From the NCBI RefSeq assembly GCF_026151205.1, contig NC_087081.1, forward strand, positions 13,682,340-13,746,339: a stretch of DNA of 64,000 nt, in the 5' to 3' direction. Position 1 is the first letter of the stretch. Every line of letters begins with the position of its first letter. Shown in pieces: positions 1 through 64,000 of the stretch. The notes under the pieces are model-generated. The model searched no databases and was not told the origin of the DNA. It saw nothing but the letters and a program-made list of their open reading frames with translations. Both the position numbers and the translations under genes were made by a program. This DNA comes from Bolinopsis microptera. Its lineage: Eukaryota; Ctenophora; Tentaculata; Lobata; Bolinopsidae.

Positions 1-285
1 CAGAACTGTAATTTTCTTGGTCATAACCGATGTCAAGTTGTTAGCTTAGTTCAATATTTAGATTTGTCTCATGTAAGCTATGATTCTACAGTGGCTGTGT
101 AATGGTGATATATAATTATTACAGAAATTCTCATCGAAATTACGATTGATCACCTACTTGCAATAATGTATCCGGCTATTATGAACTATACGGTCAGTAA
201 CAAGTTACCTATAATAAATTACAATTCGTTATTTGATTTGTCATGTTGATAGAAGCAAAATGATGAAACAGCATAAACTAATCTG

Positions 286-1538
286 ATGGTTAACGAGACT
301 TCAGAGTGGTCAACTTGGGACAACCATGTGGTGTATACGTGGGATGCCTTAGAAGTTGGACCTTCCAAGGCTTTTGACAAGTTCCTTGGGATTATGATCG
401 TTTTGTGTTCTCTAATTGGGCTACCAGCAAATATAATAGCTTTCATCCACTTTACAAAGAGAAAGACAACTAACATCTCCCTTAACCTTTACTCGGTGAT
501 ATCTCTCACAGACAGCATTACTTGTCTTCTAATCATTGCATTTGCAAAAGTTCTCTTTGAGGAAAGGGACCCTGGATGGTTTCGGAATATCCATTTCTGT
601 AAATTCTGGGCTATCGCCTATGAAATAGTCTCTCAGTATTCCATCTTCTTGGTGGCAGTGATAAGTGTCACCAGAGCCATCACAATCGTGAAGCCCCACT
701 ACAGAATCAACACAAAATTAGTATTGGTAGCTCTGATACTTTACCCAGTAGAGTATCTGGTGGAGCGAGTTGTAGGTACCCATGATGGTGTGAGAGATAC
801 CTACGGTTACAGTATTGATGATCCATTATGCTGGGTCACCTCACAGCTGCACTACGGTCATATTGTCCATCAGATATTGATTGCTGTTAAAGTGGGGCTG
901 GCATCGGTTGCTATCTTTGTAGCATTTGCTGTGTCGACCAGAAAGCTTGGGAGAAGCAAAAAAACAGGCTCTATGGAGAAGATTCGCAGAGCATCGGTCA
1001 CCATTGCTATATTCACAATGATATTCTTGGTTTGCAACTTGCCATACTTTTTCAACTTGTTCATAAATGGCATATCAGTCCATTTGACCTTCCCAGACTA
1101 CCCACCAGGTAAAACAATTTTTTTCGAAGGCTTTAAATAGCACCATTAAGATAATCTTTTCTATTGATCAAGTAAGATCTTAAGATAGAAGCGGCCTTTC
1201 ACTAAACTATGTCAACAAATGTAACCAATATTGGCTTTATTTGCAATTTTGTCAACTAACTTGTCCTAAATTACAAAATCCTTTCAGGTATCTACAGCAA
1301 ATACTTCATGTACTACTACGCATTCCCACTGAGCAAAGTGGTATTCATAGCCCTGAATGCAGCCTGCAATCCGATTCTCTACATTTGCAGAATGACTGAC
1401 TTTCAGATCTGGGTCAAAGAGATCATCCTACGGTCAAATATAAGGACAATTTCGGTAAGAAGCACATTGAATACAAGCGGTGGTCTTGTATCTGAGGGAG
1501 AATGCTTTGAACTAAAACCACTTGAAAGTGAACAATAA
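286..1538 (+). CDS. Class A (rhodopsin-like) GPCR, copy 1
   Basis: Two exons, 286-1108 and 1288-1538, joined in phase 1 (donor CCACCAG|gtaaaa, acceptor ctttcag|GTATC), give 357 aa. The start ATG at 286 is followed at once by an N-glycosylation sequon (NET). Seven hydrophobic segments are visible. TM2 has the conserved Asp (SLTDSIT), TM3 starts after a Cys (FCKFW), ECL2 has its partner Cys (PLCWV), TM6 has the Pro (FLVCNLPYFF) and TM7 has NPILY. The E/DRY position is VTRAI, so the acidic residue is lost and the Arg kept. TM6 reads CNLP in place of CWxP. The protein acts at the plasma membrane. The ligand is unknown; the extracellular N-terminus has no signal peptide. It is a tandem paralogue of the gene at 2902-4247 with the same intron position just before TM7. 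I am sure of the family and cannot assign a subfamily. Confidence 0.9.
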
Positions 1539-2901
1539 CTGTATAATAATTATTAGTTGTTAAAGGTCTTGAATTTCTTAGAGCAACCAGTTTGTGGTAA
1601 TACAACGTGTGTTTCCTATTGAAAGTTCATGAACGTCATAATTTGAGTACTTCAGAACAATTTCGATCACAAGAAAGAAGAAGGTTTGTTTGGGGACTGC
1701 TTTATTAGCCAGTCAATGTTTACGAATATAATAACTTTATTACATAAAAATAATATATTATAACATAAATAGATAAAATCTTAAAAATAATATTTGCACA
1801 CAATTGATAAATAAAAAATGAAAAGGATGATTTATTGATTTAAACAAAAGATAAAACACACTGGGCTTCCAAAATCTTTTAAGAGTCACGCTTAGTTTGT
1901 TTGGGACTGAGTTAGGATATCGTAGATATTGCTATGCCATTAGTTTGGATATATAGTGTTGTGATTGTTAAAATCAATTACGGTTTGTGCTGATAGGAGA
2001 ATAGTGATATTGGGGAATGTGGCGGGGGGGGGGGGGGATCAGGTACTTAGTGCCGTATGTGACGTTGACTAAGTGCAGTATTGGAATTTACAAAAAGGAC
2101 CCACCCACCCCTTTCACGGTACCAACTGCTTTTCGGATAATATTAAGGACACCCACCCCCTTTAGCCGGCTTTTGCGGTTCTAAATGTTGAGAAATCACG
2201 GTACTAACTGTGTATTGGTATATAAAATAAGATACCTACCCAGAAATTGCTTTAAACAGCTCATTAAACATTGGAAAATGGGCAAATTTAACCCACTATT
2301 TAGAAGGGGTTTTGTTTTCAATGTAGTCGAATTAGATAAAAAGTTTTTTTAAAAATTTTAAAATTTAAAAAACCCAAAAAAAATTTAAAAAACCTCAAAC
2401 CCATTCCCAAGATTGAAATTTGAGGTAAAATGGGTTTTTTTTGGGTTGGATGTATCCCCTTTAGTACCATTTAGGATGTGTAGCTTATCTGTTAATTTGC
2501 AATGTTGATATTATACCATGATAAATCCTGTTAATTGCACAGTATTAAAGTGGAAATGTACAAGGAAACCACTCCTTGTGTAATGTGTATACAATACAGT
2601 GTTTTGTTATTTGTTTCTATAAGCACTATTAGAACAATTCCTATGTGCCAGTGAATTGTTTTGTTTGCTTTTCTGTACTTCTATTAAAGTATTAACAGTT
2701 AGAATTTGGTCTACGTCTTGTTATTGTCACTTTTCTATTGAATTGTTACTAAATGATGATTGAATAGTTATTTCCAATGTCACTTAAAGGTTACAAGTAA
2801 CTGGAAATTAACTATTTTCAAGTCATTTCATCTTTAATTTGTATCTAATTTACCACAATAATGTACAACAGAATATTAAATATATAGCATCTTAAGCTCT
2901 G
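1539..2901. other. Intergenic spacer between the two GPCR genes
   Basis: AT-rich non-coding sequence with a G14 run at 2024-2037 and an A/T homopolymer-rich stretch around 2340-2450. I see no ORF, repeat unit or clear promoter element. Confidence 0.6.
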
Positions 2902-4247
2902 ATGGCAAACGTGAGTTCAGAATGGTCTACTTGGGACAACCATGAGGTGTATACAGGGGACGCCTTAGAAGTTGGACCTTCGGAGACCCTTGACAAGTTC
3001 CTTGGCGTTGTTCTAGTTTTGAGCACTATGTTTGGACTCCCAGCAAATGTAATCTCTTTTATCTACTTTGTAAAAAGAGCCACAACAAATGTGTCTTTAA
3101 AACTTTATTCAGTTGTTTCTTTGATAGACAGCATTACAAGCTTGCTGATCATTGCATGTGCAAAAGTTCTCTTTGAAGGAAGAAATCCTGGATGGTTTGG
3201 AGACATATATTTCTGCAAATTCTGGGCTATTGCCTTTGAAATGATCTCTCAATATTCTATCTTTCTTGTGATGATGATTAGTGTAACTAGGACAATGACT
3301 ATCATCAAACCACAATACAAAATCAATAAAAATGCAGTTTTGATTGCACTGATACTATTCCCAGCTGAAAGTTTGCTAGAGAGAGTGATAGGTACTCATA
3401 AATCTGTGAGGGATATGTATGGATTCAGTACTGACCAACCATTTTGCTGGGTGAATTCTTTTTTGCAACATGTTCGCACAATCTACAAAGCTTTGGAAGG
3501 CCTTAAAATTGGTGCTGCATCACTGATCACTTTTCTATCCTTTATTGTTTCAATTCGAAAACTCTATGGAGGTAAAAAGGCTGGATCCATGGAAAAGATA
3601 CACCGAGCATCTATTACAATTGCTCTCTTTACACTCATATTCCTGCTCTGCAATTTACCTTTCTTTTTCAACAAGCTGATCCACGCTATATCAGTGTATG
3701 TGATGTACCCAAAGTATCCGCCAGGTAGATATTTGATCAGTTAAATTGCTTTATTAGAAGGAGATCCCATAAGTGGAAATGCAGACATAGTTCAATGTGT
3801 GTTTTAAAGTGTTTGGCTGCCCATCATATTTTATTCTGTACGATTTAAAGGTATCTGATGAAAATATAGTATGTGATAATTAGTGGTAAATGCTTTAAAG
3901 ACGTTTGATAAATTATGTATGCTTTACAGTTTACAACATTCAGCTGTAATTTCAACTATAATTTTATTGCAGGAATCTACAAGAGGTATTTCATGTATTA
4001 CTACTCATTCCCGATAAGCAAGGTGATATTTGTAGCACTGAACGCAACTTGCAACCCAATTCTCTACATGTGCAGAATGAAAGACTACCAGAACTGGATA
4101 CAAAATATTCTGAGATCTAATAAAATCTCAAGGAACATGAATACAGAATTCTCATCAGCCAGTGGTCGTGATTGTGGTCAAGCCTTGCAGCATGGTATTG
4201 CTTCTAGGAGCCAAAACCAAGACAATTATAATGAGATTAGTGTTTAA
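2902..4247 (+). CDS. Class A (rhodopsin-like) GPCR, copy 2
   Basis: Two exons, 2902-3724 and 3973-4247, joined in phase 1 (CCGCCAG|gtagat; attgcag|GAATC), give 365 aa. Exon 1 is 823 nt, exactly as in copy 1. The N-terminus shares the block SEWSTWDNH and has an NVS sequon. TM2 keeps Asp (SLIDSIT), TM3 begins at FCKFW, ECL2 has PFCWV, TM6 has LLCNLPFFF and TM7 has NPILYMC. The DRY equivalent is VTRTM, again without the acidic residue. The C-terminal tail is rich in Ser, Asn and Gln and unlike that of copy 1, while the TM core is closely similar. This is a lineage-specific tandem duplicate. Ligand and G protein cannot be told from sequence. Confidence 0.9.
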
Positions 4248-4374
4248 TTCATGACAGCTAATAAGTCGTATCAGGATGTAGGAAGCGGGGGGAGGGATAA
4301 TTGCCCCTAGCAATGCCCCCCTCCCCCATCAGCTGGGCTATGCCACAAGGGGCGATATTGAGTCAACAGTTACT

Positions 4375-4480
4375 TACATTTGATGCAGTACTCTAAAATT
4401 TGATCAACAATACAGACATTTGATGCAGTATTTTAACATTTGATCCAATATTGCAACATTTGATCCAATATTCTAACAGC
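4375..4480. repeat. Degenerate short tandem repeat
   Basis: Four to five imperfect copies of a roughly 20-bp unit built on ACATTTGATCCAATATT (variants with GATGCAGTA), just downstream of the second GPCR. Confidence 0.7.
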
Positions 4481-4509
4481 AAGATCAACAACATCAAGAT
4501 AGAATGACA

Positions 4510-6840
4510 GACATGATTACACTACTGTTGACCCCTCCAAAACTGAGTTAGATGCTGCATCCTTCCCTCCTCCGGATTTAACATATCTGTTCACGGATCA
4601 GATTCCGGAATTCTCTATCAGTGATGTTATAGAGGCTATTGATGATATGAAGCCAAATGCTTCATCTGGTCCTGATGAGATCCCAATTGCTCTACTGGGC
4701 AATTCCACCGTGACGGACACCACGATTTTGCTGTTTTTTAAAGTTCAAACGAATGTTGTACTCGAGATGTTCTTTATTTATCAGCTCCAACTGTTTATTA
4801 GTCCACATTTAACCTTTCTACAGGTTGTGTGAAAATTTCAGACCCCTACCATTATTACTTTCTGAGATAGCACCCCTGTGACGGACGTGACGAAAATATG
4901 ACACTTTTTTTGGGTGTCTACTCAGATGGTACCCAAATTTATCTCAAAAAGGTATCTATTGTATCTAATTTGGAATTACAATGATAGAAGAAGGTTCAGG
5001 GATTTCTGAGATGCCATTTTCTTAGAGATTGCTCAATTTTTGTTTGCGTGGCGCCATTTTCAAATTGTGACAGACGTGACTGTGACGGACACACGTTTTT
5101 TTCCAATTTTTCCAAATCTTCCACTTGACACTTTTATCTTGTTCAGTGACATCTACTCTGTATTCATGCCAATTTTTAGGCCTCAAATACCCCCAAGAGG
5201 TCTGCAACAGCCAAAATCGTTCATTTTGGGCATACGCTAGGGTATCAGTCTAGGGGCATCAATTATTTCTCTACTTGAACAAATTTATAACTCTGGTAAA
5301 ACATTCATCACTGTTCAACGCATCATACTGTTGAGACCATCTCCTAAAAGTTTCATTACTTTAGTGTTTAAAATGTGAAAGATATTGAATTTTTACTTCA
5401 AAAATATGCGAAAATAGGGTTAAGTCCATTTTTTGTGCCTTTTACCTCTGAAAAAGTTGTAAGCAAATAAGATGGCAAAAAATCAGTAAATTAAATTATT
5501 GAATTGCATATGATGTTATTTGATAGTCTAGTCAACATAGTCAACACAATCCAACCTTATTTGACTTCTATTTGTCTTGGTTTTAGTCAAAATAATGGAA
5601 ATATGGATAAAAATGGCTAAAAGTGAGCCATATGCCCATATATGGGCATATACAAAATTATACATAACTTGGTCATTTTCTGTCCAATTTTTGATTTGAC
5701 GACATAGTTTTGTTGAGGACGGCCTCAGCTTTAAGAATAATGCCTTTAAAGTCTGTTTAAAGATTTTTTGGAGCATTTTCAAAAAAATGTGACGGACGCG
5801 ACAAGTTGGGACCCCCCTTACAAATTTTCTTTCTTAAAAGATACAAGCCTGATAATTTCTACGGTACTCCCTTACCTTCAGAAGAGATAGGTTGCAGTGG
5901 TTTTTTGAATATAAATAGCACTATGTGGCTCTGAAAAATCTTTTTTGCTTAATTTTGTGACGGACGTGACACCATCTTTGTGGAAATTTTTTAGAAAAAG
6001 GATTTGAGTAACGGTTTTGAAACTTTGCATAGCTCTCATTCTTATGCATATGCCTAAGTGTATGGAATTTCATAGAGAAATATTGCTGCATACCCAAACT
6101 ATGGCCCTTTGAAAATTTGAACGATTTTTTTCATTTCCGAGTAGTGTTCCTTTGAATGAGAAAAATCAAAAGTTAACGCAATATGAAACAAAAAACTTTT
6201 GTTGACTTGTAAGGTTAAGAGTCTAATGAACATATTTTAACCAAAATTAGGTGCCTATCTTAACATTTTTCATTTTCACCAAGTGGAACCTTACCGTGGA
6301 ATTGCCCAACTGAAGAATCGCAAAGATGCTATGGTGATTCCTATTAATCTGATCTGGTCAAAATCCCTTGCATCTGGAGAAGTATTTTCATTTTATAAGT
6401 ACTCTCATTTCACTCTCCTAGCCTCCCATATAATCAAGGTGTTTGAGAGAATCACGATAAGGAAAAAGCTAGTCTTAAATCTAGAAATTTACAACTTGAT
6501 CTATTATGTAGCAAACAGAATGGCTTTAGATCAGAGCTCAGCTGCCTTACACAGCTTCTTCACCATTTCGACGACGTTTTTGAATCATTAACTGACTTTG
6601 ATTCTATTTATCTTCATTACGCTAAGGCGTTCGACAAAGTTGACCACAAATTGTTGCTTGACAAAGCAACTTTTAATGGTTAATAAGGGAATTATCGGAT
6701 ATTTATAACTCAATATGTATTGATTCTTCTGTGGAAAATAAAAATTGTATTTTACTTAGAAAACTTCACATCTATGGCTTAAATTCAAAAATCATCAAAT
6801 GGATCGAATCTTTTCTGTCAGACCTTTGTTGCATATAATA
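4510..6840 (+). pseudogene. Decayed LINE reverse transcriptase, split by an insertion
   Basis: Remains of a CR1/jockey-type RT in three blocks. At 4513-4697 the N-terminal fingers region ends in SSGPDEIPIALL, the usual S-GPD-IP motif. At 6313-6480 the next block resumes directly with KNRKDAM and IPINLIW and passes to SHIIKVFERI; the TPI-KKG-NYRP segment is missing. At 6540-6680 a shifted frame carries QLLHHFDD and then YLHYAKAFDKVDH, the RT motif A with its first Asp replaced by His. A last scrap (KWIESFLSD) lies near 6800. Frameshifts, deletions and the lost catalytic Asp make it non-functional. The 1.6-kb insert at 4698-6306 separates LL from KN exactly. Confidence 0.8.
4698..6306. mobile_element. 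Non-autonomous DNA element inserted in the RT pseudogene
   Basis: The ends are inverted: GGCAATTCCACCGT at the left and ACCGTGGAATTGCC at the right. The flanks are CTACTG and CAACTG, a probable 6-bp target duplication with one mismatch. Removing the element restores a continuous RT reading frame. Inside, the motif TGTGACGGACGTGAC or close variants recurs about five times (near 4711, 4875, 5065, 5790 and 5955). A perfect 22-nt palindrome sits at 5630-5651. There is no transposase ORF. Confidence 0.75.
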
Positions 6841-7169
6841 AAAGTAACATGGTAGTAAATATTTGTTTCTTGAGAATTAATGCCATAATGGTACAAGTAC
6901 ATGGTAGGACAAATTGATCGTGCTTGGTTAAACCGCGGCGAAATTCTTGTTAAACTTTAGTAGATATATTTTTGATGCTGTGTGATGATGTTTGTGTCAT
7001 TATATTTTGATTTTATTTGATTTCTTGATATATTTTGATCGTGAATTTTGATTGTTTGTATTATTATACCACAATTCTTTTATTTTATTCGTTTAAAAGT
7101 GACTAATACAAAATTAAATGAACATGAGGCATTTATCATAGCCTCCGATTAAAGTATTCAATCATCACA
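6841..7169. other. AT-rich spacer
   Basis: No ORF, repeat or structured element seen. Confidence 0.5.
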
Positions 7170-8890
7170 CTACATACGTCACCTGAGCTACATAGACGCT
7201 GTTGTCAGCACTGCGCGCGCACAAACCTTTCAATCGGGGTTGGTGGATATGTGCTTTTCTTTACTTGTGAAACAAGCGCGCCCACAGCAGCACGAAAGCA
7301 CATGGTTAAGCTGGTTAGTTGATACATGTTACGTATCACAAATATCAATTTGTATAATACATACAATATAAAAATTTCGCGCGCGAAAAGTGGCATGCAA
7401 CGTATGTCAACTGGTTAGGCAAAGTCGGCACGCGCGGCTCAATGTCGATGGCGCACTACCTAATTATACTAAAGGGTGCACAATGAAAATAAACTTGCTC
7501 GTATTTTCCTGACGGATGTTACTCGTCTAAATTTCTTCGAAGTAGCGCGCGCCGCTTTTTGGCACGAGCTACGAAGTAGCACGCGCCGGGCCAGATCATT
7601 AACAATGGTCAAGTATTTTCAAAAGACGCACGTTATATATTCAATATTTCCGCCAAAAGCACATTTAATTTGATACGTATGAAATATGTTCGTTTATAAC
7701 TCTTTTGGTCGTTATGCACTAAGTTGGCGTCCTTCGACCAACGCCAAAATTGAACGGGGAATCGTTTAAGATCACTTTCGAGCCACGGCCTCGAAAAAGC
7801 TTTTCCGAGTGATTTGTATGAGTGCATATATTGACTTTGGAGGACTTCGCCACTTCGACGCGCCGCGCGAACTACCATTCTTGCTTCGCATTCTCGTCGA
7901 TCGATGGTTGACAATTGCAAACACCGTCAATCAAATTATGTTACAGCTAGCTAGCTAACTAAAAGCAGCGTATTTTGTCCCATTTTGCCCTAGTTTCATT
8001 ACTATATCAACTCCGATATCCATCAAATTTTTTGGACAGTTGTGAAAACTTTTTTGGAAGGTCTTCAATTTTTAGAATGATCTCACTCAAGGAACCGAAG
8101 ATTTACTGGGCCGCGCTCAGCCTGTCATTCCGCCTAATCTCTGTTTATGAACATGATAGCCTGAGGTCCCCAGGTAACTAAAATATGACAGAATAATACG
8201 ACAAAAATCAACGAATTTCGTCAAATTACGCGACTTTTACTGTTTACAGCAGCTTTGGCTCCAAAAGCCGCGCGCCCACCATAAATATGCAATATGCATA
8301 TGGCACCTAAACGAAACTCACTGATCTTTCCAAAAAGTTAAAACAAATTTGGTACTGTGAAAATTCTCACAGTCTTTAGAAAACAATGGTACACAAATTT
8401 TTAAAATCCAAGCAAGTTTTTAATTACTGGGCCGCGCTCAGCCTGTCATTCCGCCTAATCTATATTTTAGTCTATGAACATGTTTATGAACATAATAGTC
8501 TGAGGTCCCCTGGTAAGTTTTTTTATCGTGCACCCTCTAATAAAATCCATCCAGCAGTCGGCACGCGCGGCTCAATGTCGATGACGCACGTACTACTTAA
8601 TTATATATAGGGCACAAATTATATTAACGGGTGATACTCGTAATATATCTGTTTCATATATTGGACCGTCGTTAACGGGTGATACGATCGTAAATATTTG
8701 TTCCAACTTGGAGCGCGTCCTGGTAGGTTGTAAACCTACAAGATTGACGGATGTGACTCGTCTAAATTTCTTCGAAGTAGCGCGCGCCGCTTTCTTCTCG
8801 GCGCGCGTCCTGGTAGGTTGTAAACCTACAAAAATCATACAGACAACAGAGGTATAGAACGTATTGCATAGGAACCATAGCAAGGTTTAG
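7170..8890. repeat. Composite GC-rich repeat cluster
   Basis: A patchwork of short interspersed blocks rich in CGCGCGCC. One roughly 70-bp block (starting GGGCCGCGCTCAGCCTGTC and ending CCTGAGGTCCCC) occurs at about 8108-8178 and again, with an internal expansion, at 8429-8515. GTCGGCACGCGCGGCTCAAT occurs at about 7427 and 8558. GCGCGTCCTGGTAGGTTGTA occurs at 8714 and 8803. A block containing TCTAAATTTCTTCGAAGTAG occurs at about 7527 and 8761. The same blocks recur, partly inverted, at 22.9-23.9 kb. No transposase is encoded. Confidence 0.75.
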
Positions 8891-9558
8891 TGATTCCGGA
8901 TTCGAAATCATTTTTTGATAATACATCGATTCAAGCTCATGGTTTTGACTTTTGTTTTGCCCTTAATGAAAAATTTCGAAAATTGATCGTGTAGGTACTG
9001 CTAAATGTTACTAACACTGTGTTAGTGATTTAGCACACTCAAAAATTTCGCATTCTACAATCAATGAAAAATTTTTTAAATCATTTAAAAGCACACATAA
9101 TTGATTTGATAAAATAAAATCGAATACTTTGAATGCAAATAACTGAATAACGGAAATTTTGTAAATCTTGTTAATCTTGACCTAGTAAACAGTAAATCCC
9201 CACTGCATATTCATAAAAAGATAAAAGTATAGTCTGACTAGTGTAAATAACCAAATAACATTAACGGTAACCCACGTGCAAACCTTAATTTGTCAAGTAA
9301 TATAACTTAATTAGCTAATAACCATTAAACTTAAAAGGGTATGTGATGGGGTCGCGCCAGAAATTGTCGAACTACCCAATTATTACTAAATCACAAATCA
9401 TGCTGAAATCAAAGCTTTGGGTGAAATACCTGTAGCTTCTGCTGTCGTAATGTCTTATTCAATTGTAAAAATAGCTGGGCAGTAGCCAGTAAACATGAAC
9501 AGAAACGCTACATCCATATATACAGTATTAATATATACCCAATGCCCATATAATTATA
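8891..9558. other. Non-coding spacer
   Basis: AT-rich sequence without a recognisable gene or repeat. Confidence 0.5.
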
Positions 9559-9584
9559 CTAGTGTAACCCGGCCTACGGCCGGG
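9559..9584 (-). mobile_element. Possible Helitron-like 3' terminus
   Basis: On the minus strand a perfect 7-bp hairpin (CCCGGCC, loop GTA, GGCCGGG) is followed after TTACA by CTAG and then a T. This is the hairpin-plus-CTRR layout of Helitron 3' ends, which insert between A and T. The hairpin-to-CTAG spacing (5 nt) is shorter than the usual 10-12 nt. No Rep/helicase ORF and no 5' TC end were found. Confidence 0.35.
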
Positions 9585-10566
<982 letters not shown>

Positions 10567-10910
10567 TCTGGTGTTAAGTTGATACTGGAGAATACAAATG
10601 TACCAAATATTAAGCCACAATACGATGTGGATCTTAAAAACATTTTAGATAAAATGTTTTTCGTTTAAAATTATTGATATTTTAAATTCCATAAATTTTT
10701 CAATGCAGTTTTATTAGGAGACCAAAAGCTACACGTTTAACGTTTAAATCTAAAGATCTAGTATGGCTATAATTATATAATGATAGATTGGGTCATATCA
10801 TGCGTGCATGCTTTGTGGCCATATTGATATCCGACCATATTCATTCATATTCGTCTTTATTTGTTTTATAATTACGGTGTTCAAACATTTCCAGGCCAAT
10901 TTCCAGGCCA

Positions 10911-11440
10911 ATCGGGGCTCCAAAAAGCCCCGATTTCTAGGGCCCTTTTTGGATTTTCCATATGTGTAGGGCCTTTTGGGGCCCTAGAATTAACTTAAAT
11001 TTCATCAAGTTTGATATATGCTAAGTGCTTTAATGATATTATCTGACTACTTGCACAGTACTTTTATGTTTATTTGAGTGTATTTACATGGAGATTATGG
11101 TCCATAAACACTTTCAATTAGTGGTCAGGGTCAAAAGGCCCCAAAAGGCCCCAAAAAGCCCCGATTTCTAGGGCCCTTTTTGGATTTTCCATATTTGTAG
11201 GGCCTTTTGGGGCCCTAGAATTAACTGAAATTTCATCAAGTTTGATATATGCTAAGTGGTTTAATGATATTATCTGACTACTTGAACAGTACTTTTATGT
11301 TTATTTGAGTGTATTTACATGGAGATTATGGTCCATAAACACTTTCAATTAGTGGTCAGGGTCAAAAGGCCCCAAAAGGCCCCAAAAAGCCCCGATTTCT
11401 AGGGCCCTTTTCGGATTTTCGATGCGTCTAGGGCCTTTTA
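10911..11440. repeat. 231-bp tandem repeat, about 2.2 copies
   Basis: CGATTTCTAGGGCCC occurs at 10,931, 11,162 and 11,393, a period of 231 bp. The units carry runs of AAAAGGCCCC and are nearly identical, so the duplication is recent. The third copy is truncated before a C run. Confidence 0.9.
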
Positions 11441-11469
11441 GGATGTTGGTTCCCCCCCCCCCCCCCCTA

Positions 11470-14400
11470 TTAGTAAATCATGTTTATTGTACACAGCAAA
11501 GTACCAAATAGAATTGTACTGATCTTGCTATATCCAGCATCTGAGTAGTCATGGTTATTTTCATTATTGGTCTTCGTATCGTCATCCTCGCTATTTGTAT
11601 CAATATCATCTTCGTCAATTTCGTTGCCACTTCCATCATCCTCGGGATCTGAAGGAGATTACCGTCATTCTAGGAAAACAACTAAATTCATAAACATCTT
11701 TCAGGCAACTTGAATGGGGGGGGGGGGGGGGGGGGGGGGAGCCGACCTTATTACGTAAATGTGGCACTGTGACACTTGTGGCACTAACATGTGGCACTTG
11801 CGACACTCACATGTGGCACTTGCGACACTCACATGTGGCACTTGTGGCACTATCATATGTAGCATGTGGCACTTGCGGCACTCACATGTGGCACTTGTGG
11901 CACTATCATATGTAGCATGTGGCACTTGCGGCACTCACATGTGGCACTATCATATGTAGCATGTGGCACTTGCGGCACTCACATGTGGCACTTGCGGCAC
12001 TTTAATTTTGGTGGTAAGATATTTATATATTTCCATATAGTGATTTGATACTTTGTAGACATGTGTGATGATGTTATGTCATAATTTTTACTTTACTTTA
12101 CTTTACTTTACTTGACTTTACTTTACTTTCATATGCAGCATGCGACACTTGCAGCACTAAAATGCGCACTTGCGGCACTTTCATTTGTAACATGTGGCAC
12201 TTTTGGCACTAAAATGCGCACTTGCAGAACTAAATTATACCTTATCGGGCCTTACTTAAACGGATATAATTATGAACGGACATTAATACGAACGCTAGAA
12301 AGCAATCAAAACCATCAAAAATCCGAATTTTTCATCTTTTTTTTACGTTTTTTGATTTAAGCAAATGATTTTTAAATCAATCGTTCATACAGTAAGCAAG
12401 AAAAGCAATCTTAAATCAGTTAACGTGTTAAAATATGTGTACATGATTATTGTCTTATATCACATATCATCTTCATCAAATGGGTTTTCGTGCATTAAAA
12501 ATTCCATGCTTAAAGCATCAGTAATACCCACTTTTTGGAAACATTTTTTATCAAACTACCTCGGTCCTTTAAGTGTCAACTTTTACTAGCCATTCAGCGT
12601 TAAGTGGTTTTATCTTAGAAAACTTAGGTTAACCTTAACATCACGTGGATCTTTCCCAGCACTTATCTGTTTCATTATCTCCCCTAAGCTAACAAGTTTG
12701 TCATGTTGGCGGGGACTAACTCATGAACTATGTTATTTAGTGCCATAATTTTGTTGACTTTTTCCGTCAAGTGACCCTTGAAAACATCATATATACTAGA
12801 AAACATCATATATACTAGAAAAGTTTTCTGTGCCTCCGGCAGAACAACGAGAACCTCAGAACTTTTCTGTCGTTAACTTACGGCACAATGAAGTTCTCAT
12901 AGTTGACATATTCTAGACAAAAAGTTCGAAATGGAAACATTTTTTAAAAAATTTAACGGACTTTAACTTGGACGGACATTAAATGAACGGACTTTATTTG
13001 AACGGACATTAAAATGAACGCTAGGGCCTCCAGCGTTCAAGTAATGTCCGTCCAAATTAGGTCCGATAAGGTATGTAATATGTGACACTGTTAGTACTGT
13101 TACTTATGGCACATTATCATATCATTTAACTTTTGGACACGAAGGGAAACACACATGTAAGGCTTACAATCTCCGTAAAACTACATCATTAGAGCCTGTA
13201 AAACTAAAACATTTAAGATAAGCACTCTATCAAGTAAAATTCATATCATCATAGTTTATTTAAGTTTAACTCAAACGTACAACTACAAATTGTAACAAAG
13301 GCAAAATTTAATCAAAGGGCAAAATTCATAGCATGTTAGAATTCTTATTTAAGTATATTATATCCTCTACAGCTTCTTCTACAGCTTTATTTGTAAATAC
13401 GACCGATTCTATCAAATAATCCAGGTTGCAAGTAAAGATTACAAATTTGTTAAGATGCACTGAGTGAAATAAATAAAAAGTCTAAACATAAACAAATTAC
13501 TGTTTTATCTCCATTGTATTAAGTCCTCAAACGTTAGTTTTAAAATTTGAACAAAATCTTGCTTCTTCCTGATCAAATAAATTGGTTTTGTTGATCACTT
13601 TTTGGACAATTTTTAACCCCCCCCCCCCCTATATAATACGTATAATAATATAAATACGTATAGCTATAATTCTGTCAAAAGTACACAAGCGTAATCATTT
13701 GGAAACCCCCCTTCCCCCTCGGCTGATTACGTAATATGTGAACGACACCATATGAATGTGGCACTTTTAAAATTAGAGTAAGACATTTGTGGCATTAATA
13801 TTTGGCATTACACTATACTCTTTGTAATATGTACTGTGTATGTCCTAAACTAGTGGTAAAGTTATGCAATTCGAGTTTTACTAATAGCTTATATTGCTTT
13901 TTAGTGTGGAAATAGTTTGAGTTACTTTTAAAGAAATCAAAATCTTATTACACAATTAAAACAGTATTTAAGGGCACACAAAAATTAATCTGCTGACACA
14001 ATTTCACCCAACGATTGTTAGAATTAGCTTGGAGTCATCTGAAAATATGAACTTGTTCCGAAACGTTAAAATCTGTTTATATAATATTTACCAATATAGA
14101 TGTAGACATAAAACTGAATAGCTCGTTGATGAAGAACATGAAATATTAATTTAAAGAACCTCGGTATAAAAACAAACTGCACACGTTCTAAAAGTTAAGA
14201 CAGAATCGGTCACTTGTTTGACTATCAAAAGGCTCTAGTTTTATGTAAGAAGTATGAGTAATCTTTGCGACATCCCAATCCTCAGAAAACTGCACCGAGG
14301 CATAACAGGACCATGCCACCAAAAAATGTGAATGATAAAGTAATATGTGAACGACCCCTGATGGTCCATAAATTATTCTATAAATTGTGTAATAATTCTC

Positions 14401-17400
14401 CTAGCAAATTATTCCAGCTTTTATGCAGATATTAATATATTCCCAACTAGTTGAAGGTTCACAACCCGTCACACTAAAGTGCTTTCCATCCTTTTATGAA
14501 TTACAGTCTGATTGCGAAAAATACTGATAATTGAGCTTAATCTTGTTCATCTATACTTAGAAGTTGCTTTAGAATTAAGAACGAAACTTATTCATAACTG
14601 CAAGATTTCGACACCAGAACCAAAGTGTTACATTATAGTGCCACATTAGAGTGCCGCATGTTTTTCAGAGTGCCACATAGCCCACACTTTTTTTTCATAG
14701 TGTCGCAAAAGTACTTTTTTGAGTGTCGCAAGTTTATGTGGCACTAATGTGGTGTAAGGGTGCTCTCCCGGACTCGCAACCAGAAGGTAGGGAGTTCGAT
14801 GCTTGAATTTACACAAAATAATATTGTAACAGCTGGTTTATGGACCATGATGATAATACATTTTTTCAATGAAATTAAAAACACTCATTTTGTAAACTGA
14901 GTGATTCTAAACCGGGCAAATTTTCTGCAAACTATACTATACCGTGTTGACTATTGCCTCAACATCGTCAGTCAATCGAAGGCCGGACCGTCACGTCCAC
15001 GCTTTACGCGCGGTGTTGAATTCGAATACAAAATAAGATCCTTTATATATCAAGACGGAGTTACAAAACGCGCGTTCCATTTATACCTCGTTTTTAGCAG
15101 TCTGAAGGACTATTATACAAAACCTTAACCGATGTTATTAATCACTCCAAACAGTCTTCATTCTTCTGTAGTATATTTTAATATTTTTAAAGATATATAA
15201 GTCGAAGGTGAAAAGTCCAATTCTTAGAGTTATAATTGGGCATATTCATAATAAATTGTTCATATTTACTGTCCTCAAATACAATACATATTAGTCACAT
15301 TATTTATAACTTGAAGTAAGACAATGTCTAATTTGATTTCTCTGATTTCGGCTAGTTTAGCTGCAAGTTGCACCCCATGTATTTCCATAGACGGGCTTGT
15401 TGACCAAGGCGAGTTTCTGTGGAAGAGGTTAGCGTTCTTTGGTTGCATGCAGGGAGTGACGAGTGTCTGGCGTTTGTTTCTATAAGCAGCTTTTCTAATG
15501 GCACTTTTCAGGAGACCTCCGTAACATTAGTAGCTGATTTTAAGGTGACCAAACCTGCAACAGTATTTATTATGTATTATCAATTGTTTACTTGGGAACC
15601 GGTTTTTGGTACACCGGCCAATGTTTACAAAATTATATGATACATAACAATATAATTTTATTTAATATACCTTAGTTCGTTTAATTATGGCGGGTTAAAT
15701 TCAGCGGTTTTCGGTAATTCCACCATATTACCCGCCATTATTTTTATACCCGCCATAATAAAACCCGCCTAGTCAACTTTTGGATTTCTGGCAGGGTATA
15801 CGCATGCCATAATAATTTTATCGTTCCTATTTTACATTGAAACAAGCGTCACGAACTCACTTTCTAGGTATTCCGACCACAGCGATGTGGTTTTATTCAA
15901 ATACTTTGGTTGTAATGACCTGTACTGTCAAACTGATTGATACCGTAAATAAGTGGCGGGTAAAATATGGCGGATTTTCGGACAATCCGCCATATTTTTT
16001 CCCGCCAACATTTTACTCGCCACAATATTACCCGCCATAAATAAACGAACTAAGGTAAGTGAAAATAATAATTGAAAATTATGGTGTATCCTTTGCTTTA
16101 TAATTTATTCTTAAAAATTAAAAACTTGCATAATCAAAACTTGCATATCATGATTTACTAAAACAAAGTAAAAATAAATTTGATTTGACTGTTTATAGGC
16201 CGACTGATCAATTACATTTGGGGCCATCTACTTAGAACGTCCGGCAAATAGGGAGGGGGGTGGTTTCTGAAAATCCGGACGTCCGTAAATTTTATTTCAA
16301 ATCTTTGAATTTTATTTCAACCCTTTGAATTTTATTAACAATGAATTGAGTTGGTTTTATTTGTACTCTTAAAAGTAGCTGGAAATCTGGATGTCTGGGG
16401 GAGGGTCGCCGGGATTGGTTTTGAAAATTCGGACACAACCGGACAGGGGGAAGTGGTCTGAAAATCTACGATTTTGGCGGACATCCTAAGTAGATGGCCC
16501 CTTGCACTTTTAAGTTACAAGGGTTGAAACTGGCCCGCAAGGTTTGTATGTCCTCAGCAAATTTTGTTAAGTTTCTTATAATTATCAGCTAATTTGCGAT
16601 TAAAGATAAATGAACAGGGCAGAGTAGATAGTGCTTTGTTTCAACTGTAGTTAAACATAAGTAAATGAGCCCACGTCTTATCAGCACCTGCTAGCGCTAT
16701 CATGACAGTGAAAAATGTGGAATTTGGTTGATAGTGAAATTTCACCCCTTCTTCTTAAAGGACCAGTTAACTGAAAAATTTGTAGTCTCAAATTTGGCTA
16801 AGATTTAAATCAGCTGTGACAAACTGGTAAAGAATCGTATCGCCGAAAGAACCAACTCTCTAGCGTACTTGTAACGCGTGTTATTGCAAAAATAAGCTGT
16901 GGCCTCGTGACGTCATAAAGTCCCTCAGTGCGCGCTTGCATAGCGTAATTTACATTACAAATGTTTATCATCGTCAATAAAACACGTGTAACTCACTCAA
17001 ATTTTAGAATTATGACTATTACCCTAGTTCTCCAAAATCCTTATAGTTTTGGCTATCATTCTAACTAAAGGAATAGCTGATTGGATGTACAGTGCTCACG
17101 TCATGATTTTAAACAGTGATATAGGTTCTTGAACAGTGGCGGGTGAATGTACGGTTAGAAAGTTTCTGCTATTACAACTTATGTCATATGTGATAATTTT
17201 GGATTGTTTTCATTGCTTAATTACACAAGCAGCTAGGGAGACTGTGCCGATTATTTTTCCCCAGTCCATGAAACTCTAACGAATTTAGAAAGGATCTAGA
17301 TAAGTAGGAGTTTATTCAATTCCGAGAGCAATTATATTTATAGCATAGCGAAATTTATAACTTTAATCCGCATGTGTCAGCCAGCACAGGAGACAAGAAG

Positions 17401-20400
17401 TCTGGCTACTTTACGGCCGTTCCTCTGGGACCATTAGTAGAAGTAGCTTCTATCAGAACAGTGCCGTGGGAACAGAATTCCCGCCAAAATACCCGGTCTC
17501 GGGTCTACCAAATAGTAATACTGATTGGACTTGGAGTGTACGGTGTGCGGTGTGTCTTGAATTAGACTTACGGCTTACCTAGTTGTTATCCTAATTGCAT
17601 TATCATCGGTACATAACATAAATAAACTACTGGTAAGTTTAAATACCAAGTGCAAACGTGTTCAGTCAATCGACCCACTGAACAACTATAGAATTTCCAA
17701 GACCCTATTATTCTCTGGCCATATATTACGGCACGATCGATTGTTAGATGGCTAAACGACCAACGTTAATCTATATAATTCTAAAACTATGAGCTAGCAC
17801 TTTAATCTAAAAATACACTTTTTATATTACTCCTGATTTTTACATTTCACGTAAAACATTGTCGCCACAGGTTGATCATGGACACTAACAGCTTGATTTG
17901 AGATAAATGACTAATGAGTTTCTCTAAAGTTAACTCTAAAGTTGTGTAGTCCAGTTATTTATGGACATTTATGGAAATGAACCTGCAAATATTCAAATAC
18001 TCACGAAACTTTGCACAGACCTTCCCGAAGGTATGAATAAACGATTTTCGTTTGGAGACATTTTTTTTACCGTGGAGAAAACCCAGGAGGGCCACGCCCA
18101 TATTGACCCAATAACGTAACCGACCTCTTGCTTCTGAAGGTCGTAGAGACTTCAAAATAGGCTTAAACGAAGCCGCATATGCATGTTTATATAGTGTTTA
18201 CTTTTCGAAAAATTCGCCAAAAACCATTTTGGGCGTGGTGCTGAGCCCATTTTCGATAGGATCGTGATAGAGTCTTTAGACAGGGTGCAAAAGAACCGCA
18301 CATATTAATATATGACTTACGAACAAACATATGCCTTAAAGTGCTTACTTTTTCATTTATTGGCGAAAAACTGATTTTCGGTTCCAGAAATCATGCAAAA
18401 CTATGGATATCTGGTAAATTGGGCTATGAAGGCCCTAAAGGTTTTTGAATGTGTGCAAATTGTGCAGAATGGCCATGTTTATATACATTATACAACTTAT
18501 GAAGCAACATGTACCCTAAATTACTTACTTTTCGAGTTATTCGGGGAAAAACATTGTATTATGTCCATTTTCTACCTGTAAAATACAGTCTCACGAGCTC
18601 TTCTGCGCGCGCAAGGGACTTGCGCCAAAATAATACAAACGCTATTTACACGCGTTAGAGAAGCAGTTAGAGATTTAGGAATTTCGACACGTTGCTTAGT
18701 TTGCTATTTGTCACAATCTGTCAAAATATGAGGATAACTTTTTTTTCAGTTAACTGGTCCTTTAAGATGGCTGCATCTGTTTGATTATCAATGACTTTCA
18801 TCATTTGACTGAATATACCAAACTCGTTCGGTAGTTAAGATAAGAACCGATTACCACATTATAAGACAAATTGTTGCTTACCTGCAGCACTGATATAATG
18901 TTCCATCTTGTTCTCTGCAGTTTTCTGTGATCCACTTTAGCTATGTAAATGAATTCTGTGATCTTTAGGTACTTTAGTCTGAAAATACATGTACATGACA
19001 GCTCGAAAATAGAAATAACCAAATAGGATAAAAAATAAAGGAAAACTGATGATTTAGAATGGTAACAATCATAACTATTTATACCAGTTACCAATAAAAG
19101 ACAAAAGCCATTCCTTACCCCCTTCTTCTAATAGTGGGTGACCCTATAATTGGCTATCGAAGTATTCGAAGACAAGTTTTCAAAAATTAAGATAAATACT
19201 TTGTAGCACATGCACAGGGTGGGCAAAAAAAGAGCAGCAAGATACATTTTGGTCCACCATGTTTTTAATTTAACCATGTTTTTAATTTAATTTTAATGTA
19301 ATATTCTGGGTTATATCAGATGACACGATTGTGAGTCCAGATGAAAAGTAGTGGAGTGTGTGTAAGCGCTCTTGGTGTGTGAAACGGTTCTTTAAGTTGG
19401 CATCTTAGATGTAAAAATTCATGCTCTGGAAGTCACATTGTGCTGTTTAGGACCGCTTTTTATTGAAGAAAATGGTTCGTTAGGCTGAAAAATGCAAAGA
19501 TCTGAAAATAAGCTATCTGAAATATTTGCTATTCTTCCTAGCCAAATTAATCGCCGGTCAAGTTGAAGGTCAGCACTCATGTGTAATTGTAATAATCGGG
19601 CGTCCTGAAAATCGAGTTTTCGAAATCATGAAAGTAAACATCATCGCATCCCCTCCCTATTTCAGCCCAAAGTGCATGAATCAATGGTAAATTGCATGAA
19701 TCAATGGTAAAGTGCATGAATCAATGGTAAATTGACTTTTAATACATGTTCAATTGAGTCATAACTGTCTTTTTCTGCAGTTAGTTGTAATTGTGGAGGA
19801 AAGCTATAAGATATACAATTAAGAAAAACTATTAACTAACCAGAAACACATTCAGTATTTTGCAGGTATATTAATCAGTAATAGTCACATCGTAAAGTAA
19901 AGCATCTGGCTCTGTTTTGAGTTGGTGTTCACCACACTTTTCCACTGACCAATGTAAATCGTAGCACCGCTTCGTATCATATCCTAAAGCAGTTTAAACC
20001 AATAGTATTGCAATATATTTTTACTAAGCATATATCACATTAGAATCAACAAATTATTTTTCAATCAAAATGGAAATTTGATTCCTATGAACAATATCTC
20101 TGAAGCGCCATCCTACTTAGATTACTGTAATAGCTTTAAATACTTTGGAATTGGCAAGAGGCTATAACATCAAGTTCCATTTACTACAAAATGATCTAGC
20201 TAAAGCCAAAGATTTTAATAGGCCATCTAGAGGATGGACTGATCTATCTTTATTGGTTGGATATAAAGAAAATGATTGCACTCAAGATCTTGCAAGTTCT
20301 ACAAGGATTGGCTCCAACTTATCTGCAAGATATGTTGAACAGATCTAAGATTAGTGTGGGTAGCTTCTCTGTAGTAGCTCCTACGAATGTACACTGTACA

Positions 20401-23400
20401 GGGGTGAGGGGGAGTCAAGGTATGAATTACTACCACCATTGGTTCGAATCGAAAAATATTCGTGTTTATTTCTTTTAAATGAAGGTCCATTTTCGCATTT
20501 ATTTGATAGTTTGGATGAACCTAGAAGTAAACTTGAGGAAATATTCTTTGGTGAAAAAAAATTATTTGGTTGTTAGTGTTTTTATTATGGCAAGTGGTTT
20601 CAATTTAGGGGAATTTAATAAATAAAAAATAAATTCTAACATTTATTACACCCTTCGACATTAAAATATACCCAACAAAGATGTACGTTTAAGTCATTCA
20701 AGCGAGACTTAGTGTTGAAATACCAAGATTATGGACTTTTTATCAGTTTTAGTGAGACAAGGTCAGTTTCTCTATTTTCTAAGAAAAATTTCTACTTTAC
20801 AGTAGGCAATGCTGAGTGGCAGGAATGAGGGACCAAAACGCTTGGGGCTAACAATGGCCCATCTACAAACCACTTCAGAAATGGCAATGATGTCATTTAT
20901 ATGCTTAATTCGTATGCACTTCTAACATTCTATAAAAATCTCTTCCTAAATAGTTATAAAGATACACAACAAAAAACACACAAATAAAATGTTTATATTC
21001 CATATATAAATGTCTATAGAACTTTCAAATTTCTATAAAACTGATAAACCTATGTATATATTCATTTTGCACCCAGAGAAAGATGTGATCACAGAGGTAG
21101 TTTCGATATTATGTTCATGACAAGGTATGGGGCTGCTGCAAGTTATATTTTACAGCTTTTGTAAGCTCAAGTAATCTAGGCAAGGTCAATTTCAAAGTTT
21201 TTGAATTTTGTCGAACACTGTTTAAGACTAAGTTCCAGTCATTTGGTTCTCCTTCCTTTTGAGTGGGAGTGATGGTTATTTTATGGATGATTAGAGGTGA
21301 TTGGGCTTACAGGTGACTGTAGTTAGCATGAGATTTTATTGTACTGTGTTCCAGATTGTCCCTGCTCTGTATAAGTAGCTAATGGTTTAGGTGTGAGAAT
21401 GACTGTCTCTTAGCCAAGTCTGCCAGATGTTTCAAAGAGGGAGTAAAGTGATATAGGGGTTCTGTATTTCAAGACCTTGAAGATGTCATTTAATACAGTG
21501 GTAGAAGTACAGATTATGCACATTCATGATTTCATGAGTGTTGAAGAGTGTTGAAGAGGGGTTTAGTATGCTCTTTTCTGTAGAATTCGTTGCCCAGGAT
21601 CTGCTCCCCGTAGGGTCTGCATCACGCACTAGTTTTAAATTTATCCAGGTATGCTTCTTTATCACCAAACATTATGCGGGCACACATTTTCTGTGCTTTT
21701 GTTAGATACTCCTCCCCAGACAGTTATTCCATATGCAAGATAGCTTTCAAACAGAGTGTGATACAGATCTTTAAGGAGTGATGTGGGAATGTTATCTTTA
21801 ATTCTATTTAGCATGCCACAGTTTTAATACTTATTTACCTCTAGATGTTCATTCCAGTTTAGGTCTTCACCGACTGTTACGCCTAAGAATTTAGTTTCAT
21901 GTAGTCTCTCCTAAGGTGTCACATTTCTTAATTACTATAGCCAAAATTTCAGAAGGAAAATAATTTAAAGGATATATCTGTCGTAGTAGAAGTGGGAGCT
22001 AGAGGCATTTACAATTATTATAGCCTCCCAACCTTTATGAACCACCTGTAAAGGTACAGTATTCAATCTGCAAAGCAACAACTCACAAAAATAAAACACC
22101 CAACATGTGTACTGACTTTTGCCCCCCCCCCTCTGGCCCCCCGCCCTGTACAATCGTCTGGATTCTTTTGAAGCTCTTCTAAAACCTTGCCTTATTAGAC
22201 TGTCCCTTCACGAACTTGAGAAACTTTATCAATAAGTTATTTTAGTCATATTTTGTGTAGGATCTTCAATTTTTTTAAATGAATAAATGTATGATCGAAT
22301 GATACGAATGCAGCCGAATGATAGAAAACTTTAAACATACTTTAAACATAGTACTATTAACTATTAACAACTTTAAGACCTCCTTTGATATTTTGAAATG
22401 GCCACAACACATATCAATATTTTTATTTCTCTAATTGCTAATTCAGTGAAATCTTGCATTTGTAAGAGTCATGTAGCTGTAAAGGATCAATGTAACCCGA
22501 TTAAGTATGATGACGAATTATGTTGAAGTCTGAAGATAATATAAGAAATACGTCGCAAATTATAAGTCGACTTTTGAGAATTAAGCAGCACAAGATAAAA
22601 AACGATTGGAACACATAAATCAGATTATATGAAAACGTACTTAACAATTAAATTACATATCGAAAAAAAGATAACCAAACAGACTAAATATTAGTTTTGA
22701 AATGCAAAGATATCACTCAAATACTATCAATGATACTATAACGTACATGTGTGATTCATGACAGTATTTGCTTGTGCGCTCGATTTTCATACTGCGGAGT
22801 TAATTTTCGGAAATACGCGCGGCGCGTTTAGAGTTTTAATTTAATTTTAACATGATTTTTGCCGGAATTATTTTGATACATTTAATGTTTAAATTTACCT
22901 GGGGACCCCAGGCTATTATATTTATGTTCATAACCATATTATTTAGCGGAATGACAGGATGGCACGAGCTAGGAAGTAACGCGCGCCGGGCCAAACCATT
23001 AACAATGGTCAACGTGCAACGTAAAATAATTTAATAAGCTATTAAATTATATATATTAGCACTTTTTTAAATTTCTTCTTGCAAATCTATTTTTAATTTT
23101 TTGTTCATAACTATGAGCTGAATTTTATAATATTATAAAGTAACAAGTAACATCGCGTGCGAAGGGGAAACACTATTATTGATTATACAAAATAAAAATT
23201 AAAATAAAATGGACCCATCCGATCTAATCAGCAATTGCTTGCCCAAATTTTAAGAAAATTCTTGTGAAAAGGCCCTTTAGGTATTGGTATGGGATTAGGG
23301 TTTTTGTAAAACCGTTTTGTACGGCTGCAAAACCAATATCACAAAAACCAAAGTCACGTGAAATTTTTGGGCGAGCGAATTAGTAGAAGCCCAGTACAGT

Positions 23401-26400
23401 TTAATAGTTAATCGTAGGTTAAGGTCAGGGTTAGCCGTTATAAGGTTATTATTTAATTAGGGTTAAGCAATCAAATTCAAAGAAACATAACATTAACGGG
23501 CGGCGGGCCGCAGGTGTTATTGTTATTTGAAGTAGAATAAATATTAGATCGACGTGGGCTCGTTATATTATAGTTGTGCCCGGTCCAATTTGTAGGTTTA
23601 TAACTTACCAATACCATGCATCAAGACCCGCGCCGAGTTGGACTCGTCGTTACCTAGGTTGATTGACGATGTCAATCCGTCAAGATCGTTGCTCTGCGAA
23701 GCAGAGCAACGATCGACGAAGCAAGAATGCTAGTTCGCGCGGCGCGTCGAAGCGGCAAAGTCCTCCAATTACCTGGGGACCTCAGGCTATCATGTTCATA
23801 AAGAGATTAGGCGGAATGACAGGCTGAGCGCGGCCCAGTAAGACTCGTCGACGGTCCTATTTGGACGGTAATATTTATGGAACACATATTTTACAAGTAT
23901 CGATCACCCGTTAAGGTCCAATTTATCGTTTTGAATAAATGTTAAACTGTTGATTGCTTTTTTGCTTTTGTAATTGTTAAATTAAAACAGTTTAACTTTA
24001 AATTGTCGGCAGCGGATGTTTTTTATTGGTTATTCTGAATTTTAAATGCTTCCCCACACCCCATTATAATTAATCGAAAGGGGTTATTCGTACAGTTACA
24101 GTATAAGTATTATTATATCACGATCACGGTACACTTATTATAAGTATAAAACATAGTTATAACAGGCAAAATTGGACATGACAACATTGACATTTAAATA
24201 AATTAAAATGTCAAGTTTGTCGTTAGGCAGGGTTAGTCGTTTAGTTTTTGGCGAAAGCTTGTTAAGGGATGGGGTTGTGCCGCATTGCAATGCCAATGCA
24301 TATTTTAGATAAACATATTTGTATCATAATTTTAAGATTATTATGTACAAAAAGGTTAATTTCATGTCAGTCAGACTCAGACTCACAATCGGAGGCACAC
24401 AGAGAGGTATTTATATTCGATGAGCCTTTGTTTTGTAGTTGACCGATGATCACAATTGTAATACAATCATGTCATCTGTAATTTGTAATCGTATGTAATT
24501 ATGGTTGATATATATAATAAGAACACTGATCAATTCAAGCTTAACAAGCCAAATTATGATTGAAATCATCAAACAAATTAATATCGTCTTTAGCGTTATT
24601 TATGATTGCTGAATCGCAGTATGAATCGGGCAGAATTATATTTCACGTCTCACGATATAATCGTAAAAATCAATTTTATAACTTAAAGTTGAAATATCAA
24701 CCAGTTCAGTTGATGATTCTTGCAAAAAAAAGCAGTATTGTACCTAACTATGCAGCATATTGGAACCGTAAGTGCCACATGTGAGTGCCGCAAGTGTCGC
24801 ATGCTGCATATGATAGTGCCGCAAGTGCCACATGTGAGTGCCGCAAGTGCCACATGCTACATATGATAGTGCCACAAGTGCCACATGTGAGTGTCGCAAG
24901 TGCCACATGTTACATATGATAGTGCCACAAGTGCCACATGTGAGTGTCGCAAGTGCCACATGTTACATATGATAGTGCCACAAGTGCCACATGTGAGTGT
25001 CGCAAGTGCCACATGTTAGTGCCACGAGTGTCACAGTGCCACATTTACGTTATAAGGTTGTCTGGGGGGGGGGGGGGGGGGGTGGCTGGTGCCAAATTGT
25101 CGTTTGAATTGTTTCCTCTGTTATATAAACTTATTTATTCGATAGTATTAACCATATGCATGCATGGTGCAATTGGTTACAAATGCGCCGTCTACACTTT
25201 ACAGTCTACCTTATCGAACCTTATTTGAACGGACATTAAATGAACGCTTGAGCCCTAACGTTCATCTTAATGTCCGTCCAAGTTAAAGTCCGTTGTTTTT
25301 TTTCAAACATTTTTGCACTTCCAACTTTTTGTCCAGAATATGACTATGAGGAAGGGTTCTCCTTGGTCTGCCGGAGGCACAGAAAAATTTACTAGTACTA
25401 TATGATGTTTTCAAGGGTCACTTGGCGGAAAAAGTCAACGAAATTATTATTTAATGGCACTCAACAACATAGTTCATGAGCTAGTCCCCGCCAACATGAC
25501 AAACTTGTTCCAGCCTCTAGATATTACGGTAAATCGTGTTGACAATTGACATGGAAATTGTCCGACGTTGTTATAGTTCATATTACTCAGGGGAGGTAAT
25601 GAAACAGTGCTAGGAAAGCTCCTTGTGATGTTAAGGTTAACCTAAAGTTTTCTAGGATAAAACCACTTCACACCGAATGGCTTGTAAAAGTTAACACTGA
25701 AATGCAGGACCGGGGTAGTTTGATAAAAAAAGGTTTCCGTAAAACTAAAAATCACTGATGCTTTAAGCATGGACTATTTCATGCACGAAACCCCATTTAA
25801 TGAAGATGATATGTGATAAGACACTGATCATGTACACATATTTTAACGTTTTTGCTGCTTAACGACTTTTTTTCTTACTCACTGTATAAAAATGGATTTA
25901 AAATCATTTGCTGAAATAGAAAACTTTTAATAAAATGAAAAAAATGAGGATTTTTGATGGTTAGGTTTTGAATGCCTTCTAGCGTTCATATTAATGTCCG
26001 TTCATAATTATGTCTGTTCATTTAATGTCCGTCCAAATAAGGTCCGATAAGGTATAGTAATTCATTTCATATATACATGATATAGTTTAAGTTGGACTTA
26101 CCATCTTTTGGGAAAGCCCTGTAACCGTCCAGTACTATATCCTTGGAATCTGGTGATGTAATTGTTATGGATACTGTGCCTTTTATCCACACTTCATTCC
26201 ACCAGTCTGTTGTACATTCTGACATCAAAAAGTTGTAAACGATGACCCCATTGACATCTATTGTTAGCCTTAGTTCGTCGTTAAAAGAAACGGTCCAGAT
26301 CTTTTCATTTTCACTCGGTAAGGTGGCGGAGAATTCTGCGTTCTGCACGCAGCCGTAAGTCTTTATGAACATCATTTCATAAAATGAAAGATCTAACTGT

Positions 26401-28698
26401 CCGGTTTCTTCATCATCCTTGTTCAAAAAGTGAACAGTTATCCAATCTTTGGTCCCCAAAACGCTATCAGTTTTAAATTGTACTACCGCACTATCTACAT
26501 TTCCAGTTTGATTGTAAAAATCATCACTTCCGTAATTGTTGGTGATTATGTCTGCAGCTATCCAGTCTTCGTCATCCCAGCCGCTCACCTTGGGTTCTGA
26601 TGGGGAGTTGTTTTCATAAATGAATTGATAATTGGTCCATTAAATTTAACTTATGCGTAATGTTCGAAATTATTTTGGTTATATTATATGCTTATATAAT
26701 GGCCTAAACTTAAAGATTAGCAAGATATAAATGGAAATAAGACAAGGGCAGACAATAAATGGGAAGACGGAGAGACAGGGAGAGGGGAGACGGGTAGACG
26801 TACTTGCCCTGTAACCGTCCAGTACTATATCCTTGGAATCTGGTGATGTAATTGTTATGGATACTGTGCCTTTTATCCACACTTCATTCCACCAGTCTGT
26901 TGTACATTCTGACATCAAAAAGTTGTAAACGATGACCCCATTGACATCTATTGTTAGCCTTAGTTCGTCGTTAAAAGAAACGGTCCAGATCTTTTCATTT
27001 TCACTCGGTAAGGTGGCGGAGAATTCTGCGTTCTGCACGCAGCCGTAAGTCTTTATGAACATCATTTCATAAAATGAAAGATCTAACTGTCCGGTTTCTT
27101 CATCATCCTTGTTCAAAAAGTGAACAGTTATCCAATCTTTGGTCCCCAAAACGCTATCAGTTTTAAATTGTACTACCGCACTATCTACATTTCCAGTTTG
27201 ATTGTAAAAATCATCACTTCCGTAATTGTTGGTGATTATGTCTGCAGCTATCCAGTCTTCGTCATCCCAGCCGCTCACCTTGGGTTCTGATGGGGAGTTG
27301 TTTTCATAAATGAATTGATAATTGGTCCATTAAATTTAACTTATGCGTAATGTTCGAAATCATTTTGGTTATATTATAATATGCTTATATGGCCTAAAGA
27401 TTAGCAAGATATAAATGGAGATAAGACAAGGGAAGACAAAAATGGAACGAGCAAAAGGCGGGAACACGGGGAGGGGAACACAGGAAGAATAAAATGGAGA
27501 ATCGGGGATTCGAGAGGTGACTGGCCAGTCTACCTTTCAAGGAGACGTTTTAATTGGTCCGGCAGCCCATCATTGCTGATCAAATACTAATTTGTAAATT
27601 TGATTGGTTGTAATTCTTAAAAAGACTATTAAACCAGTACCGTTGGTCGTAGTGGAATACACGAAATCCTTTCTACAGATGAATGCTTATTTAAAGCAAA
27701 AAATAAATGGAGATAGGAAAAGGGAAGATGGGGAGACAGAGAGACGGGGAGACACTGAACAGTGAAATTTATAAGCATTGCCCCTTACAACTATATTTAT
27801 CTTAATCTTATATCTTTATAAGAAATTTTACCGAAACAATTGGGTAGAGTGGACCGCTGCCAACATGGGAAAAGCGGGCGACCGATTTCATTCTCGGTAT
27901 CATTTAGCATTTGGCGGCCAAATTCTGAATTTTGCATTGCAAATTTTGGAATTTGGCCGCCAAATTTTTCTAAAGGCCTAACTCAAAATTCCAATACAAA
28001 ACTTAAGGTCGAAATGCGATTCTACGTTGATTCTGAAAATTTCATGTAAAAATATTGAAACCCTATTGAGTTCTATTGTTTTGAGTGAAATCAGTTTCGC
28101 AAATATTGCGAACTGAGATATGGGCGATTTTGTTCATTTTTTGCGATTGTTTGAACACAGAATCCACAGTTAGGTAGATACTGCGCTGATAATCATAGAG
28201 AATGTGTAGTATAGGCTTACCTTCCATATAAAGTTGGTTTTATTCAAAAATATTGATATTTGATCAATTTATGGGCCAAAATCGATCAAATTTGGTGCGT
28301 ATGCCCAAATATGGTCATATGGTTTTTGGCTCATAACTCAGTCATTTTTTGTCCAATCTTGATGAAAATTCATATACGAGTTCAGGGGACCACTAGCTAC
28401 AAGTTAAAGTCACCTAAAATCTGGGTTTTGGGCATGTTCAGGGTATTTGGCTAAATTGGGCCTAATTTGGACCAAATATGGGCGTGGCTGCCCCGCGGGC
28501 ACCGTTTGGCGGTTGGGGTCCGAAAACCCCTCAAAAGTTCGGTCACTGGTCCTAGTTTGTTGGACAACTACTATCTCCAAACCAAGTTTCACAAAAAAAT
28601 CAGGGTGAACCCTCCCCTCCTTAACCAATAAATTTATTACCTGATTTTGCTTGGTCCAATGATGCAAGAATTAGCATCACTGCCACTAAATAGATCAT
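11470..28698 (-). CDS. Secreted, probably surface-anchored protein with one long ligand-type domain
   Basis: Proposed exons are 28641-28698, 26102-26596 and 11470-11648, giving 243 aa. Exon 1 encodes a signal peptide (MIYLVAVMLILASLDQAKS) and ends in phase 1. The main exon is phase 1-1 and 495 nt long, with donor GATG|gtaagt; it begins EPKVSGWDDEDW. Its C-terminal half (IWTVSFNDELRLTIDVNG, then VYNF, a Cys and YRAFP) resembles FAMeT-like domains of invertebrate secreted proteins; this is tentative. The last exon (acceptor cttcag|ATCCC) is also phase 1. It codes an acidic Asp/Asn/Ser linker and ends in a hydrophobic stretch (ISTILFGTLLCTINMIY) like a GPI signal. It lies 14.4 kb from the main exon, so that junction is inferred from phase and strand only. 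A second copy of the main exon lies at 26.7-27.3 kb. Confidence 0.55.
11716..11739. repeat. Poly-G tract
   Basis: G24 run immediately before the GTGGCAC satellite; a similar G19 run (25064-25082) borders the second satellite. Confidence 0.9.
11758..12230. repeat. GTGGCACTTGCGGCACTCACAT satellite, copy 1
   Basis: Dense repeats of GTGGCACTTGYGRCACT alternating with CACAT and TATCATATGTAGCAT spacers up to about 12,003, then a decayed continuation at 12,130-12,230. A TTTAC-type microsatellite at about 12,091-12,130 separates the parts. The second array is at 24.77-25.05 kb in inverse orientation. Confidence 0.9.
12240..13071. mobile_element. Mariner-type MITE, copy 1
   Basis: An 832-bp non-autonomous element. 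It starts CCTTATCGGGCC and ends GGTCCGATAAGG, and both ends are flanked by TA, the Tc1/mariner target duplication. The terminal regions contain repeated ACGGACATTAA and TTAATGTCCGT blocks. A homologous inverted copy is at 25209-26052. It lies in the long intron of the secreted-protein gene. Confidence 0.85.
13072..15669. other. Repeat-rich non-coding stretch
   Basis: Contains fragments of a MITE whose end reads ACGTAATATGTGAACGAC (about 13,570-13,747, another end near 14,340-14,356) and a C15 run near 13,617. Scattered GTGCCACA satellite pieces lie at 13.75 and 14.63-14.75 kb. No credible exon was found. Confidence 0.6.
14739..14803 (+). repeat. tRNA-like sequence, possible SINE head
   Basis: TGGCACTAATGTGGTGTAAG resembles a degenerate A box. 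GAGTTCGATGC downstream resembles a B box, and CTCGCAACCAGAAGGTAGGG between them is tRNA-like. It does not fold into a full canonical tRNA, so a decayed tRNA-derived SINE is more likely than a gene. Confidence 0.35.
15670..16055. mobile_element. TA-flanked MITE with GGCGGGT-rich arms
   Basis: A 386-bp element with near-perfect inverted ends: CCTTAGTTCGTTTAATTATG at the left, and CATAAATAAACGAACTAAGG at the right. TA lies on each side. The interior repeats ATGGCGGGT in both orientations, giving strong fold-back potential. No ORF. Confidence 0.88.
16220..16501. mobile_element. 282-bp TIR element
   Basis: Inverted ends GGGGCCATCTACTTAG and CTAAGTAGATGGCCCC, with further CGTCCG/CGGAC complementarity inside. 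No clear target duplication. No ORF. Confidence 0.85.
16759..18761. mobile_element. 2.0-kb TIR element at a TTAA target
   Basis: Inverted termini AGGACCAGTTAACTGAAAAA (left) and TTTTTCAGTTAACTGGTCCT (right) are flanked by TTAA on both sides (16755-16758 and 18762-18765). TTAA is the piggyBac-type target, although the termini are not the usual CCC/CCY. There is no transposase ORF, so it is non-autonomous. It lies inside the long intron of the secreted-protein gene. Confidence 0.82.
18766..20100. other. Non-coding stretch
   Basis: No gene seen. Three tandem copies of a 20-bp unit (GTGCATGAATCAATGGTAAA) lie at about 19,671-19,733. Confidence 0.55.
20100..20590 (+). pseudogene. LINE RT C-terminal fragment
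   Basis: Frameshifted pieces typical of the end of CR1-like RT proteins: SYLDYCNSF and FGIGKRL near 20,110, LLQNDLAKA and NRPSRGWTDLSLLVG near 20,175-20,260, then ALKILQVLQGLAPTYLQDML in another frame at 20,278-20,340. Dead. Confidence 0.75.
21200..21910 (-). pseudogene. LINE RT thumb-region fragment
   Basis: Minus-strand translation gives ETKFLGVTVGEDLNWNEHLE, then GMLNRIKDNIPTSLLKDLYH and ESYLAYGITVWGG. These are the conserved post-RT blocks of jockey/CR1-like elements. A degenerate tail with stops (GNEFYRKEHTKPLFNTLQ) follows. Stops and frameshifts make it dead. It differs from the LINEs at 20.1 and 57.7 kb. Confidence 0.8.
21911..22896. other. Non-coding stretch
   Basis: C-rich patch at about 22,122-22,144, otherwise AT-rich. 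No gene seen. Confidence 0.5.
22897..23845. repeat. Second copy of the composite GC-rich repeat
   Basis: Blocks shared with 7.2-8.9 kb: the CCTGAGGTCCCC block inverted at about 22,897-22,970 and 23,769-23,843; GGCACGAGCT and CGCGCCGGGCC with ATTAACAATGGTCAA in direct orientation at 22,962-23,012; and the GCGCGGCGCGTCGAAG/AAGTCCTCC block inverted at about 23,735-23,768. The mix of orientations points to rearrangement, not to a simple inverted duplication. Confidence 0.75.
23684..23714. repeat. Perfect 14-bp-arm hairpin
   Basis: GATCGTTGCTCTGC and its exact complement separated by GAA. It lies inside the composite repeat. Confidence 0.9.
23846..24769. other. Non-coding stretch
   Basis: AT-rich, no recognisable gene; short ORFs show no family features. 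Confidence 0.5.
24770..25053. repeat. GTGGCACTTGCGGCACTCACAT satellite, copy 2 (inverted)
   Basis: Units such as GTGCCACATGTGAGTGTCGC and GTGCCACATGTTACATATGA repeat at regular spacing. The array boundary (GTGCCACATTTACGTTATAA) matches the boundary of the first array in inverse orientation. A G19 tract follows at 25064-25082. Confidence 0.9.
25209..26052. mobile_element. Mariner-type MITE, copy 2 (inverted)
   Basis: An 844-bp element starting CCTTATCGAACC and ending GGTCCGATAAGG, with TA on both sides (25207-25208, 26053-26054). Its interior aligns with the reverse complement of 12240-13071. Its right end lies only about 50 bp from the splice donor of the secreted-protein exon at 26102. Confidence 0.87.
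26102..27420 (-). repeat. 690-bp tandem duplication of the secreted-protein main exon
   Basis: Copy A (exon 26102-26596) and copy B (acceptor at 27286) are offset by 690 bp. Their coding parts appear identical; the downstream flanks differ at a few bases. Copy B breaks off after GGTTACAGGGC, so it lacks copy A's end and its GATG|gtaagt donor. Read through, copy B runs to a stop at 26,679 and adds a tail with a hydrophobic segment (FPFIVCPCLISIYILLIF). A further scrap of the flank (AAATGGAGATAGGAAAAGGG) lies near 27,700. Copy B is either a broken duplicate or an alternative last exon giving a 221-aa protein. Confidence 0.9.
27421..28640. other. Intron 1 of the secreted-protein gene
   Basis: Contains an imperfect inverted repeat at 27909-27965 (ATTTGGCGGCCAAATTC with GAATTTGGCCGCCAAAT-like partner). 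A stretch near 28,285-28,355 resembles 5,630-5,690 (CATAACT-AGTCATTTT-TGTCCAAT), suggesting a shared repeat family. No exon seen. Confidence 0.5.
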
Positions 28699-29830
28699 CT
28701 TCACTTTTTCTTTTTGTCTGCTATCTAAAAGTAGAACAGTGAGCATACTTTAAGTAAATAAAGATACAGTAACACAATATTGGATCATGATGAAAGGATG
28801 ATGGCACTGCTGAAGAAAAATCAGGTCAAGATGACACTTTAGCTTAAACATATTTGTCACTCATCTGATTAGTGAGCCTAGGTGCCTGGACAACCATGGT
28901 GTTGTCTGGATGCTCAATGACAATCATTCTGGCCTCAATAATAAAGTTACCTACGTTCTACAGGACAATTTATGTTTATTCACTGCACGGTAACAATCAA
29001 ATTTGAAAATGTAAAAAGACAATACCTAATAGTGACATAATATAATAGAAGTATATAAATGAAAATATGAAAGTGATGCAATTCAATATTTGTTCATTTC
29101 AGTTCTTATTCAGCATCTGATTAACCATATTTAATACAGCAGTGTAAAAAAGCATATAGTAATAAGAAAACAGCACTACAAAGTTGTTTAAATCAAAATG
29201 GGCTTCATTCTGATAAAAAGGTTTAAGGCGACTTAACGATATAAAAATACAATGGGTATGTGATCGCGTTTTATTGGACTTAAAGAATTTTTCCTCTTGC
29301 CGGTCAGCCAGAGTTTAAGAACTTGTTCTTTTTAAAGTAGAAAATGTGTAAAAAGATTGAGAAATGAGCGGAATCCGTCCTCAGTGTTCACTCAAATCAA
29401 AGCCACGTTACCAATAATTCACGAAAGATTTCTATAAAAACAACTAGTGAGTGAATTGGCTGTGGAAGTCAAATAGCAGACTTTATTGTTGACATGGTAG
29501 AGCATAAACGCATTACCCAGCGTAAGATAACAAATAACAATCCTCGAAGGAGATCTGAATCAGATTACGTCTAAATACGTTTCCGTGAAACGACACTGGA
29601 ATTTGAATACTTGGTTATTGATTAAATTTCACCCAATCATCCCTCCATTCACTACCACGTTACCGGAAGGATTGTTCCTATTTCCGTTCAATAAGAGTTG
29701 ATAAACGAGGCAAAATGATGACGGAGCGATCAGCGAAATCAGCCCTAAGTGCTCACGCTGAAATCACGTTATGAATCACGAATTTATAAAGGCGCGCCAG
29801 CCACTGAAGTGCGATTGTGAACCGACTTTG
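28699..29830. other. Upstream region of the secreted-protein gene
   Basis: No ORF or repeat recognised. The promoter should lie here, but I see no decisive core element. Confidence 0.45.
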
Positions 29831-29839
29831 GAATTCAAA

Positions 29840-31490
29840 TAGTAGATATATAAAGCGAGACGATATATATGTGTTTATCCGTGCCATTTTACTGACACCA
29901 CGGCATCAACTTTAACACGAATTTCCACAAAAACCGTAAAAGATATAAAACTTAAACTTTTAGTTTTTTGACTGGGTCAGATCATTTTGCCTCGTCTACA
30001 GGTGTCCAAGGCCTATATGCTGAAGACATCGGTTGACCCCAAAGTGAGGGAGGTTTTCGAGTACAGAGAAAACACCAACAGAGACAAGAAGAGATGGGAC
30101 TACACCAAGGAGCTGACTAATAGGGAGAGAGACCTCTACTTCAAAGAACTGATTGGCTACGTGCAGACCAGGGAAGGAGCCGGTATTGGATTCGGTGATC
30201 AGAGGAGGAAGAAGAACAAAAAGGAGCAACTGGTGGAGATAATTAAGTCTCTGAAAGAAGAGGAGCTCCTTCAAACTCTCTACGATAAGAGAGTCCAAGG
30301 AAAGTTTCTAACCTGGGAGAACACCATGCAGCTAGACACTGGCTGGCAAAGCCTGCTGTATACCTTGAGCCCCGAGCTGACAAAGTTCCACCTAAATGCC
30401 ATCCACGACGTTGCAAGTACACCTAGCAACCTCCAGCTTTGGAACTACAGCTCCACGAACAACTGTCCCCTTTGTGGGCGTCAGCAGTGCAACCTAAAGC
30501 ACATTCTAACGTGTTGCCCAGTGTCGCTTAAACAAGGAAGGTATACTTGGAGACATGATCAGGTGCTCAGGGTAATCGTGCAACCAATTGCAGAGAAGCT
30601 GAGGGAGATAAACAGTGCTACCCCAAAGACAGAAGTAAAGAGAGAGTGGAGGAAGTTCGTATCCGGAAAAGGAACCTACAGGAAACCCGAAGTACGGCTT
30701 ACAGAAGAACCTCATCTTCTAGAGGAAGGTAACGACTGGAAACTAGTGTTTGATGAGGACGAAAGGACAAGACAATTCCCCCAACATATTGTCAACACAG
30801 CTCTCAGACCTGATGTGGTAATATACTCTAACACACTCAGGAAAGTCATCCTGATAGAGCTGACCTGTGGAAACGAGGAGAACTTTGAGGACCAGAGATC
30901 CCGGAAAGAGAAGAGATACGAAGAGCTAATGGTGGAGATCGAGACCGCAGGCTGGGAAGGATATCTCTTTACAGTAGAAGTTGGATGTCGTGGATTCTAC
31001 CACCACACATTACCCCGAATTTTCAACTTCCTTAACATCACCCGGGCAAAGAAGAAGAGGGCACTTAACACAACAGCGGTGGTGTCCCTGAAAGGTTCCT
31101 ACACTATCTGGCTTAGTCGCTACAACAAGACCTGGAGTGACAACTGGCAGCTGGCTGAAAGACCCTGCCCAGTTTAACCCTGATGAACAGCTGAACGTTG
31201 GGCCCTTAAAACGTCGTTGAAAGCTACATCTGGGGTCGTAAGTCCCAGACATCAGAAGAAGTCAGAGAGTGTAGAAGATTCTGCGTCTGAAAAGACTAGA
31301 GAATTGAGGTAAATATAGTTGGTTTGGTCCCTTTAATGGCCTTCAAATCAGCATGAAAAAATAAAAAATTGGCCAAGGAATAAAATTTTAGTGCCCAAAA
31401 TTTGGACTCCCAAGTGGTGTCAAAAACGCGAATTAAATAAGTAATAATTATTTTAGTCTCTTGAGTCTTGACACCATTTTAGGGTTAGAC
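29840..31490 (+). mobile_element. 5'-truncated non-LTR retroelement with restriction-like endonuclease
   Basis: An open frame (about 29,970-31,177, roughly 396 codons, no own ATG at the start) encodes the C-terminal part of a non-LTR retroelement polyprotein. A CCHC zinc knuckle is visible: C160-x2-C163 (NCPLCG), H172, C176. It is followed by a restriction-like endonuclease core: R-P-D (P275, D276), 14 residues, then the acidic E291 of LIELT, then a K/R-rich KEKRY. This matches the CCHC + PD-D/E arrangement of R2/NeSL/Dong-type elements. The RT domain is absent. Flanks on both sides (29.84-29.98 and 31.32-31.49 kb) recur without the ORF, inverted, at 57.35-57.65 kb. The frame is intact, so the insertion is fairly young. 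Confidence 0.8.
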
Positions 31491-33210
31491 GGGTTCCTGC
31501 TAGTTGGTATAAATGGGCACAACCGCAATTATGATCACGTCTAAGATCAAAATTCTCGGGAGAGATATCTTTAAAACGTCCAGTTACCTCTAACCTACCT
31601 GTTTCCACTGCATAGTCAGAATTAACTTTAAGGCAAGACAATATAGGCGCCAACAGGCAACGTTACGCCACTGCTATAACTGTATAATGTCTCCTATTTT
31701 CTTATGCAATCCTTAGTTGGTCGCTGCACAACAATTTAATCAAACTGTAAAAGTTCGGTCCATGAAATTTCATCTTCAACCTTTAAAAATTGGACGGAAA
31801 TTGGATAATAAGATATTGCCATTTTTAGACACCCCAGAGGCAAAAGTCGTTCTCATCACTGCCATTGATTTTAAACATGTTTTTTACATAAACATGTACA
31901 AATAAAGTTAGAAATCTGAAACAGGGGTTTTCTCGAACCCTTGTTTTACGACAAATACCTAAAAGTACAATTAGATAGTCGTGATATCAGATATATTCAG
32001 GGAGAGACGCTTTTGCCTTAGTATATATTCAAATGTCTGTAGATTTATAATTATAATTATAAGAAATACAGCCATCTCGGACGACAGATCTTAAAAATAA
32101 TTGTTAGGATTGTAGTTTCAGTCATACTCATAGTTGGTTCGTACGCACTTAACGCACTTATAAAACCTCACGCACTGAACCGTAACGCATGAAACAAGTC
32201 AAAAATACGTACGAATAAATACCGTTTTTACTTTTTAGAAGATATTGAATATTTTATGAATAATAGCATTTTTTTCTCATAATCTAAGGCTACCATACTC
32301 CAGTAGCACGGAGGAGTTGAGTGTGGACTTCGATGTATAGAGTTTTTTGCTACTGGATATGGTTAAATAGGTCATTGCCATTGGTAACTCAAATCACCGA
32401 GGGCCGCATGTTGTGTCGCTAGTCCCAACCATGCAGTGGAGCCACGCCCATATTTCATATCAGGCGCGTATATGAGAAATTTGTATCTCAGCTTTTGAAG
32501 GTCTTAGAGGTCTCTACATAAAAACTTACCCCAATCCATGCAAAGTCCAAACCATAACCACAAACCCGAAGAATCGGAGATAACCGAAGAGGTCACGTCA
32601 GGATGCCTCAGGAGGTAACTATGAGTTCAAGAAGGAAAGTAACAGTTCCTGCTTGAACCTAACAGGGCCGGTGCACTTATCAGCACTATCAGATAAACAA
32701 AAATTGAGAAGCCAGGATCTCATAGGAGGCAATTGGATCTCATAGGAAATTTTAATTGAATTCCACAATCAAAAGTTCGTATGTGATCTGCCTTGAGTCA
32801 CAGCGTGTAAAGGTATGTTATATTATGTTACCAGTCTGCAGGAGTAGGACTATATCAGTATATCATTATCTGTATAAGAGAGTTAGAATTAACCCAAATA
32901 TCAGGGACACGAATGACTACTCCAGGATTTAAGAAACTAAACTTTCAACACTGAAAACATTCAGATTCTTGCCAAATATATTTCGATTGTAGTCATCTCC
33001 AGTGACATTGAACCTAAAAAATGTTAAAAGGTTAGTGAAACTCAAGCCGTTACAAAATTAAGAATCCGAAAAAAGTAAAAAGATCATATTAAGGTTTATG
33101 GAATATAGGTAATCCAAAGGGATTAACAGTATTAAGGCCAAAAGGTCTAAGAGAATTAAGCAAATGTATGTAGTTATTTTCTTTTACTTCAAGTGTACTG
33201 GGACTGCAAT
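31491..33210. other. Non-coding stretch
   Basis: No gene seen. A roughly 45-bp phrase (AACCATAACCACAAACCCGA and flanks) near 32,550 recurs near 35,300, so both belong to one dispersed repeat. Confidence 0.5.
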
Positions 33211-34430
33211 TCAGTTCTCTAAAACAAAAGTTCTAAAAGTTTCATTAAAATCTGTATGTACTCCTAAACCGTGGTCAATCAAATGAACTCCTAGGCTATA
33301 CTCATCACTAGTAATATCAAATGCTCTACCATCAACGATTTCATAAAATTTGGACCTGTGTCCGTCCATCCTTTTATGCAAGCTCTTAATAGTCCTACCC
33401 ACAAAGTTTTTCTTACAAATCGAACATTGTACAAGATAGATGATGTTATAGGTCTTGCAACAACCAGGGGCTGATTTGATGTTTTTGCCATTTGATGTGA
33501 TGGAGTCCTTACTCATGATCATTTTACAACACTTGCAGTTTCTTCTGTGGCAGGGTTCAGTTTTACCATGTTTAGCACCTAAGGCAAGCTGTTTAGATGT
33601 AACGAGGCAAGTGTTGCAGAGACGTCGAGAAAGGTACATCTTGATCCACACATGGAAAATTCTCAATGGCCTGGCCCCAAATGATATTGGCATGCTGTTC
33701 AAAAACAACCCCCGACATGGAATAAAAGCTACTGTACCAGCACTGAACAACAAATCACAGCGTTCTGTGGCAACTCACTATGAAAACTCGTTTGGAGTGA
33801 AAGCGGCACAGCTGTGGAATCTTCTCCCCAAAGAAATTAATTCCATCTCTACTTTGGACCTGTTAAAATCGTCACTGGCTAAATTCCTTAAAGAATTCCC
33901 CGACACACCTCCGACTAAAGGATACACCGCTACTAACAACAACTCACTCTTGGAATGGTACTTACAAAAAGACCCCTGTGGAGTGATAGGAGGACGTACT
34001 TGATACTGTTGTCCTGAAGCGATCCCAGCCAAACCTACTCAAAGTACTCAAAGTACTCAAAGTTATGAAAGTGAGATCTAAGCGTAGATCCCGTTTTCTT
34101 CACAAACTGAAACAGTTTATTTTTTCCTTTCGGTGCTGTGGTGGAGTTTGTGGCTTGCTGACTCTCACTTTCACTAAAACTACGAGTTCGTCTTAAGTGA
34201 CCTTCGTATTTCTGGACAACATTCACCAAGTCATTGTCACTTCCATAACTGGAGATGACTCTGATTGGTATGGCTGATAGCGGGGATTGTTCATTAGGCT
34301 CGACCGTACTCTTCCTGACTAACACTCTTTCCATGCCAAGGACTTTGTTAGCTATGTTGTCAACCATTTTACCAGGGTATCCTGATTCATGAAACGCCCG
34401 TTTGAGAATGTTAAGGGGAGATACACCAAA
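33211..34430 (-). pseudogene. Penelope-like element: RT tail and GIY-YIG endonuclease, interrupted
   Basis: Two minus-strand blocks belong to one Penelope-like protein. At about 34,063-34,430 lies the post-RT linker (RAFHESGYPGKMVDNIANK, then PIRVISSYGSDNDL and LFQFVKKTGSTLRS). At 33,211-33,612 lie LALGAKHGKTEPCHRRNCK and the GIY-YIG-type nuclease (YNIIYLVQCSICKKNFVGRT, SLHKRMDGHRS). A LINE tail at 33,613-34,062 separates TGSTLRSHF from CLVTSKQ. The 5' part with the catalytic RT is missing. Dead by truncation and insertion. Confidence 0.8.
33613..34062 (+). mobile_element. CR1-like LINE 3' end nested in the Penelope-like element
   Basis: Plus-strand frame: RRRERYILIHTWKILNGLAP, NSFGVKAAQLWNLLPKEIN, TLDLLKSSLAKFLKEFPDTP and NNSLLEW. 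This is the standard C-terminus of CR1-like RT proteins. After the stop the element ends in a short tail repeat (ACTCAAAGT, 3 copies, about 34,034-34,062), typical of CR1-type 3' ends. It is extremely 5'-truncated. Confidence 0.85.
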
Positions 34431-35439
34431 AACGTTTTTGCTCCGAACATCGATTTTATTTTATATTATGGTTAAATAGACAAAAAGAATAAGATTGCAC
34501 ACCTTCAAAATTTTCTAAAAATATTCCCTCATCGAGAAAAAATATATTTTTCTTTTTCGAAAATTTTTAAAATTTTGAGAAGTCTGTCACTGTAATACCG
34601 ATAGTTCGGCCATTTTACAAGTTTTTTGACTGATTTGTTTACTGAACATTACTTACAATCCGTACAAGAAGCCATTGAAAGGATTATATAATTGAACGAT
34701 AAATGACGAAGTTACAGACCAAACAAGGTCGAAAAAATAAAAATTGAAATTTTTCCCACTTCTAAAGTTGTACATTTCACCAATCACCCGGGTCAGCAGA
34801 TATCGCTTCAAAAATTCTTGTGAGTGTAGCTGATGTTCATATAAAACTTTTTGGAGTAGGATTTCTCTCAGATTTGAGTTTTAAGCTATGCAATGTGGCC
34901 TTAAACGACTTAGTAAAATTCATCGTAAAAAAGGGCAAAAAAGGCAGATTTAAGGCTTAAAATGCCTATAACTCAAAAAGTATCAGTTTTTTTGAAATAA
35001 TTTTGACAGGATCCTAATCAGCTTGGTAAGACGAATCTTTTAGTACGACATTTATAATATTTAAAGACACAAAATTTGTAAAAAAATGTGTACAATTTGT
35101 ACAAAATTTATACTTGTGTTCGAGCTAAAAAATTATTTAAGACAATTTGTCTTCTAAAAGTAACCTATAAATAAATCGCGTTACGACATTTGATTGTTTG
35201 TACTGAGAAATCGATTGGGTATTTTAAGTCAAAATAAAATAAAATAAAGAAGCTGTTAATAAAGAAAACGGTTTTACATAAACCCTTACCCCAATCCAAA
35301 CCATAACCACAAACCCGAAGAATCGGAGATAACCATGTAACTCTATAAACCATACCTCCAACCATAACCCTAAACTTTTAAACTTGAGTTTTACTTAAAC
35401 ACTCCAATTTCTGCCCTCAATAAAATTGATTGTGGATAT
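34431..35439. other. Non-coding stretch
   Basis: AT-rich with repeated CTATAACTCAAAAAGTAT-like phrases and the second copy of the AACCATAACCACAAACC repeat near 35,300. No gene seen. Confidence 0.5.
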
Positions 35440-35985
35440 AGACATTAGACAATGGACATAAACGGATTAAATGGATTAAACGATTCAAAAGTTAAATTAC
35501 ATGGTAATGTCTAACCCAATATAAAAAGTAAATTTACCCAAAAGTCAAAAAGTATATATACAAGAGAATGAGAATAAAATTGCAATCACTATAATAAACA
35601 AAGAAATAATCCCCGCAAATCTTCAGAATGAGATTTATTTTTCTAATAATTTCAATGAACTCTTATAAAAGTGTTTCGAATCTTACATTAGGCAATATTG
35701 TTATTGTTAGGAAATTTTTTAAGAGGATGCTTTATGGAATCTTCGTTCATGAGCTTTGGTAAGGAACCTTCCTATGTCTCCGATGGTTGTAGGGAGTGCG
35801 AAGATTCGTCCAATATCTGAGAAGAGTAATGTTTTATTTTGTGTGGACAAACAGTGACGAAAATATTCATAGAGAGGGCAAGTGCGCAGTACATGAATGA
35901 TGAAGCTCATCTTCGATGATTGGATCAGGGAAAGCTCTAGAAGAAGGTCGAGTGACTCCACATTTGTAGTAGAACAGTGTTTTCA
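35440..35985 (-). pseudogene. LINE 3' fragment related to the one at 57.7-59.2 kb
   Basis: The minus strand reads VESLDLLLELS, HVLRTCPLYEYFRHCLS, TLLFSDIGRIFALPTTIGD and LTKAHERRFHKASS, closely similar to the C-terminus of the 57.7-kb LINE but with a small indel frameshift. The AAACGGATTAAATGGATTAA tail near 35,460 matches the ATCCGTTTAAT repeats that end the other copy. Confidence 0.85.
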
Positions 35986-37568
35986 TGCCCTATTCGAAAG
36001 TTTATGGCGATGCTTATTGCTCAACTTGTGAACAATTATATATACTGTCCAAACCCAGGATGCAGGACATAAAGAATTTTAAAAAATTGTTTGTATGAAA
36101 AGCATCAATATATAGTTTTATACATGTGTGAGGAAATTATTATGAAAATATCGAAAAAAAAGTGAAAAGATCAAGGAATGCCGAATGAGTAAAAACCGTA
36201 TACACTATAAAAGTATAATGTATAAAGACACATTAGGCTCAATGGGCACCGGAACAAGTTCAACATTGACGACCGTGCCCTCTACGAGCACTCAGCCTTA
36301 TCAATGCATTGTTACGATGTACACAAGGACACTTTCAGTTTTGACTGTTTCAAATTCGGGATTGTGAAAAAGACTAAACCTTCCCTATTAGATAGGGAAG
36401 AGGCTAGATTTTGTGCAAAGTTTAGAACTAATGTTTGGGGTTTAAATAGGATGGAAATTAAAAGGTAGTTTTTTTGTGGTTTTTACCAATATCTGTAATT
36501 AATTAATTTTAACAATTTTGTGCCAATTTTGCGTCATTTTTCTTTATAAATTTTATCTACCACGCTATCAGTGAAACAATTTTATCGTATTCCAATTTCT
36601 GATCGACTTTCATGATATTCTCTAATCATGACCTTTTTATAAATTTTTGAATCTCTTTGACTGAGTATTATGATTGATTTTATCTGACTAATTTATTTCT
36701 TTTTTGTAGGCTCTAGCGATGTAATAAACGAAGTTTCCAAGCCAAATTTGTGTGTTTCCCTTCGTGTCCAAAATCAATCATGTATAAAGACATGCGTTTG
36801 GGGGAGCTATAAACCAATTATCTCACGAGGAATGTAACAACATTTAAGGGATGCCATTTTGTGTACATTTTTATAATCACTAAACCATGGGAGTTGCAGT
36901 GATGTAGTTAAGATATGACTTATCTATAGTTTTCATTGCAATGGAGAGCTCGAGGTCATTCGTCATAATTTGGTGATTGAGACTTGAGAGGAAGTGCTTG
37001 CAGATTGCATGATTCAATTATATCCAATTTTACAGAATTATTTCCTGCAATCTGTAACGAAGCAGCTCTGATACGTCGGATTAGAACCTGTAAGATTGGT
37101 ATCAAGCTCGCCATGGCATTCAAAGGATGCAGGATGTTCAGCTCGACAAAATACCGGTGAAAAATATTTCGTTGGCCCTAATTAAATGCTTCCTCCAAAT
37201 CCAGTCTTACTCTTAACCTTAAATTAGACATAACTCATTAGCTGAGGTATAATTCTAATACGTTGGATTAGAACTTGTAAGACTGGCCAGTGGCCTCCAG
37301 CTCGCCATTTTTGAGATCAAATCGAGGACGTTAACTAGCTGAATTATTTGTTCTGATTCCTCAAATTCTTTTATTACATCATACTTACTTTTTCTCTATT
37401 ATACTGATATACATACCAGTCTCGGTTTGGATTTGCATGCCCCTGAACAAAGGAAAGTCAAACGAAAAAGACTGAGGCTTAAAGTTTCTACCCATATATA
37501 ATCTAGCATCGGTTTTTAATGCCGTTTCTTTGCCTGAAATTTTACAGCTTTGAAGCTGATTTTTCGAC
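35986..37568. other. Non-coding stretch
   Basis: Contains a diverged duplication: about 37,063-37,130 and 37,245-37,315 share TACGTCGGATTAGAACCTGT-like sequence and AGCTCGCCAT. No gene recognised. Confidence 0.5.
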
Positions 37569-38062
37569 CAGTGACCGATCACTGCAGCTATCCTAGTTGG
37601 ATAGCCTACCATAGTCAGTCAAATTGGGTCACAGAAAGCTGAAATCTAAAAATGTCCTACCGCTAGGACATATTCAACTTGCGATACCTCGATCTCTCGA
37701 TGGTGAATTTTGTCACTCACAATGACCTTCCTGATCAGTTAGATGGCACAAGTAGCTTCAATTGATAATCTTTTAATTGCAGGCTGCAATCCTTGACAGG
37801 CCTATAATTACCCAATTTTAAATGAACGATATCTCATTCTACAGAATGATGAGAGCTAAAAGAGAATGCTTCCCGGAATCAGCACAATGAAGGGAACAAG
37901 ATGCTGTTGGACTTATAATTTCTCATTTTCCACCCGTAGTCCCTAACGATCAGGGAGGTCATTGTGAGTGACAAAAGTCACCATCGAGAGATCGAGGTAT
38001 CCTAAATTGACCTAAATTGACTGAATATGGTAGGCTATATCCAGCTAGGATAGCAGTTACTG
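37569..38062. mobile_element. Fold-back (long inverted repeat) element
   Basis: Arms of about 120-170 bp. The left has CTATCCTAGTTGGATAGCCT and GATACCTCGATCTCTCGATG; the right has the complementary CATCGAGAGATCGAGGTATC and AGGCTATATCCAGCTAGGAT. The termini begin CAGTGAC and end AGTTACTG. No ORF and no clear target duplication. Confidence 0.85.
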
Positions 38063-39780
38063 TTAAAAAGATTTCACTCCTACAACGGTTCACTTTATGT
38101 ATATCTCACTGCGCTTTAGTTTAACTGGTCCTAAGACCTGGAGATCTAATTGTTGGTAGTTGACCCTCCCCCATATTCCACCCACTCAGCAGCCCTGTAT
38201 TGATGTGAGCACTGAACCGTACCGAGTACAATACAGTTATCCCATTGAAAGTGATCTCAATGATGATGACCCGATAACTGACGATGACGTCACTTTGAAA
38301 TTAGATCAGACTTAAGTGGTTAACCTATTCGAAACCGATCGTGACGTAAGTACGGTCCCAAGTATAAATGGGAGTTTCTAGCAGCTATTGAACGATCCTT
38401 CAAGCGAGACCTTCTCCATTGAGACGGTAATTTTTCTGTGAATAACAATTTGTTGGGCCAGATTGAAAGATGATGTGCTAGATGATTACATTACAGCGTG
38501 GGGCTACGTCTGATGAAAGTCTGGTGTGTCAGTGCATATTGACTATTGATTTACTAACTTCACCAGAATGCAGGTCGTCGGAAATGGAACTGTTTTTTAA
38601 AGCACAGAAGATTAGCACACGCGGGTATGATTAATGATACAATTAATATAGAAATATATTTATTGAGTTAAACAGTCTGGCTAATTTAATCTTGACCATA
38701 ATTATCAGTAACTCTGTAAATATGTTAATTGATCAATGTTCATTAACGGGTTGATTAATGATAATCTAATTCTAAATCACACAAATGACTAGAGACTGTA
38801 TTCTTGGAACACTTAATAGATCTGGATTCTGAAAGGGAGGGGTCAGGGAACCACATTCTTTAAACACATGGCATTATGGTGTTGTATCTTGTTTGTATAT
38901 TGTATAAGCATTGACCAATCAAAATTCAAAATCAAAAACCAAAACACAGCCTCGTTTTAAAAGAAATTTAGTTCAGCTCCAACCAGTATTGCACTTGACA
39001 CATTTTTACTCTGTAGCACTATCATAACCATCCACTTCATATTAATTAATAAGGTGACGGTAAAAATATCAAACATTGTACCAACAACTGGCTCATTGTT
39101 CCATTTTTCACGGTAATTTTTACCAAAAATTAGATAAGGTGGCGATACCAAATTGTCTCATTTTTTTCTTCAGACGTTTATTAATTCAAGTCATTTATTT
39201 TGTATCTCAATTAACACTGGACACCAATTTCCTGAATTGATTATTACCCTTATGATAATGTTGTTCAAATGGTCCTTCTTAATAAAGTCCTTCTTATAAA
39301 GCCTAAACTCAGATTGGTTATGACAGATCAAGCGGTAGTCAAATCGGATTAATAAGTTGAATTGTTCATCGACAATTCAAGAGCTAAATTTGTATCAGTA
39401 ATTCAGACTTCCATATTTCCATACCAATTACCCATTTTCCGGCCTGATCTAATCCGGGGTTCTGTTATGTTCATGGTACGTGAGCGCAAGTGGTACGTGG
39501 TCGTATTTTTTAATTGTATTAATTTACAGGTCTTATAGGTCTGAATAGTAAATTTCCGAAGTTACTGTGTGGCAAAGAAACGAATTTTTGTGCATCCTAA
39601 AACAAAATTCGCCGCAAAAATTAAAGGTCCAAAAGATCCTGTAGTCTTGTAGTGAAAATTGTTAACCACCAAGAAGCCCATTAAAGTTTATTGTATGGCA
39701 TGAATTCACCGATATTATGGCACCCCTTTTACTTATAAATATGGACCATTTAAACCACATCGACTGTTCTACGGACATTA
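38063..39780. other. Non-coding stretch
   Basis: No ORF with family features and no repeat recognised. Confidence 0.5.
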
Positions 39781-39967
39781 CAGTAAAACCTCGATTTACC
39801 GCGGAAGTTTTTGGGAAAGGAAACAGCCGCTGTGAATCGGGGTTTGCGGTAAATCGGGGTTTTGTTTATTTGCATTATATTTATACATATTGAACCATAT
39901 TTGGGAAATCAAAATGAAATGGCCGCGTTATATCGGAGTTTTCAGTAAATCGGGGTATATTATACTG
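39781..39967. mobile_element. 187-bp pogo/Tigger-like MITE
   Basis: Starts CAGTAAAACCTCGATTTACC and ends GTATATTATACTG. It has TA on both sides and internal inverted CGATTTAC/GTAAATCG pairs. CAGT-(n)-AACCTCGATT ends with TA duplications are the pogo-type pattern. Confidence 0.8.
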
Positions 39968-41271
39968 TATTATGTTTTCTTCTTCATCTTAATCACCAGC
40001 TGTTGGTGAAATTGGATCTCAGCTCCTGAAGTAAGGTCTGGTAACTATAATAGAGACTGTCTGAATATCGGGGTGAACTCGCCGCTAGTCTCAGAAAGAG
40101 AGAAAAAGAGAACTGGCGGCTAGCCTCCACGCTTCATTTCACGTACCATCAGTGGAGCTCTCTACAGCTACAGCTACAGCTACTATACTACTATACTACT
40201 ACTGTATACAGCTAGTGCTACATGGCTCAACTCCAGCTTGAATTTTTAACAATTATCCGAGAGACGCAATCTTTTTGCCGACTGGGTGCTAAAAACCAGC
40301 CAATAAATATCTAGTGTCTAATATCAGGTGGTCAATAATATTATAATCCCAATGAAATGGCACATACTTATAAATTGAGGGAGGCTGAATATGGGGCTTA
40401 CCGTGTGCAGATGGTCGCCAAGTAACTCGCATTAAAGGTGTAATTGGCCGTGAAATTACCGTCTATTTCTCGGATAAAGCTATTTTATATGTTCATAAAA
40501 CACCGGATAAACCTGCTCAACCAATTGTTCTGTCTCCTGATTGGGTTTCATAGCCCACGTGACTCTAGTACTGGCTCCTGATTGGTCCTCCAGAGCACAC
40601 GTGATGGTTGCTACCCACTCTATTGGTAGGGTGGATTTTATTGTCTATTTGCACACGCCTTAAAGTTCACTACCGGTTGCTCTAACTTCGGACACTGTCT
40701 GAAATGTCCACATTTTCCTGGTTGCAATCTCACGAATTTGTCCGTTTTTCTGTTCAACAGGTGTGTCAATAGAAATAATTTTCCGGCCCTATATTCGTGA
40801 TATACTTTATAGCCACGTGACTGCAACAACTGGGATTCTCAGCCAATGATTGGTTGGATCTGCAGAGAGCCCATGATCAGTAAGGCTGAAATCAGTTTCA
40901 ATTCGGCAGCCATTACACGCACCATTGCATTTTTAATCTCTATAAATTTGATAAAGTTACCTTCTTAAAAAAATAAGTATTATTGCTCCCATACTTGGTT
41001 CCCAGCCAATAGGACGCCAGTATTTTGATCACGTGATGATGTTATGTCGGGTAGGGCTGACCTGCTCATCCCCCTAACGTCGGGAAACAGTTTACTCGTT
41101 AATTTACCGACCTAAACTCCGTATTATCACAGACAAGGCCTAATGGAGCGAGAATTTCGCCAGACAGAAGGGACGAGCCCAGCGTTGGACGCCCTGTCAC
41201 GTGTTCCGTTTCGACTTATCTATATCCGATAACGAGGAACCTGCGCGCGGCTCCGTCACGCTGCACGTGCG
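39968..41271. other. Upstream region of Bsx
   Basis: Non-coding. Contains a short triplet-like microsatellite (GCTACA and CTATACTA units, about 40,165-40,203) and several CACGTG motifs (about 40,557, 40,599, 40,813, 41,033, 41,198, 41,264). Confidence 0.6.
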
Positions 41272-41296
41272 CTGTCACGTGGTTACCACGTGACAG
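41272..41296. promoter_or_regulatory. Palindromic double E-box 5' of Bsx
   Basis: CTGTCACGTGGT and its exact reverse complement around a single T, giving two CACGTG boxes. It lies about 110 bp upstream of the proposed Bsx ATG. CACGTG is the core bound by Myc/Max, USF and MITF-type bHLH-Zip proteins. Function is inferred from position. Confidence 0.5.
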
Positions 41297-41404
41297 ATGG
41301 AGACAAAAGTACCGCAACGCACTTGGCTTGTACTTATAATTCTCGTTACCTCAAGTCTGCTAAGTGTTTCCCGTCTCGTTTGATCTGATAATTGTCTCAA
41401 CAAC

Positions 41405-44400
41405 ATGATGCTCCATGTAAGTTTTTTCAATTCCACATGGTTTATTAGTAGTAAATTTGTCAGTTTTACAAGGAAACTTTTTACCACCATGGAAACTTAT
41501 TACCACTTTTTACCACACCACTAACAAAATTCGTCTTCAAGACTTAGTTGTTACAACAAAAACACAAATCAATTGTACTACATACTAATTTCTGGACAGT
41601 TAACAAATTGCCTCATTTTTCACCAAGCGATTTTCTACAATTTCTTTGTACAAACAATACACACAATTTCAGCCCATAAACCTAGCTAATTGAATTTCAG
41701 AACCAAGAGAAGAAGAAAAGCAATCCGTTTTCCATCGAGAGTCTTCTCTATGGGAGTGGGAAGAGGAGTTCCGAGCCGACCCAGCCGCTCTCCAACCACC
41801 TCAGCTCGACCCCCACTAATCTTAGTTCGGGGTTCACCCCCATTATAACGAGCTCCAGACCCATGTACAACGTGTACCCTCAGTACAGCCAGTCCAGCCC
41901 TATTAACTTCAACCAGTGTGAGTTGCAATTCTTGTTTATTTGAGTTTTAAATTAATAAATTTAAGTTCTTCTGCTATTGAGATATTTTGAATTACTTTAT
42001 ATAATGATAACGATTTGGAGTGGATTAAGTATTCGATGTGTTGGTAATGGTTCAAAATTTTAAAAATAGCTTTAAATCCACATAATTCCACAACGTCTCA
42101 GTATAACTAATCCAGACACAAATGTTTGTAAAAGTTTAAAAAAAAATCCAATTCTAAGATATAATATGCATTTTCAACACCACTCCATGCTCGAGCAAAT
42201 AACTAAAGTTCAACCAATTCACAAGATTGACTTTGACTTATCTTCAAAACCAAAAAACTTTTTTACAAAAAATCGTTTGTACATGATAGATAAGACCCCA
42301 ACGACCAACGTTCAGGCTAATAACAATGGCTACCTTACTAGAGATGAAGATCTAATTAGTCTAATTAATTATGCAATGCACTGTTCGAATCAATTATTAG
42401 AGAATTTTACCATTACAAATAGGGATCTGTAAATTATATGGTAATTTTATCCACAATTGAAAATGTTGACCTTGATTCCAGTAAAAATCTAATTTCCTCA
42501 ATTACAAATTATCTGTCCGCTTAATTTTCTAAACGTCTGTATTCCGAACATTGACTAATTTTATTGATCAATGTTCTTGTAGGTTTCAAGTGTATCAAAA
42601 AATGGTTTCGTCGAAATTTCATCACTAGGGAACATTTTAAAGGAACCAGGAAGGTCAGAGAGCATATCTATAAGTATAAATTTTATTTAATGATTGTTAT
42701 GACCGCAACTTGATATCAACTACAAATTTTTAATCATGTCCACTGCTAATTATCTTAGGAATTCGTGAAACATGTGATCAATACTAATCTTTGCTTCACT
42801 TTACTATAAGCCAACGAATTTTGCCAATAAATTCAAAATGTATCAAAATAAATAATATTTCAAAATTTTTACCACTATAAGTATAACCATTTACATAATC
42901 ATTTAAACATAGCTTGTAGGGGTTCAAAGCATAAATCCTACTTCTACAAAATAAACCATAGTTGTTACGGACGTCCTGGACGAACTTTAAATAGGTGCCG
43001 AACTGGACGAATTTTTTAACGAAATAGACGAACTTTAACCGAACTTTAAGAACAGAAAAGGCCAGAAAGCTGGTTTACGTTCACTCCAACTTAAAGCTTC
43101 TGAACGACATAGCTAGCGAATCAGCAATCTGGACAGAGAGCACTAGTGCTGGCACTAAGATCACTAAGATCACATATGCTATAGATTATTGAGATAACAA
43201 TGATAAGTTGAGAGCTGTTGCTATAATTGATGCTTAATTGTAATCTGTGAACCGGCTCTGTTTATATTGAAGTACTAATCATGATCTGTTGTTGATCTAG
43301 TTTTTTTTTTCAATACAAGTATGTATAACTATCTAACTGTATCATTTGTTTACAAGTGTAATAGTGATCGCACCTAAGCCATTCATTATAATATCAAAAC
43401 ATATGCCAAGAAAATTTACGCAACGAATTTTCACGAATTTTCACGAATTTTTAAAAGGTGCCGAACTGGACGAACTTTTCGCATTTCTTCGACGAACTTA
43501 ACAACTATGAAATAAACATATATTAGTCTCCGATGTGACAAATTTTTTACGCTATATCAGTATAACTATAAGCACAATCGTTGCCTTTAATAAAATACTT
43601 TTCGTTCACAAAATGTTATTCTATTTGTTCGCCAAATCATCTAAACTATTTTTCTTTCAAATCAGGCCCTTCTTGATCGCGAAACATTTAGTTGCCAAAT
43701 AATCATAATTACTAAACAAGTTATCATCGTGATTCAAATTAACAAGTCTGCCGATATCCCCAATTTACCAATTAGACGGTTCTCGACAATTCATCCTAGA
43801 TAATAGATATCACTTCCCCCCGGTATCTCCTGCACGGACTGTACTCTGAGGGAGTCAGAGACCGTAACCACTTGGCACCATAATCAAATTGGCACTAATA
43901 TCTCCGAAACTGAAACAATGTATGGGGTATATAACTGATACAGACGATATGATTCTTTGTTAGTAGTACCACCACCAGCTGCTCTGTCTAGCCGGGAGTG
44001 TTCTGACGAGGTTACTTGTACTTGGTGCTCGGATATGTCACGTGATCATCTATTTTACACGTGATTTAGTGTTTCGAGCAGTTTAACTGTTTCGGCACTC
44101 GGCAGAGGGTAGGCGAGGAAAGTGGGGTCTGTCGGGTGAGCAATTACCGTATACCGTACAGGTTAGTGACCTGATGTTATGGGTCCTCTGAAGAAGTCAC
44201 GCCATTTTATATTTTGTCACGTGATCTTAACGAACAGGTACTGTTACTGTAAGCTGAGGAGGGACCGTGACGGTCATGACCTGTCACTCTGAAACTTATC
44301 AGGAAGAGACCAAACTTTATACCAAATTTGCACTTTTATTCCGTCTTGTATGATTATGCATTAGAAAAAATATTATTACTCCCCGTCTCCCGATTACTGA

Positions 44401-46395
44401 TCAAACCGATAATTCGAATATAATGACACAATTGGGGGCCTAAAAAAGGTGAAGCCGGTGAAAGTATTCGTACAAGTTGTGACGGAGTATAATGGTGCTT
44501 ATGGTCCGTGAAGTAATTCTCACCCGATCACGTGACACAACACAGAACTGTCTTCATGGTTTGGTGCCAGTCGTGAGGATGGTGGGGTGATATCAGTTCG
44601 GTGATGAACTGATGAATTCCAACAGTGCTAAGTGTGCTGTGTGAGCTCAGACTGGCTCAGCGAGGATGGGATCAGTCTGTCGATGTAGGGCGTTGTATTG
44701 TAATTAGCCATGATTGGTCACGTGCTAAATATACTTACTGCAATATTTGTTGGAAAGTTTTGTTTAGCTGGCTTGGAGGGGTGAGGTTCATGACCATACG
44801 CTCAAATTATGTTACTAGCTCATCTTATATGGCAGGGTTACCATGACAACATGATTACTCTATACGGTTATAGTGTAACTGTCAGAAAAATAATACTATT
44901 TCTAATCTAGAATTCAGAATTGCAAGGAATTATACTGCACCACGTTTCAGACAGCAATGTGGCAGCTGCAGCCATGTTACTCCCTCATCTTAGACCTGAT
45001 ATCTGGCAAAGACAGATACGGAGGAGAAAAGCACGGACTGTGTTCACTGATGATCAGTTACAGGTTAGTGTTATATAATAGATTTGTGAAGTTAAGTGAA
45101 ATAATTGAGAATATGCGACGACGAGTGAAAGTGAAAGTTAATGAACTTGTCTCACTGAGTGAAAGTGAATGAATGTGTTTACTGGCGGCTTCCTCAGCAC
45201 AGCATACAAACCCAACAGTTATAATTCAACCAATTAAACTATAATTAATCAGGGACTGGAAAGCCAGTTTGGCACGCAAAAGTACCTTTCAGTGCCGGAG
45301 AGAATGGAATTAGCTGTTTCTCTACGTCTCTCTGAAACTCAGGTTACTTTCAGTTTCACATATCGATTTAGAGTTTGATTTGTAGTTTCGGTTACTTTAT
45401 TTATTGTTTCGGAGTTAAAAGAGTTTCTAAATTCCATATTGGCAGGTGAAGACTTGGTTTCAAAACCGGCGTATGAAATGGAAGAAGCAGGTAGCTGAGA
45501 CAGATATGAAAGGTAAACAAGAAAAGAAACGCCCCTGTCCTTTCAATCCGTCAACCCAGGTCAGTTTAATAAACAGCTGCATAATGAGCATTATACAAGT
45601 AACACTAACAGTACAATACAAGTAACAGTAACACTAACTGTGACCACCTCCCCGACATTATCTCCGTTATACTATAAAAAACGCTCGGATAAAACGCTCG
45701 TATAAAACGCTCCAAATCACTCCCTTTTTCTGTTTTCGAGCGTGCTAAATCACTTTACACTCAAAGTTCGAGATTCTTCAAGAAGGGCCCCCGACAGTTT
45801 GCAGTTGAACCAACTTGAAACCAACTTAAAAACAAAAAAATGTTAATTCGATCACGTGACATAGCCATATTAATATAAGGAAGTTGGTATAATTTATCGT
45901 TAGATTTACTTAGATAGCATATGCTTCAGTTAGGGATTTCGATTGGGTTAGGATTAGGGTTGGTCTTGGGGTCCGAGTAGAGAGTAAGGTTTTTGAATAG
46001 TCCCTCAGGGCCAGGCCATCTATAGAGAACATGTTTAAGTTAATCACGTGATACTGATAGTCGAGTGTAAATTGATTAATCACCATCCGTATTTCTCAAC
46101 TACCACACAGTTTTATTTACTACTCCTTTCCATTCAGATCAATGATAAGTGAGGCAATTTTACCTCTAGCCTCAACAAATCCATAACGACTAACTATTAA
46201 AAAACAGCATATACTTATAAGCTAAGAATTTTATTTTTCCAGGAACCAACTGGAGAGTCAGAACGCAGGAACGAACGCTCAGCCTTTAAACCAAACAATG
46301 GTTCCCTACAGTCCGCTAAAGTAACGTACAACCCTCTCTCCAGCACCAAGTCCAACTCATTCGACTTCATGAGGCAAATCCGAGAGCGTGGTTGA
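41405..46395 (+). CDS. Bsx: Brain-specific homeobox (Bsx/bsh) transcription factor
   Basis: Six exons: 41405-41416, 41701-41917, 44951-45063, 45253-45342, 45446-45559 and 46243-46395. All junctions are phase-consistent with GT-AG ends, giving 232 aa, close to the vertebrate BSX length. Residues 14-20 (FSIESLL) form an eh1-like motif, the usual Groucho co-repressor contact. The homeodomain is residues 101-160, starting RRKARTVFTDDQL; helix 3 is VKTWFQNRRMKWKKQ with Q50 and N51. RRRKARTVF and LSETQVKTWFQNRRMK are BSX hallmarks, and YLSxPER is shared with Barx/BarH. Introns cut the homeodomain after residue 14 and before V45. The 3-kb second intron holds a hAT MITE (42957-43509). The tiny first coding exon (4 codons, perfect gtaagt donor) is the least certain piece. 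The product should be a nuclear DNA-binding repressor. Confidence 0.88.
42957..43509. mobile_element. hAT-type MITE in Bsx intron 2
   Basis: A 553-bp element with 11-bp inverted ends, CATAGTTGTTA and TAACAACTATG. A perfect 8-bp target duplication AAATAAAC (42949-42956 and 43510-43517) is the hAT signature. Internal direct repeats GGTGCCGAACTGGACGAA lie at about 42,993 and 43,457. No transposase. Confidence 0.93.
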
Positions 46396-48456
46396 GTGAG
46401 AATACATGATGGACATGTTGTGTTATTTCTGATCAGGTGAAACTGAAATGAAGTCTTTGTTTATTGTTGACGGGGATAATAGCACATTCTCCCATTATGG
46501 TCAATGTCAAATGTGGAAAATTTCGGAATTTCATGATATCGCTAGGAGGGGTTGTCAGTTGAACTGTGTTGTACGAACCATAGAGTATCTAAATTCAGAA
46601 ACTAAGTGATCGTTCGTAATCGTATATTATTATTTCGTAAGCCAGTCTAGGGCAGAAGGTTTGGTAATGGTACAGGTAAAGCCAGCGCATTCTTTACATA
46701 ATAGTCACATAATGTGTTAAGTGGCTTGTGAAGATGGAAGGGCGTGTTAAAAGTTAAAATGTGGCTTACGCAATATTTGAACGATCCTTAATTACTCAAT
46801 TAGTTGATAAGAACTAGTGCTGGACTAAAACTGTTTTAAATAATTGATAAATAGTTGAATAAAGGAACTGGACGTACCCTTCAATCTGAACTTTATTAAT
46901 ATATTGCAGGATTTGCAACTTTAATAATATAATTTTATGTAATGTATAGTCTGACCGCATCAACGAAGAACAGTATGCATAATGGATATTGCTAAACATG
47001 AATTTGCATGGCAAACAATTTGACAAAAGCTAAGTTAATTTATAATATAAAGCTGTCCCAGCCGTAACTTATATCATTAACAATATAAAATTTGAAATGA
47101 TTATTGATTATTTATACATCATTGAGTTCTTACAAATATCAGTGATTACTTTTATAATATTGTTAAATGACAAATACACGATTTTCATTGACGAAATCAC
47201 TTTCTATAACTACGTTTTGCTTTTAAACTTAACAAAGCTATCTTAACAACACTAAAATGTAGAAAACTAAAAGTGGTCGATGTTATTGTTGCATTCTTTG
47301 AATTTTATCGGATATGTGTTTTTAAAACTTTATACTATAAGTCTCAAAAGTTTTCTTGATTGATTTTCATTAAGCAAAGTTATTTAAATTTAATGAAGGC
47401 TAATAATACTTGATTATTTTCCAGCTAAGACTTAGGATATGAAAAAACCACAGAGGCAATTATTTATTTGTTTTTGTTGACAGCTAATGCAATGTCTTTG
47501 CAATATTAATAAGCTTGCAATAATGAATAAGACTTTTACTAATTCGTTTGTCGTTATCTTTGTTTCATATTCTGTAAAGACCTAAAATCTGCTCATTGCT
47601 TTAAGTATAGGTTCAGAATTTTGACGCGCCCATTTCTCGAAAGTCGAAACTAAATCTTATCGAAGCGAGCAATGATTCAGATTATAATGATAATTATAAT
47701 GAGCCGACTGAATGACCAACCCTGCAATTTATCTGCTTTTTAAGGATTTAGAAATAAATTTAAGTTTTTAAAAACCTCGTGAACTGTATTTGCGAGAAGT
47801 TTAACATCTATGATATGACTTTTGTCAACATCATTTATTTTAAAAACATTAAACAACACGACTTTTGCATTCTTTTTGAGATATGAAACCCTCATTTAAC
47901 GTATTTACAAATTGAAATTGGTAAAAATCGAATAAAATGACTGCAATTACTAAAAGTAAAGGTTTAATTTAGTCGGTTATTTAGTCTGACAAATGTCTGT
48001 CAGGTCTATATAAGTAAACATAAATTTACTTTCAGTGTCTGTGATACATTGAATTCGCCCTGAGTGTAATGAATCAAGGAATATTCTCAAAATTGAATCA
48101 TTGAACAGTTCTAATAATACCAAAAGTTTTAATAATAATCAATAATTCTCCGGCATATAGTAAGTAATAGTTAAGGTTTAAACTTAACCCTTACTTATTT
48201 CATCATGGCATAAAGGACTGAATTGAAAACAGATCAATCAATTTCAAATTTACATTTGCTGATATCCCAAACAGTTGATCTTGAAAGCATTTAATGGCTT
48301 AGCAGCTTCACTTTCCCTTTCTCTTTTGCTTTCAGGCTAACGTGAGCTGTTATTTCCTATGTCTATATCGACAGTAACTAAAACGCTAAATCCACCGTTA
48401 GCAAGCGGTTAAATTAGAGCTGAACTGCGCGGTATCAGAGAAGTAGAAAGAAACTC
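46396..48456. other. Intergenic region between convergent Bsx and Six3/6
   Basis: AT-rich. It should hold both 3' UTRs. No ORF, transposon end or RNA gene recognised. Confidence 0.6.
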
Positions 48457-51400
48457 TCAAGGGTGTGTGATTGGAAGTGGGGGTAACGCGTGAGAAGCTT
48501 GAGTAAGTGACGTCACGTTGCCGCCTGCTGACGTCACAGCTGACACGTGACTAGGAATCGCGTGAGTTGGCAGGGGGATGAGGTGGGAGGAGGGCCGGGA
48601 GATCACTTCCAGCGGAGTGAAGTACGAGGCAAGGGAGCTGGAGACTTGTGAGAGTTGCGTGTAGTGGGCAATGCCTGCAGCTGAAATTTTAGGGTTAAAA
48701 TTTGATTAAATACAAAATAGAATTACATCAAATAAATTCGATTTAACATTGCTTATAAGTTATACTTATGTTGCTATAACCATTCTTTTGTAGGATGCCT
48801 CTAATTCTATACGTGGCTTGACACAGTCCCCACATACATATAACTATATACTTATATACCCTATTAATGCTTTTCATACAAACAAGTTAAAAAGAATCTT
48901 TTATGTCATGTATCCTGGGTTTGGACAGGATATGCCCGCTTAAAATACTTATATCAAGTCTAAAAAATCTAGCTAATTAGCTAAGAATTAATCATTAATT
49001 AAACTACCTTCGAGTCCTCGAGTCCATTGTTCGGCTGATGTGTGAGTCTCTATGGAAGGTTGAGCGAGTCCAGCTAGAGAATAGTGCCAGGGTGTTGGTT
49101 GTCCTGAACTTAGAAAGCTTGTGGACAGGCCGTCAGGTGAAACCTAGGGGAGAAATACATTATTAAACCAGATCTGGTTGTACTCAAGTACACCGTTTTG
49201 GAAGAATATTCTCAGATATTAAAAGATGGCTTTTCTACGGAATTTCTTGGTCACAAAAGCTGATAGAAGTCGCACCCGCATAAAACAAGAAATTAAACAA
49301 ACTCGTTCATAAAATTAGTTCAAACTTTCCTAAAACTAAACCGTTAACTACCTGAAGTGAGACACTGTGAGAAGGAACCAAGGTAACAGCAGGTGAGAGA
49401 GGTACCGGGGAGACTATAGAGACAGGGGAGACGAGAGGAGAACAGGAGAGGTGGCGGGAGGAGGGGGCAGAGTGAGGGGACTCTGCTGTCATTGCCACAT
49501 TCGGGGACACTTCAAATGGTCTCCAGGTACTACCAGTTATTGAGAGCATAGCTTTCCTGAAATAGTGTGGATTAGTACTGAGGTTTGGGGTGATGTCATC
49601 TGCGGGGAAGCTGTTGTGACACCGATATAGGAAATATAACTGTTCTATTTGGTATCCGAACCGGATTTTTATGTTAGGCGTCAAATATCGACATTCAATT
49701 GCAATGATTAAATCTCACGCTGATAAGCATGACAATATACAACACGTGTGGTTGTTGTGACTGTTTGTTCCACTTCTGGCGACTAGGCACAACATGTTTA
49801 GTGTTTACTTCCACATGTTTCAATAACCCGCCTTTCAGTCTACTAAATCATGCATCACTATCAGCCAATCACAGTTAGAAAGTCAGATCACGTGGTTAAT
49901 GAATAATAATAACCAATAATATTTCGAAATTGAGATCACGTGGTTAATGAATCAGCACTCAGCAGTACGAACCTTCTCGCGTACACTATCAGGACTTGAT
50001 ACAATGTATCAAAAACTTTCTAAACATGGCAATAATTCGTGTTGTGAGTGACTTACGACTGTTAGGTTAGACAAACTACCACAAACTATTTCAAAAATGC
50101 ACCAAAATTTATGAACACAGCGAAATGAACACCACAATTGTAAGAAAATGGTAAAGCGAAAATGATAAACTAACTTGTTTTTAGAGTTGGCTGCCCGATC
50201 TCTCTGTCTTCTGTTCTTGAACCAGTTACTCACCTGTAAATTTTATTTTGAAAACTTGATCAAGAAAACATTTTAAACTCAATTTTTAAACGAATTTCAT
50301 TTCCACTGGATATTTCCGGTGTATGAAAGATATAAAAAAAGATACGAAAATTAAATTTATCTTAATATTAAACACGTTGAAGTGAAAGAGAAAGCCCGTA
50401 ATTTTACTTGTGTTGGAGTAAGTCCAGCAGCCTCAGCCAAGTCTCTCTTGATATTTGGAGCGGGGTAAGGATTCTGAATGTACCACTCTCTAAGTATTGT
50501 TCTAGCTTTCTCTGTAGGGAATGCTGAAGTTAGAGTATCTATTAGATACGATCAGAATTGGAGTCTATATATCAGAAATACCACAGAGATTATATTCTCA
50601 ATAATAGAAAATGCCAACCTTGGGCAGATTGGCCCCCTTTGAATTAACACTAATCTTTAAACTGTTAAAGAATACAAATCGTCGGAAATTTTTTTTTTCC
50701 AAAGCTCAAACAGTCTGACCACCCTGAATATGTCCTCTTACCTTTGAAACAGTGGTTGTTCTGGCTACCGTCCCAGATACTCTTAGGAAGAGGGTACTTC
50801 TTCCTCACTCTGTACTTATCTACCGCTCCTAGAGGTCGTCCTCTCAGTCTCTCTGCTTCCTTGTAGTGGGCGTCGTGCCACATCTGTTGTAGTGGTGCTC
50901 TGGACACTTTGGCGAACTGAGGGGGTGCAGTTAGAAAACATGCCAAATCTGCTGCAAAAACGTTTAAAACAATTAAGAATCAGGCAAACAGACTTACGTT
51001 GTTTTCCTCTAAGATAGAGAAGAGTTCCCTGTACTCCCCCTTCTGGTAACGGACCATGGCTCTAGCTGCCACCAGATACTCGTTATTCTCTGGAAAAGGA
51101 AAAACGTGAGCAATATAACAAAACTTACTTTAAGCAAACTAGTTATAACTTATTGATAAAGTTTAAAAAGGAACAAATTTGTAATTTTAAGTAAACTGTT
51201 GTTTTGATTAAGTATGACTTTGGTTTAACTTTATCCAACTTACCTAGATGACCGGATATCTGTGGGGGGATAGAAGACAGGAAGCGGTCCAGGGCAGAAA
51301 GATCACCTCTGTTCTCTAGCTCTTTCAAGACGTACTCTAAAAGCAGATAATTGATTAGGTTATTGAACAATTGACCTGATCGTGTAATGATTATGAAATC

Positions 51401-54400
51401 AATAAATATATTGCTATTATATCTTATAATGGCTAAAGTATAATGGTTCATTGCGCAGTGTCTACAAACTAAAATTACGTCAAAGAGAAAGTGAAAATGG
51501 AACTAACCGAACTGTTCCTCGGAGAAGGAACACTCAGGGAAGACCTGAGTAAAAGTGTCACAGCCAGGTGGTACCTTGACCAGTTCTCTAGGGACATGCT
51601 CTGTAGTGTGGGGTTTCATGTGGTGGAGCTGTTGGGATTCTCCGGGTTTCAGGGCCACTGCCGCGTCATCTGGAAATACATGAGTGTAAGATAGTGAAAC
51701 ATATTCTGTAAATTCATGGGATAGTGAAACAGACGAGCGCATGAAAAACAAATGACGGGGATTTACACCTTTTACAACAAAATGGAGTTGATTCCTGGAA
51801 ACTGTTAATTTTTCTTAAAACTGTTTCTATTAAGTTCGCAGTTATACGGTGTATGTGACTTTGGGCGTCCTTGCGTAAAACTGACCGACGATATAATCGA
51901 ATTACTGATTGGATAAATGAGTGAAAGAGTCCGGAGACTACAAACAAAGGAGGGTAATTGACGATTATTTCAGTTAATTATGAACAAGAATGTGGACCAG
52001 TAAAAACACTACCATGAGGCAAATAGTTACTCCACCACCCCGATAATGTTTTTGTATATTAGAGCTTTAGCCACAGGTAGGTTGGTCTGCACGGAGCCCC
52101 ACAGTTTCAATTCCTTGTTTAACTAGCCGTACAGCAAGGATATCAACTGTGCTCACCAGGTTAGGCACATAACCAACACTACCCTGCTAAAGGCATAAAC
52201 ACCTTTAGATTCATGACAAACTTGTCCGGATTTCTTCCTTGTTCTTATGGTAGCAAAGTTCCAAATTATGCTGTTATGTTGCGATAAATCTTACTGAGGG
52301 GGGGATTCACTTAGAATGAACGGAGCAAATGAGAGGATGGCTTTTACTAAGATCGAGAAAAAATCAAAATCAACCCACATTTTCAATTTCAGTAATTACA
52401 GTCAGGTGATTTAAAATAGGAACATACCAAATGAATTGGAAAAACAATTTCGTCGGATGAATTTTCTATAAAATCAAGTCTGCGGAATCGCATTGCGCAT
52501 ACAAAATCTGAGAGAACCTCAAAATCAAAATCTTTAAAGTCACATACCACAGATAGCACAGTAATCCAAATAAGTCATAATGAATACTTGGCTTCAACCG
52601 AATATTGAAACAATTTGAATAAAAAAAACAGGCACTATGAAAATCTCGTCAAAGTGGAAGTGGGTATGATATGAACTGCTGTACGGAACATCTTTTAAAG
52701 AATCGTGTCCAAATCATGTTCCCACAGATAATTGAGCGTGTTAATTGACCCCAGACCGCTCAATAACCTGCTTTCTTGATTATCACGTGACGAGACCCAC
52801 TTAACACGTGGTCTGAGAGACTCTGAACGGAACAGGACAACATAATGTCATGTGATCCGGTGATTAACACGTGATTCTGTGATTAACACGTGACACGACG
52901 TAACAGATTACTGCTCAAGAACACTGTCAATTGATGAGCAGACAGACACTAGCTGATCAAGTGGCTGCAGTATATGTGTTCATCATGACAAGAGCTTTGA
53001 TCCTGTCTGCAGTTTCCATACCTCAGTCAATGAGACAAACCTGGATTTAACCTGGGAATTGGACGCAGACAACGGTCCTGGAAAATGTCTGGGAATTGTG
53101 GCTCTGCCGCTCCGTTATCTGATAATTTCCCACATCTAATAATATGGAACGAGGACGTTAGTTTTAGCCAGATCACCAAAGTCTGGATTTGACGCATACC
53201 ATTCTACAGATATGCCAATTGCCAAATAATTACAAGATTATGTGTTCTCCTCCGAATATGGTTATGATTTAAAGCAGGAGACCGGATGAGTGTTTGTTAT
53301 TGAGTATTATAGGGCTCCCTTCCACCAGGGGTGAAGGGAGTTACTCCGAATAAGGTTATGATTCAATATTATAGTGGGCCGGATGAGAGTTTGTTTATTT
53401 AGGGCTCCCTTTCTGTTAAAATCAGGATAAATCAATTAGCATGTTAGTGTAAGTCGTCAACTCACCCTACTAGGAATTATTATGTTTGCTGTAACTTAAG
53501 ATTTTAGGAATGGTGAGTTTTTGTCAGAAACTTGTTCAGATGATGAAAAAAGCTAACATATTTCCTTGAATGAGGTTGAGATTGGGACTATAAGTACCTT
53601 GAAGTTGTGCTGGTCGAGGTGGTTTCCAGATAGAGCTGTTACACAGTGCAAGGGTAGAAAACGGTTCATGTTTCACTTCATAGCTCATGCAGGGTTCATG
53701 TTTCACTTCGAAATTCACAGTTTCTTCGTGTTCAACTTCAAATTTCATCGCAGTTTTACAGCTCACTGGATCAATGTTTAGGGTTAAGGGTCAGATACTG
53801 GATAGCTCTTCTCTGATTAGCTCTTGCACTTCCAGTTCTCAATAACTCTGCTTGATTGCCGGCAAGTTTTCACAAATCTTGAAAACACAAAACGTACTCA
53901 AAGAAAAATATAAGGCTTATAAGTTAAAACCTCTGTACTCAGCTCCACAAACAGGAAACAAACTAATAAAAACGGCGAGGATGGAGGAATGTTGAAAGTA
54001 TTTGCTCAAGAACGGATAACTTTCTGTGCAGTGAAACTCAATAGCCCACAAGCATACACCAATCGTCCACCTCACTCCACGTGACAATACCCCTCCTTCT
54101 GATTGGCTATCACATCTGAAATTTCACTTCTGATTGGATCTCACAACTGATATCTCACTTCTGAGATGCTGTCAAAGTGATAGCCGGCTCAGCGCGTGAA
54201 GCTGATTGGAAGTACGAAGGTGATACGATGAGACTGGGTGTCTCCGGCCGCTAGGGCGGATATCTGGACCATGGACCATGGTGGCCAGGCATTCTCTCAT
54301 TATACTTGTAAAAATAGCAACACATGTGAAGTGTTGTGGAACTTGGAGAACTGCCATTGTTAGGGAGTCTGTTTTGAAGGGACGACATTCCGTTTCTGCT

Positions 54401-55493
54401 TGATTTTGTGTTATGGTTGTGTTCACATTTTCGATGACAAAAGTATTTGAGCGGTACAAACTACAGCATGTACGTGTTGACGCGACCGGAGAGGTGAAAA
54501 AGTAAATAACGCTTAAATTGAACAGCTAAGTAAACAATTGTGACAGCCGAAATCCAAATTGAGAGACCCGAAATAATGTGTAGATTGTTATGACAACGAA
54601 CAATTATAATGACAACCGTTACGGACAGTAATTTTACACCTGCTTTAAGGCCTACAACAAGCCTGCTTTATCTTTTTACGGTCGTCATCAGAAATTAATA
54701 GGATTATAGGTATAAGATTTAATTGGGTTTAACTGTCCGGGAAATAATTATAAAACCCTGTGAAAATTAAAGTCGTTTACAACAATCAACTACACAAATT
54801 GTAATCTATAACAGCACCACAACCAGCACAATTAAGAGTCCCACTATAATAATAAAGTCCACGTATTGGAGATTGTTAGTACTTGTCTAATACAGGTCTA
54901 AGCACCGTACGTAGTTACCTAGTGATTACATAGCAGGATCCCTCACTGCTAACCACTTCAATCTCCGACAACCCTACCTGATCACTTCCAACCTCAATCA
55001 TCAAGCAAACAATCACTAATAAAACTTGAAAACAACACAAAATCATCGGCTGGCCCACCACACGATACGTGACGACGCAATGAAAAACTATAATGACGAT
55101 CTAACATATCAAATAAGCGTGCAGAATCCCCTAAGTTATCCTAATATCAATATCAAAGCAGTATTTCATCTCTATTTGCTGGTGTAATCTGACAGTGATA
55201 CTATGTTGATACTGTTCCCCTTTATCAGCTATATTCATGAACAGGCTTCCCTCCCCCCAGACGGTAATGCCTCTAATCTGAGTTGCAACTGATATACCCC
55301 GTATCACTGCAAACAACTACATAGATCATCACACACTCACGAGAGAGAGAGAGAGGGAGGGGAGCTGGGTAATGTGGTGTGAGTATAACTTTGCGGCGGA
55401 AATAAAGGTGAATGAAAGTTACAAACCGTGTGGTGGAGGGTAACGTTCATCCTTGATCTGGTCGAGGAAACTCATGGCGTGTTGCTGGGACAT
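48457..55493 (-). CDS. Six3/6: SIX-class homeobox transcription factor, SIX3/6-like
   Basis: Ten exons, in transcript order: 55427-55493, 51508-51669, 51244-51336, 50998-51089, 50742-50916, 50408-50511, 50175-50233, 49352-49556, 49008-49143 and 48457-48680. Every junction keeps phase, giving 438 aa. The SIX domain spans about residues 70-187 ([46 protein letters not shown]). The homeodomain is residues 188-247: [24 protein letters not shown], then [15 protein letters not shown] with K50. NNHCFKE, LREWY, LTPTQV and a trailing AANSKNK favour the SIX3/6 class over SIX1/2 or SIX4/5. The SIX domain is divergent. The C-terminal tail is Ser/Pro/Thr-rich. An intron splits helix 3 of the homeodomain between Q and V. 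Intron 1 is 3.8 kb. This nuclear DNA-binding protein belongs to a family that patterns anterior neural and eye tissue in other animals. Confidence 0.92.
53249..53425. repeat. Tandem duplication in Six3/6 intron 1
   Basis: Two diverged copies of a roughly 90-bp unit, each containing TCCGAATA-GGTTATGATT, GGCCGGATGA or GACCGGATGA, and AGGGCTCCCTT. Confidence 0.7.
53640..53760 (-). repeat. Minisatellite encoding (F/Y)EVKHEP units
   Basis: Units of about 30-36 bp (GGTTCATGTTTCACTTC) repeat three times. In one minus-strand frame they give [17 protein letters not shown] and YEVKHEPF within a 76-codon ORF. It lies in Six3/6 intron 1, on the gene's sense strand, without clear splice sites, so I treat it as a repeat. 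Confidence 0.5.
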
Positions 55494-57344
55494 CTCGGTG
55501 ACAAACAGAGAAACTTATACAAATACAGTGCATGTGCGAAGCTATTCGATTTATCGGAACCAAAAAGAACAGGATCGAGGAGTATAAGGCGTGCACGTGA
55601 CAGTAGAGGGAGCCAATGGGAGAGCGAGCCGCGCACACGTGTCACAGTCAATTGCTTTCATTGGCGGCACGTGACTTGTTACAGCAGTGCGATTGGTCGA
55701 GCGAGGTAACGTGACCGTTTATTGGAATCCAGCAGCCACGCTCAATATTGTCAATGTTTACACAAGCTCCCCCAGCGACCCCAACATTTGAAATATAATC
55801 AAATTGAGTTGTCTAACTATCACATTCCAAATTTTATTACCTCAACGGAAGACGGATTTTTGCTGTCACGTTACCTTGGAAGATTGTTTTGGTTGGACGG
55901 CTGCAGTTTTCTTGCTTGTCCATTGGTCAATGACCTCTGCACCCAAAGCAAAGAGTATGTTTCAAGAAGATGATGTACATGCCACGCATATTCGTCATCT
56001 TTATGTTTTACGATTCTTCGTTCCGAGTAGAGTAATCGTATTGATTGAGAGTTTGAGGCACGTTGCTGTTCCTGCTGACTGCTTGATCTCATTATAAAAG
56101 CTTCCCTCTCTCCAAATCAGGGATATAGAATCTCCTGTCGGCAATAACTAGCAAATTTGGAACATAATAAGATATTTATAGAGTGAAGCATTCCGATTTA
56201 GTTATAAAATTAGGTGTATCTGACCGAAGCTCCCAAGTCTACAAAATTCTTAAGATTTTCCTATAATCACTATATAATCAAGTATCTCCAAAATTGTCAA
56301 TGATTTTTTAGTTTTTGTGTATTTATAATTATTCTCGTTGAATGTTTGTATTGTGATCACGGCATTTGACAGCTATACTGCTTATACACATAATTCAACC
56401 GAAATCAATTGAGTAGATGATCGTTGTTTAGATAGTGAGCCGTGACTTCAGGTAATTGGGTTATAATTTTTATATCGTAACAAATACCTTGGATCAAGTA
56501 CACGGGCCGGTAACTGGTACTTAGTAGCACGAACACATGAGAAGTTCAGAATGTCAGGGTTTTTGGTACGGAGATGAGGTCACCTGTTAATCATGTTAAT
56601 CTACTCAGTGGTGCTGTGAACACCCTCTATTACTATTGTCAAGCAGTGAGAGGGGATGAAAATAGCTGATTATCTCTCAATGAACCCGACCTGGTCGTTG
56701 TTAGCACCGTGCCAAAGAGGGATGTGATTAAACCGTCAAGCAAATCCAACTTGGTGGTAGGAAAACTATTTTGTGACACTAATTAATCGAAAAGAGGCCG
56801 CGCTCACAGGCCGTAGTCATTTTGCTATGCTGCTTCATGACACACTATGAAAACACTAAAATAAATCAGCTGTGACTAATTGTTAGTATTCTGTGTTATC
56901 AGACAGTTATTTCACAAAAATATATACACCAAGACTTTTTTGTTTTGAATATCGGATAATCAATACATACTTTGATCATTGTCTATAAATCCGAGGGAAA
57001 ACACCCAACCTAGGTTAAAAAATCAGAAATATCACAACCCAGTCAACAGTGCTTATAGTTTAAATACTAAAATATATTCATATCTTGCAGAAATAACTGC
57101 TGGATGAAAAAGTTAAGTCTTAATGACTTATGAAATCAATTGTTATTGCATGTATGCAATTTAAAATGGTCAAGATTGAACAAATTCCGCCGAGTTAGAA
57201 CGCAGTAATCTTATAACAGGTTATATTAACTAGCAGGAACCCTCGAATTTTACTTACTCTAGGTATGTTATTCATTCATGTATAGTCGAGTCGATGGTGT
57301 TAGTGCCATCTCCGACAACTTTACGTTTAATTCCGTTTAATTCC
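55494..57344. other. Upstream region of Six3/6
   Basis: Three CACGTG motifs lie within 200 bp of the ATG (about 55,594, 55,635 and 55,666). Beyond that it is AT-rich non-coding DNA. An ATTCCGTTTA triplet repeat (about 57,329-57,355) adjoins the next repeat. Confidence 0.55.
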
Positions 57345-57655
57345 GTTTAATTCCCGTATAACCCTAAAATGGTGTCAAGACTCAAGAGACTAAAATACTT
57401 ATTACCTATTTAATTCGCGTTTTTGACACCACTTGGGGTACCAAATTTTGGGCTCTAAAACTCCTATTTCTTGGCCAATCTTTTATTTTTTCATGCTGAT
57501 TTGAAGGCCATTAAAGCATTTGACCCAGTCAAAAAATTTTCAGTTGTATATCTTTTACGGTTTTTGCGGAAATTCGCGTTAAAGTTGATGCCGTGGTGTC
57601 AGTAAAATGGCACGGATAAATATATATCGTCTCGCTTTATATATAGTATACTATA
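57345..57655 (-). mobile_element. ORF-less derivative of the 29.8-31.5 kb retroelement region
   Basis: The reverse complement matches both flanks of the restriction-like-endonuclease ORF: AAAGCGAGACGATATATAT, CATTTTACTGACACCACGGC and TTTTTTGACTGGGTCA on one side, and CTTTAATGGCCTTCAAATCA and GTCTCTTGAGTCTTGACACC on the other. They are directly fused here as GACTGGGTCAAATGCTTTAA, with none of the roughly 1.35-kb coding insert. Confidence 0.85.
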
Positions 57656-57689
57656 TATAGTATACTATACTTACTGAAAAGTACTAGAG

Positions 57690-59215
57690 TAACCCACCTC
57701 CTCTGGGCCGATGACCTGATTCTGCTGGCTCTCGATCAAGAGAGTCTTCAAAGAATGTTAGAAGTTTTACATACCTACTGTCAAGAGTGGGGGTTATCGG
57801 TTAACATATCAAAAACAGCAATTATGGTGTTTAACCGGGCAGGACGGGTGCTCAAGGACAGTACTAATTTTGTCTACGGGGAAATGACCTTGCCATCAGT
57901 GCGTGAGTACACATATCTTGGAATTACGTTCACACTCACGGGATCTTTAAAACTTGCCCAGATAAAGCTTAGACAAAAAGGGCTCCGGAGCTACTTCTCT
58001 CTCAAGAGTATGCTTGACCTTCGATACCTCCGGAAGACAACTGTGTTTAAGCTTTTCGACACTCTGATTGTTCCTGTTCTATCCTACGGGTGTCAGATCT
58101 GGCTTCCCATGACAAATTTCATGTCTATCTTTGCTTCGGGGAGTTATCCGGCTACTCAGGATACAGCAAAAGACCCCCTGGAGAAAGTTCACCTATCATT
58201 TATGAAATGGACTATGAATGTCAACAAATCGACTTCAAACACCGCTGTGTGGGGTGACACTGGAAGATACCCGCTTGCCATCGAGCTTACGTCCCAAGTC
58301 TATAGCTACCTCGGGAGGTTGGAGGGACTTGACAAAGAGGGATGCTCTTCTTTAGTAAGGCACGCTTACGCCGAGCAGAGGGATCTGAATCTGTTATGGT
58401 TCTCCCGGCTGGAATCCACCAAGAACACAGTGAAACAACTGACAGGAGGAAGTGATATCTCAAACCCGCTCGAAATCAGCGAAGCTATGAAAACCCTTTT
58501 CGTTCAACAATGGAACAAAGAGCGAAAACTCAACAGAAAACTAGGATTCTACAACCTCATCAAGGCAAGCTTCGGTTGCGAAACATACCTGTCGATCAGC
58601 CTACGGCCACAGCAGACTAGGAGACTTGCGCAACTTAGAACAAGCTCGCATCAATACAACATCGAAACTGGAAGACATGGCATGCATCGACATAAACTTT
58701 CGAATAGGGCATGCAAACACTGTTCCACTACAGATGCGGAGTCACTCGATCTTCTTCTAGAGCTTCCTTTCCCTGATCCAATCATCGAAGATGAACTTCA
58801 TGTATTGCGTACTTGCCCTCTCTATGAAGATCTCCGCCACTGTTTGTCCCAACAAAGTAAAACATTACTCTTCTCTGACATTGGACAGATCTTCGCACAC
58901 CCTTCAACCATCGGAGACCTAGGAAGGTTCCTTACCAAAGCTCATGAACGAAGATTCCCTAAAGCGTCCTCCAAACAAATTCCTAACATTAACAATATTG
59001 CCAAATTATAATCTATGACTCGGAACACTTTCAGAAAAGTTCAGTTAAATTATTAAGTATTTTGAATCTCACTCTTAAGATTTACAGGGTTCATTGTATA
59101 TATTATATATTTTATGACTTTTGGGTAAATTTAATTTTTTATATCTGGTCAGACATTACCATTGTAATTTGACTTTTGAATCGTTTAATCCGTTTAATTT
59201 AATCCGTTTAATCCG
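57690..59215 (+). mobile_element. CR1/jockey-like LINE, 5'-truncated
   Basis: An open frame from about 57,690 to the stop at 59,011 begins inside the RT at the catalytic motif LLWADDLIL (variant of YADD; Asp codons at 57,710 and 57,713). It continues GLSVNISKTAIMVFNRAG, YTYLGITFTLTGSL and VPVLSYGCQIW, the palm/thumb blocks. The C-terminus has RACKHCSTTDAES and HVLRTCPLYEDLRHCL, a Cys/His-type motif. The tail ends in ATCCGTTTAAT repeats (about 59,180-59,215). The fingers, motif A and any endonuclease are lost. The frame is intact, so this is a young truncated copy related to the fragment at 35.4-36 kb. Confidence 0.88.
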
Positions 59216-59282
59216 TTTTAGTAAGATAGAATTTATATGATTATGATTAGGGCTCGTTCACATATTTATATTACGTCGGCAA

Positions 59283-60962
59283 TAGGAACTGACCGGAAAT
59301 CCGGCTGAATCCGGTTCCGGCTGGATATCCGGAGCTTCAAAATCCGGTTCCGGTTCCGGCTCCGGCTGGAAAAAAATTTGCCGGATTTTTGCCGGATTTC
59401 AGTTTTTTTTACCGAAAAAAAAAAATCAAAAAAATATTTTCGGCTAATAATGAACAGGGTAGCCTGAATCGTGGAAAAAAAGTGGTTTTAAGAAAAACTT
59501 TAAAAAAATTTTGACTTAGAAGTTTTTCGGTCCGAGTCGTTCTCGAGACGTACCTCCTGTCTCGAGAGCTCCCGCTTCCGAGCTCGTGTTGCAAAATGGA
59601 GGCCTGCCTTCCAAGATCACATTACCGGGGGAAACCTCGAGTCCAGAATTGTGTATCGATGGGTATGTGCGGACTTCGAAAAACCAAAAAAATATTTTCG
59701 GCTAATAATGAACAGGGTAGCCTGAATCGTGGAAAAAAGTGGTTTTCAGAAAAACTTTGAAAAATTTTGACTTAGAAGTTTTTCGGTCCGAGTCGTTCTC
59801 GAGACGTACCTCCTGTATCGAGAGCTCCCGCTTCCGAGCTCGTGTTGCAAAGGGGAGGCCTGCCTTCCGTGATCACATTACCAGGGGAAACCTCGAGTCC
59901 AAAATTGTGTATCGAGGGGTAGGTGGGGACTTCGAAAAACCGAAAAAATATTTACGGCTAATAATGAACAGGGTAGCCTGAATCGTGGTAAAAAGTGGTT
60001 TTCAGAAAAACTTCGAAAAATTTTAACTTAAAAGTTTTCGGTCCGAGTCGTTCTCGAGACGTACCTCCTGTATCGAGAGCTCCCGCTTCCGAGCTCGTGT
60101 TGCAAAGGGGAGGCCTGGCTTCCGAGATCGCATTACCGGGGGAAACCTTGAGTCCAGAATACAGAATAGTGTATCGAGGGGTAGGTGCGGACTTAGAAAA
60201 AACCGGAAAATATTTTGGGCCACCTCCCTGGGCTAGCCCCCGGCTATAATCGCAAAATTGGCAGTATTTAATCTTCTGATTATGAAATACGAAATATGAA
60301 GGTCACGTGTTCAGGGTTTAATTAGCTCATTACTGCAATCATGTGACTCAGCTCTAGACGCCAGACGGTGATTAGTACTATACTAGACAGTGCCTGCTTA
60401 CGAACAACCTTATTAAGCACCTCTGGTTGTAAGTCACGTGACCCAATGATACTCAGACTTGCATAAAAAAAAAGGTAATTCGCACAAACGCGCTCAATCA
60501 GGGCCGGGGTCTGGCGGCATATGCCAATTAGATATCATTTCTGATTATTACTCGTCTAGTGTCGTGACTCGTGTCTACTCGTGTTACATTCTGTCTGCTA
60601 CGTACTGCTTGTTTAAGCAATGTCTAGTAGTAGATAGGAAGATTTGTAAAAAAACTATATCTGTTCGGACGTTGAAGCCGCCCTAAGTCGAGTCGAATAG
60701 TAGTAAATCTAAAACATCGTCCGTCTGGTTGTTCTACTCAGAAGAAAATGGGATCCCTTATGCAAGCTGCAAGAAGTGCTCGATGAAGATTAGGCGTGGA
60801 AAGGAAGGAAATTTTCCGGCAACATCCGGCAAAATCCGGCTGCCTTTTATTTCACTCTGAAACCACCGGTTCCGGTCCGGCAAAATCCGGCTTGCCGGAT
60901 TTGAGATCCAAATCCGGCTGAATCCGGTCCGGCAGCCAAAACCCCAATCCGGTCGGTTCCTA
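59283..60962. mobile_element. hAT-like non-autonomous element with internal tandem repeats
   Basis: The left end TAGGAACTGACCGG and the right end CCGGTCGGTTCCTA are inverted. The 8-bp duplication GTCGGCAA at 59275-59282 and 60963-60970 is perfect, as expected for hAT. Subterminal regions are packed with AATCCGG and CCGGTTCC in both orientations. The centre holds three tandem units (see separate entry). No transposase. Confidence 0.9.
59442..60230. repeat. Three tandem ~257-bp units inside the hAT-like element
   Basis: AATGAACAGGGTAGCCTGAA recurs with periods of 258 and 256 bp (anchors 59,451, 59,709 and 59,965). Each unit has CGAGTCGTTCTCGAGACGTA and AGCTCCCGCTTCCGAGCTCG, GC-richer than the surroundings. 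Confidence 0.93.
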
Positions 60963-60970
60963 GTCGGCAA

Positions 60971-61708
60971 CAATTGTCGCGTATATTTTAGATTCCCTCC
61001 ATCCGACGCGATTGTAAGTTCTAGGTAGTAGTTAGAATCGGCAACCCACCCCCAATAAATGTGGTACCGAACGGAACAAATTCCTTCTCCTTTGATATAT
61101 TATATGAACGATCCCTTGGATCAATAATTTGTTAGTAAATCTAATCAACCTTTTTACTTTTAGTCAGTCTGAGATTCGATCGGATAGGAATCAGGATCAT
61201 ACAACTAAAAATTAGGTCGTTCACATATTACTAATTACGTAATCAATGTTTTAGCAATTTTTACCCCCTCCCTCCCCGTGATCAACCGTAATCATTCGGG
61301 AACTCCCCCCCCCCCCTCGGCTGATTACCTACGTAATATGTGAACAACCCCAGGCCCAATATATCGTCCAGTTATTACTGAATATACCACAGCAGTCTTT
61401 TTATAAATATAACTAAACGTAAATCTGGAAAATCAACATGCACACTATAAGTTAATAGAAAACGTTCCTTCTCTATTTCCGTTTTTGGTATAATCGAGTT
61501 AAAGTAAAGACATTATTAATTTTACAACCACTAGGTCAACAGGCTTTTTATACCTAATTCCAAGAACAATTCTAGAAGAAACTAATAACCCTAAAAATCT
61601 AAAGCTTAATTATTGTGATAAGATAGAAACTAGATCGTAGCGTTATACGTTTGAGTAATAATGAGGCGAATATAACGAGGACCTAGTAACTGGTGATGTA
61701 AAGGCGAG
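60971..61708. other. Spacer downstream of the ODC-like gene
   Basis: Contains the MITE at 61215-61349; otherwise no gene or repeat seen. Confidence 0.5.
61215..61349. mobile_element. 135-bp MITE
   Basis: Inverted ends GGTCGTTCACATATTA and CGTAATATGTGAACAACC, with a C-rich centre. The same right end (ACGTAATATGTGAACGAC) occurs at about 13,730-13,747 and 14,340-14,356. Confidence 0.8.
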
Positions 61709-63684
61709 TTAAGCTGAAACGGTAAGAAGGTTGGTGTCCTGATCCAGCGAGTTGGAGATGGAGTTGCTGGGTCTTCTTTTGGTGACCACTCTGAAGGAAT
61801 TTGGAGTCATAACCTTGAATCTTACACTATGTAGATAATAAATACTGATTCTGGTGGCAGGGGAAGTGAAGCATATTTTTTGATCCTATAATCACTGTTA
61901 ATTTACAGACCTGTAATCCTTGTCTAGCAATATGATATCGAGTCCCCTGCAATCAGCCTGACCCACGTTACCAATCAGTAACCAGTCCCCGACATCTAGT
62001 TCACCAACGTTTCCTTTTAGGATCAGATCATCTTCATCTCCTGTGTTGCCTGGATATGTTCATATCAATAATATTAGAAAACATATCCTTTATGTGCTTC
62101 GATCTATCCTAATTCGGCCAAAAAGGCTGAATAAAAGTAAAAGTACCCGTCTACCGACTAATATTGATATTAATAATTGAAAAGGTTATACCCGCCACTG
62201 ACAAAAGAAATTTTACGTTTAATGGCTACATATTATATAGATATACTATTAGCAATTAGCAATTTGAATTAGCATATCGGTATTGCGCCTCCCAGAACAG
62301 CAGACGAACAAATGACAACATACCGTAAACAGAGCTGAACATTGTCCTATCTTCGTGTTGAGAATGAACAGTAAAGTTGTGTCCTGTGTCAAGATAGCTT
62401 GCAAACTCTTCAAACATTGACATGTCAATATCGTATCTGGTCTGACCGTCCTTAATAAACGATTTAAGATAAATTTTAACAAATTATGTCCGCAGAAGGT
62501 TTATTATAAAACGCAAAAAATTCAAATTCCTATCCGAGTTCATTTGGGCTGCGTACAACCCATCTGTTGCATTTCCTATTCCAGTTTTATTCTACTGCTG
62601 TTGAATGATATGGCCGTTAATTAAATTTCAAGTCATGTGCTGTTTAGTGTTTATCACAAGGTCTACAATCTACATGGCAATAGCACTGCACCAGCCCACC
62701 TTGTGATACTGTGTCAACTACCAGTTCATATTCTGTATCCTCAGCCCAGACAGCTTCAAATCCTAAAGTACCATTTCCGCATGCGGATCAGGTTTAAAAC
62801 GTGACATGTGATTTGTAGCTTCCTTTATTATAAAGTCATTGGTTGAACACAAATTTAATTTAAAAAATTCCTCCAAAAAATAAACAGCGCCAAATGTAAT
62901 AATCCTGCGATTTGCAATTATTGAAATTATTCTTAAAATTATTTTGATGGGGAAAGTAAAACAATCAAAATTATAAATACTTAAAATAAGTAAACCAACC
63001 TGGTTTTTCGTGACGATGATTTTAGTAGCAATGAGGGAAGTAGACTGGAATAGCTCTTGTCCCAATTCAACATTGAGGACTGTATCAGCCGGTAGATTCC
63101 GTTTCAATTCCATGAACGAGTTTTTTAAAGCTCGGATCTCCGTTAGGGCTGAGTAGATGGACATTTAGAAATTAGAATAATTTAGGTTCGAGAATTTTTT
63201 ACATCACATTATGATAGAATTTTTCATGCCAATGTTAATTATTGTCACTCAATATAAGTACTCACTTTCAAGGACTCCCAAACATATTTCCCGAGCAGGA
63301 CGACCAGAAACTGAAAGGACCTCCTTTACGATTGTATCTGTTCCTTCTTCTTTTGAGAACTGTTCAGTAAGCCTGAATACCACGATGGATCAGTCATCAG
63401 ATACAACAATGATAAGACTATAAAAATTAGATTTCAATTAAACAAGGTTTTGTTTTCCAATCCAATGTTTGTGCTTAATTGTCGCCAAATCTTCGATACT
63501 TGATAATTATGACTCACCTAAAGTTGTTCCCAAGTATGTTGGTTAATTTGATGACATCGCATGATTCTCCTGACGCGGCGAAATTGTTGTAGCCTCTCGT
63601 ATAAGCGTTTCTGATGAAGGAGGACGTGAGGTTTTCAGTTCCGATTACAACGTTCTGTTTACGGGTCAGATTTTCCAGCAACTC
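61709..63684 (-). CDS. Ornithine decarboxylase / antizyme-inhibitor-like protein, 3' part, catalytic motifs lost
   Basis: Exons in transcript order: 63518-63684, 63266-63417 (or 63372), 63000-63148, 62674-62739 (weak acceptor), 62324-62450, 61911-62049 and 61709-61790. The 5' end lies outside the window. Homology to the ODC family is visible in order: NVVIGTENLTSSFIRNAY (ODC RIIYANPCK region), LIIVVSDD (LVLRIATDD), RLTEQFS (RLSVKFG), NLPADTVLNVELGQELFQST (EPGRYYV region), MFSSVYGNTGDEDDLIL (SSSIWGPTCDGLD) and ELDVGDWLLIGNVGQ (VGDWMLFENMG). The HVGSG to GGGFPG stretch is absent, EPG is ELG, and the CDGLD cysteine is replaced. It therefore cannot decarboxylate, which fits an antizyme-inhibitor-like pseudoenzyme or a decaying gene. 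An in-frame TGA follows VSDD unless the downstream acceptor is used. The basic, Ser-rich C-terminus (RVVTKRRPSNS) replaces the family's usual end. Confidence 0.65.
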
Positions 63685-63719
63685 CTGAGGGGTAAAGTAA
63701 GGGTTTAGTTCACGTCATG

Positions 63720-63838
63720 TGGAATAGTACGACGTCAGGTGGGATGCTGTGACGTCATGTGGGATAGCATGACGTCACGTGGGATACTGTGACGTCATGT
63801 GGGATAGTATGACGTCACGTGGGCTGCTGTGACGTCAT
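63720..63838. repeat. CRE (TGACGTCA) minisatellite
   Basis: A roughly 20-bp unit (GTGGGATAGTATGACGTCAC and variants) repeats about six times. Five copies keep the full TGACGTCA palindrome and two are immediately followed by an overlapping CACGTG. Another TGACGTCACGTGAC lies at about 63,958. The array sits upstream of the first visible ODC-like exon, in an intron or promoter. TGACGTCA is the CREB/ATF site; regulatory use is inferred. Confidence 0.85.
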
Positions 63839-64000
63839 CCTATGAGAAGGGTATGGGAACAAGAAAATCAGACGATAGATGAAATGCGAGACAGTATTGA
63901 AATCACTACGTTTTTTTTCACGTGAAAAAGCATGGCGTCACGTAAAAGAGTACCTATGACGTCACGTGACAGCGTGATACGGGACGTGACCTAATTATGT

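Follow-up and report, generated by a model that had tools for sequence, protein, structure and literature searches.

Catalytically dead paralogues of ornithine decarboxylase (ODC) have arisen repeatedly in animals, according to the excerpted text of PMC5574924, which refers to Ivanov et al. 2010. The excerpts of PMC4595762 place the antizyme-binding region at about residues 113-170 of ODC, name Asp361 as an antizyme contact in human ODC, and describe the position that the C-terminal domain of the second subunit takes on the ODC barrel as the site occupied by antizyme. In the excerpts of PMC10762828 and PMC12803844, we found no description of a ctenophore ODC paralogue or antizyme inhibitor.

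The locus analyzed here lies at positions 61709-63684 of a 64-kb window, by which we mean the whole stretch of DNA that was analyzed, and a preliminary description had taken it for a catalytically dead, ODC-like gene and a candidate antizyme inhibitor. We consider it probable that the locus is a highly diverged, catalytically dead ctenophore ODC paralogue whose PLP barrel has been lost or is unrecognisable. The recognisable remainder would comprise the barrel end and the C-terminal sheet domain, and the product would be expected to be unable to decarboxylate ornithine or to hold PLP. Such a locus could be a recently dying gene that lost its 5' side amid repeats; alternatively, it could be evolving rapidly as a gene for a short non-enzyme protein. 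If a protein is made, its likeliest action would be non-catalytic binding to a partner in the ODC system, rather than antizyme capture.

Structure and coding signal of the exon chain

The chain consists of six minus-strand exons over 61709-63684, joined by five phase-consistent GT/AG junctions, with 266 open codons and a stop at 61709, in agreement with the coordinates, strand and exon chain given in the preliminary description. Read from the 5' side, the exons and adjoining features are as follows.

65022-67127 (extended window numbering): 66-nt minisatellite, 32 copies, about 1.3 kb beyond the 20-nt repeat
63712..63838, no strand assigned: tandem repeat with a 20-nt unit, immediately upstream of exon A
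63518..63684, minus strand: exon A, 55 whole codons and one split codon; ODC similarity undetectable
63266..63372, minus strand: exon B, strong donor, coding-like; ODC similarity undetectable
63149..63265, minus strand: intron B-C, 117 nt
63000..63148, minus strand: exon C, last barrel helix/strand; the AEPGR counterpart is VELGQ
62644..62787, minus strand: candidate exon D, an open frame between C and E; excluded from the chain
62324..62450, minus strand: exon E, counterpart of ODC residues of about 315-357; support from order only; weak acceptor
61911..62049, minus strand: exon F, the WGPTCDGLD counterpart is YGNTGDEDD, followed by VGDWLL; strongest ODC match
61709..61820, minus strand: exon G, C terminus and stop; acceptor weak; similarity undetectable

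Candidate exon D was excluded because it is not needed to connect exons C and E, which meet directly in phase 0, and an in-frame ATG at 63164, just 5' of exon C, offers an alternative start. The five donors of the chain rank between the best 0.2% and the best 4.5% of GT sites, and the acceptor and donor of exon A are each within the best 0.2% of sites, while at the weak acceptors of exons E and G, 53% and 59% of AG sites, respectively, score equally well. The exons have a G+C content of 43.7% and the introns one of 32.3%. For a codon score, 1514 codons from other genes of the same genome served as the training set; compared with random open stretches, it reached p<0.05 in three of the six exons, namely B (0.026), E (0.035) and F (0.0017), and gave 0.11 for A, 0.068 for C and 0.27 for G. 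An opposite-strand open frame over exon G, at 61718-61831, scores higher than exon G itself.

Elsewhere in the window, two similar rhodopsin-family GPCR frames lie in tandem on the plus strand, at 277-1137 (PF00001, E=1.2e-8) and 2896-3741 (PF00001, E=9.4e-6, below the family cut-off). On the minus strand, the open frames at 26070-26639 and 26682-27329 are identical over their first 80 residues and are probably the outcome of a recent tandem duplication; no Pfam match was obtained for the frame at 26070-26639.

ODC homology, catalytic residues and the missing barrel

Against Pfam, the 266-aa chain matched the C-terminal sheet domain PF00278 with E=6e-7 (30.1 bits against a cut-off of 23), and the barrel family PF02784 was unreported at E<=10 in a search whose HMMER filters discard most weak matches. 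The family profile was built from seven members: human ODC, a portion of the T. brucei enzyme and five ODC-like proteins encoded in the same genome. The family HMM aligned only residues 98-214 of the chain (E=2.3e-10 for one sequence). A PDB search returned AZIN1 first, with E=0.0035 and a 6-bit margin over ODCs at E 0.25 or worse, and none of the PDB matches extended beyond residues 146-214. In the best local alignment with human ODC, exons C-F are identical at 34 of 106 aligned residues. Genome-wide, a search with PF00278 at E<=0.001 gave two matches, C8 and C7 (described below), and did not return the exon-chain locus. When the 266-aa protein was searched against the genome at E<=10, its own locus was the sole match, with no close paralogue.

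The individual exons were compared with shuffled sequences. For exon F, no shuffle out of 500 equaled the observed score when the target was the seven-member profile or human ODC, and a single one out of 500 did so when it was C2 alone or C7 alone. For exon C, aligned end-to-end in the expected region, shuffles scored as high in 3 of 2000 cases against human ODC and in 0 of 2000 against human ODC, C8 and C2 combined; against C2 or C7a alone the counts were 79/2000 and 109/2000, and in an unrestricted local test 52/500. Exon E alone was equaled by 732 of 2000 shuffles against human ODC, and its placement rests on its position between C and F. Exons A and B were equaled by 1206 of 2000 shuffles when compared with the barrel of human ODC; of five profiles, the most favourable one gave 56/2000, and against the other four the two exons did no better than shuffles. 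Judged from these comparisons of sequence, similarity to ODC begins with exon C and continues, via the final barrel strand, into the C-terminal sheet domain, and the identity of exons A and B as PLP-barrel exons is unproven, as they are not reliably separable from shuffled sequence. The preliminary reading of a chain that follows ODC from the PLP barrel to the VGDW block is thus retained for exons C-F and not for the barrel. Given their strong splice sites, exons A and B may represent a barrel that has diverged past recognition.

The changes of EPG to ELG and of PTCD to NTGD are present as previously claimed. By alignment, Glu274, Gly276 and Asp361 are kept, and Pro275 is replaced by Leu, Arg277 by Gln and Cys360 by Gly; Asp332 is seemingly kept in exon E, which can be aligned in more than one way. 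A loss of Asp332 throughout the family was considered and found to be wrong, since this residue is the Asp of LYDHAH. Cys360 and Arg277 have roles in ODC activity. As both are replaced and no barrel is recognisable, with none carrying Lys69, His197 or Gly235-237 found within 57 kb upstream, ODC activity would not be expected of this locus, which is consistent with its original designation as catalytically dead.

The 5' side of the gene falls outside the 64-kb window, so that its front could not be sought in the preliminary description, and we added 57 kb of further sequence for the upstream search. Among 3099 open frames of at least 12 aa in these 57 kb, searched with the family profile, no barrel exon was found upstream of exon A (best E 15), and a spliced profile search for barrel exons over 20 kb upstream, 3 kb of it inside the window, also found none. 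In controls, for which each gene under test was first removed from the profile, barrels were recovered at 1.5e-18 (C7), 4.2e-12 (C2) and 2.1e-71 (C8), but short exons weaken to E 0.36 and more; the first exon of C2, removed in this manner, gave E 0.36, and a short, diverged barrel exon could therefore escape the search. A barrel exon concealed in the B-C intron, which by the earlier account would have made the enzyme active, is ruled out, because the 117-nt intron is too short to hold an exon with HVGSG...GGGFPG. The reported absence of this stretch accordingly stands between exons B and C, although the size of the loss, put at roughly 50 residues, is not measurable because nothing preceding it is recognisable. 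The upstream flank contains long open frames that resemble, by eye, a LINE endonuclease and reverse transcriptase, and in the downstream flank the stretch at 57647-59008 is a reverse transcriptase fragment (PF00078).

Relic, short gene or inhibitor

Neutral decay was simulated with base frequencies hand-set near intron values. Exons C-G remained stop-free in 11% of 1000 runs at 0.1 substitutions/site and in 1.7% at 0.2, and the whole chain in 2.6% and in none, respectively. The rarity of stop-free outcomes, together with the identity to human ODC, indicates that the divergence probably took place mostly while the sequence was coding; as all frames are still open, decay, if any, would be recent.

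There is an appreciable, if lesser, chance that the locus is a recent pseudogene, an ODC-like copy that is truncated at its 5' end and has ceased to be under selection. The barrel exon was not found in 57 kb, repeats lie on both sides and the acceptors of exons E and G are weak, all of which would be in keeping with a relic; yet 266 codons without a stop or frame break limit the time since constraint was lost, and no close copy was found elsewhere in the genome at E<=10. The preliminary description had offered a decaying ODC paralogue as its second option, and this part of it accords better with the missing front and the repeat-rich flank, with the reservation that the frames are intact. It is rather unlikely that the chain combines two units, in which exons A and B belong elsewhere and a short gene starting at the ATG at 63164 (MSIYSALTEIR...) encodes a 180-aa protein consisting of the ODC C-terminal domain on its own. 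This ATG is preceded by a stop, the 180-aa product matches PF00278 at E=3.2e-7, near the value of the long chain, and exons A and B are without ODC similarity, but the B-C junction is phase-matched and its splice sites are fair. The recent pseudogene and the short gene are two ways in which the locus could be a dead ODC paralogue, and the probabilities of these readings overlap.

That the product is an antizyme-inhibitor-like pseudoenzyme, which would bind antizyme and free ODC, appears improbable from the sequence. The locus is ODC-derived and without the catalytic residues, as an antizyme inhibitor is, and Asp361, the antizyme contact, is kept by alignment. The top PDB rank of AZIN1 also favors this role, as does the presence of an antizyme gene in the same genome (L019, G000:C1:21439359-21439550; E=4.9e-7), whose joined pieces of 182 aa match PF02100 at E=1.8e-10; its frameshift site did not turn up when the sequence was simply scanned for TCCTGA and two words like it. 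Against this, the barrel surface that binds antizyme has no recognisable counterpart at the window locus, which leaves the inhibitor role proposed in the preliminary description unsupported there, and Cys360 is replaced here but kept in AZIN1, so that the pattern of losses differs. Very improbable, finally, is a stand-alone ODC C-terminal domain that would act as an ODC inhibitor by replacing the C-terminal domain of the second subunit on the ODC barrel, blocking the active dimer without antizyme.

ODC-like genes of the genome and comparison with known systems

The genome contains at least five matches to PF02784. The most ODC-like is the C8 gene, in which Lys69, His197, Gly235-237, Glu274, Arg277, Cys360 and Asp361 are all in place.

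L008 3270 to about 4600 (G000:C8:1959269 on): C8 ODC, a single large exon whose frame is broken within a run of five G

This frame break is possibly an assembly error. The C8 protein has His119 and Asp137, as in T. brucei ODC, which is a poor antizyme binder. In a search for prokaryotic relatives of the C8 ODC, 154 stretches fit a pattern and none was confirmed. In three related C7 genes (L009, L010 and L011; G000:C7), Lys69, His197, the Gly loop and Cys360 are all in place, with FHPG for FHVGS and GGGYK for GGGFPG; their products may act on a different substrate. At Arg277 they read Ser, Ala and Ala, an uncertain assignment since the position adjoins an exon border, and the C7b and C7c models are incomplete. 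Intron positions of the ODC paralogues, compared by eye, were of no help in placing the window gene. In another gene family of the genome, 5 of 32 glutamate-receptor-like matches lie inside 76 kb (G000:C3 15860547-15936263); the best PDB match of genes L027 and L023 is the receptor ML032222a, which we take to be a Mnemiopsis leidyi gene, and L025 is 77% identical to it (87/113 residues). These receptor matches point to a host that is a ctenophore close to Mnemiopsis, though probably not Mnemiopsis leidyi itself.

A second pseudo-ODC was found at C2.

G000:C2, about 6975874-6977963, minus strand: pseudo-ODC (L012), near-full-length; four exons give an open 394-aa part

The C2 protein carries the barrel (PF02784, E=3.3e-23) and the C-terminal domain. 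Lys69 is replaced by Met, Asp88 by Tyr, His197 by Ser (Val in the phmmer alignment), Gly235-237 by Lys-Phe-Asn, Glu274 by Asp and Cys360 by Asp, and Arg154, Gly276 and Tyr389 are kept. Its best-conserved segment is the stretch 110-141, in the antizyme-binding region of ODC, with 13/32 residues identical to human versus 75/312 elsewhere (one-sided p=0.037, uncorrected for the choice of stretch). Position 119 is His and position 137 is Phe; as His at 119 weakens antizyme binding of human ODC, and Asp at 137 likewise (excerpts of PMC3207831 and PMC4595762), these two residues count against C2 as an antizyme inhibitor. In both C2 and the window locus the catalytic residues are replaced and the frame is open, but C2 keeps the barrel together with the C-terminal domain, and its sequence makes it the better candidate for an antizyme inhibitor. 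The window locus is a weak witness on dead ODC paralogues, and the C2 gene is the one that deserves tests. A weak match of the C2 protein at C13 (E 0.05) was rejected as chance: the family HMM gave nothing significant, and the open frame at C13 resembles ribosomal protein L9.

The window locus shares with human ODC1 and T. brucei ODC the C-terminal sheet domain and the counterparts of Glu274 and Asp361, and differs from them in lacking a recognisable PLP barrel and in having Gln for Arg277 and Gly for Cys360. It resembles AZIN1, its top PDB match, in being ODC-derived with enzyme activity unexpected, whereas AZIN1 has a barrel that can be aligned with that of ODC (4zgz) and also keeps Cys360. 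Inactive invertebrate ODC homologues such as planarian ODC5/6 are likewise ODC paralogues in which key residues are replaced, although the excerpts of PMC5574924 describe replaced residues rather than a missing barrel. Dead ODC paralogues are already known as a kind, of which the window locus would be a further example, probably one without the barrel.
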